Positions 1 to 64,000 of a DNA stretch of 64,000 bases are shown here, piece after piece. How positions within the stretch are numbered: position 1 is the first letter of the stretch; each line of letters starts with the position of its first letter. A model generated the notes under the pieces. It was not told where the DNA came from. It was given only the letters and a program-made list of their open reading frames with translations, and did no database searches. The DNA comes from Flavobacterium hungaricum. GTDB taxonomy: Bacteria; Bacteroidota; Bacteroidia; Flavobacteriales; Flavobacteriaceae. The DNA is taken from the NCBI RefSeq assembly GCF_015182285.1, contig NZ_PRDM01000001.1, forward strand, positions 1,550,001 to 1,614,000. The letters are read 5' to 3'. Made by a program: the position numbers and the translations under genes.

Positions 1-415
1 GAATTTCATTAAAACCAAATTTTGTATATAAATGTATAGCAGGAAGTAATTTGGTATTTGAATATAAAAATAGTCTTTTGATTTTGTGTTCTTTAGCAAA
101 TTCAATGCAATGGGTCAAAAATTTGTTTCCGATTCCAAGTCCTTGTGCTTTATCCGAAACGGCCATTTTGCTTAATTCAAAAGTTTCATTGTCAGATTTT
201 AAAAGCGAAAAAGTTCCTAAAATTTCATCATTGTATTTTGCGTAAAAAATAAATCCTCCCTTATCAATAATTTCTTCTTTTGGATTTGAAAGTGTCAATT
301 CGTCTTTTTCTTCTACTTTAAAGTATTTTTCCAGCCACTCTTTGTTTAGAATTTTGATGTGTTCTTTTAAATCTTCCGAAAATGCGATTATTTCTAAGGT
401 ACTTTTGGTATCCAT
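1..415 (-). CDS. GNAT family N-acetyltransferase (partial, C-terminus outside window)
   Basis: Reading the minus strand from an ATG at 415 gives an open frame that runs off the left edge, so the C-terminus is missing. The protein begins MDTKSTLEIIAF and shows the GNAT fold: a first strand and helix, the strand segment ILGTFSLLK, then the acetyl-CoA loop motif V-S-D-K-A-Q-G-L-G-I-G-N-K (the Q/R-x-x-G-x-G/A signature), followed by a helix and the late segment LYTKFGFNEI typical of motif B. Proteins of this family transfer an acetyl group from acetyl-CoA to an amine; the substrate cannot be told from sequence. It lies upstream of tsaE on the same strand, about 100 bp away across a repeat-filled gap. 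The family call is firm, the substrate unknown. Confidence 0.85.
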   Translation of the reverse strand, partial: MDTKSTLEIIAFSEDLKEHIKILNKEWLEKYFKVEEKDELTLSNPKEEIIDKGGFIFYAKYNDEILGTFSLLKSDNETFELSKMAVSDKAQGLGIGNKFLTHCIEFAKEHKIKRLFLYSNTKLLPAIHLYTKFGFNEI

Positions 416-437
416 ACTAGTTATGTTATTTTTTGTG

Positions 438-518
438 CCTCTTTGTGAGATTCTTTGCGAAACTTTGTGAAATTATTTCGCCAAGATTCTCAAAGGTTTC
501 AACGGAGATTCTCAAAGA
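438..518. repeat. Stuttered palindromic spacer (family TTTGTGAGATTC/GATTCTCAAAG)
   Basis: The gap between the GNAT gene and tsaE holds words such as CTTTGTGAGATTC and CTTTGCGAAACTTTGTG, followed by the inverse words AAGATTCTCAAAG and GAGATTCTCAAAG. The arms can pair into a long imperfect hairpin. It has the same architecture as the spacers inside the his and ilv operons but a different word. Confidence 0.6.
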
Positions 519-520
519 TT

Positions 521-928
521 TTATTGAAGTTTCAATTCTCTTTTTCCGTCTTCCAATAATTCGATAGAAATAGTGGAATGTTCTTCAGGGATTAAACTTT
601 CAATTTTTTCTGACCATTCTATAAAACACCAATTTCCAGAATACAAGTAATCGTCAACACCCATATCCAGGGCTTCGGTTTCTTGTTTTATACGGTAAAA
701 ATCAAAGTGATAGACTTTTTTACCATTTGGAATTTGATATTCATTTACTAAAGAAAAAGTCGGACTGCTGGTAGCGTCAGTGATTCCAAGACTTTTACAT
801 AACTGTTTGATTAAAGTAGTTTTGCCAACACCCATTTCACCATTAAAGAGAATGATTTTGCTAGGATTTTGAGCCAGGATCTGCTCGGCAGTTTCTTGAA
901 TTTGATCTAAAGTAAAAGTGATCGTCAT
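521..928 (-). CDS. tsaE: tRNA threonylcarbamoyladenosine biosynthesis ATPase TsaE
   Basis: This 135-residue protein matches the usual length of TsaE, the P-loop ATPase that works with TsaB and TsaD to attach threonylcarbamoyl to A37 of ANN-decoding tRNAs in the cytoplasm. The Walker A motif GEMGVGKTT lies near residues 30-38, the switch segment SSPTFSLVNEY follows, then HFDFYR (Walker B-like) and the conserved end CFIEWSEKI. The start ATG at 928 gives the typical short N-terminus before the P-loop. It is downstream of porX on the same strand, but a 249-bp gap full of repeats separates them, so separate transcription is possible. Identification is secure. Confidence 0.95.
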   Translation of the reverse strand: MTITFTLDQIQETAEQILAQNPSKIILFNGEMGVGKTTLIKQLCKSLGITDATSSPTFSLVNEYQIPNGKKVYHFDFYRIKQETEALDMGVDDYLYSGNWCFIEWSEKIESLIPEEHSTISIELLEDGKRELKLQ

Positions 929-949
929 TTTGTGGTGTTTTTTATGCTA

Positions 950-1009
950 CGAATTTCACAAATTCTAATGAATTAATCTAGAATAATTTGTAGAAATTTG
1001 TGCAATTCG
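950..1009. repeat. Inverted-word palindrome between porX and tsaE
   Basis: CGAATTTCACAAATTCTA at 950-967 is echoed in inverse orientation by TAGAAATTTGTGCAATTCG at 991-1009, giving an imperfect stem with a loop of about 23 nt. It belongs to the same general class as the other intergenic palindromes in this window. Confidence 0.6.
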
Positions 1010-1062
1010 CAGTAAATAAATATCCTTCTTAATTGTTTTTTCGCGTAAGCGTAATATATTTT

Positions 1063-1172
1063 TAGCCACAGATTCAAGCATTAAAATGATTTTTTGAATC
1101 AGTTTTAATCTTTGAAATCTGCGGCATTTTTTATCTGAATCAATCTGCGAAAATTCGAGAATTCGCGGCTAA
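1063..1172. repeat. Single diverged copy of the GCCAC...GTGGC hairpin element
   Basis: The segment starts GCCACAGATTC and ends ATTCGCGGC, and contains AAAATGATTTTTTG, TTTAATCTTTGAAATCTGCGG and AATCTGCG. The same landmarks, in the same order, make up the tandem array between hisC and hisB (around 38562-39418). I read this as a distant single copy of that element. It sits just 3' of the porX stop codon. Confidence 0.5.
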
Positions 1173-1177
1173 TAAAA

Positions 1178-2731
1178 TTATTTAGGATTAAAAACCAAAA
1201 ATGGGATAATCATTTCTTCCAAAGAAATTCCACCGTGCTGGTAGGTGTTTTTGTAATAACTAACATAATGGTTGTAATTGTTTACATAGGCTAAAAAGAA
1301 ATCATTTTTAGCAAAAATAAACGAGCTGCTCATGTTAATAGCGGGTAAACCAATAGTTTTAGGTTCTTTTACTACGTAAACATCTTTTTGTTCGTACGTT
1401 AAGCTTCTTCCGGTTTTGTAACGCAGATTTAGACTTGTATTTTTGTCTCCAACCACTTTTGACGGGTTTTTCACATTGATGGTTCCATGATCCGTTGTTA
1501 GGATTAGTTTGAAACCTAAAAGCTGTGCTTGTTGAATAATTTCCAGCAAGGGGGAATTTTTAAACCAGCTCAAGGTTAACGAACGATAAGCTTTGTCATC
1601 AGAAGCCAGTTCTTTTACCACTTCCATCTCTGTTTTAGCATGCGAAAGCATGTCTACAAAATTATAAACTACGGTAACTAAATCATTTCCTTTTAATGCT
1701 TTAAAGTTTTCAGCCAGTTTTTTTCCACCTGCATAATTGGTGATTTTAAAGTAATCTTCTTTAATATTTAATCCCAAACGTTTTAATTGAGCCGATAAAA
1801 ATTCTGCTTCATAAAGATTTTTTCCGCCGTCCTCTACATCATTTTTCCAATATTCAGGGTGCTTTTTTTCCATTTCCAAAGGCATTAATCCAGAGAAAAT
1901 AGAGTTTCTGGCATATTGCGTAGCAGTTGGCAGAATAGAGTAGTACGGAACTTCTTTTTCTAGTTTGTAGTAATTTGAAATTACAGTTTCAAAAGATTTC
2001 CATTGGTCATAACGCAGGTTGTCAATTACAACAAAAAGAATTGGTTTGTCTTTCTTTTTTATCTCCGGAACAACTAATTCTTTAAATAAAGTATTGGACA
2101 TTACAGGCTTTTCAGCTTTTGGTTCAAACCAGTCTTCGTAATTTCTCTCAATAAATTTTCCGAATTGTGAATTGGCTTCCACTTTTTGAGATTCCAAAAT
2201 TTCAATCATTGCCGTATCGTTAATGTCTTCTAATTTTAGTTCCCAAAAAATTAATTTTTTATAAAGTTCCACCCAGTCTTCATAAGAATTCACCATGGCT
2301 AATTCCATAGAAATTTTTCTAAATTCTTTCTGATAATCTAAGGTTGTTTTTTCTGTAATTAACCTCGAATCGTCTAAGTTTTTCTTTAAACTCAACAAAA
2401 TCTGATTCGGATTTACTGGTTTAATTAAGTAATCGGCTATTTTAGAGCCAATTGCTTCTTCCATTATATATTCTTCCTCACTTTTGGTAATCATAATCAT
2501 CGGAATGGCTGATTTTTTTTCTTTCATTTCAGAAAGTGTTTCCAAACCGCTCATTCCAGGCATATTTTCATCCAAAAAAACAATGTCAAAATTATCTTCT
2601 TCAAATAAAGTTATAGCATCAAGACCGTTGTTACAAGTAGTTACGGCGTAGTTTTTCTTTTCTAAAAATAATATATGAGGCTTTAAAAGATCGATCTCGT
2701 CATCGACCCAAAGTATTTTAATCTTATCCAT
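1178..2731 (-). CDS. porX: PorX, response regulator with PglZ/alkaline-phosphatase-like domain (type IX secretion regulator)
   Basis: The protein has an N-terminal receiver domain (about residues 1-120): VDDE near residue 10, phosphoacceptor Asp in VFLDENMPG, and conserved K in YLIKPVNP. A linker leads to a C-terminal PglZ domain of the alkaline phosphatase superfamily, with FVVIDNLRYDQWK and LILTTDHGT as candidate metal-binding segments. This architecture is that of PorX, which with sensor PorY and sigma factor SigP controls type IX secretion genes in Porphyromonas and flavobacteria; the PglZ domain is reported to act as a phosphodiesterase. A longer reading from a TTG at 2737 exists, but the ATG at 2731 (MDKIKILWVDDE) gives the normal receiver N-terminus and is preferred. 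A -7 element ends four bases upstream, so the mRNA may be leaderless. tsaE lies downstream. Confidence 0.93.
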   Translation of the reverse strand: MDKIKILWVDDEIDLLKPHILFLEKKNYAVTTCNNGLDAITLFEEDNFDIVFLDENMPGMSGLETLSEMKEKKSAIPMIMITKSEEEYIMEEAIGSKIADYLIKPVNPNQILLSLKKNLDDSRLITEKTTLDYQKEFRKISMELAMVNSYEDWVELYKKLIFWELKLEDINDTAMIEILESQKVEANSQFGKFIERNYEDWFEPKAEKPVMSNTLFKELVVPEIKKKDKPILFVVIDNLRYDQWKSFETVISNYYKLEKEVPYYSILPTATQYARNSIFSGLMPLEMEKKHPEYWKNDVEDGGKNLYEAEFLSAQLKRLGLNIKEDYFKITNYAGGKKLAENFKALKGNDLVTVVYNFVDMLSHAKTEMEVVKELASDDKAYRSLTLSWFKNSPLLEIIQQAQLLGFKLILTTDHGTINVKNPSKVVGDKNTSLNLRYKTGRSLTYEQKDVYVVKEPKTIGLPAINMSSSFIFAKNDFFLAYVNNYNHYVSYYKNTYQHGGISLEEMIIPFLVFNPK

Positions 2732-2734
2732 AAA

Positions 2735-2742
2735 CAAATTTA
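2735..2742 (-). promoter_or_regulatory. -7 promoter element (TAAATTTG) for porX
   Basis: On the minus strand TAAATTTG matches the Bacteroidota -7 consensus TAnnTTTG and ends four bases before the porX ATG. No TTG -33 element stands at the usual distance. If used, transcription would begin at or within a few bases of the start codon. Confidence 0.4.
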
Positions 2743-2923
2743 ATTTTACTGCAATTTAAAGCTATAGAACTTAAAAAGTATTAAAAATAGTATAAAATTA
2801 TAAAAGATAAATGATGATTTTATTTAAGTTTTTTTATGCTTAAAATACAGTTTGTTGATTATCAAACTACTTTACAGATTGATTTTTAAATTAAAAAGAC
2901 CAAACTCTTTATGGTTATTTACT

Positions 2924-2931
2924 TATATTTG
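2924..2931 (+). promoter_or_regulatory. -7 promoter element (TATATTTG) for the HD hydrolase gene
   Basis: TATATTTG matches the TAnnTTTG consensus and lies 23 bases before the GTG start at 2955. There is no clear TTG at the -33 position. The upstream gap also holds the short palindrome TTGATTATCAA near 2853, also seen near 21307. Confidence 0.45.
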
Positions 2932-2954
2932 TTGACCTAAAAAATAACCATAGA

Positions 2955-4184
2955 GTGACTCAGATCAATAAATTAAAAATATTCAATGATCCTATATACG
3001 GCTTTATTACGATTCCAAACGAGCTGATTTATGATTTAATTCAACATCCTTATTTTCAGCGTTTACGACGTATTTCGCAGATGGGTTTGTCGTATTTGGT
3101 GTATCCGGGTGCAAATCATACGCGTTTTCATCATGCTTTGGGCTGTATGCATTTGATGCAGAAAACCATTAATACACTTCGTTTTAAAGAGGTTGCCATT
3201 TCTCAAGACGAAGAAAATGCGTTGTTAATTGCTATTTTACTCCACGACATTGGTCATGGACCTTTTTCTCATGCAATGGAAAGAAGTATTGTAGAAGATG
3301 TGCATCATGAGGCTATTTCTTTATTGTTTATGAATCAGCTTAATGAAGAATTTGAAGGCCGATTAAGTCTGGCAATTCAGGTTTTTAAAGGAGAATACCA
3401 CAGAAAATTCATGCTGCAGCTGATTTCAAGCCAGTTAGATATGGATCGAATGGATTATCTTAAACGAGATAGTTTTTACACTGGTGTTGCAGAGGGTAAT
3501 GTGAATTCTGAACGTTTGATTCAGATGATGAATGTTGTAAATGATGTTTTGGTTATAGAAGAAAAAGGAATTTATTCTGTAGAAAAATTTCTTTTATCCA
3601 GACGATTGATGTATTGGCAGGCTTACCTTCATAAGACAAGTTTGGTAGCCGAATTGATTTTGATGAAAGTTTTAAAGAGAGCTAAAGAGTTGGTTTTAAA
3701 AGGAATTAATCTTCCTTGCAGCGAACCTCTTTCGTACTTTATGCATAATAAAATTTCTTTAGAAGATTTTGATGCTCAAAATTTAGATTTGTTTTCGCAA
3801 TTAGATGATTTTGATATTATCAGCGCGCTCAAGACATGGCAGAGACAAGACGATTTTGTTTTAAGCACATTGAGTAAAATGATCATTAACAGAGATTTGC
3901 TTAAAATTAAAATGAGTGCAGAAAAAGTTTCTGCAGAAGAATCTCAAGCGTTAAAGGAGGAGTTTGCAGAAGAGCATAAAATTTCGCAATTAGAAGCAGG
4001 ATATTTTATTTTTAGAGGAAAAATCAAGAATCAGGCGTATAGTAAAGAGGCAGAACCCATACGAATTTTGAAAAAAGATAAAACAATTGAGGATGTTGTA
4101 GAAGCATCTGACCAGCTGAACCTGAAATCTTTATCCAAATTGGTTACAAAATATTATATCTGTTTTCCAAAACAACTTATCTAA
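2955..4184 (+). CDS. HD-domain phosphohydrolase (dNTPase/SAMHD1-like)
   Basis: This 409-residue protein carries an HD domain in its N-terminal third: RFHHALG supplies the first His, LLHDIGHGPFSH the HD pair and following His residues, and DMDRMDYLKRDS the downstream Asp region. The spacing resembles the SAMHD1/YdhJ-type HD proteins of Bacteroidota that are predicted metal-dependent phosphohydrolases of nucleotides. The C-terminal part is helical with no domain I recognise. The start is GTG at 2955, since no ATG precedes the conserved N-terminal segment KIFNDPIYGFI. It faces away from porX and ends 39 bp before lpxD, which has its own -7 element. The substrate is not determined from sequence. 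Confidence 0.85.
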   Translation: MTQINKLKIFNDPIYGFITIPNELIYDLIQHPYFQRLRRISQMGLSYLVYPGANHTRFHHALGCMHLMQKTINTLRFKEVAISQDEENALLIAILLHDIGHGPFSHAMERSIVEDVHHEAISLLFMNQLNEEFEGRLSLAIQVFKGEYHRKFMLQLISSQLDMDRMDYLKRDSFYTGVAEGNVNSERLIQMMNVVNDVLVIEEKGIYSVEKFLLSRRLMYWQAYLHKTSLVAELILMKVLKRAKELVLKGINLPCSEPLSYFMHNKISLEDFDAQNLDLFSQLDDFDIISALKTWQRQDDFVLSTLSKMIINRDLLKIKMSAEKVSAEESQALKEEFAEEHKISQLEAGYFIFRGKIKNQAYSKEAEPIRILKKDKTIEDVVEASDQLNLKSLSKLVTKYYICFPKQLI

Positions 4185-4210
4185 AATTAACATTTAAAAC
4201 CTATTTTTTA

Positions 4211-4218
4211 TATTTTTG
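4211..4218 (+). promoter_or_regulatory. -7 promoter element (TATTTTTG) just before lpxD
   Basis: TATTTTTG fits TAnnTTTG and ends only five bases before the lpxD ATG at 4224, so initiation there would give an almost leaderless transcript for the lipid A cluster. No TTG is found 17-23 bases upstream. Confidence 0.4.
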
Positions 4219-4223
4219 TCGCG

Positions 4224-5267
4224 ATGAAATTTACAGCAGAACAAATAGCAGGAATTTTAGAAGGAGAAGTTGTTGGAAATCCCAATGCAGAAGTTTCTCG
4301 ACTTTCTAAGATCGAAGAAGGAGAGGAAGGGTCTCTGACTTTTTTGGCAAATCCAAAATATATAAATCATATATATACCACAAAAGCTACCGTAACTATT
4401 GTTAATGACAGCTTTGTTCCAGAAGCAGCAATCACTACTACTTTGATAAAAGTAGAGGATGCTTATAAATCTTTTTCTAAACTTTTAGAGTTTTACAATC
4501 AGGTAAAATTAAACAAAAACGGAATTGAAGCTAATTCTTTTATTTCTGAAGGGACTAAGTATGGAGAAAATCTATATTTAGGAAGTTTTAGTTATATCGG
4601 ACAGAATGTAGTTTTGGGTAATAATGTAAAAATATATCCAAACAGTTTTATTGGAGACAATGTTGTTATTGGAGATAATGTTTTTGTATTTGCAGGAGCA
4701 AAAATCTATTCTGAAACAATAATTGGAAATAACTGTACGATCCATTCGGGTACTATTATAGGTGCAGACGGTTTTGGTTTTGCGCCAAATGAAGATGGAG
4801 AATATAACAAAGTACCGCAGATTGGTAATGTTATAATAGAAGATAATGTTGATATTGGTGCTAATACAACGGTAGACAGAGCAACACTAGGTTCTACAAT
4901 TATTAGAAAAGGTGTCAAATTAGACAATCAAATTCAGATTGCTCATAATGTAGAAGTGGGAAAAAATACTGTAATTGCTGCGCAGACAGGAGTAGCAGGT
5001 TCTACAAAAATTGGAGAAAACTGTATGATTGGAGGGCAGGTTGGTATTGCAGGCCACTTAACAATAGGTAACAATGTACGTGTTCAAGCACAGTCGGGAA
5101 TTGCCAGAAACATTAAAGATGATGAAGTGTTGCAGGGCAGTCCTACATTTGGTTTGAGCGATTTTAGCAAATCATATGTTCATTTTAAGAATTTGCCAAA
5201 AATTGTTGCGGAGCTAGAAGAATTAAAAAAACAAATAATAAACCCAAAAAATGGAAATAATGGTTAA
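4224..5267 (+). CDS. lpxD: UDP-3-O-acylglucosamine N-acyltransferase LpxD
   Basis: LpxD adds the N-linked hydroxyacyl chain to UDP-3-O-acylglucosamine, the third step of lipid A synthesis, in the cytoplasm. The 347-residue protein has the N-terminal uridine-binding domain (about 1-100, with TFLANPKY) and a long left-handed beta helix of hexapeptide repeats ([LIV]-G-x-x-x-x) from about residue 105 to 310. The proposed catalytic His lies in [10 protein letters not shown] and the second conserved His in GIAGHLTIG. Length is normal for the family. Its end overlaps the start of lpxC/fabZ by 17 bases, so the two are translationally linked. It heads lpxD-lpxC/fabZ-lpxA. Confidence 0.96.
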
Positions 5268-6648
5268 ACAGAAGACCATCAAAAATGAAATTTCACTAAC
5301 AGGAGTTGGATTGCATACTGGAAAAGAAGTTACTATGACTTTTAAACCTGCTCCAATTAATAATGGTTTCACTTTTGTCAGAGTAGATTTGCAAGGTCAG
5401 CCGGTCATTGAGGCTGATGCTAATTATGTTGTAAATACTCAAAGAGGTACTAATCTTGAGAAACTAGGTGTAAAAATTCAAACACCAGAACACGTTTTGG
5501 CTGCAGTAGTTGGCTGCGATTTGGATAATATTATTATTGAATTGAATGCTTCTGAGCTTCCTATTATGGATGGTTCATCAAAATATTTTGTTGAAGCAAT
5601 TGAAAATGCTGGTATAGAAGAACAAGACGCAAGTCGTAATGTTTATGTAGTAAAAGAAGTAATTTCTTTTACTGATGAAGCTACAGGAAGTGAAATTTTG
5701 GTAATGCCAAGCGATGAGTATCAGGTGACTACAATGGTAGATTTTGGTACAAAAGTTTTAGGAACCCAAAATGCAACTCTTAAAAGTTTAGCCGATTTTA
5801 AAGATGAAATTGCAAGTTCAAGAACTTTTAGTTTCTTACACGAATTAGAATCATTATTAGAGCACGGACTTATTAAAGGAGGTGACTTAAATAATGCTAT
5901 TGTATATGTAGATAAAGAAATTTCAGAATCTACAATGGAGAATTTGAAGAAAGCTTTTGGTAAAGACGAGATTTCGGTTAAACCAAATGGTGTTTTAGAT
6001 AATTTGACTTTACACTATCCAAACGAAGCTGCAAGACACAAATTGCTTGACGTAATTGGAGATTTATCTCTTATTGGAGTTCGTATTCAAGGAAAAATTA
6101 TAGCAAATAAACCGGGTCATTTTGTAAATACTCAGTTTGCAAAAAAATTAGCAAAAATCATTAAAATTGAGCAGAGAAATCATGTTCCAACTTATGATTT
6201 AAATCAGGAGCCATTGATGGATATTCACAAGATCATGGCAATGCTTCCTCACAGACCTCCATTTTTGTTGATCGATAGAATTATTGAGATGTCAGATCGT
6301 CATGTGGTTGGTTTAAAGAATGTTACTATGAATGAGAATTTCTTTGTAGGACACTTTCCAGAAGCACCAGTAATGCCGGGAGTTTTGATTGTTGAAGCAA
6401 TGGCACAGACAGGAGGAATTTTGGTTTTAAGCACAGTGCCAGATCCAGAAAATTATTTGACTTACTTTATGAAAATTGATAATGTAAAATTCAAACATAA
6501 AGTATTGCCGGGAGATACCTTAATTTTTAAATGTGAATTGATTTCTCCTATCAGAAGAGGAATCTGTCATATGCAGGCAAATGCTTATGCAAACGGAAAA
6601 TTGGTTACCGAGGCAGAATTAATGGCACAAATTGCAAGAAAACAATAA
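5251..6648 (+). CDS. lpxC/fabZ: Bifunctional UDP-3-O-acyl-GlcNAc deacetylase / 3-hydroxyacyl-ACP dehydratase (LpxC-FabZ fusion)
   Basis: Residues 1-305 are LpxC, the zinc deacetylase committing precursor to lipid [11 protein letters not shown] at the N-terminus, the zinc-binding region [16 protein letters not shown], and the [10 protein letters not shown] segment with another zinc ligand. Residues about 318-465 are FabZ, a dehydratase for 3-hydroxyacyl-ACP: [14 protein letters not shown], then [23 protein letters not shown] with the catalytic His and Glu. The fusion is typical of Bacteroidota and couples lipid A synthesis to fatty acid elongation in one chain. Two starts are possible, ATG 5251 and ATG 5260; both overlap lpxD, and the second ([10 protein letters not shown]) gives the more usual N-terminus. 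Confidence 0.97.
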
Positions 6649-6722
6649 TAAATAATCAAAATTATTGTTTAGGTTTGTTCCCCAAAACCAGACTATTTTA
6701 ATTTAAAATATAAAATACACAG

Positions 6723-7508
6723 ATGAATCAACCATTAGCATATGTTCATCCAGGCGCTAAAATCGCTAAAAATGTTGTAATCGAGCCATTTACGACAATT
6801 CACAATAATGTTGTTATTGGTGACGGTACTTGGATTGGTTCAAACGTAACCATCATGGAAGGTGCTCGAATTGGTAAAAATTGTAATATTTTTCCAGGAG
6901 CAGTAATTTCTGCAGTACCACAAGATTTAAAATTTGGAGGTGAAGATTCTCTTGCTATTATTGGAGACAATTGTACTATTAGAGAGTGTGTTACAATAAA
7001 TAGAGGTACAGTAGCTTCTGGCCAGACCACTATCGGTAACAATTGTTTAGTAATGGCTTATGCTCATATTGCGCACGATTGCGAAATTGGGAACAATGCT
7101 ATTATTGTAAACGGTGTGGCACTTGCTGGTCACGTCGTAGTAGGAAATCATGCGGTAATTGGAGGTTTGGCAGCGATTCATCAGTTTATCCATATTGGTG
7201 ATCATGCAATGATCTCTGGTGGATCTTTGGTAAGAAAAGATGTTCCTCCGTATACAAAAGCGGCTAAAGAACCTTTATCTTATGTTGGTATCAACTCTGT
7301 TGGTCTTAGAAGAAGAGGTTTTAGTACTGAAAAAATTAGAGAAATTCAGGAAATTTACAGAATCCTTTACCAAAAGAATTACAATACAACACAAGCTTTG
7401 AGTATTATTGAGGCTGAAATGGAGGCGACTCCAGAAAGAGACGAAATTCTGGATTTTATCAGAAATTCATCTCGTGGAATTATGAAAGGTTATTCAGGAA
7501 ACTATTAA
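6723..7508 (+). CDS. lpxA: UDP-N-acetylglucosamine O-acyltransferase LpxA
   Basis: LpxA performs the first acyl transfer of lipid A synthesis, from hydroxyacyl-ACP to UDP-GlcNAc. The 261-residue length matches the family (about 260). Hexapeptide repeats form a beta helix over residues 5-185; the catalytic His lies in AYAHIAHDCEIGN near residue 120, and GGLAAIHQFIHIGDHAMISGG carries the other conserved His residues. The C-terminal helical domain contains GLRRRGFSTEKI. It follows lpxC/fabZ by 74 bp and is probably in the same transcript. Confidence 0.97.
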   Translation: MNQPLAYVHPGAKIAKNVVIEPFTTIHNNVVIGDGTWIGSNVTIMEGARIGKNCNIFPGAVISAVPQDLKFGGEDSLAIIGDNCTIRECVTINRGTVASGQTTIGNNCLVMAYAHIAHDCEIGNNAIIVNGVALAGHVVVGNHAVIGGLAAIHQFIHIGDHAMISGGSLVRKDVPPYTKAAKEPLSYVGINSVGLRRRGFSTEKIREIQEIYRILYQKNYNTTQALSIIEAEMEATPERDEILDFIRNSSRGIMKGYSGNY

Positions 7509-7514
7509 TTTTAG

Positions 7515-7532
7515 TCCCGATAGCTATCGGGA
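7515..7532. repeat. Perfect 18-bp palindrome TCCCGATAGCTATCGGGA
   Basis: Directly 3' of lpxA, this sequence equals its own reverse complement over 18 bases. It can form a GC-rich hairpin but has no T-run, so it could serve as an mRNA 3' hairpin rather than a classical terminator. Confidence 0.7.
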
Positions 7533-7654
7533 TAGATTTCTGATTTTAGATTTCTAAACCGTACATTAAAATTGAAAACAGAATTATTACAAATAAATGA
7601 ATGGAGAATTTATTCTTGATGAGAATCTAAAATCTACATTCTAAAATCTAAAAT
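7533..7654. repeat. Stuttered palindromic spacer, lpxA-efp gap (family TCTAAAATC)
   Basis: The left arm at 7533-7556 reads TAGATTTCTGATTTTAGATT onward; the right arm at 7622-7654 repeats GAATCTAAAATCTACATTC and TAAAATCTAAAATAAAA up to eight bases before the efp start. The arms are inverted relative to each other. The same word recurs before hisA and hisI. Confidence 0.65.
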
Positions 7655-7662
7655 AAAAACAA

Positions 7663-8229
7663 ATGGCGTCTACATCAGATATTAGAAACGGATTGTGTAT
7701 TAAATTTAATCACGATATCTATAAAATTATTGAATTTCTTCACGTAAAACCTGGAAAAGGTCCAGCTTTCGTAAGAACAAAATTAAAAAGTTTAACTTCA
7801 GGAAAAGTATTGGATAATACATTTTCTGCAGGTCATAAAATTGATGTAATTCGAGTAGAAACGCATACATTTCAGTATTTATATCCAGAAGGTGATGAAT
7901 TTCACTTTATGAATGCAGAGACTTTTGAGCAGATTTCTTTAAACAAAAACATTCTGGATGCTCCAGATTTGTTGAAAGAAGGAACAAATGTAATGGTTCA
8001 GATCAATACAGAAACAGATTTGCCATTATCTGTAGATATGCCGGCATCTGTAATTCTTGAAGTTACTTATGCAGAACCAGGTGTAAAAGGAAATACAGCT
8101 ACAAATGCTACAAAATCGGCTACAGTAGAAACTGGAGCGTCTGTAAACGTGCCTTTGTTTATTAACGAAGGAGATAAAATTAAAATCGATACTGCTTCTG
8201 GTTCTTACATGGAGCGTGTAAAGGAGTAA
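7663..8229 (+). CDS. efp: Elongation factor P
   Basis: EF-P binds the ribosome next to the peptidyl-tRNA and relieves stalling at proline runs. The 188-residue protein has the KOW-like N-terminal domain (about 1-65) with loop HVKPGKGPAFVRTKLKSL, where the Lys in PGKGP is the modified position in many bacteria; the central OB domain; and the C-terminal OB domain with the signature segment near GDKIKIDTASGSYMERVKE. Length and ends are normal. It lies between two lpx-type genes, a setting that probably reflects conserved flavobacterial gene order more than function. Confidence 0.97.
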   Translation: MASTSDIRNGLCIKFNHDIYKIIEFLHVKPGKGPAFVRTKLKSLTSGKVLDNTFSAGHKIDVIRVETHTFQYLYPEGDEFHFMNAETFEQISLNKNILDAPDLLKEGTNVMVQINTETDLPLSVDMPASVILEVTYAEPGVKGNTATNATKSATVETGASVNVPLFINEGDKIKIDTASGSYMERVKE

Positions 8230-8345
8230 TTCTTAATTGAGATAATTTGACAATGAGTCAATTAGATAATTTGTGAATCGACATAATTTTGTATATTCAC
8301 ATTCTAATTGACTCATTTTCTAATTGACAAATTTTCTAATTATAC
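8230..8345. repeat. Stuttered palindromic spacer, efp-lpxD2 gap (family AATTAGATAATT)
   Basis: The left half contains AATTGAGATAATTTGACAAT and CAATTAGATAATTTG; the right half contains CTAATTGACTCATTTTC, CTAATTGACAAATTTTC and TAATT, i.e. the inverse words, ending a few bases before the next ATG. The same family occurs on both sides of the NIPSNAP gene in the his operon. Confidence 0.65.
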
Positions 8346-8348
8346 TAT

Positions 8349-9278
8349 ATGAAATTTCAAAAGAGTCATTCTTTACAAGAAATTGCAGATTTGCTTCAGT
8401 GCGAATTTATTGGTGACAAAGACTTTCAGGTTTTAGGCATGAACGAAATACATGTCGTTGAGCCTGGAGATATTGTTTTTGTTGATCATCCAAAATATTA
8501 TGACAAAGCCTTACAATCAGCTGCTACCATTGTTTTAATAAATAAAGAAGTAGAATGCCCGGAAGGTAAAGCGCTTTTAATCTCTGATGATCCTTTTAGA
8601 GACTTTAATGTCTTAACAAGACACTTCAAACCATTTCAATTTGCAAATGTAGCAATAGCACCTTCTGCAGAAATAGGAGAAGGGACTGTTATTCAGCCTA
8701 ATACCTTTGTTGGTAATCATGTTAAAATTGGAAAAAATTGTTTAATTCATTCGAATGTCTCAATTTATGATCATACTGTTATTGGAGACAATGTAATCAT
8801 ACATGCTGGGACTATCCTAGGAGCCGATGCTTTCTATTATAAAAAACGCCCAGAAGGTTTTGATCAGCTTATTTCTGGCGGAAGAGTTGTGATTGAAGAT
8901 AATGTGGGCATTGGAGCCCTTTGTACTATTGATAAAGGGGTTACAGGAGACACAACGATTGGAGCTGGTACAAAGCTTGATAATCAGGTACATGTCGGAC
9001 ACGATACTGTAATCGGTAAAAAATGTTTAATAGCTTCTCAGACAGGTATTGCAGGCTGTGTAGTTATTGAAGATGAAGTAACCATGTGGGGACAAGTAGG
9101 AACTACAAGTGGTATTACAATTGGTACAAAAGCTGTGGTTATGGGACAAACTGGTGTTACTAAATCAGTTGAAGGCGGAAAGTCCTATTTTGGAACTCCA
9201 ATTGAAGAGTCTAGAGAAAAGTTAAAACAATTGGCCAATATCAAGAAGATTCCGGAGATTTTAAGTAAATTGAAGTAA
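8349..9278 (+). CDS. LpxD-like hexapeptide acyltransferase (second paralogue)
   Basis: The 309-residue product has the same plan as LpxD: an N-terminal domain with DIVFVDHPKYYDKAL and a beta-helix of hexapeptide repeats from about residue 105 to 290. A candidate catalytic His is kept in VHVGHDTVIG, but the second conserved position, GHL in the upstream lpxD, reads TSGIT here, and the C-terminal helix is shorter. It is about 40 residues shorter than the lpxD at 4224. It may acylate another UDP-sugar, or be a second lipid A acyltransferase with different chain preference. The next gene begins one base after its stop codon, so they are probably co-translated. Family certain, exact reaction uncertain. 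Confidence 0.8.
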   Translation: MKFQKSHSLQEIADLLQCEFIGDKDFQVLGMNEIHVVEPGDIVFVDHPKYYDKALQSAATIVLINKEVECPEGKALLISDDPFRDFNVLTRHFKPFQFANVAIAPSAEIGEGTVIQPNTFVGNHVKIGKNCLIHSNVSIYDHTVIGDNVIIHAGTILGADAFYYKKRPEGFDQLISGGRVVIEDNVGIGALCTIDKGVTGDTTIGAGTKLDNQVHVGHDTVIGKKCLIASQTGIAGCVVIEDEVTMWGQVGTTSGITIGTKAVVMGQTGVTKSVEGGKSYFGTPIEESREKLKQLANIKKIPEILSKLK

Positions 9279-9279
9279 T

Positions 9280-9642
9280 ATGTCTATAAAAGAATTTGTT
9301 CAGAAATTTTATAAGTCAGATGCCTTAATTGATAGCGAAATTTTAAAAACGTATCTGCATCCTGAGGTTTTGCTGGATTGGAACAGCAGCAAAGGTTTTA
9401 TCCAGATGGATTATCATGCGATATTAGAAATGGCTAATGAATTGAGCCGTGCTTATGTGCGTTCTAAAGTTAGAATCAGTCATATTATTTCTGAAGAAGA
9501 CTTAGTATCAGTTCGTTATTCTCATTTTGTAAAAACAATCGAGAACCCTAGAGAAGAGATGCTGCTGGCGCATTTTGCAACTATTTGGCAGATAAAAGAC
9601 GATAAACTCTACAGAGGTTATCAGATGAGTCAATTTTCTTAA
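9280..9642 (+). CDS. NTF2-like (SnoaL fold) protein of unknown function
   Basis: This 120-residue protein resembles NTF2-like proteins of flavobacteria: helical start IKEFVQKFYKSDALIDSEIL, the segment LLDWNSSKGFIQMDYHAI, and strands VRISHIISEEDLVSVRYSHFV, AHFATIWQIKDDKLYRGYQMSQ. The fold makes a small ligand pocket; no catalytic residues can be assigned. It starts one base after the LpxD-like stop codon and is probably translated with it. A function in envelope metabolism is only a guess from position. Confidence 0.65.
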   Translation: MSIKEFVQKFYKSDALIDSEILKTYLHPEVLLDWNSSKGFIQMDYHAILEMANELSRAYVRSKVRISHIISEEDLVSVRYSHFVKTIENPREEMLLAHFATIWQIKDDKLYRGYQMSQFS

Positions 9643-9685
9643 TATTTTTTTGACAATAAAAGAGGCAAAATACATTACAAAACCT

Positions 9686-9693
9686 TATTTTTG
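9686..9693 (+). promoter_or_regulatory. -7 promoter element (TATTTTTG) for sucD
   Basis: TATTTTTG fits TAnnTTTG and lies 35 bases before the sucD ATG. No TTG stands at the expected -33 distance, so support is partial. Confidence 0.45.
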
Positions 9694-9728
9694 CAACACA
9701 AATTTAAAAACTACATAAAATATATATC

Positions 9729-10601
9729 ATGAGTGTTTTAGTTAATAAAGATTCCAAAATAATTGTTCAGGGATTTACAGGAAGCGAAGGGACTTTCCAC
9801 GCTTCTCAAATGATTGAGTACGGTACTAATGTTGTTGGAGGTGTAACTCCAGGAAAAGGTGGTACCAGCCACTTAGACCGCCCAGTTTTTAATACAGTAA
9901 AAGACGCTGTTGACCAAGCTGGAGCTGATACTTCTATCATTTTTGTACCACCTGCTTTTGCTGCTGATGCAATTATGGAAGCTGCTGATGCTGGAATTAA
10001 AGTAATTATTGCTATTACAGAAGGAATTCCTGTAGCAGATATGATTAAAGCAAATAATTATGTTAAAGAAAGAAATTCAAGATTAATTGGACCTAACTGC
10101 CCTGGAATTATTACTCCTGGAGAAGCTAAAGTTGGTATTATGCCAGGTTTTGTTTTCAAAAAAGGAACAGTTGGTATCGTTTCAAAATCTGGAACTTTAA
10201 CTTACGAAGCTGCTGACCAAGTTGTAAAACAAGGTTTAGGAATTACTACAGCTATTGGTATTGGTGGAGATCCAATTATTGGAACTACTACTAAAGAAGC
10301 TGTTGAATTATTAATGAACGATCCTGAAACTGAAATTATCATCATGATTGGTGAAATTGGAGGTCAATTAGAAGCTGATGCTGCTAAATGGGTTAAAGCT
10401 GATGGTAACCGTAAACCGGTTGTTGGTTTTATTGCTGGAGAAACTGCTCCTGCTGGTAGAACAATGGGGCACGCAGGTGCTATTGTTGGTGGTTCTGATG
10501 ATACTGCTGCTGCTAAAAAACAAATTATGAGAGACAACGGAATTCACGTTGTTGATTCGCCAGCTGAAATTGGTAAAAAAGTAAAAGAAGTACTTGGATA
10601 A
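9729..10601 (+). CDS. sucD: Succinate-CoA ligase, alpha subunit
   Basis: SucD with SucC converts succinyl-CoA, phosphate and NDP to succinate, CoA and NTP in the TCA cycle. The 290-residue protein has the CoA-binding domain ([28 protein letters not shown]) and the ligase domain, with the phosphorylated His in the GHAGAIVGG motif near residue 246. Length is normal (about 290). sucC is not next to it in this window, as is common in this group. A clear terminator follows, so it appears to be a single-gene unit. Confidence 0.97.
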
Positions 10602-10627
10602 TCTTCAAGTTTCTAAATAACAAATTC

Positions 10628-10659
10628 AAAAAAGTCTCAATATTTGTTGAGACTTTTTT
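10628..10659 (+). terminator. Rho-independent terminator after sucD
   Basis: AAAAAAGTCTCAA pairs with TTGAGACTTTTTT around a six-base loop (TATTTG), giving a 13-bp stem with a T-run. Confidence 0.9.
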
Positions 10660-10738
10660 CCATTTTAAAATACTAAGGTATAATAAAAACAACGCAGCAT
10701 CTGAGATCCTTAGTCTCTTGGAAGCTTAAAAAAGAAAT

Positions 10739-11167
10739 ATGTACAAAGAATTAGAAAAGTTTAAAGTAACCAGCAGTTTTACTTTTACGGTAGAAGATAG
10801 TTTAGAACAAGCTTGCAATGCTCCAGAGTCTGGTGCAGGAATTTTTGTTGTTTTTGCTGTTGAAGGTGATGCTAAAGAATTAATAATGGTTGGTTCTACA
10901 GGAACTGTTCAAAATGACGGAACTTTAAAAAGCAAAAATGGTGGTTTATACGATAAAATTGTAAACGGACATCAGTTTGCTAAAACAGGAAGAAAATATT
11001 CTTGGCCTGCACAAATGAAATTAGAAAGTATTACAGCCCTTGAAGTGGTTTGGTATGAAACTTTTAACGCTGATGTAAAAGGAATTCCGACTACTGTAGA
11101 AGGACAAGTTTTACAGAATTTCTTAGATGAAAATGGTAAATTACCAAGATGGAATGTAGCTTTCTAA
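10739..11167 (+). CDS. Conserved small protein, possibly GIY-YIG-like
   Basis: The 142-residue product has no signal peptide or membrane segment. The order GIFVVFAVEGDAKELIMVGSTG, then GGLYDKIVNGHQF, and a late Glu in VEGQVLQNFLDENG recalls the GIY-YIG fold (a GIY strand, a YIG-like strand, a basic helix, a late metal-binding Glu), but the motif residues are only partly met (GIF and MVG in place of GIY and YIG). I would call it a conserved flavobacterial protein of unknown function with a possible GIY-YIG relationship. It stands alone between two terminators. Confidence 0.5.
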   Translation: MYKELEKFKVTSSFTFTVEDSLEQACNAPESGAGIFVVFAVEGDAKELIMVGSTGTVQNDGTLKSKNGGLYDKIVNGHQFAKTGRKYSWPAQMKLESITALEVVWYETFNADVKGIPTTVEGQVLQNFLDENGKLPRWNVAF

Positions 11168-11192
11168 GCGATTTTCTATAAAATATTATTTT

Positions 11193-11225
11193 AAGCCTTA
11201 CTATAACTTAGTAGGGCTTTTTTTT
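11193..11225 (+). terminator. Rho-independent terminator
   Basis: AAGCCTTACTA pairs with TAGTAGGGCTT (one wobble) around a short loop, followed by nine T residues. It ends the transcript of the 142-residue protein gene. Confidence 0.85.
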
Positions 11226-11561
11226 ATATAAATTAAAATCAGTTGCAACTCCATATTTGATTTAGAGAAACAAAAAATAACCATTGTAAAATTAAGATTA
11301 ATAAAAAAAACGAAGCGGATACTGTTAAATTTAAAAATCTGATGGCTTTTTCGGTATTTAATTGGGTTATGAGCTAAAGCTTTTATATATTTATCGCACA
11401 AAAACAAAAAATAATGTTAAAATTACACTGTTTTTGTCAAAATGACTATTTGGTCTTCAATGTAAATTTAGAGTTATCAAATAGTTTTTCGATATAAAGA
11501 TCAACTTATATATAAGACGTATTAAAAGTTTTTGAGACTTATTATCCCAAAGTTATAAATT
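11226..11561. other. Non-coding stretch upstream of the ECF sigma gene
   Basis: This AT-rich gap holds no credible gene; an open frame on the minus strand here has low-complexity composition. Just before the sigma gene lies TTTGGTCTTCAATGTAAATT, and a similar string TTTAGTCTTCAATTTACAG occurs in the gap before fabG (about 21281-21301), with TTATCAAA following in both. The meaning of the shared string is unknown. Confidence 0.4.
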
Positions 11562-12167
11562 ATGAGCCATATTATAAAAAATAAACTTATTGATGATGCT
11601 GCACTTTGGAGTAATTTGAAGGCAGGTGATGAAAAGTCTTTTTCGGTGCTGTTTGAAAAATATTACAGCGATTTAATAAGTTATGGTAATTCGCTTTCGC
11701 CTTATTCAGAGAAAGTTCAGGATTGTGTACAAGATGTTTTTGCAGACATCTGGCTGTACAGAAACTCACTTCAGGAATATGTTGTTGTAAAAGCGTATTT
11801 ATTATCAAGTGTTCGAAAAAGGATTGCTCGTTTGTTTGAGCGCGACCATATTTTTAGAAAAGCAGCGTCTACAGAAAGCATTGAGTTTTTGTTTGATTTT
11901 TCTATCGAAAATGATTTGGTAGAAGACGAACTTACTGCTGAAAGGGTTTTGTATCTTAATAAACTTCTTAACGAACTTCCAGCACGTCAGAAAGAAGCTT
12001 TGTACCTGCGTTACCATCAAGGTTTAAATGTAGAACAAATTGCAGAAATGCTGGATGTTAATTACCAGTCGGCAAACAATTTACTTTATCGCGGTCTGCT
12101 CAGTTTACGTAAAGATTGGAAAGGCAGTATTCCCCTTATTTTACTGCTGTCTACAAGCGTTTTATGA
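11562..12167 (+). CDS. RNA polymerase sigma factor, ECF (sigma-70 family), SusC/FecR-associated
   Basis: The 201-residue protein has region 2 near residues 25-90 (FSVLFEKYYSDLISYGNSL, then QDVFADIW) and region 4 near 130-185 (LNELPARQKEALYLRYHQG, LNVEQIAEMLDVNYQSANN), the two-domain form of ECF sigma factors. It directs RNA polymerase to target promoters when released from its anti-sigma partner. The FecR gene begins 93 bp downstream and a SusC with an STN domain follows, so the expected target is the 13.5-21 kb uptake operon. No autoregulatory site could be identified. Confidence 0.92.
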   Translation: MSHIIKNKLIDDAALWSNLKAGDEKSFSVLFEKYYSDLISYGNSLSPYSEKVQDCVQDVFADIWLYRNSLQEYVVVKAYLLSSVRKRIARLFERDHIFRKAASTESIEFLFDFSIENDLVEDELTAERVLYLNKLLNELPARQKEALYLRYHQGLNVEQIAEMLDVNYQSANNLLYRGLLSLRKDWKGSIPLILLLSTSVL

Positions 12168-12260
12168 TTTTTTTTTAGAAAATATCAAAAAAAAATCATA
12201 ATTAAGTGAGTATATAATTAAAAAACTGTCCTCTATGTTTTTGTAACCTTAACTAATAAG

Positions 12261-13376
12261 ATGCAAAAACGTAATAATTATACCGAAATAGAAGACTTCT
12301 TAGCTGATGAATCATTTCAGAAATGGATTTTACTAAAAATTGATGAAGAAGGCTGGGAAGAGTGGACTCTAGAGAATCGTCAAAGAGCCAAACTTGTAGA
12401 AGATGCAAGACTTTTACTTCTGGGCATGAAAGTTTCTAAAAATCAATTGAGTAAAGCCGAGTTGAGTGACGCTTTGAGCGCAACTTGGAAAAAAATTGCA
12501 GAAAGAGAAGCTAATTTCCAAAAAAGTGTCCTATCCTTTAAACGCGGTATTTCTAGAAATTGGCTTTTTGGTGCCGCAGCTGCACTATTAATTTGTTTTT
12601 TCTCTGTTTGGTTTTATCAAAAAGATAGTTTTTCTACTGATGCTATTGTCAGCTACAAAGAATTAATTGAAGAAAACAATGAAGGTTTGGTAGAACAAAC
12701 CAATAATACCGAAAAATCTCAGATTATAACCTTATCGGATGGAAGTTCGGTTCTTTTACAACCCAATAGTAAATTAAGTTATCCTAAAATCTTTACCGGA
12801 AACGAAAGAAAGGTTTATTTATCCGGCGAAGGTTTCTTTGAAATTAGTAAAAATCCTAAAAAACCATTTTTTGTTTATGCAAACGAAATTGTGACGAGGG
12901 TGGTGGGGACTAGTTTTAGGATTAAGGCTTATCCAAACCAGCAAGACGTTGAAGTTTTGGTTCGCACCGGTAAAGTAAGGGTAATGCCTAACGATCTGCT
13001 TAAAGAGATAAAGAATGAAGAAGTAGTATTATTACCTAATCAAGCGCTTCGTTTTACTCGTAAAGAATTAACATTCAATAAAATTCTGAATATTACCGAA
13101 GATCCGATTTTAACCAGCAGCACTCGTAATATCGAACAGCTTAGTTTTGAGTTTACAGATATTCCGGTAGACCAGATTTTAAAAACCATCGAGCAGGCTT
13201 ATCAAGTAGAAATAGATTTTCCGAAAGAGAAACTGCAAGAATGTCGATTAACAACCTCCTTAAGCGATCAGCCGTTGCCAGAAAAGCTTAAAATTATCTG
13301 TAAAAGTATTGGCAATGAAACGAATTATGAAATGAACGGCAATCAAATCGTGATAACATCTTTAGGTTGTAACTAA
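12261..13376 (+). CDS. FecR-family anti-sigma factor
   Basis: The 371-residue protein has a cytoplasmic N-terminal part of about 95 residues that would hold the sigma factor, one membrane segment near residues 96-116 (NWLFGAAAALLICFFSVWFY), and a periplasmic FecR domain with ITLSDGSSVLLQPNSKLSYP, GEGFFEISKNPKKPFFVYAN and VGTSFRIKAYPNQQDVEVLV. The C-terminal segment FTDIPVDQILKTIEQAYQVEIDF is the DUF4974/STN-like domain usual in Bacteroidota FecR proteins. It relays the occupancy signal of the neighbouring SusC transporter through its STN domain to the ECF sigma factor. Confidence 0.94.
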   Translation: MQKRNNYTEIEDFLADESFQKWILLKIDEEGWEEWTLENRQRAKLVEDARLLLLGMKVSKNQLSKAELSDALSATWKKIAEREANFQKSVLSFKRGISRNWLFGAAAALLICFFSVWFYQKDSFSTDAIVSYKELIEENNEGLVEQTNNTEKSQIITLSDGSSVLLQPNSKLSYPKIFTGNERKVYLSGEGFFEISKNPKKPFFVYANEIVTRVVGTSFRIKAYPNQQDVEVLVRTGKVRVMPNDLLKEIKNEEVVLLPNQALRFTRKELTFNKILNITEDPILTSSTRNIEQLSFEFTDIPVDQILKTIEQAYQVEIDFPKEKLQECRLTTSLSDQPLPEKLKIICKSIGNETNYEMNGNQIVITSLGCN

Positions 13377-13456
13377 TAAAAAATCCAAAACAAAAAAATA
13401 ATTGTTCAAAGCTAGAAAATGTAAAATGCCTATGTAAAAAAGACCATTGCAAAAAA

Positions 13457-13490
13457 AAGTGCCGAAAATGCTGTAACATTCTCGACACTT
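13457..13490. other. Imperfect hairpin between fecR and susC
   Basis: AAGTGCCGAAAATG and CATTCTCGACACTT are inverse with two mismatches around a six-base loop. No T-run follows on the plus strand. It may be an attenuating or processing hairpin separating the regulator genes from the transport operon. Confidence 0.4.
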
Positions 13491-13578
13491 AAAAGTAGTA
13501 AATCACTCTCTGTAAAGGGTAATTTACGATGTTTCTTAAAATACACTCGAATAGTATTAATCAAAACAAACCAAAATT

Positions 13579-16500
13579 ATGAAAAAACCAGTTGTCAAGC
13601 AACGATTACTCCACCAAATCATGAAAATAACGCTATTTCAGTTTGTCTTAGCACTTGTATTTTCAAGTGTTACGATGGCAAATAATGTGAATGGGCAAAA
13701 AAAGTTAGATACTAAAGTTACAATTACAGTTGAAAATTTAACTTTAGACAATGCTTTGTCTAAAATCGAAAAATCTGCCCATGTAAAATTTTCTTACAAC
13801 TCAAGACTGCCGCAATTAGCGCAAAAAGTCAGCATAGAGGCCAATCAGGAAACTTTAGCAAGCATACTAAGCAGAATTTTAGTTCCATTTAATATTACTT
13901 TTTCTGAAGTAAGCAATCAAATTGTGCTTCAAAAAAGTGCTGCAGATCCTTTTTCAAATATGAATAATCATGATTCAGTATTTGAAGTTTTAACTGCCGG
14001 ACCAATTATCAAAGGAAAAGTTACAGACCAGACAGGAAGTCCGCTTCCGGGTGCTACTGTTGCCGTTAAAGGAACAAAAACAGCCGTATTAACTGATTTT
14101 GACGGGAATTTTGTTTTAGAAATGCCTTCAAATGCAGACCGTATTGTGATTTCTTATGTTGGTATGGAAACTAAAGAAATAGGAATCGATAACCTTACGC
14201 CGACTGTTGTTTTAACAGAAGCAGGTCAAAATCTTAAAGAAGTTGTGGTAACTACAGGTTACGAAAAAACTTCTAAAAGAACTTTTACAGGTGCTATTAG
14301 TAAAATCTCTGGTACCGAATTAAAGATTGACGGGGTTGTAGATGTAAGCCGTATGATTGAAGGAAAAGCGGCGGGTGTTACCGTGCAAAACGTAACTGGA
14401 ACATTTGGTACTGCACCAAAAATTACTGTTCGTGGATCTTCATCTATTTTTGGAGATACAAAACCTTTATGGGTTATTGATGGAGTAGTTCAGGAAGATA
14501 TTATCAATATGTCTTTTGCAGATTTAGCTTCAGGAAATTCAGAAACATTATTGAGTTCTTCTGTTGCCGGCTTAAATGCAAATGATATTCAAAGCATTGA
14601 AATCTTGAAAGATGCATCTGCAACTTCTATTTACGGATCAAGATCTTTAAACGGAGTTGTAGTGGTAACAACAAAGCAAGGTCGTAGAGATTCTCCATTA
14701 AAAATTACTTATGGTTTAGAGCAGACTGTAAGATCTGTGCCAAATTATACTCAATATGATATTTTGAATTCTCAGGAAACAATGAGTATTCTGAAAGAGA
14801 TGGAATCTAAAGGATATTTGGATCTTCCATCAACTGTAAACGGAAGATACGGCGGTGTTTACAACATCATGGGGAGAGCTATTAACACATACAATCCAGA
14901 AACAGGAACGTATTTGCTTAACAATGATCCAGTGAGCAGAAATAACTTTTTGAAAAAGTATGAACTAGGAAATACAGATTGGTTCAAAGTTTTGTTTAGA
15001 CCTTCAATTACTCAAAATCACTCTTTAAGTTTTTCTGGTGGTGGAAAAAACAATACGTTTTATGCTTCATTAGGATATTATACAGATCCGGGATGGACAA
15101 TTGCTGATGATGTAAAACAAATTTCGTCTAACATTAAAGGAACTTTTTATGTTAATGACAGATTAAATATTACACTTTCTACACTAGCATCTGTTCGTGA
15201 TCAAGGTGCGCCTGGAACTTACGAAAGTGAAAAAGACGTTGTATTTGGTAAGGTTACCCGTGATTTTGATATCAACCCATTTAACTATGTTTTAAATACC
15301 AGCAGAACGTTAAGACCTTATGACGAAAATGGAAATTTAGAATATTACAGAAATAACTGGGCTAAGATGAATATCATCAACGAATTAGAAAATAACTACA
15401 TGGAAATTGAAGTTAAGGATATTCGTTTTCAATTGGATTTAGATTATAAAATCAGTAAAAACTGGAATTATAATTTAACAGGTTCTGCCCGTTATGCCAA
15501 TACAAGTCGTCAGCACAAAATTCTAGAAGGATCAAATGTTGCAGCAGCCTATAGAGCAGGAACACCAGAAGGAGATGATGGTGTAAATACAATAGTAAGA
15601 GATCAAAATATCTTTTTATACCAAGATCCAAATGATTTAACAGCGCCAAAAATTTCGGTATTACCAAATGGTGGTTTTTTAAGAAAGTTTACAAACGATA
15701 TGACTTCTTATAATGTTAGGAATAGTGTAACTTATAGAAATACATTTAGTGATAAACATGAATTAGAAGGATTGTTCGGAACTGAATTAAGAGTTGTAGA
15801 CAGAAATAGTGATAACTTTACAGCAGCTGGTTTACAGTATGATAGAGGATTGACTGCTTTTACAGATCCTAGATTAATTGAAAAAATTATTAATGGAGGA
15901 GATTCTTACTACGGGTTTAATGTAGAAAAAGAAAGAACAGTTGGTTTCTTTGGAAAAGTAGGATATACTTATGATCGTCGTTATACAGCTTCTGTAACAG
16001 GACGTTATGATGGTTCTAACAGACAAGGAAACAGCGATTCTTCGAGATGGCTTCCTACATATACTTTTAGTGGGAAATGGAACGTTGCTGAAGAAAAATT
16101 CATGAAAAATGTAGAATCTGTAAATACATTAGCACTTAGAGCTTCTTATGGTTTAACAGCTACAGCGGGACCAGCAACGAACTCTTTAGCGATTTACAAA
16201 AGTTATATTACCGATCGTTTTAATTTAGATGATAGAGAGTCTGGAATTAATATTGAAGAATTGCAGAATGGTGATCTTACTTGGGAAAAGCAGTTTGAAA
16301 CCAATATTGGGCTTGACTTAGGAATGTTCAATAACAGAGTTCAATTTACAACAGATGTTTACAGACGTAAAGCTTTTGATTTAGTAGATTATGTAATTAC
16401 TTCAGGAATTGGAGGACAAAGAATCAGACAAGGAAACAATGCAGACATGGAAACCAAAGGTATTGAGGTTGGTTTTACAACTAAAAATATTGAAAGTAAA

Positions 16501-17304
16501 GACTTTAAATGGTCTACTACATTGAATTTCTCTGTTTACGATCAGAAAATTACAAAACTGCAAAATACACCGACAGCTTTTGATTTGATCGATGCAAACG
16601 GAGGAAATACAGTTGGACATCCTCGTAATTCATTATATTCTTATCAGTTTACAGGATTAAACTATCAAGGACTTCCAACTTTTGTTATGCAAGAAGGAGC
16701 AGATAGTAATATTACTGGAGCAGATTTTCAAGACAATATTGATGTTACAAAATATTTAAAGTATGAAGGATCAATTGAGCCAAACAAATCAATAGGTTTA
16801 GCCAATACATTTACGTATAAAAACTGGTCATTGTATGTATTTATCGTGGGTTCTGGCGGAAACAAAGTACGTTTAAATCCTGTTTATGATAGTGAATATG
16901 ACGATTTAACGGTTTTCACAAAAGATTTTACTAATCGTTGGATTAATCCAGGTGACGAACAATATACAAATGTTCCGGTTATTGCAGACAAACGTCTTAA
17001 TGCTAATTATGGCGGCCCGCGTACATTAGAAAGAGCTTACAATACCTATAACTATTCTGATGCTCGTATTGCTGACGGTGATTTTGTGAGATTGAAAAAC
17101 ATTTCTTTAAGCTGGGAATTTCCTAAAGATTTTAAGAGAAAATTAGGACTTAGCACATTTACCTTAAAAGGTTCTGCTGTAAACCCTTGGTTAATTTATT
17201 CTGACAAAAGATTAAACGGCCAAGATCCTGAGTTCCGTAATTCTGGAGGTGTTGCAATGCCAGTTACGTCTCAATATACCTTTACTTTAAATGTTTCATT
17301 ATAA
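13579..17304 (+). CDS. SusC/RagA-family TonB-dependent outer membrane transporter with STN signalling domain
   Basis: The 1241-residue protein has a signal region (MKITLFQFVLALVFSSVTMA), then an STN domain (about 45-115, TVENLTLDNALSKIEKSAHV), which marks transporters that signal to a FecR/ECF pair. Next come the carboxypeptidase-regulatory-like domain (about 142-225, GKVTDQTGSPLPGATVAVKG), the TonB box/plug region from LKEVVVTTGYEK (plug with WVIDGVV and the SusC signature IEILKDASATSIYGSR), and a large beta barrel ending YTFTLNVSL. It imports a large ligand, glycan or peptide, across the outer membrane together with the SusD downstream, 12 bp away. The substrate is not evident; the absence of glycosidases and presence of a zinc hydrolase argue against a standard polysaccharide locus. 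Confidence 0.95.
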   Translation: MKKPVVKQRLLHQIMKITLFQFVLALVFSSVTMANNVNGQKKLDTKVTITVENLTLDNALSKIEKSAHVKFSYNSRLPQLAQKVSIEANQETLASILSRILVPFNITFSEVSNQIVLQKSAADPFSNMNNHDSVFEVLTAGPIIKGKVTDQTGSPLPGATVAVKGTKTAVLTDFDGNFVLEMPSNADRIVISYVGMETKEIGIDNLTPTVVLTEAGQNLKEVVVTTGYEKTSKRTFTGAISKISGTELKIDGVVDVSRMIEGKAAGVTVQNVTGTFGTAPKITVRGSSSIFGDTKPLWVIDGVVQEDIINMSFADLASGNSETLLSSSVAGLNANDIQSIEILKDASATSIYGSRSLNGVVVVTTKQGRRDSPLKITYGLEQTVRSVPNYTQYDILNSQETMSILKEMESKGYLDLPSTVNGRYGGVYNIMGRAINTYNPETGTYLLNNDPVSRNNFLKKYELGNTDWFKVLFRPSITQNHSLSFSGGGKNNTFYASLGYYTDPGWTIADDVKQISSNIKGTFYVNDRLNITLSTLASVRDQGAPGTYESEKDVVFGKVTRDFDINPFNYVLNTSRTLRPYDENGNLEYYRNNWAKMNIINELENNYMEIEVKDIRFQLDLDYKISKNWNYNLTGSARYANTSRQHKILEGSNVAAAYRAGTPEGDDGVNTIVRDQNIFLYQDPNDLTAPKISVLPNGGFLRKFTNDMTSYNVRNSVTYRNTFSDKHELEGLFGTELRVVDRNSDNFTAAGLQYDRGLTAFTDPRLIEKIINGGDSYYGFNVEKERTVGFFGKVGYTYDRRYTASVTGRYDGSNRQGNSDSSRWLPTYTFSGKWNVAEEKFMKNVESVNTLALRASYGLTATAGPATNSLAIYKSYITDRFNLDDRESGINIEELQNGDLTWEKQFETNIGLDLGMFNNRVQFTTDVYRRKAFDLVDYVITSGIGGQRIRQGNNADMETKGIEVGFTTKNIESKDFKWSTTLNFSVYDQKITKLQNTPTAFDLIDANGGNTVGHPRNSLYSYQFTGLNYQGLPTFVMQEGADSNITGADFQDNIDVTKYLKYEGSIEPNKSIGLANTFTYKNWSLYVFIVGSGGNKVRLNPVYDSEYDDLTVFTKDFTNRWINPGDEQYTNVPVIADKRLNANYGGPRTLERAYNTYNYSDARIADGDFVRLKNISLSWEFPKDFKRKLGLSTFTLKGSAVNPWLIYSDKRLNGQDPEFRNSGGVAMPVTSQYTFTLNVSL

Positions 17305-17316
17305 TATTTAAAAAAC

Positions 17317-18795
17317 ATGAAAAAACTTAAAATAGCTTTATCCCTTTTGATACTTATAAGTATCGCAAGCTGCGATGAATTTCTTTCTGAAAAACCAGAC
17401 AACAGAACCGAAATAGATACTCCCGAAAAAATTTCTGAAATATTAGTAAGTGCTTATCCTCAAATGAGTTACTTTGATATTGCTGAAACAATGTCGGATA
17501 ATGTTTTTGACAGTCAAATGCCAACAACAGTATTGATGAATGAGCAGAATTATAACTGGTTAATACAAACCGAAACCTCAAAAATAGACACGCAGGCTTA
17601 TTATTGGGATGCTTGTTACAGAGCTATAGCCCATGCAAACAAAGCCTTAGAAGCTATCGAAGAATTAGGCAGCCCGGCTAGTTTAAATCCTCAAAAAGGA
17701 GAAGCTTTGATGGCAAGAGCATATTCGCATTTTATGCTGGTATCATTGTGGTCACAGCGCTACAATCCTGCGACTGCACCATCAGATCTTGGAATTCCGT
17801 ATGTAACAAAACCAGAGACAGATTTAGTTGCAAAGTATAAAAGAAACACAGTAGCCGAAGTTTTCGAATTACTTGAAAAAGACATTCAAGAAGGATTAAA
17901 ATATGTAACTAACGATTATAAAGAACCAAAATTTCATTTTAATAAAGATGCTGCTAAAGCTTTTGCCAGCCGTTTTTATTTAATTAAAGGAGATTGGGAC
18001 AAAGTAATTTCGCTGTCAGATGATTTGGGAAGCAGACCAGCAGGGAAATTAAGAGATTATGCTTCATACAAGCTTTTAAGCCCAGAAGACCAAATGATTA
18101 GTTACGCAAATGCAGATGTACAAACCAATTTATTAGTAGTTTCAGCTAATACAATTGTTCAAAGATCGGCTTACTTAAACAGATATTATTTATCGGGAGT
18201 TAGACAGCCTGAATTGTTTTCATCTGCAACTAGTCTTTTTAACAAAACATGGTTGTATACTTTTTATTCTTATAATACTAGTATCACATTATTCTGTCCA
18301 AAATTCTACGAGTATTTTAAATATACTAACGTAACAGCTGGGATTGGAGAACCATATGTGGCTGAAGTTTTGTTAAGTAATGATGAGTTTTTCTTGAATA
18401 GAATTGAGGCTCATGTAATGAAAGGAGATATTGCAACTGCTAATAGTGAATTGGAATACTTCTTATCAACAAGAACTACAAACTATAACGCAACAACAGA
18501 TAAGTTGACAGAAGCAAAAGTTGTAGCAAAATATCCAGTTATTGCGGACGAATTTACACCATATTACACGATGACACCAGTACAGACTTCTTATGTAAAA
18601 GCAATTGCAGAAACAAGACGCAGAGACTTTATACATGAAGGTATGAGATGGTTTGATGTAAAACGTTTTAATATTGTAGTAAACCATGAATCGTATAATA
18701 AACCAGTAAATGTTTTAGCAAAAGATGATAAACGCCGTGCTTTGCAGATTCCGCTTCATGCATCTGCAACAGGCGTAGAGTTAAATCCTAGATAA
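17317..18795 (+). CDS. SusD/RagB-family substrate-binding outer membrane lipoprotein
   Basis: The 492-residue protein has a lipoprotein signal (LILISIASC, Cys near residue 19) and the SusD plan: helical TPR-like core with ACYRAIAHANKALEAIEEL and AKAFASRFYLIKGDWDKVI, and the C-terminal RagB/SusD region AIAETRRRDFIHEGMRWFDVKRF. SusD caps the SusC barrel on the cell surface and captures ligand. The end LKRF-to-LNPR is complete. It follows susC by 12 bp and precedes the zinc hydrolase by 19 bp, all one operon. Confidence 0.95.
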   Translation: MKKLKIALSLLILISIASCDEFLSEKPDNRTEIDTPEKISEILVSAYPQMSYFDIAETMSDNVFDSQMPTTVLMNEQNYNWLIQTETSKIDTQAYYWDACYRAIAHANKALEAIEELGSPASLNPQKGEALMARAYSHFMLVSLWSQRYNPATAPSDLGIPYVTKPETDLVAKYKRNTVAEVFELLEKDIQEGLKYVTNDYKEPKFHFNKDAAKAFASRFYLIKGDWDKVISLSDDLGSRPAGKLRDYASYKLLSPEDQMISYANADVQTNLLVVSANTIVQRSAYLNRYYLSGVRQPELFSSATSLFNKTWLYTFYSYNTSITLFCPKFYEYFKYTNVTAGIGEPYVAEVLLSNDEFFLNRIEAHVMKGDIATANSELEYFLSTRTTNYNATTDKLTEAKVVAKYPVIADEFTPYYTMTPVQTSYVKAIAETRRRDFIHEGMRWFDVKRFNIVVNHESYNKPVNVLAKDDKRRALQIPLHASATGVELNPR

Positions 18796-18814
18796 TCTTT
18801 TTAAATCAATTCTT

Positions 18815-19675
18815 ATGAAACTTTTAAAATATAATAAAATAGCTGTTCTGGCATTGGTTTCTGCATTTTCTTTTTCATGTGCACATGAGGATCAGCCTAC
18901 CGATAGTCAGTTAGATTTTACACAGCCGACAAAAACCGCTTTAGATAATTGGATTGATGCTAATTATTTTAGCCCTTATAATATTAATGTACAATACAAA
19001 TGGAATCAAAATACGGTAGACAACAGCCGATTTTTATTTCCTCCAACAGTAGAGAAAGTGCAGCCAGCCCTAGAAATTGTGCAGACTATATGGTTGAAAA
19101 GTTACGCAACCATTGGTGGTGCCGATTTTGTAAAAAAAATTGCTCCAAGAGAAATCGTCTTAGTTGGCGGGGTAAACTTAAACAGTGTTGGAACCAGAAC
19201 ACTTGGTTTAGCCGAAGGTGGTCAGCGTGTGACTTTGTTTGAAACAGATTACATCAACAAAAGCAATCGTGCCAATGTGACTGAGTTTATTCATACAATT
19301 CAGCACGAATACATTCACATTTTAAACCAGCATAAACCTTTTGATGAAAAATCATGGAAAGCGATTACTCCAGCAGGTTATACAGCAGACTGGTATAATT
19401 ATGATATTCCAGAATCTAACGAATTAGGGTTTATTACGAGTTATGCGAGATCAAACATAAATGAAGATTTTGCCGAAACAGCAGCAATGATTTTGATTTA
19501 TTCTAAGGCAGAATATGCTGCTTTTTTAGCTAATATTAAAAGCGCAACTGCTTTGGCGGCATTAAAAGCTAAAGAAGCCTTAGTAGTGAAGTATTTTAAA
19601 GATGCATACGATATGGATTTTTATGCGTTGCGTGACGAAGCGGAGAAAAATACAACTTCAGTAGTAAACAACTAA
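18815..19675 (+). CDS. Substrate-import-associated zinc metallohydrolase lipoprotein (HExxH)
   Basis: The 286-residue lipoprotein has the signal LALVSAFSFSC with lipid-anchor Cys near residue 22. The zinc site HEYIH lies near residue 163 in FIHTIQHEYIHILNQHKPFD, with a downstream NEDFAETAAMIL helix that can give the third ligand. This matches the family of putative zinc-binding metallopeptidase lipoproteins found beside SusC/SusD pairs in Bacteroidota. It probably acts at the cell surface on a peptide-containing ligand before import; that role is inferred from context. It is tightly spaced with susD upstream and DUF4302 downstream. Confidence 0.88.
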   Translation: MKLLKYNKIAVLALVSAFSFSCAHEDQPTDSQLDFTQPTKTALDNWIDANYFSPYNINVQYKWNQNTVDNSRFLFPPTVEKVQPALEIVQTIWLKSYATIGGADFVKKIAPREIVLVGGVNLNSVGTRTLGLAEGGQRVTLFETDYINKSNRANVTEFIHTIQHEYIHILNQHKPFDEKSWKAITPAGYTADWYNYDIPESNELGFITSYARSNINEDFAETAAMILIYSKAEYAAFLANIKSATALAALKAKEALVVKYFKDAYDMDFYALRDEAEKNTTSVVNN

Positions 19676-19685
19676 AAACAGTATT

Positions 19686-21029
19686 ATGAAAGTAAAAAAT
19701 ATAATAAAATACGTATTTGCAGCTTTTTTAATGCTGCAGTTAAGCAGCTGTAATAGTAATACAGATGCAGAACAATTATTTGATAAAACTCCGACTGAAC
19801 GTTTAGAGGTACAGAAATCAGAATTAAATGATGCTCTTTTGGCTTCAGAATTTGGCTGGAAAGCAGTTTATTTTACTGATAATACAGTCTTAGGAGGATA
19901 TACTCATTTGTTTAGGTTTACAGAAAACGGAAACGTAGAAATGGCGTCTGATTTTGATGATGATACTGCCGTTTATAAAAGTGAATATGCAATCCAGTTA
20001 GGAAGTACTGTGAGTTTGGTTTTTACAACCAAAAATAGAATTCATCTTTTGTCTGAATCAGATAATTACCCAATTCCAGCTTTAAGAGCAAAAGGATATT
20101 TAGGAGATTTTCAGTTTTTGTATTATGGTCAAGAAAACGGACAGATCATTTTTAAAGCGAATAGAAATAATACAGAAATTCGTTTTGTAAAAGCTACAGC
20201 ACAGGATTGGATAGACCTGCCTAAGAATTTAGTAACGGAACAAAATGTAATTGGAGGAGACTCAAGACCATTGTTCAGATTGCTGGAGACTAACGACGGT
20301 ACAACAAAACATCAGTTTGATTTTACTTTTTCTCCAGTAACTCGTTTTGCAGAAGCCAATTCTATAGAAACTGGTTTTTCATTTAGCTATGAAATGGGAG
20401 TAGGATACACTCCGACAGGAATTATCGTAAGCCCGGCTGTAGAAGTTGGCGGTCAAAAATTAACCGATTTTGTTTACAATAGTACTGACGGAAGTTTTAC
20501 AGCTACAGGAACCGGCGGTGTGAGTGCTGTAATAAAATACACAGACAAACCGCTAGTGTTAACAGACGATTATAAAATTTTATTAGCAGGACAAGCAACT
20601 GCAGCATTTGGTTTTTATCCGGATGATTATACAATGGACGCTACAACTAATTCTGCATTATTTTATACTGAGTTAGAGCGAATAAATGCATCATTACCAG
20701 CAGGTCAAGAAATTTCTTCGGTGCAGTTGTATTTCAATCACTCTCTTGGAAATTTCATCTACTATACATTTGTGGGACGAAGCGCTTTATTCCATTATGT
20801 AGATGTCGTTGCCGATAACACAGGAAAAAAGATAATCTTAAAACACAAATCTTGGAACGGAAACACTACTGTTGCTACACCAGCTTTCCTTGCAAATTTT
20901 GACAAATATTTAATGGATCCAAATGGATTATATGTGAAAAAAGAAAGCTTTAGATTAGTATATACTAACACAGTGTACACATTCGCAAGCTCAACAAGTC
21001 CATTTAGAATAACCACGTGGAAACTTTAA
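19686..21029 (+). CDS. DUF4302-type lipoprotein
   Basis: The 447-residue protein has a lipoprotein signal (FAAFLMLQLSSC, Cys near residue 22) followed by DKTPTERLEVQKSELNDALL and FGWKAVYFTD, as in the DUF4302 family that accompanies SusC/SusD and HExxH lipoproteins. The remainder is beta-rich and no catalytic motif is visible. It begins ten bases after the zinc hydrolase stop codon and is the last gene before a strong terminator. It may be an accessory surface ligand-binding protein; this is inference from the locus. Confidence 0.8.
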   Translation: MKVKNIIKYVFAAFLMLQLSSCNSNTDAEQLFDKTPTERLEVQKSELNDALLASEFGWKAVYFTDNTVLGGYTHLFRFTENGNVEMASDFDDDTAVYKSEYAIQLGSTVSLVFTTKNRIHLLSESDNYPIPALRAKGYLGDFQFLYYGQENGQIIFKANRNNTEIRFVKATAQDWIDLPKNLVTEQNVIGGDSRPLFRLLETNDGTTKHQFDFTFSPVTRFAEANSIETGFSFSYEMGVGYTPTGIIVSPAVEVGGQKLTDFVYNSTDGSFTATGTGGVSAVIKYTDKPLVLTDDYKILLAGQATAAFGFYPDDYTMDATTNSALFYTELERINASLPAGQEISSVQLYFNHSLGNFIYYTFVGRSALFHYVDVVADNTGKKIILKHKSWNGNTTVATPAFLANFDKYLMDPNGLYVKKESFRLVYTNTVYTFASSTSPFRITTWKL

Positions 21030-21053
21030 TTAGTATTTTTTAATTATTTTGAA

Positions 21054-21086
21054 GAAAAACAGCTCATTTTTTTTGAGCTGTTTTTC
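21054..21086 (+). terminator. Rho-independent terminator ending the Sus-like operon
   Basis: GAAAAACAGCTCA pairs with TGAGCTGTTTTTC around a T-rich loop, a perfect 13-bp stem. Confidence 0.92.
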
Positions 21087-21528
21087 AATAAAAAAAATAT
21101 AAAAAAACTTTATAATAGTAAGATTTTGATTTTGTTTAGGGCTTAGTACTGATTTTCTTGTGAAATTTTTGCTTGGAATAAGTTAGATGTTTTCTTCGCA
21201 CTTCTTATCGATTATTGTCTCATAATGATTGTTGGTAATATAAAACAGTAAAAACAAGACCAATTAAATACTACCAAGATAGTTTAGTCTTCAATTTACA
21301 GTGTGTTGATTATCAAAATGGTATTGCTTGCTATGTTTTTGCAGCGAAACAAAATCACATTTAAAAATTTTAGTTTTATTTTTTTATTTTGGAGAAGGCG
21401 GTTCAATTTTGAATCGCTTTTCTTGTTTTTGTAAAGTATTTAGATGTTAAAATTTTTTAATGACTAATTTTATTACAAGATCAAATACTCTATATTTGTA
21501 TTTCAAAAATAAAAACGAATACCTTAAT
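21087..21528. other. Non-coding gap upstream of fabG, with a -7 element
   Basis: No gene is seen. TATATTTG at 21491-21498 fits TAnnTTTG and lies 30 bases before the fabG ATG, so it is the likely promoter; no clear TTG stands 17-23 bases upstream. The gap also carries GTTGATTATCAAAATGG near 21306, resembling the TTGATTATCAAA string at about 2853, and TTTAGTCTTCAATTTACAG, resembling the gap before the ECF sigma gene. Confidence 0.5.
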
Positions 21529-22275
21529 ATGAAATTACTAGAAGGAAAAGTAGCAATTATTACTGGCGCTAGTCGCGGAATCGGGAAAGGAATTGCTGAA
21601 GTTTTTGCTAAACATGGAGCAAACGTTGCATTTACATACAGTTCATCTGCAGCTTCTGCAGAAGCACTAGAAGCAGAATTGAATGCTTTGGGTGTAAAAG
21701 CAAAAGGATACCAATCAAATGCAGCTGATTTTAACGAAGCACAAACTTTTGTAGATGCTGTTTTAGCAGATTTCGGAACTGTTGACATCTTGATCAACAA
21801 TGCTGGAATTACAAAAGATAATTTGTTAATGCGCATGTCAGAAGCAGATTTCGATCAAGTAATTGATGTTAACTTGAAATCAGTATTTAATATGACAAAA
21901 GCAATTCAGAAAACGTTCTTAAAACAAAGAGCAGGTTCAATCATCAACATCAGTTCTGTGGTTGGAGTTTCTGGAAATGCAGGTCAGACCAACTATGCAG
22001 CTTCTAAAGCCGGTGCAATCGGATTTACAAAATCTGTAGCATTAGAATTAGGTTCTCGTAACATTCGCTGCAACGCAATCGCTCCTGGTTTTATCGAAAC
22101 TGAGATGACTGCAAAACTATCAGAAGATGTAGTAAAAGGATGGAGAGAAGGTATTCCGTTAAAACGCGGCGGAAGCCCAGAAGATGTAGCAAATGCTTGT
22201 CTTTTCTTAGCCTCAGACCTAAGCGGTTACATTACAGGGCAAGTTCTTAATGTTTGCGGAGGAATGCTTACGTAA
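21529..22275 (+). CDS. fabG: 3-oxoacyl-ACP reductase FabG
   Basis: FabG reduces 3-oxoacyl-ACP with NADPH in fatty acid elongation. The protein shows the short-chain dehydrogenase features: GASRGIGKG nucleotide loop near residue 13, NNAG, the catalytic Ser in INISSVVG, and YAASK with catalytic Tyr and Lys. It ends with the usual SGYITGQVLNVCGGM. A longer frame begins at 21460 but covers the -7 element; the ATG at 21529 gives MKLLEGKVAIITGAS, the standard N-terminus, and 248 residues. The gene stands apart from other fatty acid genes here. Confidence 0.95.
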   Translation: MKLLEGKVAIITGASRGIGKGIAEVFAKHGANVAFTYSSSAASAEALEAELNALGVKAKGYQSNAADFNEAQTFVDAVLADFGTVDILINNAGITKDNLLMRMSEADFDQVIDVNLKSVFNMTKAIQKTFLKQRAGSIINISSVVGVSGNAGQTNYAASKAGAIGFTKSVALELGSRNIRCNAIAPGFIETEMTAKLSEDVVKGWREGIPLKRGGSPEDVANACLFLASDLSGYITGQVLNVCGGMLT

Positions 22276-22276
22276 T

Positions 22277-22403
22277 AGTTTTCAATGTTCAGTTTTTAGT
22301 ATTCAGTTTTTCTCTGACTCTAGAATAATCACTGAACACTTTAATAGTCGTAATTACGACTTCTTAAATCTGATCACTAAAAACTGATTACTGAATATTA
22401 AAT
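22277..22403. repeat. Stuttered palindromic spacer, fabG-VWA gap (family CACTGAAAACT)
   Basis: The left half repeats GTTCAGTTTTTAGTATTCAG and GTTTTTCTCTG; the right half has CACTGAACAC, CTAAAAACTGATTACTGAAT, the inverse words. In the middle lies a perfect 16-bp palindrome, AGTCGTAATTACGACT at 22346-22361. Confidence 0.65.
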
Positions 22404-22408
22404 AAATT

Positions 22409-24436
22409 ATGACTACAAACACGATTCTTTTATTATTGCTTTCTTTAGTAATTGCTGGTGGTTTGTCGTATTTTCAATATTTTTATAAAGCCAAAAGTAA
22501 ATCCAATGTGATGATACTTTTGGCTTTTTTACGTTTTCTCGCCATTTTCGGATTGTTGGTTTTATTGATAAATCCGATAATTACAAAGAATTCACTCGAA
22601 ATTACCAAAACACCATTGGCGGTTGTGGTAGACAATTCGAGTTCTATAACGGCTTTAAATTCAGATAAAAAAGTTGTAGAATTATATCAAAAAATAATTT
22701 CAAATCCAGCTTTAAAAGAAAAATTTGAAATTCAGTCGTATCAATTTGATGCCGATTTTAAACCTTCTGATAAATTTGATTTCAAAGGAAATCAAACCAA
22801 TCTGGACGAAGCGGCAAAAAATCTAAAAAGTATCAACAAAAACCTGATTTTTCCGACCGTAATAATTACAGACGGAAATCAGACTACAGGAAACGATTAT
22901 GTATATCGTTTTGATCCTGTCAATAAAGTTTATCCTTTGGTTGTGGGAGATACAACCACGTTTTTTGATTTAAAAATCAATCAGCTCAACGTCAATAAAT
23001 ACGCTTTTCATAAAAATAAATTTCCTGTAGAAGTTTTTCTGCAATATGCAGGAACAAAATCAACAAACGCAGAATTTACCATTTCGCAGGGAAGTACTAT
23101 AGTTGCAAAAGAAAAACTTTCATTTTCGCCTTCCAAAAAAACAGCTTCTTTAAATATACTTTTGCCAGCCGATAAAGTAGGACTGCAGCTTTATAAAGCC
23201 AGTATTTCTTCCAACGCAAAAGAAAAAAACAGCTACAACAATATCAAGAATTTTGCTGTAGAAGTAATCGATCAAAAATCTACCATTGCGATTGTTTCAG
23301 CCATAAACCATCCTGATATTGCCGCTTTAAAACGTGCTGTTGAAGTTAATGCACAACGTAAAGTGATTTTGGTTAAACCAAATCAGATTAACGAGTTACA
23401 AGAAGCTTCTGTCTTGGTTTTATACCAGCCGACAACCGCTTTTAAAGCGATTTTTGACAACAACAAAGCAGCCGGAAGAAATACCTTTATCATCACGGGA
23501 AACAATACCGATTTTAATTTTCTAAACCAGCAGCAAAACAATTTAGTTTTTAAAATGAGCGGACAGCGAGAAGATTTTCTTACCGAATTTCAATCAGACT
23601 TTAATCTTTTTGCGATCGATAATATTGGTTTCGAAAACTTTCCGCCCCTGCAAAATCCTTTTGGAACAATTACTGCAAACGGAAATGTATCTGTTTTACT
23701 TTCGTCAAAAATTAGAAACGTTTCTACCAATGCGCCTTTATTGGCTTTCGCCGAAAATCAAGGAAAAAGAACTGCATTTCTGTTAGGAGAAAACAGCTGG
23801 AAATGGCGTCTGCAAAGTCATGTCGATAATCAATCATTTGAAAAATACGATGTTTTCGTTGATAAAATAATTCAATATCTGGCCTCTGCAGCTTCAAAAA
23901 AATCTTTGGTCGTAAAACACGAAAGTTTTTATAATTCTGGAGAAGAAATTATCATCAATGCACAATACTTTAATAAAAATTATGAGTTTGACGAAAAAGC
24001 CAGATTGACAATCAGTGTTGTGAATGCCGCTACTAAGCAGACTAAAAACTATGATTTATTAAAAGGAAGTAATTCTTTCTCAGCTAATTTGGAAGGACTT
24101 CCAGCAGGAAAATATAACTTTACAGTAAAAGAATTAAACTCAAACACTTCATACACAAGTCATTTTGAAATTTTAGATTTTGATATCGAAAAACAATTTG
24201 TAAATCCAGATGTTTTGAAACTGCAGCAATTGGCACAGCAGACAAACGGAAAAGCTTTTTTCGAAAATCAAGCTGATCAATTAATCAACACACTTTTAGA
24301 AAGTAAAGAATACAAATCAATCGAAAAAAACATTTCAAGCAAAACGCCAATTATTGATTGGGTTTGGTTATTGATTTTGATTGCTTCTTTATTGACTGCT
24401 GAATGGTTCATTAGGAAATATAATGGGTTGTTGTGA
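22409..24436 (+). CDS. Membrane-anchored VWA-like protein (BatA-related architecture)
   Basis: The 675-residue protein starts with two hydrophobic segments (about 5-22 and 33-58, VMILLAFLRFLAIFGLLVLL) and ends with one (WVWLLILIASLLTAEWF). Between them, AVVVDNSSSI has the D-x-S-x-S start of a von Willebrand A metal site and PTVIITDGNQTTG the later Thr/Asp element. The rest is Ig-like/beta-rich with a region (FIITGNN, FLLGENSWKWRL) like the glutamine-amidotransferase-like part of large membrane VWA proteins. Such proteins are common in Bacteroidota with unknown function. No MoxR-type ATPase gene is nearby, so a Bat-operon role is not supported here. Confidence 0.7.
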   Translation: MTTNTILLLLLSLVIAGGLSYFQYFYKAKSKSNVMILLAFLRFLAIFGLLVLLINPIITKNSLEITKTPLAVVVDNSSSITALNSDKKVVELYQKIISNPALKEKFEIQSYQFDADFKPSDKFDFKGNQTNLDEAAKNLKSINKNLIFPTVIITDGNQTTGNDYVYRFDPVNKVYPLVVGDTTTFFDLKINQLNVNKYAFHKNKFPVEVFLQYAGTKSTNAEFTISQGSTIVAKEKLSFSPSKKTASLNILLPADKVGLQLYKASISSNAKEKNSYNNIKNFAVEVIDQKSTIAIVSAINHPDIAALKRAVEVNAQRKVILVKPNQINELQEASVLVLYQPTTAFKAIFDNNKAAGRNTFIITGNNTDFNFLNQQQNNLVFKMSGQREDFLTEFQSDFNLFAIDNIGFENFPPLQNPFGTITANGNVSVLLSSKIRNVSTNAPLLAFAENQGKRTAFLLGENSWKWRLQSHVDNQSFEKYDVFVDKIIQYLASAASKKSLVVKHESFYNSGEEIIINAQYFNKNYEFDEKARLTISVVNAATKQTKNYDLLKGSNSFSANLEGLPAGKYNFTVKELNSNTSYTSHFEILDFDIEKQFVNPDVLKLQQLAQQTNGKAFFENQADQLINTLLESKEYKSIEKNISSKTPIIDWVWLLILIASLLTAEWFIRKYNGLL

Positions 24437-24501
24437 TGAAATAAAATTGAATCCTTCCAGCATTTTGTAATCTTGTAGTTATAAATTAAAAGTCTAAAAT
24501 T

Positions 24502-25335
24502 ATGAAAGTTAAATTCTTTTTTATTGCAGCAATTTTTATGGTAATTTTTTGTTTTTTTTCATTTTCAAAGACAAATAAAACCAACAAAAGTAATCCTTTA
24601 GGAAACACAATTCAGCAGCGTTTTCAGCCACCACAAGGATTTGTGAGAGAAGAGGAATCTAAAACTTCGTTTGATTTTTTTTTGCGCAATCTTCCATTAA
24701 AACCCTTAGGGGCAAATGTTTTGTATTTTGATGGAACTATAAAACCAAATCGAAACGTTTATGAAGCGGTTGTGGATTTATCCATTGGAAAAAAGGATTT
24801 GCACCAATGTGCTGATGCCGTGATGCGTTTACGAGCGGATTATTTTTATAGCCAAAAACAGTACAATAAAATACATTTTAATTTTACAAATGGTTTTCGA
24901 GCTGATTTTAGTAAATGGGCCGAAGGTTACAGAATTGCAATTAAAGGCAACAAAACTAGTTGGGTTAAAACTGCAAAACCATCTGACAGTTATGAAACTT
25001 ATTGGAAATATTTAGAAACGGTTTTTAGCTATGCAGGAACGGCTTCGTTAGAAAAAGAGCTGAAACCAATTAATGCTTCAGACATAAAAATAGGGGATGT
25101 TTTTATAAAAGGAGGCTTTCCAGGTCATGCTGTTATTGTAGTTGATCTAGCTGTGAATCCAAAAAACAATCAGAAAATTATGCTGCTAGCACAAAGTTAT
25201 ATGCCGGCACAGGAAATTCAAATATTGAAAAATCCAAATGATAGTTCGTTGAGTCCTTGGTACGCTGTCGATTTTGGAACTTCTCTGAAAACCCCCGAAT
25301 GGACTTTCAGTTCCTCGCAATTAAAACGTTTTTAA
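24502..25335 (+). CDS. DUF4846 domain protein, exported
   Basis: The 277-residue protein has an N-terminal hydrophobic segment (FFFIAAIFMVIFCFFSFS) serving as signal or anchor. The body matches DUF4846: QRFQPPQGFVREEE, SFDFFLRNLPLKPLG, QCADAVMRLRADYFY, and GDVFIKGGFPGHAVIVVDLA near the end. The family's function is not known; the conserved Cys and GHAVIV segments are reminiscent of papain-like folds, but this is only a suggestion. Its stop codon touches the ATG of the M15 peptidase, so the two are translated together. Confidence 0.8.
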   Translation: MKVKFFFIAAIFMVIFCFFSFSKTNKTNKSNPLGNTIQQRFQPPQGFVREEESKTSFDFFLRNLPLKPLGANVLYFDGTIKPNRNVYEAVVDLSIGKKDLHQCADAVMRLRADYFYSQKQYNKIHFNFTNGFRADFSKWAEGYRIAIKGNKTSWVKTAKPSDSYETYWKYLETVFSYAGTASLEKELKPINASDIKIGDVFIKGGFPGHAVIVVDLAVNPKNNQKIMLLAQSYMPAQEIQILKNPNDSSLSPWYAVDFGTSLKTPEWTFSSSQLKRF

Positions 25336-26082
25336 ATGAAAAGATTCTTTTTTTTAGTCCTTATATTTCAAAATGCTTTTTCTCAAGAAATCCCATTGAA
25401 CGTTCAAAAATTAATTAAAGCATATCCAGATCAAATAGTTGGTTATAAGGATAATAAAATCATTTTTAGGGATAAATCAAATTTAATTTATGATGATTTT
25501 AAAAATAAAACGAATCAAGAATTATTAGATAATCCTGATATTGAGGATCAATTTAAGTTTGTTTATACTAAAGCAGCTAAGAATTTAATTCCAAAGGAAG
25601 ATGCAGGAAGAATTCGTAATGAAGTTTTTTTTAAGAAAATTTACGGAAATTCAAAATCAGAAGTTGAATCAAAAATGACGGAAATTATTTGGTGTCCGAA
25701 ATTAGTCAATCAGAGGATAAGAGTAACAACTGTAAATGGAATTGATAAAATAGTAAAAAAACTCTCAGCAGAATTAGATAATAATCCAGAATTTAAAAAA
25801 TACATTACTAATATTGGAGGTACGTTTAGCTGGAGGAAAATTTCAGGAACAAACCGATTGAGTATGCATAGTTATGGAATGACAATAGATATTAATGTCA
25901 AAAATTCTAATTATTGGCAATGGGATTGTAAATGTAAGAATGAAGAAGTTACTCTTTCGTATAGAAATCAAATTCCCCTCAAGCTAGTTTCAATTTTTGA
26001 AAAATATGGCTTTATTTGGGGAGGAAATTGGAAACATTATGATACAATGCATTTTGAATATCGACCGGAACTTTTGTTATAA
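25336..26082 (+). CDS. M15-family D,D-/L,D-carboxypeptidase-like peptidase, exported
   Basis: The 248-residue protein has a short signal sequence (FFFLVLIFQNAFSQ). The zinc-binding pattern of M15 peptidases (H-x6-D ... H-x-E region) is visible in SMHSYGMTIDINV and KHYDTMHFEYRPE. These enzymes trim the peptide stems of peptidoglycan in the periplasm. It begins directly after the DUF4846 stop codon with no spacing, so the partner may act on the same wall substrate. Which bond is cut is not certain. Confidence 0.85.
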   Translation: MKRFFFLVLIFQNAFSQEIPLNVQKLIKAYPDQIVGYKDNKIIFRDKSNLIYDDFKNKTNQELLDNPDIEDQFKFVYTKAAKNLIPKEDAGRIRNEVFFKKIYGNSKSEVESKMTEIIWCPKLVNQRIRVTTVNGIDKIVKKLSAELDNNPEFKKYITNIGGTFSWRKISGTNRLSMHSYGMTIDINVKNSNYWQWDCKCKNEEVTLSYRNQIPLKLVSIFEKYGFIWGGNWKHYDTMHFEYRPELLL

Positions 26083-26142
26083 AATTTAAAGATTATTTTA
26101 TTGCAAAAAGTACGGAGGAAAGTGTATTAAGAATTAAAACTT

Positions 26143-27045
26143 ATGATTATGGATTTCAGGCTAAAAGTATTTTACACGGTAGCGCTCCGCCTTAATTTTA
26201 CTAAAGCGGCTACGGAATTATACATCTCACAGCCAGCCGTTTCCAAACATATTCAAGAACTAGAAGAAACCTATAAAACCAAGCTTTTTGAAAGAAACGG
26301 TTCTAAAATCGCTTTAACTCCAGCAGGAAAGTTACTTCTTAAATATACCAAAAATATATTCGAAATATACCGTCAGATAGACTTTGACATGAGCGCTTTT
26401 AGCAGCGAACGTCAGGGTTTCTTGCGATTAGGGTCAAGCACCACCATTTCTCAATACATTATATCTCCCATTTTAGCGCGTTTTCATCAAAAGCAAAAAG
26501 ACATAAAAGTTAATTTGTTAAACGGAAATACCGAACAAATCGAAAGCGCTTTAATCAATAAAGAAATAGAAATCGGAATTGTAGAAGGACAATCTAAAAA
26601 TCAGTCCATTAAATACATTCCGTTTTTAAAAGACGAATTGGTTTTGGTATGCCGAAGCGAAAATCCTTTAGCAAAGCAAAATGAAATTTCGTTAAACGAT
26701 TTGAAAACAATCAAATTCATAACCCGCGAGCGAGGATCGGGAACACTTGAAGTTATCGAATTTGCACTTAAAAAAGCTGGCCTAAAATTTTCTGATCTTC
26801 AAATAGAAATGCAGTTAGGAAGCACAGAAAGCATCAAATCGTATCTTTTAAATTCTGATTGTTTTGCCTTTATGTCAATTCACGCCGTAAGCAAAGAATT
26901 ACTCAATAAAGAATTAATTGTTTTAGACGTCGAAAAATTGGCGGTCGAGAGGTATTTCTACATCATTACTTTATTAGGAAAATCAGATCCGTTGTCAGAA
27001 ATGTTTATTCAAAATATCTCCGATTATTATAACTTGAAGTTATAG
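26143..27045 (+). CDS. LysR-family transcriptional regulator
   Basis: The 300-residue protein has the N-terminal winged helix-turn-helix (LRLNFTKAATELYISQPAVS, then KHIQELEETYKTKLFER) and a periplasmic-binding-protein-like effector domain from about residue 90. Two starts are possible (26143 and 26149); MDFRLKVFYTVA from the second is typical. The next gene, 76 bp away on the same strand, is a YeiH-type exporter. In Escherichia coli the LysR regulator YeiE neighbours yeiH, so control of that exporter, perhaps by a sulfur compound, is a fair inference. Confidence 0.93.
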   Translation: MIMDFRLKVFYTVALRLNFTKAATELYISQPAVSKHIQELEETYKTKLFERNGSKIALTPAGKLLLKYTKNIFEIYRQIDFDMSAFSSERQGFLRLGSSTTISQYIISPILARFHQKQKDIKVNLLNGNTEQIESALINKEIEIGIVEGQSKNQSIKYIPFLKDELVLVCRSENPLAKQNEISLNDLKTIKFITRERGSGTLEVIEFALKKAGLKFSDLQIEMQLGSTESIKSYLLNSDCFAFMSIHAVSKELLNKELIVLDVEKLAVERYFYIITLLGKSDPLSEMFIQNISDYYNLKL

Positions 27046-27121
27046 TCGATTGCTATTTACGATTAGCAAAATTTGCAGAAAGAACAGAACTTTGCAGGGT
27101 AAATAATAAATAATCCCTGTT

Positions 27122-28099
27122 TTGAAAACCAAACAACACGAAGCATCACAATTAGTCGAAATTAATCACTACTTACAACAGGCCATTTTTATTGCTGTAA
27201 TCGTTCTATGTTTATTTTCGGTAATCACACCGCCAATGGCATTGCTAATTGGAGTTGTTTTAGTGAACGTTTTCGGAAACCCATTTATAGCCTTTAATCA
27301 CAAAGCAATTACATTTTTACTGCAATTCTCGGTTGTTGGTTTAGGATTTGGTATGAATGCATCGACTGCCGTAACAGCAGGAAAAGAAGGTTTTTTACTT
27401 ACTGTATTTTCTATATTTACAACTTTAGGATTGGGATATTTTCTGGGAAAATGGTTTAGAATAGATAAGAAAACTGCTTATTTGATCTCTTCGGGAACTG
27501 CAATCTGCGGCGGAAGTGCCATTGCAGCGATTTCTCCTGTAATCAAATCAAACGAAAATCAGACCTCAATTGCTTTGGGTGTTATTTTTCTGCTCAATTC
27601 TATTGCCTTATTTGTGTTTCCGTTTATCGGGCATCAACTGGATTTATCGCAAAAAGATTTCGGGCTTTGGTGTGCAATTGCCATTCATGATACCAGTTCG
27701 GTAGTTGGAGCTGCCAATAAGTACGGTGCAGAAGCTTTGCAGATTGCCACAACGGTAAAATTAGCAAGAGCCTTATGGATTATTCCGATTTCGCTACTGA
27801 CAGTATTTCTTTTCAAAACACAATCAGAAAAAAAACAAACAAAAATCAAAATCCCTTATTTTATCGGATTGTTTATCGCTGCAATGTTATTGAATTCTTA
27901 TGTTCCTCAAACCGTTGCATTTTCTCCGTATATCGTAAATATTGCTAAAATAGGTCTTACGATTACTTTATTTTTAATCGGAGCAACATTAAATAGAAAC
28001 ACTTTAAAATCAGTAGGCTTGAAGCCTTTGCTTCAAGGGCTTTTACTTTGGATTTTTATTGCAGGTCTCAGTTTAACAGTAATATTTTATTTGGGCTGA
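27122..28099 (+). CDS. YeiH/UPF0324-family putative exporter
   Basis: The 325-residue protein has about ten hydrophobic helices and the family signatures FLLQFSVVGLGFGMNA, SSGTAICGGSAIAA and AIHDTSSVVGAANKYGAEAL. The family is annotated as putative sulfate exporters, an assignment with little direct proof. The start is TTG at 27122, as no ATG lies before the first helix. It follows a LysR regulator. Confidence 0.85.
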   Translation: MKTKQHEASQLVEINHYLQQAIFIAVIVLCLFSVITPPMALLIGVVLVNVFGNPFIAFNHKAITFLLQFSVVGLGFGMNASTAVTAGKEGFLLTVFSIFTTLGLGYFLGKWFRIDKKTAYLISSGTAICGGSAIAAISPVIKSNENQTSIALGVIFLLNSIALFVFPFIGHQLDLSQKDFGLWCAIAIHDTSSVVGAANKYGAEALQIATTVKLARALWIIPISLLTVFLFKTQSEKKQTKIKIPYFIGLFIAAMLLNSYVPQTVAFSPYIVNIAKIGLTITLFLIGATLNRNTLKSVGLKPLLQGLLLWIFIAGLSLTVIFYLG

Positions 28100-28103
28100 T
28101 TGC

Positions 28104-29057
28104 TTATTTTACTTTCGAAAACGTAACAACAGCTTTACCTGTGGGATTGTATTTTTTTCCTTTAAAAGAATAACGTTTTTCAATTACAAAATCAAACTCT
28201 TTTTTAGTCTTTGCCATTGCTGCAATTTCTTCAGGAAGATCAACTTCATAATCATCCTCAGTGTTTTTTGATTTTTTATAAGAACCGGTAGTTGTAATAA
28301 CTAAATCGCGAAAAAACTTTTTACCATTGTCTGTCATTACTTTATACGAACTTGACCAATCTGAACTAACAGAATTAGAAAGGGAATAATAGTCTACTTT
28401 CATTAATTCCTGATACTTTCCATCAAAACCAGCAATGAGATATAAAAATCCATAATAAGGTGCGCCTGGTCCGCCATTAGAATGTCTTATCGTAAAGGCA
28501 TATTGATCTTCTCCAATTTGCACTATTTTGGGTTTTGGAGATTGAGAAAACGAACCAAAAGCAGTAATAGCAGGCTGAAAAGATTTCATTTCCCAAGAAT
28601 TTCCATTTTTGACAAATTTAGCCAATCCTAATAAGCCGCCTGTAAAACGGCTTACCTGCAAACCATCTTCATCACCTTGCGAGTGATTAAAAAATAGTAG
28701 TTTAAATTGATTTCCTTTTGAATCAGAATAATCAATATTTTCAAGCAGTCTGGTAGCAACACCTTCAGCATAAGGAAATAATTGATCCCCATCCATTTCA
28801 TTAGCATCGGGATAAATTTCTGGTTTACAGGTTTTACAAATCCAGTTGATAAAAGTATTTTTATCTGGATAATGAAACAATTTACCCGGAAACAATTGAT
28901 GCATCGTTTTCTCAGCATTTAACGGATCCTGAACTTTTAACGTTCTCGAAGTATTTAATATCGTATCGCTGACTTTTTTGAGGTAAGTTTCTTGATTTTG
29001 TGAACATACAGAAGCTGAAAATCCAAGAATAAAAACAAAAGAATAAATAAATCGCAT
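28104..29057 (-). CDS. Exported protein of unknown function
   Basis: The 317-residue protein has a signal peptide (FIYSFVFILGFSASVCSQ). I do not recognise a domain. A Cys pair in WICKTCKPE and beta-rich segments such as QYAFTIRHSNGGPGAPYYGF are visible; it is likely periplasmic. It is convergent with the YeiH gene (four bases apart) and shares a short upstream region with the divergent phospholipase gene. Confidence 0.6.
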   Translation of the reverse strand: MRFIYSFVFILGFSASVCSQNQETYLKKVSDTILNTSRTLKVQDPLNAEKTMHQLFPGKLFHYPDKNTFINWICKTCKPEIYPDANEMDGDQLFPYAEGVATRLLENIDYSDSKGNQFKLLFFNHSQGDEDGLQVSRFTGGLLGLAKFVKNGNSWEMKSFQPAITAFGSFSQSPKPKIVQIGEDQYAFTIRHSNGGPGAPYYGFLYLIAGFDGKYQELMKVDYYSLSNSVSSDWSSSYKVMTDNGKKFFRDLVITTTGSYKKSKNTEDDYEVDLPEEIAAMAKTKKEFDFVIEKRYSFKGKKYNPTGKAVVTFSKVK

Positions 29058-29184
29058 TGGCGTAGATTAAAGTAAAAGTAGTACAAAAGTAGGGATTTGT
29101 TTTGAAGTTCAGTTTGGAAATACCTCAATAAAATGAACTGAAGCTGTTAATATTGAAATTATCATAATATTTGTTCCCATATTT

Positions 29185-29213
29185 TTGAATTATGTTTAAA
29201 TAAGGTAAATTTG
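29185..29213 (+). promoter_or_regulatory. Complete flavobacterial promoter (TTG-N18-TAAATTTG)
   Basis: TTG at 29185-29187 and TAAATTTG at 29206-29213 are 18 bases apart, matching the consensus TTG-N17-23-TAnnTTTG. It lies 19 bases upstream of the phospholipase-like gene and is the best promoter match in the window. Confidence 0.75.
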
Positions 29214-29232
29214 CCCCCTCAAATAAAAACAA

Positions 29233-30231
29233 ATGAAAAACTTTAGAATGAAACCAAGACTAATCAGTTTATTAGTATTAGCAGTTGGTTTTTTAACCTT
29301 ATCGTGGGGAATTGTTGGCCACGAGCGTATTAACAAAGCTGCAGTAATGGCTTTACCAAAACAAATGCAGTTATTTTTTTACAACCACATTGATTTTATT
29401 ACACAAGAAGCATCGGTTCCAGATATTCGTAAGTATGCTTTAAATTATAAAGAAGAAGGTCCGAGACATTATTTTGATATGGAAAACTTCGGTGCTGCCG
29501 ATACTTATCCAAAAACATTAGAAGAAGCAAAACAAAAATACGAGCCTAAATTTTTAAGTGATAATGGTATTTTGCCTTGGTATATCGAAGACATGATGGC
29601 AAAATTAACTAAAGCTTTTAAAGAAAAAAACAGAGCTGAAATCTTATTTCTTGCTGCAGATTTAGGGCATTATATTGGTGATGCACACATGCCATTGCAT
29701 ACTTCTGCAAATCATGACGGGCAATTAACTGATCAAAAAGGAATTCATTCACTTTGGGAAAGCAGATTGCCGGAATTGTATATTAAAAATTACAAATTAA
29801 ATGTTCCTGAAGCTCAGTATTATGCAGATGTTCATAAAGCAATCTGGGATATGATTAATGATACGCACAGTCTGGCACAGCCTTTATTGGATATTGATAA
29901 AAAGCTGAGAACGGCAACGCCTCAGGATAAAGTATTTAAATTGGATGCAGAAGGAAAAGTGTTGAAAACGAAATACAACACAGCTGTTTTTTCTGACGAC
30001 TATGCTAAAACACTGCACGAACAATTAAACGGAATGGTGGAGAGCCAGATGAGAAAAGCCATTACTGCAACAGCAAGTTTTTGGTATACTGCTTGGGTAA
30101 ATGCAGGAAAACCAGATTTGAGTGATTTGGATGCACCGTCTGTTACACAAAGAAATTATCAATCTTTACAGGATGATTTAAAATTATACCAAAAAGGAGA
30201 TTTATTCGGAATGAAAAATCAGAATGATTAA
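29233..30231 (+). CDS. Zinc-dependent phospholipase C / S1-P1 nuclease-like exported protein
   Basis: The 332-residue protein has a signal segment (LISLLVLAVGFLTLSWG) and begins its mature part with WGIVGHERIN, where the N-terminal Trp and His serve as zinc ligands in the phospholipase C/S1-P1 superfamily. Other ligands are visible: DIRKY with Asp, the HYFD region, ADLGHYIGDAHMPLHTSANHDG with His and Asp ligands, and GIHSLWESRL. Substrates in the superfamily are phosphodiesters in lipids or nucleic acids; which one is used here is unknown. Confidence 0.85.
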   Translation: MKNFRMKPRLISLLVLAVGFLTLSWGIVGHERINKAAVMALPKQMQLFFYNHIDFITQEASVPDIRKYALNYKEEGPRHYFDMENFGAADTYPKTLEEAKQKYEPKFLSDNGILPWYIEDMMAKLTKAFKEKNRAEILFLAADLGHYIGDAHMPLHTSANHDGQLTDQKGIHSLWESRLPELYIKNYKLNVPEAQYYADVHKAIWDMINDTHSLAQPLLDIDKKLRTATPQDKVFKLDAEGKVLKTKYNTAVFSDDYAKTLHEQLNGMVESQMRKAITATASFWYTAWVNAGKPDLSDLDAPSVTQRNYQSLQDDLKLYQKGDLFGMKNQND

Positions 30232-30249
30232 TTTTATTTTCAAGTTTAA

Positions 30250-30284
30250 AAAAGCCTCAAATTCTAAATGAATTTGAGGCTTTT
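30250..30284. terminator. Bidirectional Rho-independent terminator
   Basis: AAAAGCCTCAAATTC pairs perfectly with GAATTTGAGGCTTTT around a five-base loop between two convergent genes, with T-runs in both directions. Confidence 0.9.
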
Positions 30285-30297
30285 CTGTTTTTGGTAT

Positions 30298-32433
30298 TTA
30301 GTGCGCTTTGGCATAAAGCTTAGTGTTTTTTCCAGTTAAATCTTTGAATTGGTATTCTTTTTCTTTTAATAAATAAGACGCAGCTTGATAATAAGAAATG
30401 GTTTCGTCAACAAGCATTTTGTTTTCAGTTTTCAAAGGAATCTCATCGTAATGTATCTGAAATTCGGATGCAATTCCGGGCTGCTCATTTCGTTTTAGTG
30501 CAAACTGTTTGATTTGCTGTTTCGGAGAAATAATCGTTAGTACATTGTCTTTTATTAATCCTAAATCCTGATAAGTAGCAATTAAAGCTCGCGGTTTATA
30601 ATCGGGTTTTAAAACATCTTGACCAAAAAACTTGCTTTCATAATCAAAATGCAGTAATCCAAAAAGAGTCGGCATTAGATCAATCTGAGACATTAATTTA
30701 GCACACTTTTCAGGCTTATTTCCAGGAGTGTAAATAAGCGCGGGAATTCGATACTTATCCAATGGCAGTTCGGTTTTTCCTGCACTAGAAGCGCAGTGAT
30801 CGGCCACAATTACAAATACCGTATTTTTAAACCACGGCTGTTTTGCCGCTTTTTTAAAGAATTGGCTCAAGGCATAATCGGTATATTTTACACCGCCGTC
30901 GCGGGATTTAATATCGCCTGGAATGTCAATTTTATTATTCGGATATGTAAACGGACGATGGTTGCTTACCGTCATGATATGATTAAAAAACGGCTTGTTT
31001 TGTTTTGCTTCCAGATTCATAATCTTGACAGCCTTACGGTACATATCTTCGTCACAGACCCCCCAGACATTAGAAAATGTAATTTCGTTTGCTGCAAAGT
31101 TGGATTTGTCAACAATCTGATAACCATTTCCAGTATAGAAATCCTGCATATTGTCAAAAAAAGCATCACCGCCGTACATGAATTTTACTTGATAGCCTTT
31201 CTTTAAAAATACAGATCCGGTCGAAAATTTATTCTTATTATCTTCTCGCTTTACAACACTTTCTCCAGCAGTAGCAGGCAGGCATAATGTTACCGCTTCT
31301 AGACCGCGCACCGTACGGTTTCCGGCGGCATAAGTATTGGTAAACAAAAGACTTTTTTGAGCAAGACTGTCTAGAAATGGTGTAATATGCTGCTTGTTTC
31401 CGTAGATTTCCATAAAATCGGCGCTAAGACTTTCTATCGTAATCAAAACCACATTTTTGTGTTTTTCGATGGAATCATTAGTGACATTTCGCAGCGTATT
31501 TTTTCCCGAAATAGTGGGCATTTGTTCCTTTAAAATAGCAAAAGCTTCTTGATTCGGAAGGGTTTTATAGAATTTGTAATAATCCAGTTTGTTATTTTGA
31601 AAAGCCAAATAAAACTTGTACAATCCGTTAGACTGCAATTCGTTAACAAAAATATTTTTAGAATTCTCGGTCTTCGATAAATTCGGAACCGCAAAAAGGG
31701 ACAGAATAAACAACGAAACATACAAACCGCTGATTTTGAATTTTTCTTCTAAAGTTGGAATTTCCTCAATGTAGTTTTTTGATTTTTTTACAATAAAAAA
31801 AGTGATAAGAGAAGTGATCAGAAACAATCCAGAAAATAACGGAATTACGGGATAAGACTGCATGATGTTGCCAATTACTTCGTTTGTGTAAATCAGGTAA
31901 TTAACAGCTATGAAATTGTATTTAACGCCAAATTCATTCCAGAAGAAAAACTCGCTTAATCCATTTTGCAGTATTACTAAAACATATAAAAAGATCACAA
32001 AAGCAAAAAGCCAAAATCTGATTTTTGCTCGGTATTTTTGGGCGAAAAGAAAGAGTGCAAACAAGATTGTTTTGATCAAAATAAATAACGAAACAATTCG
32101 GGGTAAAGCACCGCCGTATTCGTCAAAAATACTTTTTCCTGAAGCAGTATAAATTAATAATAAAGTAAAAAATCCAAGAATGATATATCCTGTAGGCTTA
32201 TTGTATTTAGAATCAGATATAAAAATGAGATACAGCCAGAGAAAAAAAGAAGCCAAAACAAAAACAAAAAAGTCTGATAATAAACCTAAAGTATAGATTT
32301 TGAGAGACTCGGTTAAAGTAAAGCTGCTTTGTGTTATAGGATGAAAGAATAATACCGTTCTCAATAGAAAACTTACCGTAAAATACAGTACAGAAAGGTA
32401 GAAAAAAGGCGAAAGTTTTTTATAAAAATCCAT
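30298..32433 (-). CDS. LTA-synthase-family membrane sulfatase-fold phosphotransferase
   Basis: The 711-residue protein has five membrane helices in the first 270 residues and a sulfatase-fold extracytoplasmic domain after about residue 325. Landmarks are VVLITIESLSADF (first metal ligand Glu), GNRTVRGLEAV near residue 370 with a Thr in the nucleophile position, and VIVADHCASSAGKTELP near 543 followed by YRIPALIYTPG. This layout matches LtaS-type enzymes and the phosphoglycerol/phosphoethanolamine transferase relatives common in Gram-negative bacteria. Flavobacteria have no lipoteichoic acid, so the product is probably another envelope phospho-modification. It is divergent from a two-component system, with a likely regulator site between. 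Confidence 0.88.
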   Translation of the reverse strand: MDFYKKLSPFFYLSVLYFTVSFLLRTVLFFHPITQSSFTLTESLKIYTLGLLSDFFVFVLASFFLWLYLIFISDSKYNKPTGYIILGFFTLLLIYTASGKSIFDEYGGALPRIVSLFILIKTILFALFLFAQKYRAKIRFWLFAFVIFLYVLVILQNGLSEFFFWNEFGVKYNFIAVNYLIYTNEVIGNIMQSYPVIPLFSGLFLITSLITFFIVKKSKNYIEEIPTLEEKFKISGLYVSLFILSLFAVPNLSKTENSKNIFVNELQSNGLYKFYLAFQNNKLDYYKFYKTLPNQEAFAILKEQMPTISGKNTLRNVTNDSIEKHKNVVLITIESLSADFMEIYGNKQHITPFLDSLAQKSLLFTNTYAAGNRTVRGLEAVTLCLPATAGESVVKREDNKNKFSTGSVFLKKGYQVKFMYGGDAFFDNMQDFYTGNGYQIVDKSNFAANEITFSNVWGVCDEDMYRKAVKIMNLEAKQNKPFFNHIMTVSNHRPFTYPNNKIDIPGDIKSRDGGVKYTDYALSQFFKKAAKQPWFKNTVFVIVADHCASSAGKTELPLDKYRIPALIYTPGNKPEKCAKLMSQIDLMPTLFGLLHFDYESKFFGQDVLKPDYKPRALIATYQDLGLIKDNVLTIISPKQQIKQFALKRNEQPGIASEFQIHYDEIPLKTENKMLVDETISYYQAASYLLKEKEYQFKDLTGKNTKLYAKAH

Positions 32434-32499
32434 TCAGTTTATTTTTTTACAAAATTAATTCCGAATGATTAACAGCAGATTAAGTTCCACTTTTACCTT

Positions 32500-32527
32500 G
32501 CTTAACGTTGGCTTAAAGTTTGCTTAA
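32500..32527. promoter_or_regulatory. Three GCTTAA direct repeats at 11-bp period (response-regulator operator)
   Basis: GCTTAA occurs at 32500-32505, 32511-32516 and 32522-32527, exactly 11 bases apart, in the gap between the LTA-synthase-like gene (start 32433, minus) and the response regulator gene (start 32634, plus). Direct repeats of 10-11 bp are the usual binding pattern of OmpR/PhoB-type regulators, each half-site on one face of the helix. The neighbouring regulator is the obvious candidate to bind. Confidence 0.6.
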
Positions 32528-32633
32528 GATTCGGATTTTCTTTTGTACTTTAGTTTTTTAGATGTCTTTAGGAGATCCAAAACAGTTATCTTTGAAGCGT
32601 AAAATAATCACGAACCTTAATCTACTGCGATAC

Positions 32634-33296
32634 ATGCATATTTTAATAGTTGAAGACGAGTTGGGTATTGTACAGTTTTTAAAACAAGGCTTAGAAGAAG
32701 AAGGTTATCTGGTCTCTACTGCAAACGATGGCTCTAAGGGGTTTGAAATGACTCAAAACCAGAAATTTGACCTGATTCTATTAGATTGGATGATTCCAAA
32801 AATCAACGGATTGGATTTGTGCAAAGCCATTAGAGTCAAAGACCAAACCACTCCGATTATATTTTTGACCGCAAAAGATACTGTTCAGGAAACCATACAA
32901 GGCTTAAAAGCTGGTGCAAACGATTATATCAAAAAGCCTTTTAGTTTTGAAGAATTGGTCGAACGCATCAAAATTCATTTTAGAAGTAAAAAACAAACCG
33001 AAACCTTAACGCTGGGAACCATTACAATGGATCTCTCTAAACATGTTGTTTTAAAAGGCGGAGAAGAAATCGCATTGACACAACGTGAATTTGAGTTATT
33101 GGCCTATCTGATTCAGAATAAAGCAAAAGTCTGTACGCGAAATCAAATTTTAAGGGACGTTTGGGAAATTAACTTTGAATACGATACAGGCGTGATTGAT
33201 GTTTTTATGAATGCCATTCGTAAAAAGCTGAACCTTAAGATTGAAGAAGATTATATAAAAACGATTCGCGGCGTCGGATACATAGCCAATGACTAG
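32634..33296 (+). CDS. OmpR/PhoB-family response regulator
   Basis: The receiver domain (1-115) has EDE near residue 10, phosphoacceptor Asp in DLILLDWMIP near 51, Thr in FLTAKD and Lys in YIKKPF. The C-terminal winged helix (about 125-220) has ALTQREFELLAYLIQNKAKV and VIDVFMNAIRKKLN. An open frame extends upstream to 32562, but MHILIVEDELG from the ATG at 32634 is the standard N-terminus; this gives 220 residues. The sensor kinase starts four bases after the stop codon. The GCTTAA repeats upstream suggest autoregulation and control of the divergent envelope enzyme. Confidence 0.95.
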   Translation: MHILIVEDELGIVQFLKQGLEEEGYLVSTANDGSKGFEMTQNQKFDLILLDWMIPKINGLDLCKAIRVKDQTTPIIFLTAKDTVQETIQGLKAGANDYIKKPFSFEELVERIKIHFRSKKQTETLTLGTITMDLSKHVVLKGGEEIALTQREFELLAYLIQNKAKVCTRNQILRDVWEINFEYDTGVIDVFMNAIRKKLNLKIEEDYIKTIRGVGYIAND

Positions 33297-33299
33297 CGT

Positions 33300-34700
33300 A
33301 TGATTTCACTTTCTTTTAAAAACAGAATTGCTTTAAATTATATCATAACGACAGGATTGCTGATTCTGGTCGTTTTTTGGGGAATATATTTTATTGTAAA
33401 ATTGACGGTTTACAGCCATATTGATGAAAATTTAAGGATCGAAATTGAAGATCACTTAAAAGAAATTAAAATGGAAAATAATGTCGTAATCCTAATGGAT
33501 GCCGAAGAATGGGAGGAACGCGAGCATAATTCTGTAGACGTAAATCCTGTTTTTGTGCAATTTTTGGATTTGAATAAAAAAATCATTGAGAAATCGCCAA
33601 ACCTGAAAAACGAAAAATTAATTTTTCACGAAAACAAAGAACATTTTCAGCTTTTTGACACCAAATTATTGGGGAATAAAATCAGGCAGATCCAAGTGCC
33701 GCTTCATTTTAATACCAAAAAAATAGGATATTTGATTATTGCCATGTCCCTTTCTGATTCTTCAAAAGTGCTGGAAAATTTGTTTGATACTTTAGTAATC
33801 GCCTTTCCGATCATTCTTTTACTCTTGTTTTTTATCGCTCGTTTTTTTGCCGGAAGAAGTATAAAACCAATAAACGATATTATTTATACCTCTGGAATAA
33901 TTACAAAAGACAATCTTAAAACACGCATTCCGCTGCCAAAAACGAGAGACGAATTGTTTATACTTTCTAAAACCATAAACAATTTATTAAATAGAATTGA
34001 AGACGTGATAGAACGCGAAAAACAATTTACTTCTGACGCTTCTCACGAACTCAGAACGCCGCTTACGGTTATTAAAGGAACACTTGAAGTGCTAATTCGT
34101 AAACCCAGAGATAACAAGGAATACGAAGAAAAAATAAATTATTGCATTAATGAAGTAGACCATCTGAATTCACTTGTTGACCAGCTCCTTTTAATGGCAC
34201 GGTTTGAAAATGAAAAACAGAATATTAATAAAGAAAATGTCTATTTAAACGCAGCAATTTTGGATGTTCTGACTTTAAATTCAGAAAAAATAAAAGCCGG
34301 AAATCTAAAGGTAGTTTTAAATGCCAAAGAAGAATTTTCGATCTATTCGGATAATTATTTGGTTGTAACCATACTTCGAAATATTATTTCCAATGCAGTA
34401 AAATATTCCAATAAAGAAGGAGAAATAGTAATTTCTATTTTTAGAGAAGAAAACAAAATTAACTGCACGATTTCAGATCAGGGAATTGGCATTGCGAAAG
34501 AAGATTTAGAATCTATTTTAAATCCATTTTTCAGATCAGACTCATTAAATCATTCCGAAATTAAAGGTACAGGTTTAGGCTTGTTTATTGTTAAAAGAAT
34601 GACCGATCTGCTGCAGATCAAATTTAAAATTGAAAGCGAAATCGGAAAAGGAACCAAGGCTTCATTGGTTTTTGATGAATTTACGAATACGTTAAAGTGA
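33300..34700 (+). CDS. Sensor histidine kinase
   Basis: The 466-residue kinase has two membrane helices (about 10-32 and 160-182) enclosing a periplasmic sensor region of about 125 residues that I cannot assign, then a HAMP-like segment with ARFFAGRSIKPINDIIY. The dimerisation/phosphoacceptor motif is FTSDASHELRTPLTVIKG with His near residue 250, and the ATPase boxes are NIISNAVKYS (N), DQGIGI (G1) and GTGLGLFIVKRM (G2). It phosphorylates the regulator encoded just upstream. The acidic segment VILMDAEEWEEREH in the sensor could bind cations; this is a guess. Confidence 0.94.
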   Translation: MISLSFKNRIALNYIITTGLLILVVFWGIYFIVKLTVYSHIDENLRIEIEDHLKEIKMENNVVILMDAEEWEEREHNSVDVNPVFVQFLDLNKKIIEKSPNLKNEKLIFHENKEHFQLFDTKLLGNKIRQIQVPLHFNTKKIGYLIIAMSLSDSSKVLENLFDTLVIAFPIILLLLFFIARFFAGRSIKPINDIIYTSGIITKDNLKTRIPLPKTRDELFILSKTINNLLNRIEDVIEREKQFTSDASHELRTPLTVIKGTLEVLIRKPRDNKEYEEKINYCINEVDHLNSLVDQLLLMARFENEKQNINKENVYLNAAILDVLTLNSEKIKAGNLKVVLNAKEEFSIYSDNYLVVTILRNIISNAVKYSNKEGEIVISIFREENKINCTISDQGIGIAKEDLESILNPFFRSDSLNHSEIKGTGLGLFIVKRMTDLLQIKFKIESEIGKGTKASLVFDEFTNTLK

Positions 34701-34773
34701 TTTAAAAATTAATAGGGATCAAGCAGTTCAATATGTTTTTTAACAATAAACTATCGTTAAGTTAAATTAAAAA

Positions 34774-34805
34774 TTGTTTTTTAATTAAATTATCTATTAT
34801 ATTTG
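34774..34805 (+). promoter_or_regulatory. Promoter of the his operon (TTG-N21-TATATTTG)
   Basis: TTG at 34774-34776 and TATATTTG at 34798-34805 are 21 bases apart, within the flavobacterial consensus range. It lies 35 bases before the His leader peptide ATG. Confidence 0.65.
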
Positions 34806-34840
34806 CAAACGAATCAAAGAAGTAAAAAACAAAACAAATC

Positions 34841-34900
34841 ATGATTTCAATTCAATTACATCATCATCATCTACATTATTGCTCTCAAGCGATGTGTTAA
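34841..34900 (+). CDS. hisL: his operon leader peptide
   Basis: A 19-codon open frame, too short for ordinary gene finding, encodes MISIQLHHHHLHYCSQAMC and a TAA stop. Codons 7-10 and 12 are all His (CAT), five of 19, immediately upstream of hisG and just before a hairpin terminator. This is the layout of histidine attenuation: when charged His-tRNA is scarce the ribosome stalls on the His codons, and the transcript folds so that the terminator does not form. The start has the A-rich upstream context usual in this phylum. Function is inferred from layout; the His run and terminator are seen directly. Confidence 0.88.
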   Translation: MISIQLHHHHLHYCSQAMC

Positions 34901-34928
34901 TGGTATGCATGTAAATCATCATATTTTA

Positions 34929-34960
34929 AAACCCGTTTGAGTACATCAAACGGGTTTTTT
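34929..34960 (+). terminator. his attenuator hairpin
   Basis: AAACCCGTTTGA (34929-34940) pairs perfectly with TCAAACGGGTTT (34946-34957) around a GTACA loop, with a run of T residues. It starts 29 bases after the leader stop codon. A short rival pairing, CTCAA at 34884-34888 with TTGAG at 34937-34941, could contribute to an antiterminator, but I cannot establish the full alternative fold by eye. Confidence 0.85.
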
Positions 34961-35011
34961 AATTCTACACCTCTTTGTACTCAAACTATTAATCTAGCAA
35001 ACAACTAAAAA

Positions 35012-35869
35012 ATGAGTACTTTAAAAATTGCAATTCAAAAATCAGGACGATTAAACGAAGAAAGCATTCAAATCTTAAAAGACTGCGGTATTTCGATCAA
35101 CAACGGAATCGATCAGTTAAAAGCCGAAGCATCTAATTTCCCTCTAGAAGTTTTATACCTTAGAAATTCGGATATTCCGCAATATCTTATAGACGGTGTA
35201 GTAGATTTGGCCATTGTTGGCGACAATCTTTTGGTAGAAAAAGGGAAAGGAATCGAAGTAGTTCAGAAATTAGGTTTTTCAAAATGCAAAGTTTCTGTTG
35301 CAGTGCCAAAGACTTTAGAATACAATTCTATCAATGATTTAGCGGGTTTAAGAATAGCCACTTCGTATCCGAATACGGTAAACGAATATTTTAATTCTTT
35401 TGGATTATCAGTTGATATTCACCAGATTTCAGGTTCTGTAGAAATTGCACCCAATATTGGACTAGCCGATGCTATTGTTGATATTGTATCTAGCGGCAGC
35501 ACCTTATTCAAAAACAACTTAAAAGAAGTTGAAGTTATTTTAAAAAGTGAAGCCGTTCTAGCCGTTTCACCAAAAGTTTCTCCAGAAATTCAAAAACATA
35601 TCGATACGTTAAAATTTAGAATTCAAGCAGTTTTAAGAGCCAGAAATTCTAAATATATTTTAATGAATGTTCCAAACGACAAAATCGACGCCGTTGGAAA
35701 AATCCTTCCGGTTTTAAGAAGCTTAACTGTTCTGCCTTTAGCACAGGAAGGCTGGAGCAGTGTTCATTCTGTAATTGACAAAGATACTTTCTGGGACGTA
35801 ATCGACCAATTGAAAGAAGTAGGAGCAGAGGGAATTTTAGTCTGCCCAATTGAGAAAATGGTACTATAA
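35012..35869 (+). CDS. hisG: ATP phosphoribosyltransferase (long form)
   Basis: HisG joins ATP and PRPP in the first step of histidine synthesis. The 285-residue length is that of the long form with a C-terminal ACT-like regulatory domain, which gives histidine feedback and does not need HisZ. The segments LKIAIQKSGRLNEESI, DLAIVGDNLL, LRIATSYPNTVNEYF and DIVSSGSTLFKNNL are characteristic, and the regulatory domain covers about residues 210-285. It is the first structural gene of the his operon after the attenuator. Confidence 0.97.
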   Translation: MSTLKIAIQKSGRLNEESIQILKDCGISINNGIDQLKAEASNFPLEVLYLRNSDIPQYLIDGVVDLAIVGDNLLVEKGKGIEVVQKLGFSKCKVSVAVPKTLEYNSINDLAGLRIATSYPNTVNEYFNSFGLSVDIHQISGSVEIAPNIGLADAIVDIVSSGSTLFKNNLKEVEVILKSEAVLAVSPKVSPEIQKHIDTLKFRIQAVLRARNSKYILMNVPNDKIDAVGKILPVLRSLTVLPLAQEGWSSVHSVIDKDTFWDVIDQLKEVGAEGILVCPIEKMVL

Positions 35870-36088
35870 AAAGAAATTCCAATTTTTTAAATTGCTTCGC
35901 CTGTTCGCTATCGCTCGGGTCCAAATTCCAACAGAATAAAATTTCAATATTTAAAAACCAAATTCCAAAAATCGAAAATTAAATATAAAAATTTCAAATT
36001 AGCTAACAACCTTGCAGACTTTGCAGTTAAAGATTAAGCATAGAGCATTGGAATTTGAGATTTAAAAAATTGGAATTTAATATAAAAT
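35870..36088. repeat. Stuttered palindromic spacer, hisG-hisD gap (family AAATTCCAA), with embedded 52-bp dispersed repeat
   Basis: GAAATTCCAATTTTTTAAAT, CAAATTCCAAC and CCAAATTCCAAAAAT recur on the left; on the right stand GCATTGGAATTTGAG and AAATTGGAATTT, the inverse words. Positions 35880-35931 contain a 52-base sequence that recurs exactly, inverted, at 47853-47904; it includes CTTCGCCTGTTCGCTATCGC. Confidence 0.75.
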
Positions 36089-36091
36089 ATT

Positions 36092-37375
36092 ATGAATAAA
36101 ATATACAATCCAAAACAAGATACTTGGTCTGAAATATTAAGAAGACCAACCAAAACAATTGACGATATTGAAGTTACGGTAAAAGAGATCTTCAAAGAAG
36201 TTCAGAAAAAAGGAGATGAAGCCGTTGCAAAATACACTTCTATTTTTGACGGAATCGCTCTTGATAATTACGAGGTTTCTAAGGAAGAAATTCAAGAAGC
36301 TGTTGATTTGATTTCAAGTGAATTAAAGGAGGCTATTCAATTAGCTAAAAATAATATTTATAAATTTCACGCTGCTCAAAAAACAGAAAGAGTGTCGGTT
36401 GATACTATTGAGGGTGTAAACTGCTGGCAGGAAAAAAGACCAATTCAAAAAATTGGATTGTATATCCCAGGCGGAACTGCACCTTTGTTTTCGACGGTTT
36501 TAATGCTTGCTGTTCCGGCTGAAATTGCAGGCTGTAAAGAAATTGTATTGTGTTCTCCGCCAGACAAAAAAGGAAAAATAAATCCAGCGATTTTATACGC
36601 CGCCAATTTATGCGGTGTAACTAAAATCCTGAAAGTAGGCGGAATTCAAGCCATTGCAGGAATGACTTTTGGAACAAAATCGATTCCGCAGGTTTATAAA
36701 ATTTTCGGGCCGGGAAATCAGTTTGTAACCGTGGCAAAACAATTGGCAACACAGTTTGGAGTAGCGATAGATATGCCGGCCGGACCTTCAGAATTATTGA
36801 TTGTAGCCGATGACACAGCTGTACCGGCTTTTGTAGCATCCGATTTATTATCTCAAGCAGAACACGGCACAGACAGTCAGGTAATTTTGGTTTCGACTTC
36901 AAAAAAGTTAATTGATGATGTAGAGAAGGAAGTGCAAAAACAAATTGAAGAACTGCCAAGAAAAGAAATTGCTAAGAAAGCAATTGAAAATTCGAAGTTG
37001 ATATTTGTTGAAAATGACCAGACTGCTTTAGATTTAATCAACGATTACGGGCCAGAGCACTTTATTATTAATTCGCAGTTTGACGATTTTTACTGTAACG
37101 GAATTGTAAATGCAGGTTCTATTTTTATCGGAAATTATACGCCAGAAAGTGCGGGTGATTATGCATCTGGAACCAATCATACCTTACCGACAAACGGTTA
37201 CGCTAAAAATTACAGCGGCGTAAATCTGGATAGTTTCACCAAATCGATGACTTTTCAGAAAATCAGTCAAAAAGGGATTCAGAATATTGGTAAAGCAATT
37301 GAATTAATGGCTGAAGCCGAAGGATTGCAGGCACATAAAAATGCGGTAACTTTAAGATTGAAGAGTTTAGAGTAA
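36092..37375 (+). CDS. hisD: Histidinol dehydrogenase
   Basis: HisD carries out the last two oxidations, histidinol to histidine, with NAD and zinc. The 427-residue protein has the usual landmarks: GLYIPGGTAPLFSTVLMLAV, FGPGNQFVTVAKQL, DMPAGPSELLIVADD, DLLSQAEHG with zinc-binding Gln and His, and GPEHFIIN with the catalytic Glu-His pair, then SGTNHTLPT near the end. Length is normal. Confidence 0.98.
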   Translation: MNKIYNPKQDTWSEILRRPTKTIDDIEVTVKEIFKEVQKKGDEAVAKYTSIFDGIALDNYEVSKEEIQEAVDLISSELKEAIQLAKNNIYKFHAAQKTERVSVDTIEGVNCWQEKRPIQKIGLYIPGGTAPLFSTVLMLAVPAEIAGCKEIVLCSPPDKKGKINPAILYAANLCGVTKILKVGGIQAIAGMTFGTKSIPQVYKIFGPGNQFVTVAKQLATQFGVAIDMPAGPSELLIVADDTAVPAFVASDLLSQAEHGTDSQVILVSTSKKLIDDVEKEVQKQIEELPRKEIAKKAIENSKLIFVENDQTALDLINDYGPEHFIINSQFDDFYCNGIVNAGSIFIGNYTPESAGDYASGTNHTLPTNGYAKNYSGVNLDSFTKSMTFQKISQKGIQNIGKAIELMAEAEGLQAHKNAVTLRLKSLE

Positions 37376-37376
37376 A

Positions 37377-37451
37377 GAATATAGAACAGAGAATATAGAA
37401 AATAGAATATAAAATCATTGATCAGATAGGAAGTCTATTCTCTATATTCTA
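37377..37451. repeat. Stuttered palindromic spacer, hisD-hisC gap (family AGAATATAGA)
   Basis: Left: AGAATATAGAACAGAGAATA followed by TAGAAAATAGAATATA; right: GTCTATTCTCTATATTCTAA, the inverse words, 12 bases before the hisC ATG. Confidence 0.7.
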
Positions 37452-37463
37452 AAAATTAAGATA

Positions 37464-38510
37464 ATGAAATTCGATATAAATACAATAACACGTGAAAACG
37501 TAAAGTCTTTAAAACCATATTCTTCAGCAAGAGATGAGTTTGAAGATTTTGACACCGCCGAAATGATTTTTTTGGATGCTAACGAAAACCCGTATCAAAA
37601 TGGAGTAAACCGTTATCCAGATCCACAGCAGGTTTCGGTAAAAGCGATTTTGGCTAAAAACAATTTTGTAAAACAAAACCAGATTTTATTAGGAAACGGA
37701 AGTGATGAAGTTTTGGATTTGCTTTTTAGAGCTTTTTGTGAACCGAAAACCGATAATATTATCTCGCTGCCGCCAACCTACGGAATGTACAGCGTTTTGG
37801 CAAACATCAATAATGTAGAAAATAGAGAAGTTCTGCTTACTCAAGATTTTCAGCCGCAAGTAGATAAAATTCTGGAGGCGGTTGATGAAAACACTAAAAT
37901 TATCTTTTTGTGTTCGCCAAATAACCCGACTGGAAATTCTTTTTCTGATGAAAGTGTGGTGCAGCTGCTTCAAAATTTCAAAGGTTTAGTGGTAATTGAT
38001 GAAGCTTATATTGACTTTTCGGACAAAGAAAGCTGGTTGACAGAAATCGATGAATATCCTAATCTGGTGATTACACAAACTCTTTCTAAAGCCTATGGTT
38101 TGGCTGGAATTCGTTTGGGAGTTTGTTATGCGTCAGAAGCAGTAATTTCGATTTTGAATAAAATCAAACCGCCTTATAATGTCAATGAATTGACACAGCA
38201 AAAAGCCATTGAACGTCTAAAGGATTCTGAAAAAATAAAACAAGAAATTACTTCTATAATAACACAAAGAGAAGAATTACTTAAAGTTTTGGTTGAAGTG
38301 AGTTTTGTAGAAAAAGTATATCCAACAGAAGCCAATTTTGTTCTGGTAAAAGTAGATGATGCTAATAAAAGATACGATCAATTAATTGCAAAAGGTATCG
38401 TAATTCGCAATAGAACATCGCAGCCTTTGTGCGAAAACTGCCTTCGTTTTACCATTGGAACAGAAGAAGAAAATGCTGTTTTGATTAAAGAATTGAAGTT
38501 GTTAAGCTAA
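37464..38510 (+). CDS. hisC: Histidinol-phosphate aminotransferase
   Basis: HisC is a PLP enzyme converting imidazole acetol phosphate to histidinol phosphate. The 348-residue protein has LDANENPYQNGVNRYPDP, LGNGSDEVLDLLFRA, FLCSPNNPTGN, VVIDEAYIDFS and the PLP lysine in TQTLSKAYGLAGIRLG, with the C-terminal Arg in CLRFTIGTEEEN. Length is normal. Confidence 0.97.
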   Translation: MKFDINTITRENVKSLKPYSSARDEFEDFDTAEMIFLDANENPYQNGVNRYPDPQQVSVKAILAKNNFVKQNQILLGNGSDEVLDLLFRAFCEPKTDNIISLPPTYGMYSVLANINNVENREVLLTQDFQPQVDKILEAVDENTKIIFLCSPNNPTGNSFSDESVVQLLQNFKGLVVIDEAYIDFSDKESWLTEIDEYPNLVITQTLSKAYGLAGIRLGVCYASEAVISILNKIKPPYNVNELTQQKAIERLKDSEKIKQEITSIITQREELLKVLVEVSFVEKVYPTEANFVLVKVDDANKRYDQLIAKGIVIRNRTSQPLCENCLRFTIGTEEENAVLIKELKLLS

Positions 38511-38574
38511 AGTTTAATCGCAAAGTTTGCAAAGAATTACGCGAAGAACACAAAGTTTTTTTGCCACAGATAAA

Positions 38575-39418
38575 ATGATTTTTTCACGCAGATTTTGCTG
38601 ATAAAAGCAGATTTAATTTTGATTTTTTTAATAAATGATAAATCTGTATGAATCTGCTTAAATCTTTAAAATCTGCGGGAAACAAAAATTAGTAAAAATT
38701 TGTGTCATTCGTGGCAAAAAAAATATTTAGAAAACCGATTTACAACAGTTAAATGATTTTTTCACGCAGATTTTGCTGATAAAAGCAGATTTAATTTTGA
38801 TTTTTAATAATGAATAAATGGGTGTGAATCTGCTCAAATCTTTAAAATCTGCGGTAAACAAAAATTAGTGGAAATTTTGTGTCATTCGTGGCAAAAAAAT
38901 ATTTAGAAAACCGATTTACAACAGTTAAATGATTTTTTCACGCAGATTTTGCTGATAAAAGCAGATTTAATTTTGATTTATAATAATGAATAAATGGGTG
39001 TGAATCTGCTTAAATCTTTAAAATCTGCGGGAAATAAAAATTAGTGGAAATTTGTGTCATTCGTGGCAAAAAAATATTTAGAAAACCGATTTACAACAGA
39101 TGTAATGATTTTTTCACGCAGATTTTGCTGATAAAAGCAGATTTGATTTTGATTTTTAATAATAATTAATCTGCTCAAATCTTTAAAATCTGCGGGAAAC
39201 AAAAATTAGTTGAAATTTTTGTCATTCGTGGCAAAAAAAATATTTAGAAAACCGATTTACAATATTTAAATGATTTTTTCACGCAGATTTTGCTGATAAA
39301 AGCAGATTTAAGTTTAATTTTTAATAATGACTAAATGGGTGTGAATCTGCTCAAATCTTTAAAATCTGCGGGAAATAAAATTAGTGGAAATTTGTGTCAT
39401 TCGTGGCAAAAAAAATAT
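38575..39418. repeat. Five tandem copies of a hairpin-forming unit of about 176 bp in the his operon
   Basis: Units begin with ATGATTTTTTCACGCAGATT at 38575, 38753, 38929, 39105 and 39270 (periods 178, 176, 176, 165), the last running to about 39418. Inside each unit the left arm CGCAGATTTTGCTGATAAAA and the AGCAGATT that follows are matched by a right arm containing AATCTGCT, AAATCTTTAAAATCTGCGGG. Each unit ends TCATTCGTGGCAAAAAAA then AATATTTAGAAAACCGATTT as a linker. Copies differ by scattered substitutions and small indels. There are no open frames, and no unique spacers, so it is not a CRISPR array. The array fills the 946-bp gap between hisC and hisB. Confidence 0.9.
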
Positions 39419-39456
39419 CTCGACCCGGAGGGACACGTCCAAAACATAAATAAATT

Positions 39457-40593
39457 ATGAAAAAAGTACTTTTTATCGATCGTGACGGAACGATTGTTTT
39501 AGAACCTGAAAATTACCAATTAGACAGCTTAGATAAATTAGAATTTTATCCAAAAGCCTTTCAATACCTGTCAAAAATAGCCGCTGAATTGGATTACGAA
39601 TTGGCAATGGTAACCAATCAGGACGGATTAGGAACGGATAGTTTTCCGGAAGATACGTTTTGGCCGACACAAAATTTTATTTTAAAAGCCTTTGAAAATG
39701 AAGGTGTTAAATTTGATGAAATTTTTGTAGATCGTTCATTTCCCGAGGATAATGCGCCAACACGCAAGCCAAGAACCGGAATGCTGACGAAATATTTGAA
39801 CAATCCAGAATACGATTTAGAAAATTCTTTTGTTTTGGGAGATCGTTTGACCGATGTTGAATTGGCGAAAAATCTTGGGGCAAAAGCTATTTTTATGAAT
39901 AGCACGGACGGAATTGGAAGTAATGAAATTTCGTCAAAGCGTGAAGAATTAAACAAGACAATTGTTTTACAGACAATGGATTGGAAGACGATTTATGAGT
40001 TTTTGAAACTAGAAGCGCGTTCGGCATCGATTACCAGAAAAACAAATGAAACAGATATTTATATCAATCTGAATCTGGACGGAACCGGAAAAAGCAAAAT
40101 TGAAACCGGAATTGCCTTTTTCGATCATATGTTAGACCAAATTGCGCGTCACGGTCAAATGGATTTGGAAATTCTGGTAAAGGGCGATCTTGAAGTTGAT
40201 GAACACCACACGATTGAAGATACGGCAATTGCTCTTGGAGAAGTTTTTGCGAAAGCGCTGGGAAATAAATTAGGGATTGAGCGTTACGGTTTCTGTCTGC
40301 CGATGGACGATTGTCTGGCTCAGGCTGCAATTGATTTTGGCGGTAGAAACTGGCTGGTTTGGGAAACCGAATTTAAACGCGAAATGGTGGGTAAAATGCC
40401 GACTGAAATGTTTTATCACTTCTTTAAATCGTTTACAGACGGCGCAAAAGCCAATTTAAACATCAAAGCAGAAGGAACAAACGAACATCATAAAATCGAA
40501 GCCATTTTTAAAGCTTTCGCGAAAGCCATAAAAGTGGCGGTAAAAAGAGATACTGAGAAAATGATTCTGCCTTCGACGAAAGGTATGTTATAA
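39457..40593 (+). CDS. hisB: Bifunctional histidinol-phosphatase / imidazoleglycerol-phosphate dehydratase
   Basis: Residues 1-165 are the HAD-type histidinol phosphatase ([13 protein letters not shown] with the catalytic Asp pair, [31 protein letters not shown]). Residues about 185-378 are the dehydratase, with the metal-binding [28 protein letters not shown] and [14 protein letters not shown] motifs. The fusion matches the enterobacterial form and many Bacteroidota. The ATG follows the tandem repeat array by about 38 bases. Confidence 0.97.
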
Positions 40594-40597
40594 AAAT

Positions 40598-40678
40598 TTG
40601 TTTCAGGTTTAAAGTTTCAGGTTTCATGTGCTGTAGGGAAACTTTAAACTTGAAATCTGAAATCTGAAACTGAACTTA
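40598..40678. repeat. Stuttered palindromic spacer, hisB-SUKH gap (family GAAACTTGAAAC)
   Basis: Left: GTTTCAGGTTTAAAGTTTCA and GGTTTCATG; right: GAAACTTTAAACTTGAAATC, TGAAATCTGAAACTGAA, the inverse words, ending just before the next ATG. Confidence 0.7.
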
Positions 40679-40680
40679 GT

Positions 40681-41082
40681 ATGGAAAATTTATATGAAAA
40701 AACTATTGCAATTTGGTCACAAACAGATCTAAAATTAAATGAAGGGATATCTTTGGATTTAATATCTCAAATGGAATCCAAGTTAGATTTTAAATTTCCT
40801 GAAGACTTTAAAGCTTTTTATCAAAAAGTTAATGGCTTTGTGGATTTTGAGTGGAATAAAGATATGTTTTCGTTGTGGTCTTTAGAGAGAATATATGAAG
40901 AATGTAAATCTGATCAGAATAGTAATTACATTCCTTTTTGCGATTATTTAATAAATTCTCATGCTATTGGTTATATGCGAAACGCGGATGGAATCTTCAT
41001 AAATACTATAAATGAGAAAATATGCGAAACATTTGATGAATTTATTGGTTTGTTAAGCATAAATTCAGAGAAATTATATTAA
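40681..41082 (+). CDS. SMI1/KNR4 (SUKH) family protein within the his operon
   Basis: The 133-residue protein matches the SUKH fold: helical start, the ISQMESKLDFKFPEDFKAFY region in which a P-x-D/E-F-K/R motif follows a short helix, then VNGFVDFEW, and the late strands YIPFCDYLINSHAIGY and DGIFINT. Many SUKH proteins are immunity proteins for contact-dependent toxins; others are of unknown role. No toxin gene is near. It is flanked on both sides by GAAACTTGAAAC-type palindromes between hisB and hisH, which suggests insertion into an older operon. Confidence 0.82.
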   Translation: MENLYEKTIAIWSQTDLKLNEGISLDLISQMESKLDFKFPEDFKAFYQKVNGFVDFEWNKDMFSLWSLERIYEECKSDQNSNYIPFCDYLINSHAIGYMRNADGIFINTINEKICETFDEFIGLLSINSEKLY

Positions 41083-41097
41083 GCAGCATTAATAATT

Positions 41098-41152
41098 TTG
41101 TTTCAATTTTCATGCTTTGTGAGTAACCTGAAACTTGAAACCTGAAACAAAA
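41098..41152. repeat. Stuttered palindromic spacer, SUKH-hisH gap (family GAAACTTGAAAC)
   Basis: Left: TTTGTTTCAATTTTCATG; right: TAACCTGAAACTTGAAACC and TGAAAC. It is the same word family as on the other side of the SUKH gene. Confidence 0.6.
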
Positions 41153-41166
41153 TAAACAAAAACTAA

Positions 41167-41760
41167 ATGAAAATAGTAATCATAAATTACGGCGCAGGAA
41201 ATATTCAAAGCATTATGTTTGCGATTGAAAGACTTGGTTTTACAGCTGTTTTAAGCAATAATCCCGAAGAAATTCAATCGGCTGATAAAGTGATTTTTCC
41301 AGGAGTGGGCGAGGCGAGTTCTGCGATGGAAAAGCTGATTGAAAGTGGTTTAGACCGCTTGATTCCGACTTTGAAGCAGCCTGTTTTAGGAATCTGCCTT
41401 GGAATGCAGCTGATGTGTAATTCAAGCGAAGAAGGAAATACAAAAGGTTTGGGAATTTTTGATGTTGATGTAATTAAATTTACCTCAAAAGTGAAAGTGC
41501 CTCAAATGGGATGGAATCAGATTTACGATTTAAAATCGGATTTGTTTAAGGATGTTTCCGAAAATGAGTTCATGTATTTGGTGCACAGTTTTTACGCGCC
41601 CAATTGCGATGAAGCCATTGCTACAACCAATTATGATGTAGAATATGCGTCGGCTTTGCAGAAAGATAATTTTTACGGAACGCAGTTTCACCCAGAAAAA
41701 AGCGGGAATGTCGGGGAGAAAATTTTGGAAAACTTTCTTAAATTAAATTCCAAAGAATAA
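41167..41760 (+). CDS. hisH: Imidazole glycerol phosphate synthase, glutaminase subunit
   Basis: HisH releases ammonia from glutamine for HisF. The 197-residue class I glutaminase has VIINYGAGNIQSI, the nucleophile Cys in LGICLGMQLM, and the His-Glu of the triad in TQFHPEKSG. Length is normal. Confidence 0.97.
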   Translation: MKIVIINYGAGNIQSIMFAIERLGFTAVLSNNPEEIQSADKVIFPGVGEASSAMEKLIESGLDRLIPTLKQPVLGICLGMQLMCNSSEEGNTKGLGIFDVDVIKFTSKVKVPQMGWNQIYDLKSDLFKDVSENEFMYLVHSFYAPNCDEAIATTNYDVEYASALQKDNFYGTQFHPEKSGNVGEKILENFLKLNSKE

Positions 41761-41845
41761 ATTCCAAATTCCAATTTCAAAAATCAATATCAATCAAAAT
41801 ATCAATTTTAGAATCTAAAATCTAAAATCTAAAATCTAAAATTAA
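41761..41845. repeat. Stuttered spacer, hisH-hisA gap (words AATTCCA, AATCAATATCAA, ATCTAAA)
   Basis: The gap holds three word families in sequence: AAATTCCAAATTCCAATTTC, CAATATCAATCAAAATATCA, then four copies of ATCTAAA up to three bases before the ATG. No clear left arm is seen, so this one is a word array and not a full palindrome. Confidence 0.6.
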
Positions 41846-41847
41846 AA

Positions 41848-42573
41848 ATGAGAATAATACCAGCCATAGATATCATTGACGGAAAATGCGTTCGTTTGTC
41901 CAAAGGTGATTACGATACGAAGATAATTTACAATGAGAATCCGCTTGAAGTTGCCAAATCGTTTGAGGCACACGGAATAGAATATCTGCATTTAGTAGAC
42001 TTAGACGGCGCAAAATCGAGTAAAATTGTCAATTATAAGATATTAGAACAAATTGCCTCACAAACCAGCTTAAAAATTGATTTTGGCGGCGGTTTAAAAT
42101 CAGATGACGATTTGCGAATTGCTTTTGAAAGCGGCGCAAACCAGATAACCGGCGGTAGTATTGCGGTAAAAAACAGAACAATTTTCGAAAAATGGATTTC
42201 TGAATACGGCTCTGAAAAAATTATTTTGGGTGCTGATGCAAAAGACGAAAAAATAGCGGTTTCGGGCTGGTTAGAAGATTCAAATGAAGATTTGATTCCG
42301 TTTATTCAGGATTATCAATCAAAAGGAATTCAGTATGTTATTTGTACCGATATTGCAAAAGATGGGATGCTTCAAGGTCCGAGTTTTGATTTGTATGGAA
42401 AAATTCTAGAAGAAGCAAAAGGTATAAAATTAATTGCTTCAGGCGGTATTTCAACTTTTGATGAATTACCAAAATTAGCTGCATTACGCTGTGAAGGAAC
42501 AATTATCGGAAAAGCGATTTACGAAGGCAGAATTACGTTGAAACAGTTAGAGGATTTTATAATTAGAAAATGA
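41848..42573 (+). CDS. hisA: Phosphoribosylformimino-5-aminoimidazole carboxamide ribotide isomerase
   Basis: HisA performs the Amadori-type isomerisation of ProFAR. The 241-residue (beta/alpha)8 barrel has the first catalytic Asp in [14 protein letters not shown], the phosphate-binding [11 protein letters not shown], the second Asp in [11 protein letters not shown], and [11 protein letters not shown]. It is paralogous to HisF downstream. Length is normal. Confidence 0.97.
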
Positions 42574-42735
42574 GAAAATTTGATAATTAGATAATTTTTC
42601 AATTAGTCAATTAGAAAATTAGTTAATTAGAGAATTCTTAGCGTTGCGTTTAAAATTATTATAGAATAATTACTAAGCTTTGTGAGCAATTATCAAATTA
42701 TCTCATTGACTAATTATCTCATTAATTAACACATT
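42574..42735. repeat. Stuttered palindromic spacer, hisA-NIPSNAP gap (family AATTAGATAATT)
   Basis: Left: TTTGATAATTAGATAATTTT and CAATTAGTCAATTAGAAAAT; right: CAATTATCAAATTATCTCAT, TGACTAATTATCTCATTAAT. The middle contains CGTTGCGTTTAAAATTAT at 42642-42659, an 18-base string that recurs exactly at 43110-43127. Confidence 0.7.
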
Positions 42736-42741
42736 AAAAAT

Positions 42742-43053
42742 ATGATAACATGTCATTTAAAATACGTTATAGATCCTTATCAGTTAGAGGCATTTGAAGA
42801 TTATGGCAAGAGATGGATTAAAATTGTAAATCGTTTGGGAGGACAGCATCACGGTTATTTTATGCCTTCGGAAGGGGCTAATAATATTGCTTATGCATTG
42901 TTTTCTTTTCCAAGTTTAACGGCTTATGAAAATTACCGAAAACAAATGTTTTCAAAGGACGATCAGGAGTGTGTAGATGCTTTTAAAATTGCAGAAGACA
43001 CCAGATGTATCATCAGTTACGAAAGAACGTTTTTGAGTCCTGTATTTGAATAA
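42742..43053 (+). CDS. NIPSNAP-family protein within the his operon
   Basis: The 103-residue protein fits the small NIPSNAP/dimeric alpha-beta barrel group: CHLKYVIDPYQLEAFEDYGK, WIKIVNRLGGQHHGYFMPS, YALFSFPSLTAYENYRKQM and CIISYERTFL. The fold is a ferredoxin-like barrel; function is unknown. It lies between hisA and hisF, flanked by AATTAGATAATT-type palindromes on both sides, so it looks like a cassette inserted between two tightly associated his genes. Confidence 0.82.
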   Translation: MITCHLKYVIDPYQLEAFEDYGKRWIKIVNRLGGQHHGYFMPSEGANNIAYALFSFPSLTAYENYRKQMFSKDDQECVDAFKIAEDTRCIISYERTFLSPVFE

Positions 43054-43160
43054 ATTAGATAATTAGATAATTAGTCAATTAGATAATGAGATAATTAGAT
43101 AATTTTTTACGTTGCGTTTAAAATTATCTAATTATCAAACTTTCTAATTAATAAATTAAG
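43054..43160. repeat. Stuttered palindromic spacer, NIPSNAP-hisF gap (family AATTAGATAATT)
   Basis: Left: TTAGATAATTAGATAATTAG, CAATTAGATAATGAGATAAT; middle CGTTGCGTTTAAAATTAT at 43110-43127; right: TATCTAATTATCAAACTTTC and TAATTAATAAATT. Confidence 0.7.
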
Positions 43161-43165
43161 AAAAA

Positions 43166-43921
43166 ATGTTAGCAAAAAGAATCATACCCTGTTTGGATAT
43201 AAAAAACGGTAGAACCGTAAAAGGCGTTAATTTTGTGGACTTGCGCGATGCGGGTGATCCGGTTGAACTGGCAGAAATTTATTCGGCTGAAGGTGCTGAC
43301 GAATTGGTTTTTCTGGATATTTCGGCAACCGAAGAGCGACGTAAGACACTCGTAAACATGGTGCGAAGCGTGGCAGAAAAAATCAATATTCCGTTTACGG
43401 TTGGCGGCGGCATTTCGTCTATAGAAGATGTTGAAGTTCTGCTGAATAACGGTGCTGATAAAGTTTCGATCAATTCATCGGCTGTAAAAAATCCGCAATT
43501 GATTAATGATTTAGCGCAGAAATTTGGAAGCCAATGTGTGGTAGTTGCAATAGATGCCAAGCAAATTGACGGACAATGGATCGTGCATTTGGTAGGCGGA
43601 AAAGTTCCAACAGAACTCAATCTCTTCGATTGGGCTGTTGAAGTTGCAGAACGCGGAGCCGGCGAAATTTTATTCACTTCGATGGACAATGACGGAACCA
43701 AAAACGGTTTTGCAAACGAAGCTTTGGCTAAATTATCGACTTTAATTAACATTCCAATTATCGCTTCGGGCGGTGCGGGAAATATGCGGCATTTTGTAGA
43801 TTCGTTTAAAGAAGGAAAAGCAGATGCGGCTTTGGCTGCGAGTGTTTTTCATTTTAAAGAAATCGAAATCAAAACTTTAAAAGAAGAATTAAGGAATAAT
43901 GGGGTTGAAGTTCGAATTTAG
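43166..43921 (+). CDS. hisF: Imidazole glycerol phosphate synthase, cyclase subunit
   Basis: HisF closes the imidazole ring using ammonia from HisH. The 251-residue barrel has the catalytic Asp in [25 protein letters not shown], and the second Asp in [13 protein letters not shown], then [11 protein letters not shown]. Length is normal. Confidence 0.98.
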
Positions 43922-44024
43922 AAAGTAGAATAAAAAAAATAGTATAAAGAGGATAGAGTTAGAAAAAGATTTAAGAATCTAAAATCTGAACTCTAAAATC
44001 TAAAATAATAAAAAATCTAAAATT
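43922..44024. repeat. Stuttered spacer, hisF-hisI gap (words ATCTAAA, AGTAGAATA)
   Basis: AAAGTAGAATAAAAAAAATA and GAGGATAGAGTTAG precede several ATCTAAA/ATCTGAACTCTAAA words reaching the hisI start. It is an array of similar words, with only weak inverted arms. Confidence 0.55.
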
Positions 44025-44027
44025 AAA

Positions 44028-44624
44028 ATGAACGTAGATATAAAAAGCGCACACGGATTGATTCCAGCAATTATTCAGGATTCAGAAACTAAAAATGTTC
44101 TGATGCTGGGTTATATGAACGAAGAATCGCTTCAAAAAACAATAGAAACACAAAAAGTAACTTTTTTCAGCCGTTCCAAACAAAGACTTTGGACAAAAGG
44201 CGAGGAGAGTGGTAACTTTTTGAATTTAGTAAGCATAAAAAATGACTGTGACGGCGATACGCTGTTGATTCAGGCAAAACCAGTTGGGCCAACATGCCAT
44301 ACTGGGGCAGATACATGCTGGCAGGAACCCAATGCAGAAAACTATGGCTTTATTTCTCAATTAGAAGAAACAATCAAAACCCGTAGAGAAAATGCCGATT
44401 CGGAGAAAAGTTACGTTGCTTCTCTATTCGAAAAAGGAATCAACAAAATTGCTCAAAAAGTAGGCGAAGAAGCTGTAGAAGTAGTTATTGAAGCCAAAGA
44501 CGATAACGACGATTTATTCCTTAGCGAAAGCGCCGATTTATTATTTCACTACTTGATTTTGTTGCAGGCAAAAGGCTTTCAATTAAATGATGTTGTGGAA
44601 GTGCTGAAAGGGCGTCAGAAGTAA
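44028..44624 (+). CDS. hisIE: Bifunctional phosphoribosyl-AMP cyclohydrolase / phosphoribosyl-ATP pyrophosphatase
   Basis: Residues 1-105 are the HisI cyclohydrolase, with FFSRSKQRLWTKGEESGN, NDCDGDTLL (metal-binding Asp residues) and GPTCHTGADTCW (zinc Cys residues). Residues about 110-198 are the HisE pyrophosphatase, a helical MazG-like fold with VGEEAVEVVIEAKD and ESADLLFHYLILL. It is the last his gene. Confidence 0.97.
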   Translation: MNVDIKSAHGLIPAIIQDSETKNVLMLGYMNEESLQKTIETQKVTFFSRSKQRLWTKGEESGNFLNLVSIKNDCDGDTLLIQAKPVGPTCHTGADTCWQEPNAENYGFISQLEETIKTRRENADSEKSYVASLFEKGINKIAQKVGEEAVEVVIEAKDDNDDLFLSESADLLFHYLILLQAKGFQLNDVVEVLKGRQK

Positions 44625-44628
44625 AGTT

Positions 44629-44717
44629 TTGTTTCAAGTTTCAGGTTTCAAGTTTCGGGCTAACATGCGTAACCTGAAACCTAAAACCTAAAACCTGAAA
44701 CTTGAAACTTGAAACAA
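44629..44717. repeat. Stuttered palindromic spacer after hisIE (family GAAACTTGAAAC)
   Basis: Left: GTTTTGTTTCAAGTTTCAGG and TTTCAAGTTTC; right: AACCTGAAACCTAAAACCTA, AAACCTGAAACTTGAAACTT, GAAAC. The arms are inverse. It lies between convergent genes and may serve as the his operon's 3' hairpin; no classical terminator is seen here. Confidence 0.65.
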
Positions 44718-44727
44718 ATAAAACTAT

Positions 44728-45426
44728 TTACTCCACAAACTCAAAAACAGCAAATTCTTCTGGCTGGTGAAAACTAAATTTATTACTCTTATAAGGCTGT
44801 AAAGCAAGGTATTCGATTGTATTACCGTAATCGATTCTAAAAGTGTTTCCTTTCCATTTGGTTCCCGTTTTGGGTTTGTAAAAATTACCATTTTGAATTT
44901 TTTCGAGACTCAAAAAAGGAATTTTTATCTCCGTATTATAACCTTCAGATGTAATTTTACTTGCAGTTTCGATTCCTGTAATATCAAAATTCATTTCCAT
45001 ATTCCAGCCTCCGCATTTAGGCAAAATGCATTTTAATAGTACATCGTAATAGGTTGAGAAAGCATTTACGCCAATTTCTACATAATTTTGGCCGTCTCCA
45101 TCTGGATCAAGAAAAATTTCGACCAGATCATCGGTGTTAAAAATCTCAGAATCTTTGCTTTGTGGTTTTCCAATTATTTTAGAATCAATGCTTTTGTACG
45201 CTATATAGAGATTTTCATCATTCCACGAAAGTGAAACCAATGTCTGCTGCGACGCTTTGTCTCTAGTATTATGAATTACAAATGGTCCCAGAAAGGGTTT
45301 GTTCCATTCAGATAAATTTCCGTCAATTGCTATTGTCTCTTTTGTCTTGTAAATAGGAAACGTTTGTGCCTGGCTTTTAAAAATACAAATCAGCAATAAG
45401 AAAGAAGATAGGAGTTTACAATTCAT
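44728..45426 (-). CDS. Exported CBM9-like carbohydrate-binding domain protein
   Basis: The 232-residue protein has a signal peptide (LLSSFLLLICIFKSQAQ) followed by one domain of the CBM9-like type: IAIDGNLSEWNKP at the start, LVSLSWNDENLYIAYKSIDS, DDLVEIFLDPDGDGQNYVEI, and IKIPFLSLE. Such domains bind sugars or simply adopt the same beta-sandwich. No enzymatic part is attached. It is convergent with the his operon. Confidence 0.82.
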   Translation of the reverse strand: MNCKLLSSFLLLICIFKSQAQTFPIYKTKETIAIDGNLSEWNKPFLGPFVIHNTRDKASQQTLVSLSWNDENLYIAYKSIDSKIIGKPQSKDSEIFNTDDLVEIFLDPDGDGQNYVEIGVNAFSTYYDVLLKCILPKCGGWNMEMNFDITGIETASKITSEGYNTEIKIPFLSLEKIQNGNFYKPKTGTKWKGNTFRIDYGNTIEYLALQPYKSNKFSFHQPEEFAVFEFVE

Positions 45427-45534
45427 AAGAAACAGTTGATTTTAAAAACTGCTAAAATAGAGAACTTTAGGAACTTTAACATTAAAACCGTTAAATCACA
45501 AATGTTAATTTCTTAAAAAACTATCAGGAATGTT

Positions 45535-45542
45535 TACTTTTG
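45535..45542 (+). promoter_or_regulatory. -7 promoter element (TACTTTTG) for the M1 peptidase gene
   Basis: TACTTTTG fits TAnnTTTG and lies 45 bases before the ATG. No TTG is found at the usual -33 distance. Confidence 0.4.
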
Positions 45543-45587
45543 CTCTGTTTTAATACTTTAAAAATAGATCTTTCTTAAAAAAAATAG

Positions 45588-47246
45588 ATGATGAAAAAAT
45601 ATTTTGCCAGTGCTTTAATTGCTCTTTTAACTGGTCTGAATGCTAATGCGCAGGGACTTTTAAACAAATCAGAAACAGTCTTTACACATCAAGATTCTTT
45701 ACGAGGAAGCATTACTAAGGAAAGAGCTTGGTGGGATTTAAAATACTATCATTTGGATATAAAAGTAAATCCAGCTGAAAAAACGATTACAGGTTTTAAT
45801 ACCGTTCGTTATACGGTATTGACAGAAAACAACAAAATGCAGATTGATCTGCAGGAACCAATGAATATTACCAAAGTAACTCAAAATGGTAAAGATTTGA
45901 AGTTTGAAAGAGATGGAAATGCTTTCTTTATTACTTTAAATGAAAAACAGAAAGTTGGTGATACTAAAGAAATTGTGATTTCTTTTGGCGGAAAACCTAA
46001 AGAAGCGGTGAGAGCTCCTTGGGACGGCGGTCTTTCGTGGAAAAAAGATAAGAACGGTAAAGATTTTATCGCTACATCTTGTCAGGGTTTAGGGGCAAGC
46101 GTATGGTGGCCTTGCAAAGATCATATGTACGATGAAGTCGAAAATATGCTGATTAGTGTAAATGTTCCTGGAGATTTGACAGATGTTTCTAACGGAAGAC
46201 TGCAAAGCGTTAAAAAAGAAAAAGACGGAACTAAAACTTTTAATTGGTATGTTTCGAATCCTATTAATAATTACGGCGTTAATATCAATATTGGGGATTA
46301 TGTGAATTTCTCTGAAGTGTTTAAAGGAGAAAAAGGAGATTTAGATTGTAATTATTATGTTTTGAAAGACAATCTGGCTTTGGCTAAAGAACATTTTAAA
46401 GATGCTCCAAAAATGCTGAAAGCTTTTGAAGATTGGTTTGGTCCTTATCCTTTTTACGAAGACAGCTATAAATTGGTAGAAGTGCCGTATTTAGGTATGG
46501 AACATCAAAGTTCTGTAACCTATGGTAATCAATATAAAAAAGGATATTTAGGACGTGATTTGAGCGGTACAGGCTGGGGATTGAAGTTTGATTTTATCAT
46601 TATTCACGAATCGGGACACGAATGGTTTGCAAACAATATTACGTATAAAGATATTGCCGATATGTGGATTCATGAGAGTTTTACCAATTATTCTGAAAGT
46701 CTTTTTATAGAGTATTATTACGGAAAAGAAGCTGGAGCTGAATATGTGAGAGGCTGCAGAAAAAACATTCAAAATGATAAACCAATTATTGGTCATTACG
46801 ATGTAAATAATGAAGGTTCTGGAGACATGTATCCGAAAGGAGCCAATATGCTTCACACAATTCGTCAGGTTATTAATGATGATGCCAAATGGAAATCAAT
46901 TTTGAGAGGTTTAAATGAAACTTTTTATCATCAAACCGTAACTTCAAAACAGATTGAAGATTATATCAATAATCACTCTGGAGTTAATTTTAATAGAGTT
47001 TACGCGCAATATTTAACTACAACTCAAATTCCGGTTCTAGAATACATGTTTAAAAATGGAACTTTAGGATATCATTGGACCAATTGTGTTTCTAAGTTTG
47101 ATATGCCTGTAAAAGTTAAAATTAATGGAGAAGAAACTTGGCTGATCCCTACTACAGAATGGCAGTCGATAAAAACCGCCAACGAAGACAGAAAGCTTGA
47201 AGTTGATAAGGATTTTTATGTTACGAGTTCTAATATTGTAGAATAG
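45588..47246 (+). CDS. M1-family zinc metallopeptidase, exported
   Basis: The 552-residue protein has a signal peptide (KYFASALIALLTGLNANAQ) and the M1 aminopeptidase layout: N-terminal beta domain, the substrate-binding loop LGMEHQSSVTYG in place of GAMEN, the zinc motif HESGHEW near residue 339 with the third ligand Glu in MWIHESFTNY about 22 residues on. It is shorter than full M1 enzymes (about 850) and lacks the C-terminal helical domain, as in many Bacteroidota homologues. It probably cleaves peptides in the periplasm. Two start codons are adjacent (45588, 45591). A terminator follows. Confidence 0.92.
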   Translation: MMKKYFASALIALLTGLNANAQGLLNKSETVFTHQDSLRGSITKERAWWDLKYYHLDIKVNPAEKTITGFNTVRYTVLTENNKMQIDLQEPMNITKVTQNGKDLKFERDGNAFFITLNEKQKVGDTKEIVISFGGKPKEAVRAPWDGGLSWKKDKNGKDFIATSCQGLGASVWWPCKDHMYDEVENMLISVNVPGDLTDVSNGRLQSVKKEKDGTKTFNWYVSNPINNYGVNINIGDYVNFSEVFKGEKGDLDCNYYVLKDNLALAKEHFKDAPKMLKAFEDWFGPYPFYEDSYKLVEVPYLGMEHQSSVTYGNQYKKGYLGRDLSGTGWGLKFDFIIIHESGHEWFANNITYKDIADMWIHESFTNYSESLFIEYYYGKEAGAEYVRGCRKNIQNDKPIIGHYDVNNEGSGDMYPKGANMLHTIRQVINDDAKWKSILRGLNETFYHQTVTSKQIEDYINNHSGVNFNRVYAQYLTTTQIPVLEYMFKNGTLGYHWTNCVSKFDMPVKVKINGEETWLIPTTEWQSIKTANEDRKLEVDKDFYVTSSNIVE

Positions 47247-47263
47247 AGTTTTTGAAAACCCCA

Positions 47264-47311
47264 ATAAAAAAATCCCAAATTCCAATTAACTGGAGTTTGG
47301 GATTTTTTTAT
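47264..47311 (+). terminator. Rho-independent terminator after the M1 peptidase
   Basis: AAAAAAATCCCAAA-T-TCCA pairs with TGGA-G-TTTGGGATTTTTTT around a six-base loop, with one internal mismatch. Confidence 0.88.
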
Positions 47312-47540
47312 ATAAAGTTTGAGATGATTTTTGAGTATAAACCTTCGTCCAAGTTTTAAACTTGTGCAAAGGTTGCTGTTAAGTGGTTCTTTTTCTTAAT
47401 GTTAATTTTAATTATTGTACGAATAGTATGATTTTATTTCTTTAATTTAGATTGTGATTTATTATAAATATTTTATAATCAATTAATTAAAGCGTAATCC
47501 GAAAAGCTTAAGAGTAGGAAAAATTCAAACTATTTCAACA

Positions 47541-47747
47541 ATGAAAAACTTAAAAAACCTAAAGAACACTCAAACATTAAGCAAAGAAGCTCAAAAAAAC
47601 ATTTTTGGAGGCGGACTTCCATATGTAAATCCAACGATTGGTTTATGCGATCGATTATGCGGAGAAGCGGGAGGCGTACTATCAAACACTCCAGGAAGAG
47701 GGGATGTTTGTCTCGCAGGAACATCAACTTGCTGCTATTGCAGATAA
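47541..47747 (+). CDS. Double-glycine leader, cysteine-rich secreted peptide (bacteriocin-like)
   Basis: The 68-residue peptide begins MKNLKNLKNTQTLSKEAQKN followed by I-F-G-G-G. This matches the flavobacterial bacteriocin-like leader type (MKNLK...L-x-x-x-x-Q-K-x-I-x-G-G), which is cleaved after GG by a peptidase-containing ABC transporter. The mature part of about 43 residues has six Cys (36, 40, 57, 64, 65, 67), enough for three disulfides, and a closely spaced C-terminal C-C-x-C. It has its own terminator. No transporter, modification enzyme or immunity gene is adjacent, so export machinery would be elsewhere. Activity (bacteriocin, signal, or other) is unknown. Confidence 0.8.
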   Translation: MKNLKNLKNTQTLSKEAQKNIFGGGLPYVNPTIGLCDRLCGEAGGVLSNTPGRGDVCLAGTSTCCYCR

Positions 47748-47763
47748 GATTTAGTTATAATAA

Positions 47764-47804
47764 TCAAACCCGACAGATTTTTAAAACCTGTCGGGTTTGT
47801 TGTT
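47764..47804 (+). terminator. Rho-independent terminator after the GG-leader peptide gene
   Basis: CAAACCCGACAG pairs perfectly with CTGTCGGGTTTG, a 12-bp stem with an 11-base loop. The trailing T-run is weak. Confidence 0.8.
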
Positions 47805-47852
47805 CTTTACTATGTTCAACTTTGACAAAGTTTTTTTAGTATTCTATAAAAA

Positions 47853-47904
47853 TTGGAATTTGGACCCGAGCGATAGCGAACAGGCGAAGCAATTTAAAAA
47901 ATTG
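47853..47904. repeat. 52-bp dispersed repeat, inverted exact copy of 35880-35931
   Basis: The reverse complement of this segment equals 35880-35931 at all 52 positions. It includes ACCCGAGCGATAGCGAACAG, a GC-rich core unlike its surroundings. Confidence 0.92.
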
Positions 47905-47916
47905 AAACTTAAAATA

Positions 47917-49461
47917 TTACCTGCTGTTCAACTTCGCTTTTTCTCGGATAATTTCGCCAATAGTGCGATTTTCGATTTTGCTTTCAAGCCACGAAATTAT
48001 ATCTAAATAAAGAAAAGCTCTTTTTTCGTAAGTGCTTTTTTCCAGCTCCACAAAACGGGCATGCATTTTTTTGAATTCCTTTTTAATATCGGCAGGATAA
48101 AAATTATTCAGGTTTCTTAAAAACTTGATGATCTCTTTTTGAACTTCGTGCAAATCGTTCATTTTTATCAAGAACTTATACGTGCTTTTAAGGTGATTTT
48201 CTAAATAATAATCTTTACCAATTTCATAATGCGCAATCAAAGACAAAAGTCTGGCAAAGCACATTAAGTCTTCACGCATGGTTAAGTTTTTGTTATTGAT
48301 GATTTTATCCAAATACAAAATGCATTCGTTGTACTTTTCGTTTCCAAAATAAATAGAAGCGATTTTATAGAAAAACAACATTTCGTGGTGTTCATCAAGA
48401 TGATCGCTGTGCAGTTTTAATTTTTCTAATATTTCAGGAATTAAGTATTCGCTTTCTGCAAAAGTTCCTTTTAATATATGAAGGTTCAGTTTGTTGTTAT
48501 ACACATATAGAAATGATAACGACGCAATGTTGTCATTTACAGGAAATTTTGGATCGGCAATTGTTTCCTCTAGTAAACTCAGATATTTTTTAAAATTCGA
48601 TTTATATTTCAGCATATAAAGGGATTCTAAAAAATAATGATTTCCTTTTAAGAAAAACACCGGATTCAAGTAAATCATATTGGGATTGTCGTAGAACAAC
48701 TGAACCCATTTGTACGCAAATTTATAACTGGCTAAGAAATCCTGAACCAGAAAACTGCGCCAAAGACTGGCATTGTAAAACCAATACTTTTCGCGGAAAC
48801 CAAATTTGCTTTCGTCAAGCTTAGCCACATGCCTGTTAAAGTAATCGTCAATGTATTTGTATTCTTCATCACTTTTTACGTAACCTGTTTTCAGCATGAT
48901 TCCGTACAGCTGCAGTGAGAGATTTGATAATTTGCTTGAAATGGTATTTCGATAATTCAATTCCTTGGCCTGAACCACCAATTCGTCAGCGCGTCCTTGA
49001 ATACTGCGGGTTATATACTGCGATTCGATTAGTTTTTCAAATTCTACAATCTCATACGCCATATATTTTTCGTCATTTTCCAAAGCCTGCTGTTTGGTCT
49101 TGTCAAGAATTTTTAAACTTTGCTTGTACAATCCTTTATTATAAAGAATAACAGCAAAATCCATCTGTTCCCGTAATTGATAGCGTATGTTCTGACTCGG
49201 AATGTTTAAACGAATACTTACCAGAATTTGTTTGTACAGATATGATTTTAAGTTAGATAGCTGTACTTTTTGTATAACACCGCTTTTTAGAATAAGCTTC
49301 TCATCATAGTTTTCAGATTTATCCAAAATATTAAACAATTCAATAAATTTTGTGTTAGAACTCGTCTCTAAACGACTTGCAAAAATTTTAAATTGACGTT
49401 TTTCTGATTTTGAAAGTGACTTTATTAGAACAAATAAGAAATCTTTTTGATGGTTAGCCAT
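47917..49461 (-). CDS. Helical-repeat (TPR-like) cytoplasmic protein of unknown function
   Basis: The 514-residue protein has no signal or membrane segment. It is almost wholly helical with TPR-like pairs, for example LYNKGLYKQSLKILDKTKQQA and IYFGNEKYNECILYLDKII. The opening KDFLFVLIKSLSKSEKRQFK recurs in unassigned Bacteroidota proteins. I cannot assign a function. It is divergent from leuA, sharing a 149-bp region. Confidence 0.7.
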   Translation of the reverse strand: MANHQKDFLFVLIKSLSKSEKRQFKIFASRLETSSNTKFIELFNILDKSENYDEKLILKSGVIQKVQLSNLKSYLYKQILVSIRLNIPSQNIRYQLREQMDFAVILYNKGLYKQSLKILDKTKQQALENDEKYMAYEIVEFEKLIESQYITRSIQGRADELVVQAKELNYRNTISSKLSNLSLQLYGIMLKTGYVKSDEEYKYIDDYFNRHVAKLDESKFGFREKYWFYNASLWRSFLVQDFLASYKFAYKWVQLFYDNPNMIYLNPVFFLKGNHYFLESLYMLKYKSNFKKYLSLLEETIADPKFPVNDNIASLSFLYVYNNKLNLHILKGTFAESEYLIPEILEKLKLHSDHLDEHHEMLFFYKIASIYFGNEKYNECILYLDKIINNKNLTMREDLMCFARLLSLIAHYEIGKDYYLENHLKSTYKFLIKMNDLHEVQKEIIKFLRNLNNFYPADIKKEFKKMHARFVELEKSTYEKRAFLYLDIISWLESKIENRTIGEIIREKAKLNSR

Positions 49462-49554
49462 TGTAAAAAATAATAATGTAACTTATTGATAATTAATTTG
49501 TTATGGTGGTATAAATTGTGTTATGAACAGTATAATTTCATTAAAATGAATTTC

Positions 49555-49581
49555 GTACTGTGGTAGTACAATATATATTTG
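49555..49581 (+). promoter_or_regulatory. leuA promoter region: GTACT-N5-AGTAC inverted repeat and TATATTTG -7 element
   Basis: GTACT (49555-49559) and AGTAC (49565-49569) form an inverted repeat; TATATTTG at 49574-49581 fits the -7 consensus and lies 29 bases before the leuA ATG. The inverted repeat overlaps the space between -33 and -7, where a repressor would act. No leader peptide with Leu codons was found here. Confidence 0.45.
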
Positions 49582-49610
49582 TTATCAAGATGTGAAATTA
49601 CATTAAATAA

Positions 49611-50792
49611 ATGAATATGAATAGAGAGAAAGTTCAAATTTTTGACACCACTTTGCGCGATGGTGAACAAGTTCCAGGATGTAAGTTAGATACTAAACAA
49701 AAATTAGTGATCGCAGAACGACTAGATCAGATGGGAGTTGACATTATCGAAGCAGGATTTCCTGTGTCAAGTCCAGGCGATTTTTTATCGGTCTCTGAGA
49801 TTTGTAAAATTGTAGAGAATGCAACCGTCTGCGGATTAACAAGAGCCGTAAAAAATGACATTGATGTTGCTGCGGCAGCTTTAAAGCATGCTAAAAAACC
49901 TAGAATCCACACTGGAATCGGAACTTCAGAATCTCACATACTCCACAAATTACAAACAACGCCAGAGGACATTATTGCACGAGCAAAATATGCTGTTGCA
50001 CATGCAAAATCGTATGTAGAAGATGTTGAGTTTTATGCAGAAGATGCTGGTAGAACAGATAATGCTTTCTTAGCAAAAGTATGCGAAGAAGTGATTAAAT
50101 CGGGGGCTACCGTATTAAATATCCCAGATACAACAGGATATTGTCTTCCTGAAGAATATGGAGCAAAAATTAAATACTTAAAAGAAAACGTAAAAGGAAT
50201 CGAAAACGTAATCCTTTCTTGTCACTGTCACAATGATTTAGGTATGGCAACTGCAAACTCTATTGCCGGTGCTATAAATGGAGCAAGACAAATAGAATGT
50301 ACTATAAATGGTATTGGAGAAAGAGCTGGAAATACAGCACTTGAAGAGGTTGTAATGATCTTTAAACAACATCCATACTTAAACCTAGATACTAGTATCA
50401 ACACAAAAGAATTAAACGCTATGAGTCGTTTAGTTTCTGAAAGTATGGGAATGATTGTGCAGCCAAACAAAGCAATTGTTGGCGCTAACGCATTTGCACA
50501 CAGTTCAGGAATTCACCAAGATGGTGTTATTAAAAACAGAGCAACTTACGAAATCATGGATCCGCTTGATGTGGGAGTAAATGAATCGTCTATTATATTA
50601 ACTGCCAGAAGCGGAAGAGCGGCATTGGCTTACCGTGCTAAAAAAGTAGGTTACGAACTAACAAAAGTACAATTGGATATTGTATATGTGGAGTTCTTAA
50701 AATTTGCGGATATCAAAAAAGAAGTTGTAGACTCTGATATCCATCAAATTATAGAAGCTTCTAAAATCGAAGGAGATTTGATTAGAAGTTAA
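49611..50792 (+). CDS. leuA: 2-isopropylmalate synthase, short form
   Basis: LeuA condenses acetyl-CoA and 2-oxoisovalerate, the first step to leucine. The 393-residue protein has [17 protein letters not shown] with metal-binding Asp, [26 protein letters not shown] with the HxH metal site, and [14 protein letters not shown], then [13 protein letters not shown]. It ends near residue 393 and lacks the roughly 130-residue C-terminal LeuA dimer/allosteric domain of long forms, as in other Bacteroidota. Related citramalate- or homocitrate-type substrates cannot be ruled out, but the leuB next door favours leucine. Start may be 49611 or 49617. Confidence 0.92.
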
Positions 50793-50878
50793 TTAAAGAG
50801 AAAAAAAATAATACCACAAGAATAAAGAATAAAGAGCAAAGAAAAAAAGGGATTTAAATACATAAAGAACGAGACGTT

Positions 50879-51997
50879 ATGAATTTGAAAATTGCAGTTT
50901 TGCCAGGAGATGGAATTGGACCTGAGGTTATTTTACAAGCAAAAAAAGCTTTATACGCTATTGCGGAAGTTTACAATCATGAATTTGTTTTTGAAGACGC
51001 ACTTATGGGAGCTGTTGCGATTGATAAAACCGGAACTCCCTTACCGGAGCAAACCTTAAACCTGTGTCTGAACACAGATGCTGTTTTGCTTGGTGCGATC
51101 GGAGATCCAAAATATGATAACAATCCAAATGCAAAAGTTCGTCCGGAGCAGGGATTGTTAAAACTTCGTAAAGAACTTGGTCTGTTTGCTAACATTCGTC
51201 CTATTAAACCTTACAAAGCTTTAATTGAATCTTCTCCTTTAAAAAGAGAAATTATTGAAGGAGCCGATTTTACAATTTTCAGAGAACTAACAGGCGGTGC
51301 TTATTTCGGAACTAAAACTTTGAATGAAGAAGGAACACACGCATCAGATTTATGTGAGTATACAGAAGAAGAAATCACAAGAATTGCACATCTGGCTTTT
51401 AAATCGGCACAAAATCGCCGTAAAAAGTTAACATTGGTTGACAAAGCTAATGTTTTGGAAACTTCAAGATTGTGGAGAAAAGTAGTTCAGAAAGTGAGTG
51501 AAAACTATCCAGATGTTGTGCTTGATTTCTTATTCGTAGACAATGCAGCAATGCAGTTAATCTTAAATCCAAAGCAATTTGATGTGATTTTGACAGAGAA
51601 TTTATTTGGAGATATTTTATCTGACGAAGCCAGCGTAATTACAGGATCAATTGGTTTGCTGCCATCAGCATCTTTAGGAGAAAAGAATGCTTTGTTTGAG
51701 CCGATTCACGGTTCTTACCCACAGGCAAAAGGAAAAAATATTGCCAATCCGATTGCTTCGATTTTAGCAGCAGGGATGTTGTTGGAGCATTTTGGATTAA
51801 CTAAAGAAGCAAACGTAGTTTTTGCAGCAGTTAAAAAAGCAATTGAATACAAAGTGGTTACAATTGACTTAAAACCAGATTCTAAATTTGGTACCAATGA
51901 AGTAGGGGAGTTCGTTTCTAATTTCATTTTTAGTAAAGACGATCTGCTATATTTTAATAATGACAATGTAAGTATTGGACAATCTACAATTGTTTAA
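50879..51997 (+). CDS. leuB: 3-isopropylmalate dehydrogenase
   Basis: LeuB oxidises and decarboxylates 3-isopropylmalate with NAD. The 372-residue protein has AVLPGDGIGPEVILQAKKAL, the substrate loop LRKELGLFANIRPIKPY, FTIFRELTGGAYFG, VDKANVLETSRLWR and NLFGDILSDEASVITGSIG. Length is normal. The leuA-leuB gap contains the stuttered words AAGAATAAAGAATAAAGAGC. leuC and leuD, the isomerase genes, are not in this window. Confidence 0.97.
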   Translation: MNLKIAVLPGDGIGPEVILQAKKALYAIAEVYNHEFVFEDALMGAVAIDKTGTPLPEQTLNLCLNTDAVLLGAIGDPKYDNNPNAKVRPEQGLLKLRKELGLFANIRPIKPYKALIESSPLKREIIEGADFTIFRELTGGAYFGTKTLNEEGTHASDLCEYTEEEITRIAHLAFKSAQNRRKKLTLVDKANVLETSRLWRKVVQKVSENYPDVVLDFLFVDNAAMQLILNPKQFDVILTENLFGDILSDEASVITGSIGLLPSASLGEKNALFEPIHGSYPQAKGKNIANPIASILAAGMLLEHFGLTKEANVVFAAVKKAIEYKVVTIDLKPDSKFGTNEVGEFVSNFIFSKDDLLYFNNDNVSIGQSTIV

Positions 51998-52079
51998 TAT
52001 TTTTTGTTAAAAGATGAAGATAATGACAAGAATAGTTGAAAATGTTGATATTTTATTTTTTTAGTTGCTCAAGTTTCCA

Positions 52080-52087
52080 TACTTTTG
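52080..52087 (+). promoter_or_regulatory. -7 promoter element (TACTTTTG) upstream of the ilv leader
   Basis: TACTTTTG fits TAnnTTTG and lies 21 bases before the leader peptide ATG. A TTG at 52065 is only 12 bases upstream, too close for the usual -33, so support is partial. Confidence 0.45.
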
Positions 52088-52108
52088 TAACACTAAAAAA
52101 ATAGAAAG

Positions 52109-52183
52109 ATGCAAATCTCAATTATTATTATTTCTGTCGTTGTTGTCAATGTGTTTAACACATCTGCATCGGGAATGGTATAA
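52109..52183 (+). CDS. ilvL: ilv operon leader peptide
   Basis: A 24-codon open frame encodes MQISIIIISVVVVNVFNTSA then S-G-M-V and a TAA stop. It has five Ile and six Val codons, with four Ile and four Val consecutive, placed between leuB and ilvD and followed by a hairpin terminator. This is the design expected for attenuation by branched-chain aminoacyl-tRNA supply; Leu codons are absent, so control would be by Ile and Val. It is too short for ordinary gene calling. Function is inferred; the codon runs and hairpin are seen directly. Confidence 0.9.
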   Translation: MQISIIIISVVVVNVFNTSASGMV

Positions 52184-52206
52184 ATATAATTGAAAAACTA
52201 TATTAC

Positions 52207-52238
52207 AAACCTTCCAAATACTTGGAAGGTTTTTTTTT
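52207..52238 (+). terminator. ilv attenuator hairpin
   Basis: AAACCTTCCAA (52207-52217) pairs perfectly with TTGGAAGGTTT (52222-52232) around an ATAC loop, followed by T residues to 52238. It begins 24 bases after the leader stop codon. A small hairpin TGTGTT/AACACA lies within the leader coding sequence. The antiterminator was not resolved by eye. Confidence 0.88.
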
Positions 52239-52267
52239 GAACAAAAATTAAAAAAAATAATACAATA

Positions 52268-53941
52268 ATGGAATTAAATAAGTACAGTAAGACCATCACT
52301 CAAGATCAAACACAGCCTGCGGCACAAGCAATGTTGTACGGAATTGGTTTAACTGAAGAAGATTTGAAAAAAGCACAAGTTGGTATTGTGAGCATGGGTT
52401 ACGATGGTAATACTTGCAACATGCACTTGAACGATTTAGCAAAAGATGTTAAAAAAGGTGTTTGGGATGTAGATCTGGTCGGACTTATTTTTAATACCAT
52501 TGGTGTCAGTGACGGTATTTCTAACGGAACTGAGGGAATGCGTTATTCATTGGTTTCTCGTGATGTTATTGCAGATTCTATCGAGACTGTTGTGGGTGCA
52601 CAATGGTACGATGGTGTAATTGCAATTCCAGGCTGTGATAAAAATATGCCGGGAGCTTTGATTGCAATGGGAAGATTAAACCGTCCATCAATGATGGTTT
52701 ACGGAGGATCTATCCATTCTGGAAAATGGAAAGGAGAATCATTGAATATTGTTTCCGCTTTTGAAGCTTTAGGTAAAAAAGTGAGAAACGAAATTACTCC
52801 AGAAGATTTTAAAGGTGTGATTCAAAATTCCTGCCCTGGGCCTGGTGCTTGCGGCGGAATGTATACTGCCAATACCATGTCTTCTGCAATTGAAGCATTA
52901 GGAATGAGTCTGCCTTACAGTTCGTCAAATCCTGCTTTGAGTCAGGAAAAAAGAGACGAATGTGCAGCTGCCGGTGCGGCGATAAAAATTTTATTAGAAA
53001 AAGACATTAAGCCAAGAGATATTATGACTCGCAAAGCTTTTGAAAATGCTATTACCATTGTAGCAGTTTTAGGAGGTTCTACAAATGCGGTTATGCACTT
53101 AATTGCAATGGCACACTCTGTTGGCATCACAATCACTTTAGATGATTTTCAGGCAATTAATGACAGAACTCCGGTTTTGGCAGACATGAAACCGAGCGGT
53201 AAATACATGATGGAGGATATTCATGCAGTGGGAGGAATTCCGTCGGTAATGAAATATTTACTAAAAGTAGGACTTATTCATGGAGATTGTTTGACAGTAA
53301 CAGGAAAAACAGTAGCAGAAAATTTAGCTTCAACTCCAGATTTACAAGACGGTCAAGAAGTAATTCACGAAATACAAAAAGCATTAAAACCAACAGGAAA
53401 CATTCAGGTTTTATACGGAAACCTTGCTTCTGAAGGTGCTGTAGCGAAAATCAGCGGTAAAGAAGGAGAATATTTTGAAGGTCCTGCAGTAGTTTTTGAA
53501 GGAGAATTTGAAGTAATTCCAGGTCTTCAAGCCGGAAAAATTAAACCAGGCAGTGTAGTCGTCATCAGATATTGCGGACCAAAAGGTGGTCCAGGGATGC
53601 CTGAAATGCTAAAACCTACCTCGGCAATTATTGGTGCAGGTTTAGGAAGCAGCTGTGCTCTTATAACAGACGGAAGGTTCTCTGGAGGTTCGCATGGATT
53701 CGTGGTAGGACACGTAACACCAGAGGCTTATGATGGTGGTGGAATTGCATTGGTTCAAGATGGCGATATTATTGCTATTGACGCGGTGAAAAACACTATT
53801 GATCTTAAAATATCTGACGAAGAATTCGCAGCCCGTAAAGCAAGCTGGATTCAACCTCCTTTAAAAGTAGACAGAGGAGTTTTACTTAAATATGCTAGAG
53901 CCGTATCAAGCGCTTCAACAGGATGCGTTACCGATAATTAA
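52268..53941 (+). CDS. ilvD: Dihydroxy-acid dehydratase
   Basis: IlvD dehydrates the dihydroxy acids to 2-oxo acids in Ile and Val synthesis and carries an iron-sulfur cluster. The 557-residue protein has Cys ligands in [26 protein letters not shown] and [19 protein letters not shown], and the C-terminal [14 protein letters not shown]. Length is normal. First structural gene after the ilv attenuator. Confidence 0.98.
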
Positions 53942-53944
53942 TAA

Positions 53945-54105
53945 AATAACAATATCAAAAATCAATAGCAATGACAATAACAATATCAAAAATCAAATAG
54001 CAAAAAAAAACAAAAAATCAATTTACAATGTATCATTGAATTTGATTTTTGAGACTGCCATTGAATTTTGATATTGAAATTGAACTTTGATATTGATAAA
54101 ACAAA
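53945..54105. repeat. Stuttered palindromic spacer, ilvD-ilvB gap (family CAATATCAAAAATCAA)
   Basis: Left: AACAATATCAAAAATCAATA, GACAATAACAATATCAAAAA, CAAAAAATCAATTTAC; right: TTGAATTTGATTTTTGAGAC, TTTTGATATTGAAATTGAAC, TTTGATATTG. The arms are inverse. A TTG inside it (54068) gives a spurious N-terminal extension of ilvB. Confidence 0.7.
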
Positions 54106-54112
54106 ATATACT

Positions 54113-55801
54113 ATGAAAATATCAGGGGCAGAAGCCGTTATAAGATGTTTATTAGCAGAAGGAGTAGATTTAATTTATGGTTATCCGGGAGGAGCTATAA
54201 TGCCGGTTTACGACGAATTATATAAATTTCAAGATCAATTACACCACGTTTTAGTTCGTCACGAACAAGGCGCTACACACGCAGCTCAGGGATATGCGAG
54301 AGCAACAGGCAAGGTAGGAGTAGCGATTGCAACTTCTGGTCCTGGAGCAACAAACTTAGTTACCGGAATTGCCGATGCTCAAATCGATTCCACTCCAATG
54401 GTTTGTATTACCGGACAGGTTGGAAGACATTTATTAGGTTCTGATGCGTTTCAGGAAACAGATATTATCGGAATTTCAACTCCGGTTACCAAATGGAATT
54501 TTCAGGTTACAGAGGCTTCTCAAATACCAGAAATAATAGCAAAAGCATTTTATATTGCTCGTTCTGGACGTCCAGGTCCGGTTTTGGTTGACATTACTAA
54601 AAATGCTCAGTTTGACGAATTTGATTTCAGTTACGAAAAATGTACAGGAATCAGAAGTTATGTGCCAGTTCCAAAATTAAAATTAGATAAAGTTGCCGAA
54701 GCTGCAGCATTGATTAACAGTGCCAAAAAACCTTTAATCGTTTTTGGACAGGGAATTATCTTGGGACAAGCAGAAGCTGAATTTAAAGCATTTGTAGAAA
54801 AATCAGGAATTCCTGCTGCATGGACTATTTTAGGACTTTCAGCATTGCCGACTGATCATCCGTTAAATGTTGGAATGCTTGGAATGCACGGAAATTATGC
54901 ACCCAACTTAAAAACAAACGAATGTGATGTTTTAATTGCATTGGGAATGCGTTTTGACGATCGTGTTACGGGTAATTTAAAAACCTATGCAAAACAAGCA
55001 AAAGTAATTCACTTCGAAATTGATCCGGCAGAAGTGGATAAAAATGTTAAAACAGAGGTTGCCGTTTTAGGTGATGTAAAAGAATCTCTAGCAGCGCTTT
55101 TACCATTATTAGATCAAAAATCACATGATTCTTGGCACAACGAATTTAAAGAATTGCATCAAATTGAATTTGATACCGTAATAAAAGAAGAATTAAACCC
55201 AACTGGTGATAAAGGAATTTCGATGGGAGAAACTATCGAGATGATCAACAAACATTCAAAAGGTGATGCGATTATTGTAAGCGATGTAGGCCAGCACCAG
55301 ATGTTTGCCTGCCGATATGCAAAATTTAATTCTTCAAAAAGTAATATTACTTCTGGCGGTTTAGGAACTATGGGGTTTGCACTGCCGGCAGCAATTGGAG
55401 CAAAAATGGGTAAACCAGAACGCGAAGTTGTTGCTATTATTGGAGATGGAGGTTTCCAGATGACAATTCAGGAATTGGGAACTATTTTCCAAACAAAAGT
55501 ACCGGTGAAAATTGTGATTCTAAACAATGAATTCCTTGGAATGGTGCGTCAATGGCAGGAATTGTTCTTTGATAACAGATATGCTTCAACAAGAATGATC
55601 AATCCAAATTTTGTTGCTATTGCAGAAGGATATCATATAAAATCTAAAAAAGTAACACAAAGAGAAGATCTCGATGCTGCCGTGGCAGAAATGCTGGCTT
55701 CAAAAGATTCTTATTTCTTAGAAGTTATGATTGAAAAAGAAAACAACGTTTTCCCAATGATTCCAACGGGAGCTTGTGTTTCTGAAATTAGATTAAGCTA
55801 A
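54113..55801 (+). CDS. ilvB: Acetolactate synthase, large (catalytic) subunit
   Basis: The large subunit of acetohydroxyacid synthase uses ThDP and FAD to form acetolactate or acetohydroxybutyrate. The protein has the N-terminal ThDP domain with catalytic Glu in LVRHEQGATHAAQGYAR, the central FAD domain with GMLGMHGNYAPN and ALGMRFDDRVTG, and the C-terminal ThDP-Mg motif AIIGDGGFQMTIQELGT followed by NNEFLGMVRQWQ. The ATG at 54113 (MKISGAEAVIRCLL) gives 562 residues and the usual start; the upstream TTG frame is in the repeat spacer. Confidence 0.97.
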   Translation: MKISGAEAVIRCLLAEGVDLIYGYPGGAIMPVYDELYKFQDQLHHVLVRHEQGATHAAQGYARATGKVGVAIATSGPGATNLVTGIADAQIDSTPMVCITGQVGRHLLGSDAFQETDIIGISTPVTKWNFQVTEASQIPEIIAKAFYIARSGRPGPVLVDITKNAQFDEFDFSYEKCTGIRSYVPVPKLKLDKVAEAAALINSAKKPLIVFGQGIILGQAEAEFKAFVEKSGIPAAWTILGLSALPTDHPLNVGMLGMHGNYAPNLKTNECDVLIALGMRFDDRVTGNLKTYAKQAKVIHFEIDPAEVDKNVKTEVAVLGDVKESLAALLPLLDQKSHDSWHNEFKELHQIEFDTVIKEELNPTGDKGISMGETIEMINKHSKGDAIIVSDVGQHQMFACRYAKFNSSKSNITSGGLGTMGFALPAAIGAKMGKPEREVVAIIGDGGFQMTIQELGTIFQTKVPVKIVILNNEFLGMVRQWQELFFDNRYASTRMINPNFVAIAEGYHIKSKKVTQREDLDAAVAEMLASKDSYFLEVMIEKENNVFPMIPTGACVSEIRLS

Positions 55802-55805
55802 ATTA

Positions 55806-55871
55806 AAGTTTCATGTTTCAAGTTTTTTGAGTTTCAAGTTGTAGAACGTGAAACCTGAAACTTGAAACAAA
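55806..55871. repeat. Stuttered palindromic spacer, ilvB-ilvN gap (family GAAACTTGAAAC)
   Basis: Left: AAAGTTTCATGTTTCAAGTT, GAGTTTCAAG; right: ACGTGAAACCTGAAACTTGA, AAC. It is the same word family as around the SUKH gene and after hisIE. Confidence 0.65.
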
Positions 55872-55886
55872 AAAAACTAAAAACAA

Positions 55887-56408
55887 ATGGAAGATAAAAC
55901 ATTCACCATATCGGTATATTCAGAAAATAATGTGGGATTATTAAATAGGATATCAGGAATATTCTTAAAGCGACACATTAATATATTAAGTCTAAATGTT
56001 TCAGAATCAGAAATAGAAAACGTTTCAAGATTCATCATTGTAGTAAATACTACAGAAAAATGGGTTCAGAATATTGTCGGGCAGATCGAAAAACAAATTG
56101 ACGTTATCAAAGCTTTTTATCACACAGACGAAGAGACTATTTTTCTTGAAAATGCTTTGTTCAAGATAGCTTCGAATTTATTATTTGACGAAAAACAAAT
56201 TCAGAACATCATCAAAGAAAGCCAGTCAACAATTGTTACAGTTTCAAGAGATTTCTTTGTGATTTCTAAATCTGGAAGACGCTCTGAAATTGAAGAATTG
56301 TATGAAAAGATCAAACCATACGGAATCATGCAGTTTGTACGTTCTGGGAGAATTTCGGTTTCAAAACAAAAAATGGAGATTTCAGCATTGTTAGAAACCT
56401 TCAAATAA
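55887..56408 (+). CDS. ilvN: Acetolactate synthase, small (regulatory) subunit
   Basis: The 173-residue protein has the N-terminal ACT domain (FTISVYSENNVGLLNRISGI, FLKRHINILSLNVSESE) that senses valine and activates IlvB, and a C-terminal domain with VTVSRDFFVISKSGRRSEIEE and FVRSGRISVSKQKM. Length fits the family of about 160-175. Confidence 0.94.
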   Translation: MEDKTFTISVYSENNVGLLNRISGIFLKRHINILSLNVSESEIENVSRFIIVVNTTEKWVQNIVGQIEKQIDVIKAFYHTDEETIFLENALFKIASNLLFDEKQIQNIIKESQSTIVTVSRDFFVISKSGRRSEIEELYEKIKPYGIMQFVRSGRISVSKQKMEISALLETFK

Positions 56409-56495
56409 TCAATAAAAATGTGATATAACAGTTTCACAATCATTTATATATAAATTAATTATTAAATTTCATTTCATTAAATATTTTAAAACAAA

Positions 56496-57965
56496 ATGGC
56501 AAATTATTTCAACACACTACCACTTAGATTACAATTAGAGCAGCTAGGAGTTTGCGAGTTTATGGATCAGTCAGAATTTGCAGACGGAATTGCAGCATTA
56601 GCAGGAAAAAAAGTTGTAATTGTAGGCTGTGGAGCACAAGGTTTGAATCAAGGATTAAATATGAGAGATTCTGGTTTGGATATTTCTTATGCATTACGTG
56701 CAGATGCAATAGCTGAAAAAAGAGCTTCATTTAAAAACGCTTCAGAAAACGGTTTTACTGTTGGTACTTATGAAGAATTGATTCCAACTGCAGATTTAGT
56801 TTGTAACCTTACACCAGACAAACAACATACTGCTGTGGTAAATGCAATTATGCCATTAATGAAAAAAGATGCCACTCTAGCATATTCTCACGGTTTCAAT
56901 ATTGTTGAAGAAGGAATGCAGATTCGTAAAGACTTAACAGTAATTATGTGTGCGCCTAAATGTCCTGGTTCTGAGGTTCGTGAAGAATATAAAAGAGGTT
57001 TTGGTGTGCCGACACTTATTGCGGTTCACCCAGAAAATGATCCAAACGGATTTGGTTTAGACCAGGCAAAAGCTTACGCTGTAGCAACTGGAGGACACAG
57101 AGCAGGAGTTTTAAGATCATCTTTTGTAGCAGAGGTAAAATCAGATTTAATGGGTGAGCAGACAATCCTTTGCGGATTGCTTCAAACAGGATCTATTTTA
57201 TGTTTTGATAAAATGGTAGAAAAAGGAATCGATGCTGCTTACGCTTCAAAATTAATTCAATACGGATGGGAAACTATCACAGAAGCTTTGAAACACGGTG
57301 GTATCACAAATATGATGGATCGTTTAAACAATCCTTCAAAAATTGAAGCTTATGAATTAGCAGAAGAATTAAAAGATATCATGCGTCCGTTATTCCAAAA
57401 ACACCAAGACGATATTATTTCTGGAGAATTCTCAAGAACTATGATGGCGGACTGGGCTAACGACGATGTGAATTTATTAAAATGGAGAGCGGCAACAGGA
57501 GAAACTAACTTCGAAAAAACAGCACCGCAGGAAGCTCCAATTTCTGAGCAGGAATATTTTGATAATGGAGTATTGATGATTGCCATGGTTAAAGCGGGTG
57601 TAGAATTGGCTTTTGAAACAATGACAGAAGCTGGAATTATTGAAGAATCTGCATACTATGAGTCATTACACGAATTGCCTTTGATCGCTAATACAATTGC
57701 TAGAAAGAAATTATTCGAAATGAACCGTGTAATTTCTGACACAGCTGAGTACGGTTGTTATTTATTTGACCATGCTTGTAAGCCTTTGTTAACTGAATTC
57801 ATGAAAAAAGTAGAAACTAATATTATTGGTAAACCATTTTCAACTTCAAACGGTGTTGACAATGCAGTACTTATCGCAGTAAACAAAGAAATCCGTCAGC
57901 ATCCTATCGAAGAAGTAGGAGCTTGGTTGAGAGAGTCTATGACTGCAATGAAAAAAATTGGATAA
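56496..57965 (+). CDS. ilvC: Ketol-acid reductoisomerase, class II (long form)
   Basis: IlvC isomerises and reduces acetolactate with NADPH. The 489-residue protein is the long enterobacterial-type enzyme with two C-terminal knotted domains, not the 330-residue form. Landmarks: [21 protein letters not shown] for NADPH binding, [41 protein letters not shown], and metal ligands in [17 protein letters not shown]. Last gene of the ilv operon; a hairpin follows the stop codon. Confidence 0.97.
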
Positions 57966-57981
57966 TAAATTTAGGGAATTT

Positions 57982-58002
57982 CCGCTTTCTTCGAGAAAGC
58001 GG
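57982..58002 (+). terminator. Hairpin after ilvC
   Basis: CCGCTTTCT pairs with AGAAAGCGG around a three-base loop (TCG). There is no T-run, so it could be an mRNA 3' protecting hairpin as much as a terminator. Confidence 0.6.
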
Positions 58003-58083
58003 GATTTGCACTGTATCAATATTTTGTAATATTTTGAATTAGTAAGCACTTATTAAAAAAATAGGATATAGATGCATATTGCA

Positions 58084-58290
58084 TTCACTTAACTTTTATG
58101 AGTTAAGTGAAGCTGATCCCTTTACCGGGGTATATTTTAGTTGAAATATACTTGCTGAAATTTCTCTTTTTATTAATAACACTGCTGCTTTTTCAAAATA
58201 GGAAAAATACAGCACGGTCTAAAAAAAATTAATTGTTATTGAAATTTGTTAAATTTAAAAAGGCATAATATCTATTTATTATGCCTTTTT
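58084..58290 (+). ncRNA. Structured RNA candidate upstream of acs
   Basis: Three consecutive stems and a terminal hairpin stand in the ilvC-acs gap: TTCACTTAACT/AGTTAAGTGAA (58084-58111, loop six); GTATATTT/AAATATAC (58130-58151, loop six); TGCTG-C-TTTTTC/GAAAAA-TA-CAGCA (58183-58214); and a strong terminator AAAAAGGCATAATA/TATTATGCCTTTTT (58257-58290). The stem-stem-stem-terminator order is that of a small RNA or a riboswitch-like leader. I do not recognise a known family; no tmRNA, RNase P or SRP motif was seen. Strand is set by the T-run. The remaining 156 bases before acs hold its promoter region and nothing else recognised. Confidence 0.55.
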
Positions 58291-58446
58291 TGTCCTTACA
58301 TTTGGTTTGAAAAAGAAAGTTTTAAGATAAATGCATACAATTATCATATTTTATTAAATAAATGTTTTCTTTTAATAAAATTTATGAATTAAATTATTTT
58401 TCGAATACAATCAGATTTAATACTTTTATAAAAAAATCAACAAACG

Positions 58447-60357
58447 ATGAGCTATTACAAAATTGAAAATTTAGAACAATATTTCAAACACTACAATAAG
58501 TCAATAAGAGAACCTAGAAAGTTTTGGGGAAAAATAGCTGAAGAGAATTTTACATGGTACCAGCAATGGGACAAAGTTGTTGATTTTAATATGGCTGACG
58601 CAGAAGTAAAGTGGTTTACTGAAGCTAAAGTTAACATCACCAAAAACTGTATTGATAGACATTTAAGCAAAAGAGGAGAAAAAACGGCAATTATTTTTGA
58701 GCCGAATGATCCTTCTGAAGAAGCTTTGCATATAACGTATAATGAATTATACGAAAGAGTATCAAAAATGGCAAACGTCCTGCGCGAACAAGGTGTTCGT
58801 AAAGGCGACAGAGTTTGTATTTATTTGCCAATGATTCCAGAATTGGCGGTTTCTGTTTTGGCTTGTGCTAGGATAGGGGCGATACATTCTGTAATTTTTG
58901 CTGGATTTTCTGCTTCTGCAGTATCTGCGAGAATTAATGACTGCGAATGTAAAATGGTTATTACTTCTGATGGCGGTTACAGAGGAAACAAAACAATTGA
59001 CTTAAAAGGAATTGTTGACGAAGCCTTAGAAACCTGTCCATCTGTTACAAAAGTTTTGGTAGCGAAAAGAACTAATACAGAAGTTAAAATGAAAGACGGC
59101 CGCGACGAGTGGCTGCAGCCATTATTAGATGTTGCTCTGGATAACAGCGTAGCAGAAATTATGGATGCAGAAGATCCGTTGTTTATTTTGTATACTTCTG
59201 GATCTACAGGTAAACCAAAAGGAATGGTGCATACTACAGCGGGTTATATGGTTTACACCGCTTATACTTTTAAGAATGTCTTCAGCTACGAAGAAAATGA
59301 TATTTTCTGGTGTACAGCAGATATCGGCTGGATCACAGGTCACTCGTATATATTATATGGTCCGTTATTGAACGGGGCAACAACTGTAATTTTTGAAGGA
59401 GTTCCGTCTTATCCAGATTTCAGCCGTTTTTGGGACATTATCGAAAAACATAAAATCACACAATTCTATACTGCACCAACAGCAATACGTTCGCTGGCAA
59501 AAGAAAGTTTAGATTATATTCAGAAATATCCTTTAAAATCGCTTAAAGTTATTGGATCTGTTGGAGAACCAATTAACGAAGAAGCTTGGCACTGGTTTAA
59601 CGACCACGTTGGAGATAAGAGATGTCCTGTTGTAGATACATGGTGGCAGACAGAAACGGGCGGAATATTAATTTCTCCGATTGCATTTGTAACCCCTACA
59701 AAACCTACTTACGCAACTTTGCCGTTACCAGGAATTCAGCCTGTTTTAATGGATGAAAAACGTAACGAAATTGAAGGCAATCAGGTAGTGGGAAGTTTGT
59801 GTATTAAGTTTCCGTGGCCGGGAATTGCCAGAACAATCTGGGGGAACCACGAACGTTATAAAGAAACGTATTTCTCTGCTTTTCCAGGAAAATATTTTAC
59901 AGGAGACGGTGCATTAAGAGACGAAGTTGGTTATTATAGAATTACTGGTAGAGTTGATGATGTTGTAATTGTTTCGGGTCATAATCTTGGAACTGCTCCT
60001 ATTGAAGATGCTATTAACGAACACCCAGCGGTTGCAGAATCTGCTATTGTTGGTGTACCGCACGAAATAAAAGGAAATGCCTTATATGGCTATGTAATTC
60101 TTAAAGAAACTGGTGAAGTTAGAAATAGAGAGAATTTATCAAAAGAGATCAATCAATATATTGCTGACCACATCGGGCCAATTGCAAAATTAGATAAAAT
60201 ACAATTCGTGTCTGGTTTGCCAAAAACACGTTCAGGAAAAATTATGCGTAGAATTTTACGTAAAATAGCCGAAGGAGATTTCTCTAATTTTGGAGATACT
60301 TCAACATTATTAAATCCTGAAGTGGTAGAGCAGATTATGAAAGAAAGAATTTCTTAA
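58447..60357 (+). CDS. acs: Acetyl-CoA synthetase
   Basis: Acs activates acetate with ATP and CoA. The 636-residue protein has the adenylation P-loop YTSGSTGKPKGMVHTTAGY near residue 250, WWQTETGG, YFTGDGALRDEVGYYRITGRVDDV, and the C-terminal TRSGKIMRRILRKIAEG whose first Lys is the regulatory acetylation site in the family. Length is normal. It follows a structured RNA candidate and is convergent with an exonuclease-like gene and a cNMP/CBS/DUF294 gene, partners often found near acs in other bacteria. Confidence 0.97.
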   Translation: MSYYKIENLEQYFKHYNKSIREPRKFWGKIAEENFTWYQQWDKVVDFNMADAEVKWFTEAKVNITKNCIDRHLSKRGEKTAIIFEPNDPSEEALHITYNELYERVSKMANVLREQGVRKGDRVCIYLPMIPELAVSVLACARIGAIHSVIFAGFSASAVSARINDCECKMVITSDGGYRGNKTIDLKGIVDEALETCPSVTKVLVAKRTNTEVKMKDGRDEWLQPLLDVALDNSVAEIMDAEDPLFILYTSGSTGKPKGMVHTTAGYMVYTAYTFKNVFSYEENDIFWCTADIGWITGHSYILYGPLLNGATTVIFEGVPSYPDFSRFWDIIEKHKITQFYTAPTAIRSLAKESLDYIQKYPLKSLKVIGSVGEPINEEAWHWFNDHVGDKRCPVVDTWWQTETGGILISPIAFVTPTKPTYATLPLPGIQPVLMDEKRNEIEGNQVVGSLCIKFPWPGIARTIWGNHERYKETYFSAFPGKYFTGDGALRDEVGYYRITGRVDDVVIVSGHNLGTAPIEDAINEHPAVAESAIVGVPHEIKGNALYGYVILKETGEVRNRENLSKEINQYIADHIGPIAKLDKIQFVSGLPKTRSGKIMRRILRKIAEGDFSNFGDTSTLLNPEVVEQIMKERIS

Positions 60358-60408
60358 GAATTAGAATTTCGAACTTGATAGAAATCGAAGTAAATTCAAA
60401 TTACTATA

Positions 60409-60441
60409 AAAAATGCCTCTTAAATTTAAGAGGCATTTTTT
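60409..60441. terminator. Rho-independent terminator after acs
   Basis: AAAAATGCCTCTTAAA pairs with TTTAAGAGGCATTTTT almost without loop, a 16-base inverted repeat with T-runs in both directions. The rest of the gap to 60614 shows no gene. Confidence 0.9.
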
Positions 60442-60614
60442 TGTTTACAAAGTGTCATAATTCCGGACGAATGAAATTTTTATAGAATTAATGAAACACG
60501 TCTCATTTTTTGCAATAGCATTATTTTTTTCTATAAACGTTCCGTTGGGACTTGTGAGAGTATTATAATATTTATAAAGTTTTGGAATTTCAAAAATTGG
60601 AATTTTACAAAACT

Positions 60615-61211
60615 TTATTTAATTCCCAATCTTGATTTTAGTTTTAAAAACAAAAGTCCAATTCTATAAGCGTCTTCTGAGGAAGAACTTCTGTCGCTTT
60701 TTTGAATTTTATAAATTTCGCATAAATCGTCCAGCGAAAATTGTTTATCATTTATATCGGTCAGTTTTCTATACATTACATCAACATCAAGCGCTTCATT
60801 TTTAAGTCGGCCGCAGTCTAATCTTTCCAAGGCAGCATTGAGCATTTCGATGTCAAAATTAATATGATGTCCTACCAAAATTGAATTTCCGATAAAATTA
60901 ACCAAAGCTTCAAGCGCCTGTGGTTCCGGCATTTTTACCATCTTGCTTTCGATGATAAATTCATTCGAAAGTCCATTGTCCTGCAAGTATTTATATTGTA
61001 ATAAAACAGTTTCAAAATTTTCTTTAATTACAATACTGTCGTCTATAACCGAAAAAGCTCCAAGAGAAAGAATAACGTCCTTATTCGGATTCAAACCAGA
61101 AGTTTCTGTTGATAAAACAACAAATCTATTGGGCTTGGTTTCGAATTTAGTTAAGTATTCTTTCCAGAATTCCGGATAATCTTTATTGATATTTTTTAGC
61201 CAGTCTAACAT
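60615..61211 (-). CDS. DnaQ-like 3'-5' exonuclease fold protein with altered catalytic residues
   Basis: The 198-residue protein has the DEDDh exonuclease layout: ExoI region FVVLSTETSGLNPNKDVILS at residues 30-49, ExoII LVGHHINFDIEML with Asp120, and ExoIII region SDRSSSSEDAYRIGLLFLKL. In active DEDDh enzymes ExoI reads D-x-E and ExoIII has H-x4-D. Here the first Asp position is Ser34 (Glu36 kept) and the His position is Ser175 (Asp180 kept), so two of the residues needed for metal binding and catalysis differ. It may be inactive or use another mechanism. It begins four bases after the upstream DUF294 gene stop codon, so the two are one operon. Confidence 0.85.
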   Translation of the reverse strand: MLDWLKNINKDYPEFWKEYLTKFETKPNRFVVLSTETSGLNPNKDVILSLGAFSVIDDSIVIKENFETVLLQYKYLQDNGLSNEFIIESKMVKMPEPQALEALVNFIGNSILVGHHINFDIEMLNAALERLDCGRLKNEALDVDVMYRKLTDINDKQFSLDDLCEIYKIQKSDRSSSSEDAYRIGLLFLKLKSRLGIK

Positions 61212-61215
61212 ATTT

Positions 61216-63132
61216 TTATGAGAATTGTGTCAATTGAAATTTACTCTTAATCAGTTCCTCGAGGTCTTTCATTGGGGTCAAAGCATTTTTTAATTTTTCT
61301 TTGTCACTTTTAGACATTTCTCTTAAATTAATATATTGGCCAGAGTCGTCATTTTTTAATCCTTCAACAGTTCTAAATTTAGAAAGAGTTAAAAAAGCTT
61401 CTGCACAGCTTAAGTAAATTTCGGCATTTTTAGAATCTGTAATGGCTAATTGTTTGAATCTTAAATACGTATTTTGAATTCCTTTGATATTGGCATTCAA
61501 TATCAATAAACGCGCACCATCGATCAAAGGCATCAGGGCGCGGGTTTTAATATCAAATTTTCCTTTATGCGGTCCTTCTTCTTCGATAATAAATTTTTTG
61601 AAGAAACTTAAAGGAGAATTTCTTTTTAAAGCATCATTTCCTAAAAAGTCAAAAAACAAGGTATTGTTTACAGCATTTTTGAAAATAACATTTTCTATTG
61701 CTTCTTCAATCTTTGGCTCACCAAAAACAATTTCATAATCAAAGAAAATACTGCTTAGATCATTGCTGTTTTCACCTGGAGTATTCATCCAATTGTTGTA
61801 TTGTTTTGTCCAGTCACTCAGGGATTTACACCAAAGCATATTGCTTCCCATATGTCCGTTAGGGCAATATTCGTAACCAACTTTTTCCAGAATAGCAGTT
61901 GTTCTTTTGGCCAATCTTAAGAAATAATCTTTTACTTCGCGATATTTCTCTGGAGTAACATCTTCAAAAATTAAAATACTATCTTGGTCTGTAAGCAGTA
62001 ATTGCTCTTTACGCCCCTGACTTCCAATGCTTAACCATGCAAAACGTGCAGGAGGGGAGCCCAAATCTAAAATAGACAGCTCTACTGCTCTTTTTATAAT
62101 AGCCAAGTTAATCTCGCTTGCAATATTGCTGACATGCGAAATTGGAATATTTTTCTGAATCGAATTCTGGATCAAGTCTGACAGACGATCGCGAATTTGT
62201 TTTAAATCTTTTGGAAGCTGCGAACGTTTAATTTCTTTGATTAAAACGCCAGGGTTACTGGCTTGAGCCACAATAAGATCGTGTTCTGATATAATTCCTT
62301 TTACCGCAGATTTGCTTGTACCGTCTTTGGTAACACACAAATGGGTAACATTATATTTTAGCATTAACAATTGTGCTTCTGCCAGAGATACATTTTCGAT
62401 AACGGTAACCACCGGCGAAGACATGATTTTGTCAATAGTTTCGGTAATCGGATAGCGGCCTGTTGCAATTTTGGATGATAAATCGGCATTGGTAACAATT
62501 CCGATTGGATGGTTTTTTTCGCCGCAGATTACAATATTATCCACCATAGAATCTGTCATCAGGATAGCAACATCCTTAATGATATGATTTGCCTGAGTGG
62601 TCAGTGGTGAATTATTGTAGTTAAGTGACTGAATATATTGCATTTCTGTCTGCTGATCTAAAAAATCAGTATCCGTAATTAACTTGCCGTTTGAGCTTAC
62701 GCTGTCTTTGGTATGTCTTGAATTTACGGCAAAACTCTCTAATAAAAAGTTTAAAACGTCTGAATTATTAGCGACAAAAGGTCTAAAAACAGCAATTGGA
62801 ATAGCATAAATAATACTTTCTTCACGCGCTTTTGCCGTCATCATATAGTTGTTTTTGGCAAAAAACGGACGCAGACCAAAAATATCGCCTTCATGGCATT
62901 TGTTTATAATGGTTTCTTCGGCATCTGCAATTGTAGTAAGATTGATTACACCAGAAGCCACAACATAAAAACTTTCATGAAGTGGATCGTTATTTTGAAA
63001 TAAAACAGCGTGTTTTTCTAAATTTATGACACGAATATTCGTGGCAATGTCAGATAATTCCTGAAAAGTTAGATTATCAAACGGTTTGTATTCCTTCAAA
63101 AAATCTGCAATATGCTCAGCAACTGTATTCAT
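61216..63132 (-). CDS. cNMP-binding / CBS / DUF294 nucleotidyltransferase-like protein
   Basis: The 638-residue protein has a cyclic-nucleotide-binding domain (about 10-135, with FQNNDPLHESFYVVASGVIN and CHEGDIFGLRPFF), a CBS pair (about 165-295, with VTVIENVSLAEAQLLMLKYN and GIISEHDLIVA), and a DUF294 nucleotidyltransferase-like domain (about 305-450) with GSQGRKEQLLLTDQDSILIF, followed by the DUF294 C-terminal domain. The nucleotidyltransferase motif GS-x-GR-x-E...TDQD is intact. It probably senses a nucleotide and modifies or binds a partner; the substrate is unknown. The DnaQ-like protein gene follows by four bases; acs is convergent with this pair. Confidence 0.9.
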   Translation of the reverse strand: MNTVAEHIADFLKEYKPFDNLTFQELSDIATNIRVINLEKHAVLFQNNDPLHESFYVVASGVINLTTIADAEETIINKCHEGDIFGLRPFFAKNNYMMTAKAREESIIYAIPIAVFRPFVANNSDVLNFLLESFAVNSRHTKDSVSSNGKLITDTDFLDQQTEMQYIQSLNYNNSPLTTQANHIIKDVAILMTDSMVDNIVICGEKNHPIGIVTNADLSSKIATGRYPITETIDKIMSSPVVTVIENVSLAEAQLLMLKYNVTHLCVTKDGTSKSAVKGIISEHDLIVAQASNPGVLIKEIKRSQLPKDLKQIRDRLSDLIQNSIQKNIPISHVSNIASEINLAIIKRAVELSILDLGSPPARFAWLSIGSQGRKEQLLLTDQDSILIFEDVTPEKYREVKDYFLRLAKRTTAILEKVGYEYCPNGHMGSNMLWCKSLSDWTKQYNNWMNTPGENSNDLSSIFFDYEIVFGEPKIEEAIENVIFKNAVNNTLFFDFLGNDALKRNSPLSFFKKFIIEEEGPHKGKFDIKTRALMPLIDGARLLILNANIKGIQNTYLRFKQLAITDSKNAEIYLSCAEAFLTLSKFRTVEGLKNDDSGQYINLREMSKSDKEKLKNALTPMKDLEELIKSKFQLTQFS

Positions 63133-63286
63133 ATGTTTGATAAATTTTTTAAAATATCGAATGTAAAAATACTAAAATAAACTCTTAGAATGAAACCATC
63201 TTGATGAGAATATAATTATTTTAAAGAAATGTTAAGATTTACTGATAATAAGGCTTTAAAAAGTTTTTTTAAAATTGAAAATACAT

Positions 63287-63549
63287 AATTATTCAATAAT
63301 TGGATTTATAGAAATGTTTTAAATGAGATTTTAAAAATCAGTTTTTCAGCGATTTAAAATTCAAATAAATTAGCTGAAGGATTTTTTTATTTTTTGAATG
63401 AAAATATAAGCAGCATCATAATATTCAAAAATTGGATTTTCTGAAATGTTTTAAAGGAAATTTTAAAAATCAATTTTTGATCGATTCAAAATTCTAATAA
63501 ATCAGTTAAAAGATTTTTTTATTTTTTTGAATGAAAATATGAGAAGCAT
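63287..63549. repeat. Direct duplication of about 130 bp (diverged)
   Basis: Two units aligned at TTGG (63300 and 63432, 132 apart) and at GAATGAAAATATAAGCAGCAT (63396) versus GAATGAAAATATGAGAAGCA (63529, 133 apart). Shared landmarks include GAAATGTTTTAAA, TTTTAAAAATCA and GGATTTTTTTATTTTTTG or its equivalent. The copies differ at many positions, so the duplication is old. Confidence 0.75.
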
Positions 63550-64000
63550 ACCAAGTGTGAGAGAATTAAAATCAAACATAGATTCTGTGGAATATTTTAA
63601 ATTTCAAGCGTACAGCACATTGAGCAGGAGATTTCTAAAATATCCTATTTTACATAATATAAATTATAGTTCAAAAGTATCTATATGGAAATGGAGGCGT
63701 ATCCGTTTGCAAACGTTTAATCACGTTCTTATTCTGTTCTACTGTATGCTTCATGCTTTGCATATTTGAAAAAATAATTTTTGTATTTTCAAATAATAAA
63801 TTTTCACCCTATTGATATAAATGATTTCAAAAATTAGATTCAATATACTAAGCTTGATATTTCCCGTATTTCAGAAATAAAATTTATTTTTTCCAAATAT
63901 CGGATTTTCGATAATTGATCCAGTATTCGTATTTTTAACGAAAAACGATTCTGATAAGATATTATTAAAACTAATGACGAATATTCGAAGTCTGATATTT
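63550..64000. other. AT-rich non-coding end of the window
   Basis: No convincing gene is seen. An open frame of about 80 codons (from a TTG at 63527 or ATG at 63539) starts inside the duplicated repeat and matches nothing I know. The last 70 bases contain AACGAAAAACGATTCTGATA, ATGACGAATATTCGAAG, possibly the start of another repeat. Confidence 0.4.

Follow-up and report, generated by a model that had tools for sequence, protein, structure and literature searches.

A probable isoleucine/valine leader-peptide attenuator between leuB and ilvD in Flavobacterium hungaricum

Introduction

The leuAB and ilvDBNC genes of Flavobacterium hungaricum form one cluster, and a short frame rich in isoleucine and valine codons lies between leuB and ilvD. 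This arrangement raises the question of whether the frame encodes the leader peptide of an attenuator and, if so, whether the two halves of the cluster respond to different amino acids. The locus was analysed within a stretch of 64,000 nucleotides, referred to here as the window. Each of the six genes passes at least one NCBIfam cut-off:

49611 to 50792, + strand: leuA, 2-isopropylmalate synthase (NF002086, 591 bits, cut-off 532)
50879 to 51997, + strand: leuB, 3-isopropylmalate dehydrogenase (TIGR00169, above cut-off)
52268 to 53941, + strand: ilvD, dihydroxy-acid dehydratase (TIGR00110, above cut-off), the first gene behind the putative attenuator
54068 to 55801, + strand: ilvB, acetolactate synthase large subunit (TIGR00118, above cut-off; start codon as mechanically listed)
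55887 to 56408, + strand: ilvN, acetolactate synthase small subunit (TIGR00119, above cut-off)
56496 to 57965, + strand: ilvC, ketol-acid reductoisomerase (NF003557 and TIGR00465, above cut-off)

The Leader Frame

52109 to 52183, + strand: leader ORF encoding MQISIIIISVVVVNVFNTSASGMV, 24 sense codons, ATG at 52109 and TAA at 52181-52183, as read from the sequence
52115 to 52153, + strand: control-codon block with Ile 3, Ile 5-8, Val 10-13 and Val 15, as read from the sequence

The block is built around four ATT codons for Ile (codons 5-8) and the Val codons GTC GTT GTT GTC (codons 10-13), while Leu codons are absent from the frame as read. The original prediction had described a 24-codon frame between leuB and ilvD with four Ile and four Val codons, further codons of both kinds and no Leu codon, and the sequence agrees on every point, the further codons being Ile 3 and Val 15 and the two runs being separated by a single Ser codon.

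The window contains 312 ATG-started frames of 10-40 codons on the + strand and 318 on the - strand, GTG and TTG starts being left out of this count. On both strands, the leader is the sole short frame with at least 8 Ile/Val per 10 residues, and it is also the sole frame in the window with at least 6 Ile/Val per 10 that ends no more than 80 nt from a predicted terminator. Among 2000 dinucleotide-shuffled versions of the leuB-ilvD gap (51998-52267), none contained a frame with at least 8 Ile/Val per 10. A Pfam search gave no match for the leader peptide.

Promoter Box, Terminator and Predicted RNA Folds

52080 to 52087, + strand: putative promoter -7 box TACTTTTG of the TAnnTTTG type, as read from the sequence, with a transcript start placed near 52092
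52118 to 52193, + strand: predicted protector hairpin (1:2), outer helix 52118-52125 UCAAUUAU with 52186-52193 AUAAUUGA, in the minimum-energy fold
52172 to 52188, + strand: segment 2, GGAA-U-GGU-AUA-AAUAUA, which covers the last codons and the stop codon (sequence and folding)
52172 to 52215, + strand: predicted antiterminator (2:3), GGAA/UUCC, GGU/ACC and AAUAUA/UAUAUU, -8.3 kcal/mol
52207 to 52238, + strand: intrinsic terminator (3:4), stem 52207-52217 with 52222-52232, loop 52218-52221, T-run to 52238

The flavobacterial promoter element TAnnTTTG occupies positions -12 to -5, and Flavobacterium mRNAs are described as having no Shine-Dalgarno sequences (PMC9723704). The TACTTTTG box would thus imply that the transcript starts near 52092.

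The perfect 11-bp hairpin with T-run that had been predicted behind the frame is present at 52207-52238. Its stem consists of 11 perfect pairs, AAACCTTCCAA-ATAC-TTGGAAGGTTT (52207-52232), the T-run ends at 52238, and the fold of 52206-52238 has an energy of -14.0 kcal/mol (z -5.0), with 0 of 200 shuffles equally stable. Folding the whole of 52093-52238 (-32.7 kcal/mol, z -4.0) yields the terminator together with a long hairpin that links the 3' end of the frame with the Ile codons. If the 3' arm of the terminator is omitted from the computation, the end of the frame pairs with the terminator 5' arm instead, and this antiterminator fold (52172-52215) is matched in stability by 8 and 9 of 200 shuffles in two framings. 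The sequence GGRAATGGTATARATATAA, allowing at most two mismatches, occurs once in the window, against 0.00 expected. The folds thus predict two alternative RNA states, protector plus terminator on the one hand and an antiterminator that excludes both on the other, much as in a textbook attenuator.

The Proposed Switch

The locus combines a codon run matched to the pathway with a terminator that follows the ORF and precedes the first structural gene, and, as predictions, an antiterminator built on the terminator 5' arm, an ORF end at segment 2 and an upstream promoter box. What can be read in the DNA itself is the ORF with its terminator, the promoter-like box, the potential for pairing and the conservation of these parts. 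As judged from the sequence and the predicted folds, a ribosome-mediated transcription attenuator very probably controls ilvDBNC; we infer leader translation, ribosome stalling, termination and the response to isoleucine and valine, all four, from the same sources.

A ribosome covers about 15 nt ahead of its P-site codon, so that one standing at the stop codon would cover segment 2, while one standing at codons 3-15 would leave it free. RNA polymerase would start near 52092, with a ribosome translating the 24-codon leader behind it. With an ample supply of charged Ile-tRNA and Val-tRNA, the ribosome would reach the UAA at 52181 and cover segment 2 (52172-52188), the terminator at 52207-52232 would form, and transcription would stop at about 52238. 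When Ile- or Val-tRNA is scarce, the ribosome would stall in codons 3-15, and the free segment 2 would pair with the terminator 5' arm, which would block the terminator and allow read-through into ilvDBNC. If the leader is not translated at all, the protector hairpin would fold and transcription would terminate. This provides a complete segment-by-segment attenuator model for Flavobacterium that is open to experimental test.

Conservation within Flavobacterium

An ilvD-type match was obtained in 165 of the 299 genomes of the genus searched, some of these matches being distant dehydratases only. The loci examined comprise the best 30 of the ilvD search and 80 further regions from the same search, plus named loci. 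Among the 110 loci, 107 were compared, and three (L069, L070 and L230) were left out, in which ilvD is 71-78% similar, no leuB gap was obtained and no leader was seen. In 102 of the 107 loci, leuB lies immediately 5' of ilvD, and the gap between the two genes in these 102 is bimodal, measuring 33-122 nt in 28 loci and 251-280 nt in 74. Every long-gap Flavobacterium locus, named loci included, has both terminator and leader, and none was dropped for a missing terminator. Among the short-gap loci, no leader with a terminator was found, and only L216 and L227 scored at all, weakly (4.5 and 4).

Merging identical leader sequences left 69 distinct Flavobacterium versions; they share ancestry, and a count of 69 out of 69 therefore does not amount to 69 independent tests. 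The leader lies at about -160 of ilvD in the relatives, and the Ile/Val codons expected to be conserved are indeed retained, with at least 8 Ile plus Val codons in 69/69 leaders and a median of 10. A TAnnTT[TC][GA] box is found no more than 45 nt upstream of each of the 69, which would give 5' UTRs of 12-20 nt. In 12/69 leaders there are at least two Leu codons (maximum 4), one group having a leader that reads like ...VLLVLSVIVI...; the absence of Leu codons is therefore not general.

Folding was performed on each sequence separately rather than by the columns of alignment A2, because the terminator arms in several of its rows are shifted by one base. In all 69 leaders, the predicted fold pairs at least three C of the terminator 5' arm with upstream bases, a criterion that a shuffled upstream segment meets in 53% of cases. 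Shuffles of the upstream segment are as stable as the real fold in a median of 4% over the 69 leaders; the antiterminator has a median z of -1.6, and at most 10 of 200 shuffles are as stable in 23/69. At least 6 of the 20 segment 2 bases pair with the codon region in 69/69 leaders, a count without a null, and the protector energy has a median z of -1.8, falling below -2 in 28/69. Single-sequence folding thus gives the predicted structures a modest advantage over shuffles. The pairing partner of the arm starts between -24 and +1 nt relative to the ORF end in all 69 leaders, and 12-13 nt before the end in 50 of them.

In some species, the leader stops early, and the GGGAA...ATATAA element is placed just after the stop codon. 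The persistence of the element behind earlier stops suggests that the conserved 'GMV' end of the peptide reflects RNA conservation and indicates that the RNA, not the peptide end, is what is kept. The terminator arm type changes 8 times on the ilvD tree, with pairing retained. CCUCCC arms occur with GGG in 29 leaders and with GG only in none, CCUUCC arms in 30 and 5, and ACUCCC arms in 5 and none, respectively. Strict covariation between GGG/GG and the arm was considered within the genus and set aside as uninformative, since GGGAA can serve both main arms; compensatory change is limited for the same reason, the GGGA element pairing with both main arm types.

These comparisons bear on the simplest alternative, according to which the hairpin serves as a simple terminator for leuAB transcription, ilvD has a separate promoter, which may lie between the hairpin and ilvD, and the Ile/Val frame is incidental. 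The position of the hairpin, 3' of leuB, and its good quality as an intrinsic terminator fit this view. However, in 69/69 versions the hairpin comes after the promoter box, and a terminator in this position would block the promoter's own genes unless it were relieved; in addition, the Ile/Val run is far above chance, and antiterminator pairing is predicted in all 69, against the 53% of the null. A plain terminator is thus very unlikely.

Other Leaders in the Same Genome

The leader before ilvD has counterparts in the same genome. Upstream of ilvA (L233, G000:C5:1140975-1142198) lies an Ile-only leader, MTNSTNIIIAISSIIAIQQ, with its own terminator and a predicted antiterminator. In a set of 60 ilvA loci, which are best matches and biased to close relatives, leaders were found at 52 and by this rule at none of the other 8; 45 of the 52 are without Val, and for all 52, folding predicts 4 or more pairs with the arm, a count without a null. 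Within the window, a His leader, MISIQLHHHHLHYCSQAMC (34841-34900), stands just before hisG; the region from leader to terminator spans 34841-34958, the terminator reads AAAACCCGTTTGA...TCAAACGGG followed by T6, and folding predicts pairing of the terminator's 5' arm and loop with the last part of the ORF (CUCAAGCG). A Trp leader, MNTILNNTWWWNNLRQTS, with a terminator precedes a trpE-type gene (PF04715 match; L272, G000:C7, upstream of 488600). At the aspartokinase loci L268-L270, no leader was accepted, the only scored candidate (at L270) being weak and in the wrong orientation.

The frame before ilvD is short and its product hydrophobic, as would be expected of a small membrane peptide with a function of its own, but the sequence drifts in the relatives with mainly richness in Ile and Val (and Leu) retained, some versions are shorter with the RNA element still there, Pfam gives no match, and this genome also has His- and Trp-rich counterparts, placed ahead of hisG and of the trpE-type gene, all of which makes such a peptide highly improbable. 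A ligand- or protein-binding RNA (a riboswitch, T-box or similar) sensing the amino acids beside an incidental ORF would share the layout of terminator and antiterminator, yet it can be given hardly any credence in view of the pathway-matched control codons in four leaders of this genome and of the Rfam result, in which the locus gives no match at gathering score to a T-box, a catalogued riboswitch or any other family. The only such match in the window is a DUF805b RNA at 47489-47520 (41.4 bits, above the gathering score).

Do leuAB and ilvDBNC Respond Separately?

49574 to 49581, + strand: possible separate promoter -7 box TATATTTG before leuA, a TAnnTTTG match by eye

With the attenuator as the preferred reading for ilvDBNC, the original prediction that the two halves of the cluster answer to different amino acids is only partly supported. 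The Ile/Val leader lies before ilvD, but by the rule requiring an ORF and a terminator, neither leader nor terminator was found before leuA (49301-49610), so that no amino-acid response is shown for leuAB. The same rule found no leader before leuC, which lies elsewhere in the genome (G000:C5). Terminator prediction found none between leuB and the leader, and leuAB transcripts may therefore run into the ilvD attenuator; moreover, 12 of the 69 leaders do hold two or more Leu codons. A search for leuA leaders in the relatives gave weak matches only in L048, L072, L094 and L130, none of them a leaderless Flavobacterium, and these were judged to be due to chance.

The C-terminal domain of 2-isopropylmalate synthase binds leucine and mediates feedback. 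LeuA has 393 aa; its alignment with the 516-position 2-isopropylmalate synthase model covers only about the first 384 positions, and no Pfam match was found beyond residue 370. Because of this partial match and the missing Pfam hit, LeuA may be without the leucine-binding domain and its feedback.

Presence of the Leader and Its Link to ilvA

Among 102 genomes, 67 carry both leader and ilvA and 25 lack both, while the leader occurs alone in 7 and ilvA alone in 3; the 67 include G093, which was counted as ilvA-positive with an ilvA only 67% identical and located beside a second ilvD. Five loci without leuB before ilvD (L041, L191, L197, L201 and L203), in which the upstream sequence reads as the end of leuA, are outside this table and were counted as leaderless on the tree. 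Mapped onto the ilvD gene tree, leader presence shows 11 changes and ilvA presence 13. Of 10 independent pairs contrasting in the leader, an average of 6.5 have a matching ilvA difference, 0.2 an opposite one and 3.4 none (sign test, median p 0.03, range 0.016-0.22), the tree being that of a single gene built by a quick method and the ilvA status coming from one query. It is suggestive that the presence of the leader tracks that of ilvA across species. A likely reason is that an ilvDBNC operon without ilvA no longer serves the synthesis of threonine-derived isoleucine.

Leaderless relatives retain leuAB-ilvDBNC, and the attenuator module is therefore dispensable. A tentative reading, plausible though not quite the favoured outcome, is that promoter, leader and terminator constitute a compact plug-in of about 200 bp at the leuB-ilvD junction, which would be kept with ilvA and repeatedly absent without it, and which would also act on leuAB transcripts, splitting one operon into two differently regulated halves alongside the Ile-only attenuator of ilvA. 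The match between codons and pathway branch (Ile and Val for ilvDBNC, Ile for ilvA, none found for leuA or leuC), together with the ilvA link, opens the gain and loss of such switches to a comparative test.

Beyond Flavobacterium

Under a stricter rule, a leader with a terminator precedes ilvD in 7 of the 20 further genera sampled from the family, at 1 of 20 more distant loci (order, class or phylum level) and at 12 of the 69 named loci that lie outside Flavobacterium; these sets partly overlap, L083 and L172 sharing one leader. In each of these 20 non-Flavobacterium leaders, 4 or more pairs with the arm are predicted, in a set without a shuffle control. Outside the genus, some arms have other sequences, such as CCUGUAUC or CCCGCCU, with corresponding differences in the element close to where the ORF ends. 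The recurrence of a GGAATGGTAT-like element in several other genera (L073, L083, L089) suggests a common origin of the leader within the family.

Comparison with Known Systems

The enterobacterial ilvGMEDA and ilvBN attenuators consist of a leader with branched-chain codons, Leu codons included, a terminator and alternative hairpins. In layout, the region before the ilv genes is the same in F. hungaricum, whereas the leader here contains Ile and Val codons only, lies inside a leuAB-ilvDBNC cluster and is preceded by a Flavobacterium-type promoter. A comparative study by Vitreschak and colleagues from 2004 reportedly listed candidate attenuators in Bacteroidetes/Chlorobi as well. In Rfam, the Phe_leader model RF01859 matches over its full length at 52108-52238 (33.7 bits, E 3e-4); this match ranks first among 25 weak ones, to mixed families, in a listing that extends to E 5, and is consistent with a similar hairpin plan; the score lies below the gathering score of 55, and codons and genes differ, so that the locus is not a member of this family.

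Among the papers searched, no account of leader-peptide attenuation at ilvD in Bacteroidetes was found. In the same genus, 'strong clues' of leader-peptide attenuation upstream of amino-acid operons are noted for Flavobacterium psychrophilum in a paper whose main text has no word beginning 'ilv' and whose supplementary tables may hold an ilvD entry (PMC9723704). Attenuation in Flavobacterium has thus been inferred, but no dissection of it was found in the literature examined. In the same phylum, Bacteroides thetaiotaomicron has long 5' UTRs with short ORFs that were called reminiscent of attenuation leader peptides; the example given precedes a hypothetical protein, and the main text likewise has no word beginning 'ilv' (PMC7366714). 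A survey from 2010 presented its own His leader in bacilli as, to its authors' knowledge and with the exception of ermC, the first leader system demonstrated outside Proteobacteria and Actinobacteria (PMC2965389). The Corynebacterium ilvBNC operon is described as regulated by a conserved uORF and alternative hairpins, in another phylum and with a gene order other than that of the Flavobacterium cluster (PMC10272879, PMC11857589). The mechanism itself is already known, here in a less studied bacterial group, and what is unusual is mainly its location inside the leuAB-ilvDBNC cluster and its patchy occurrence.
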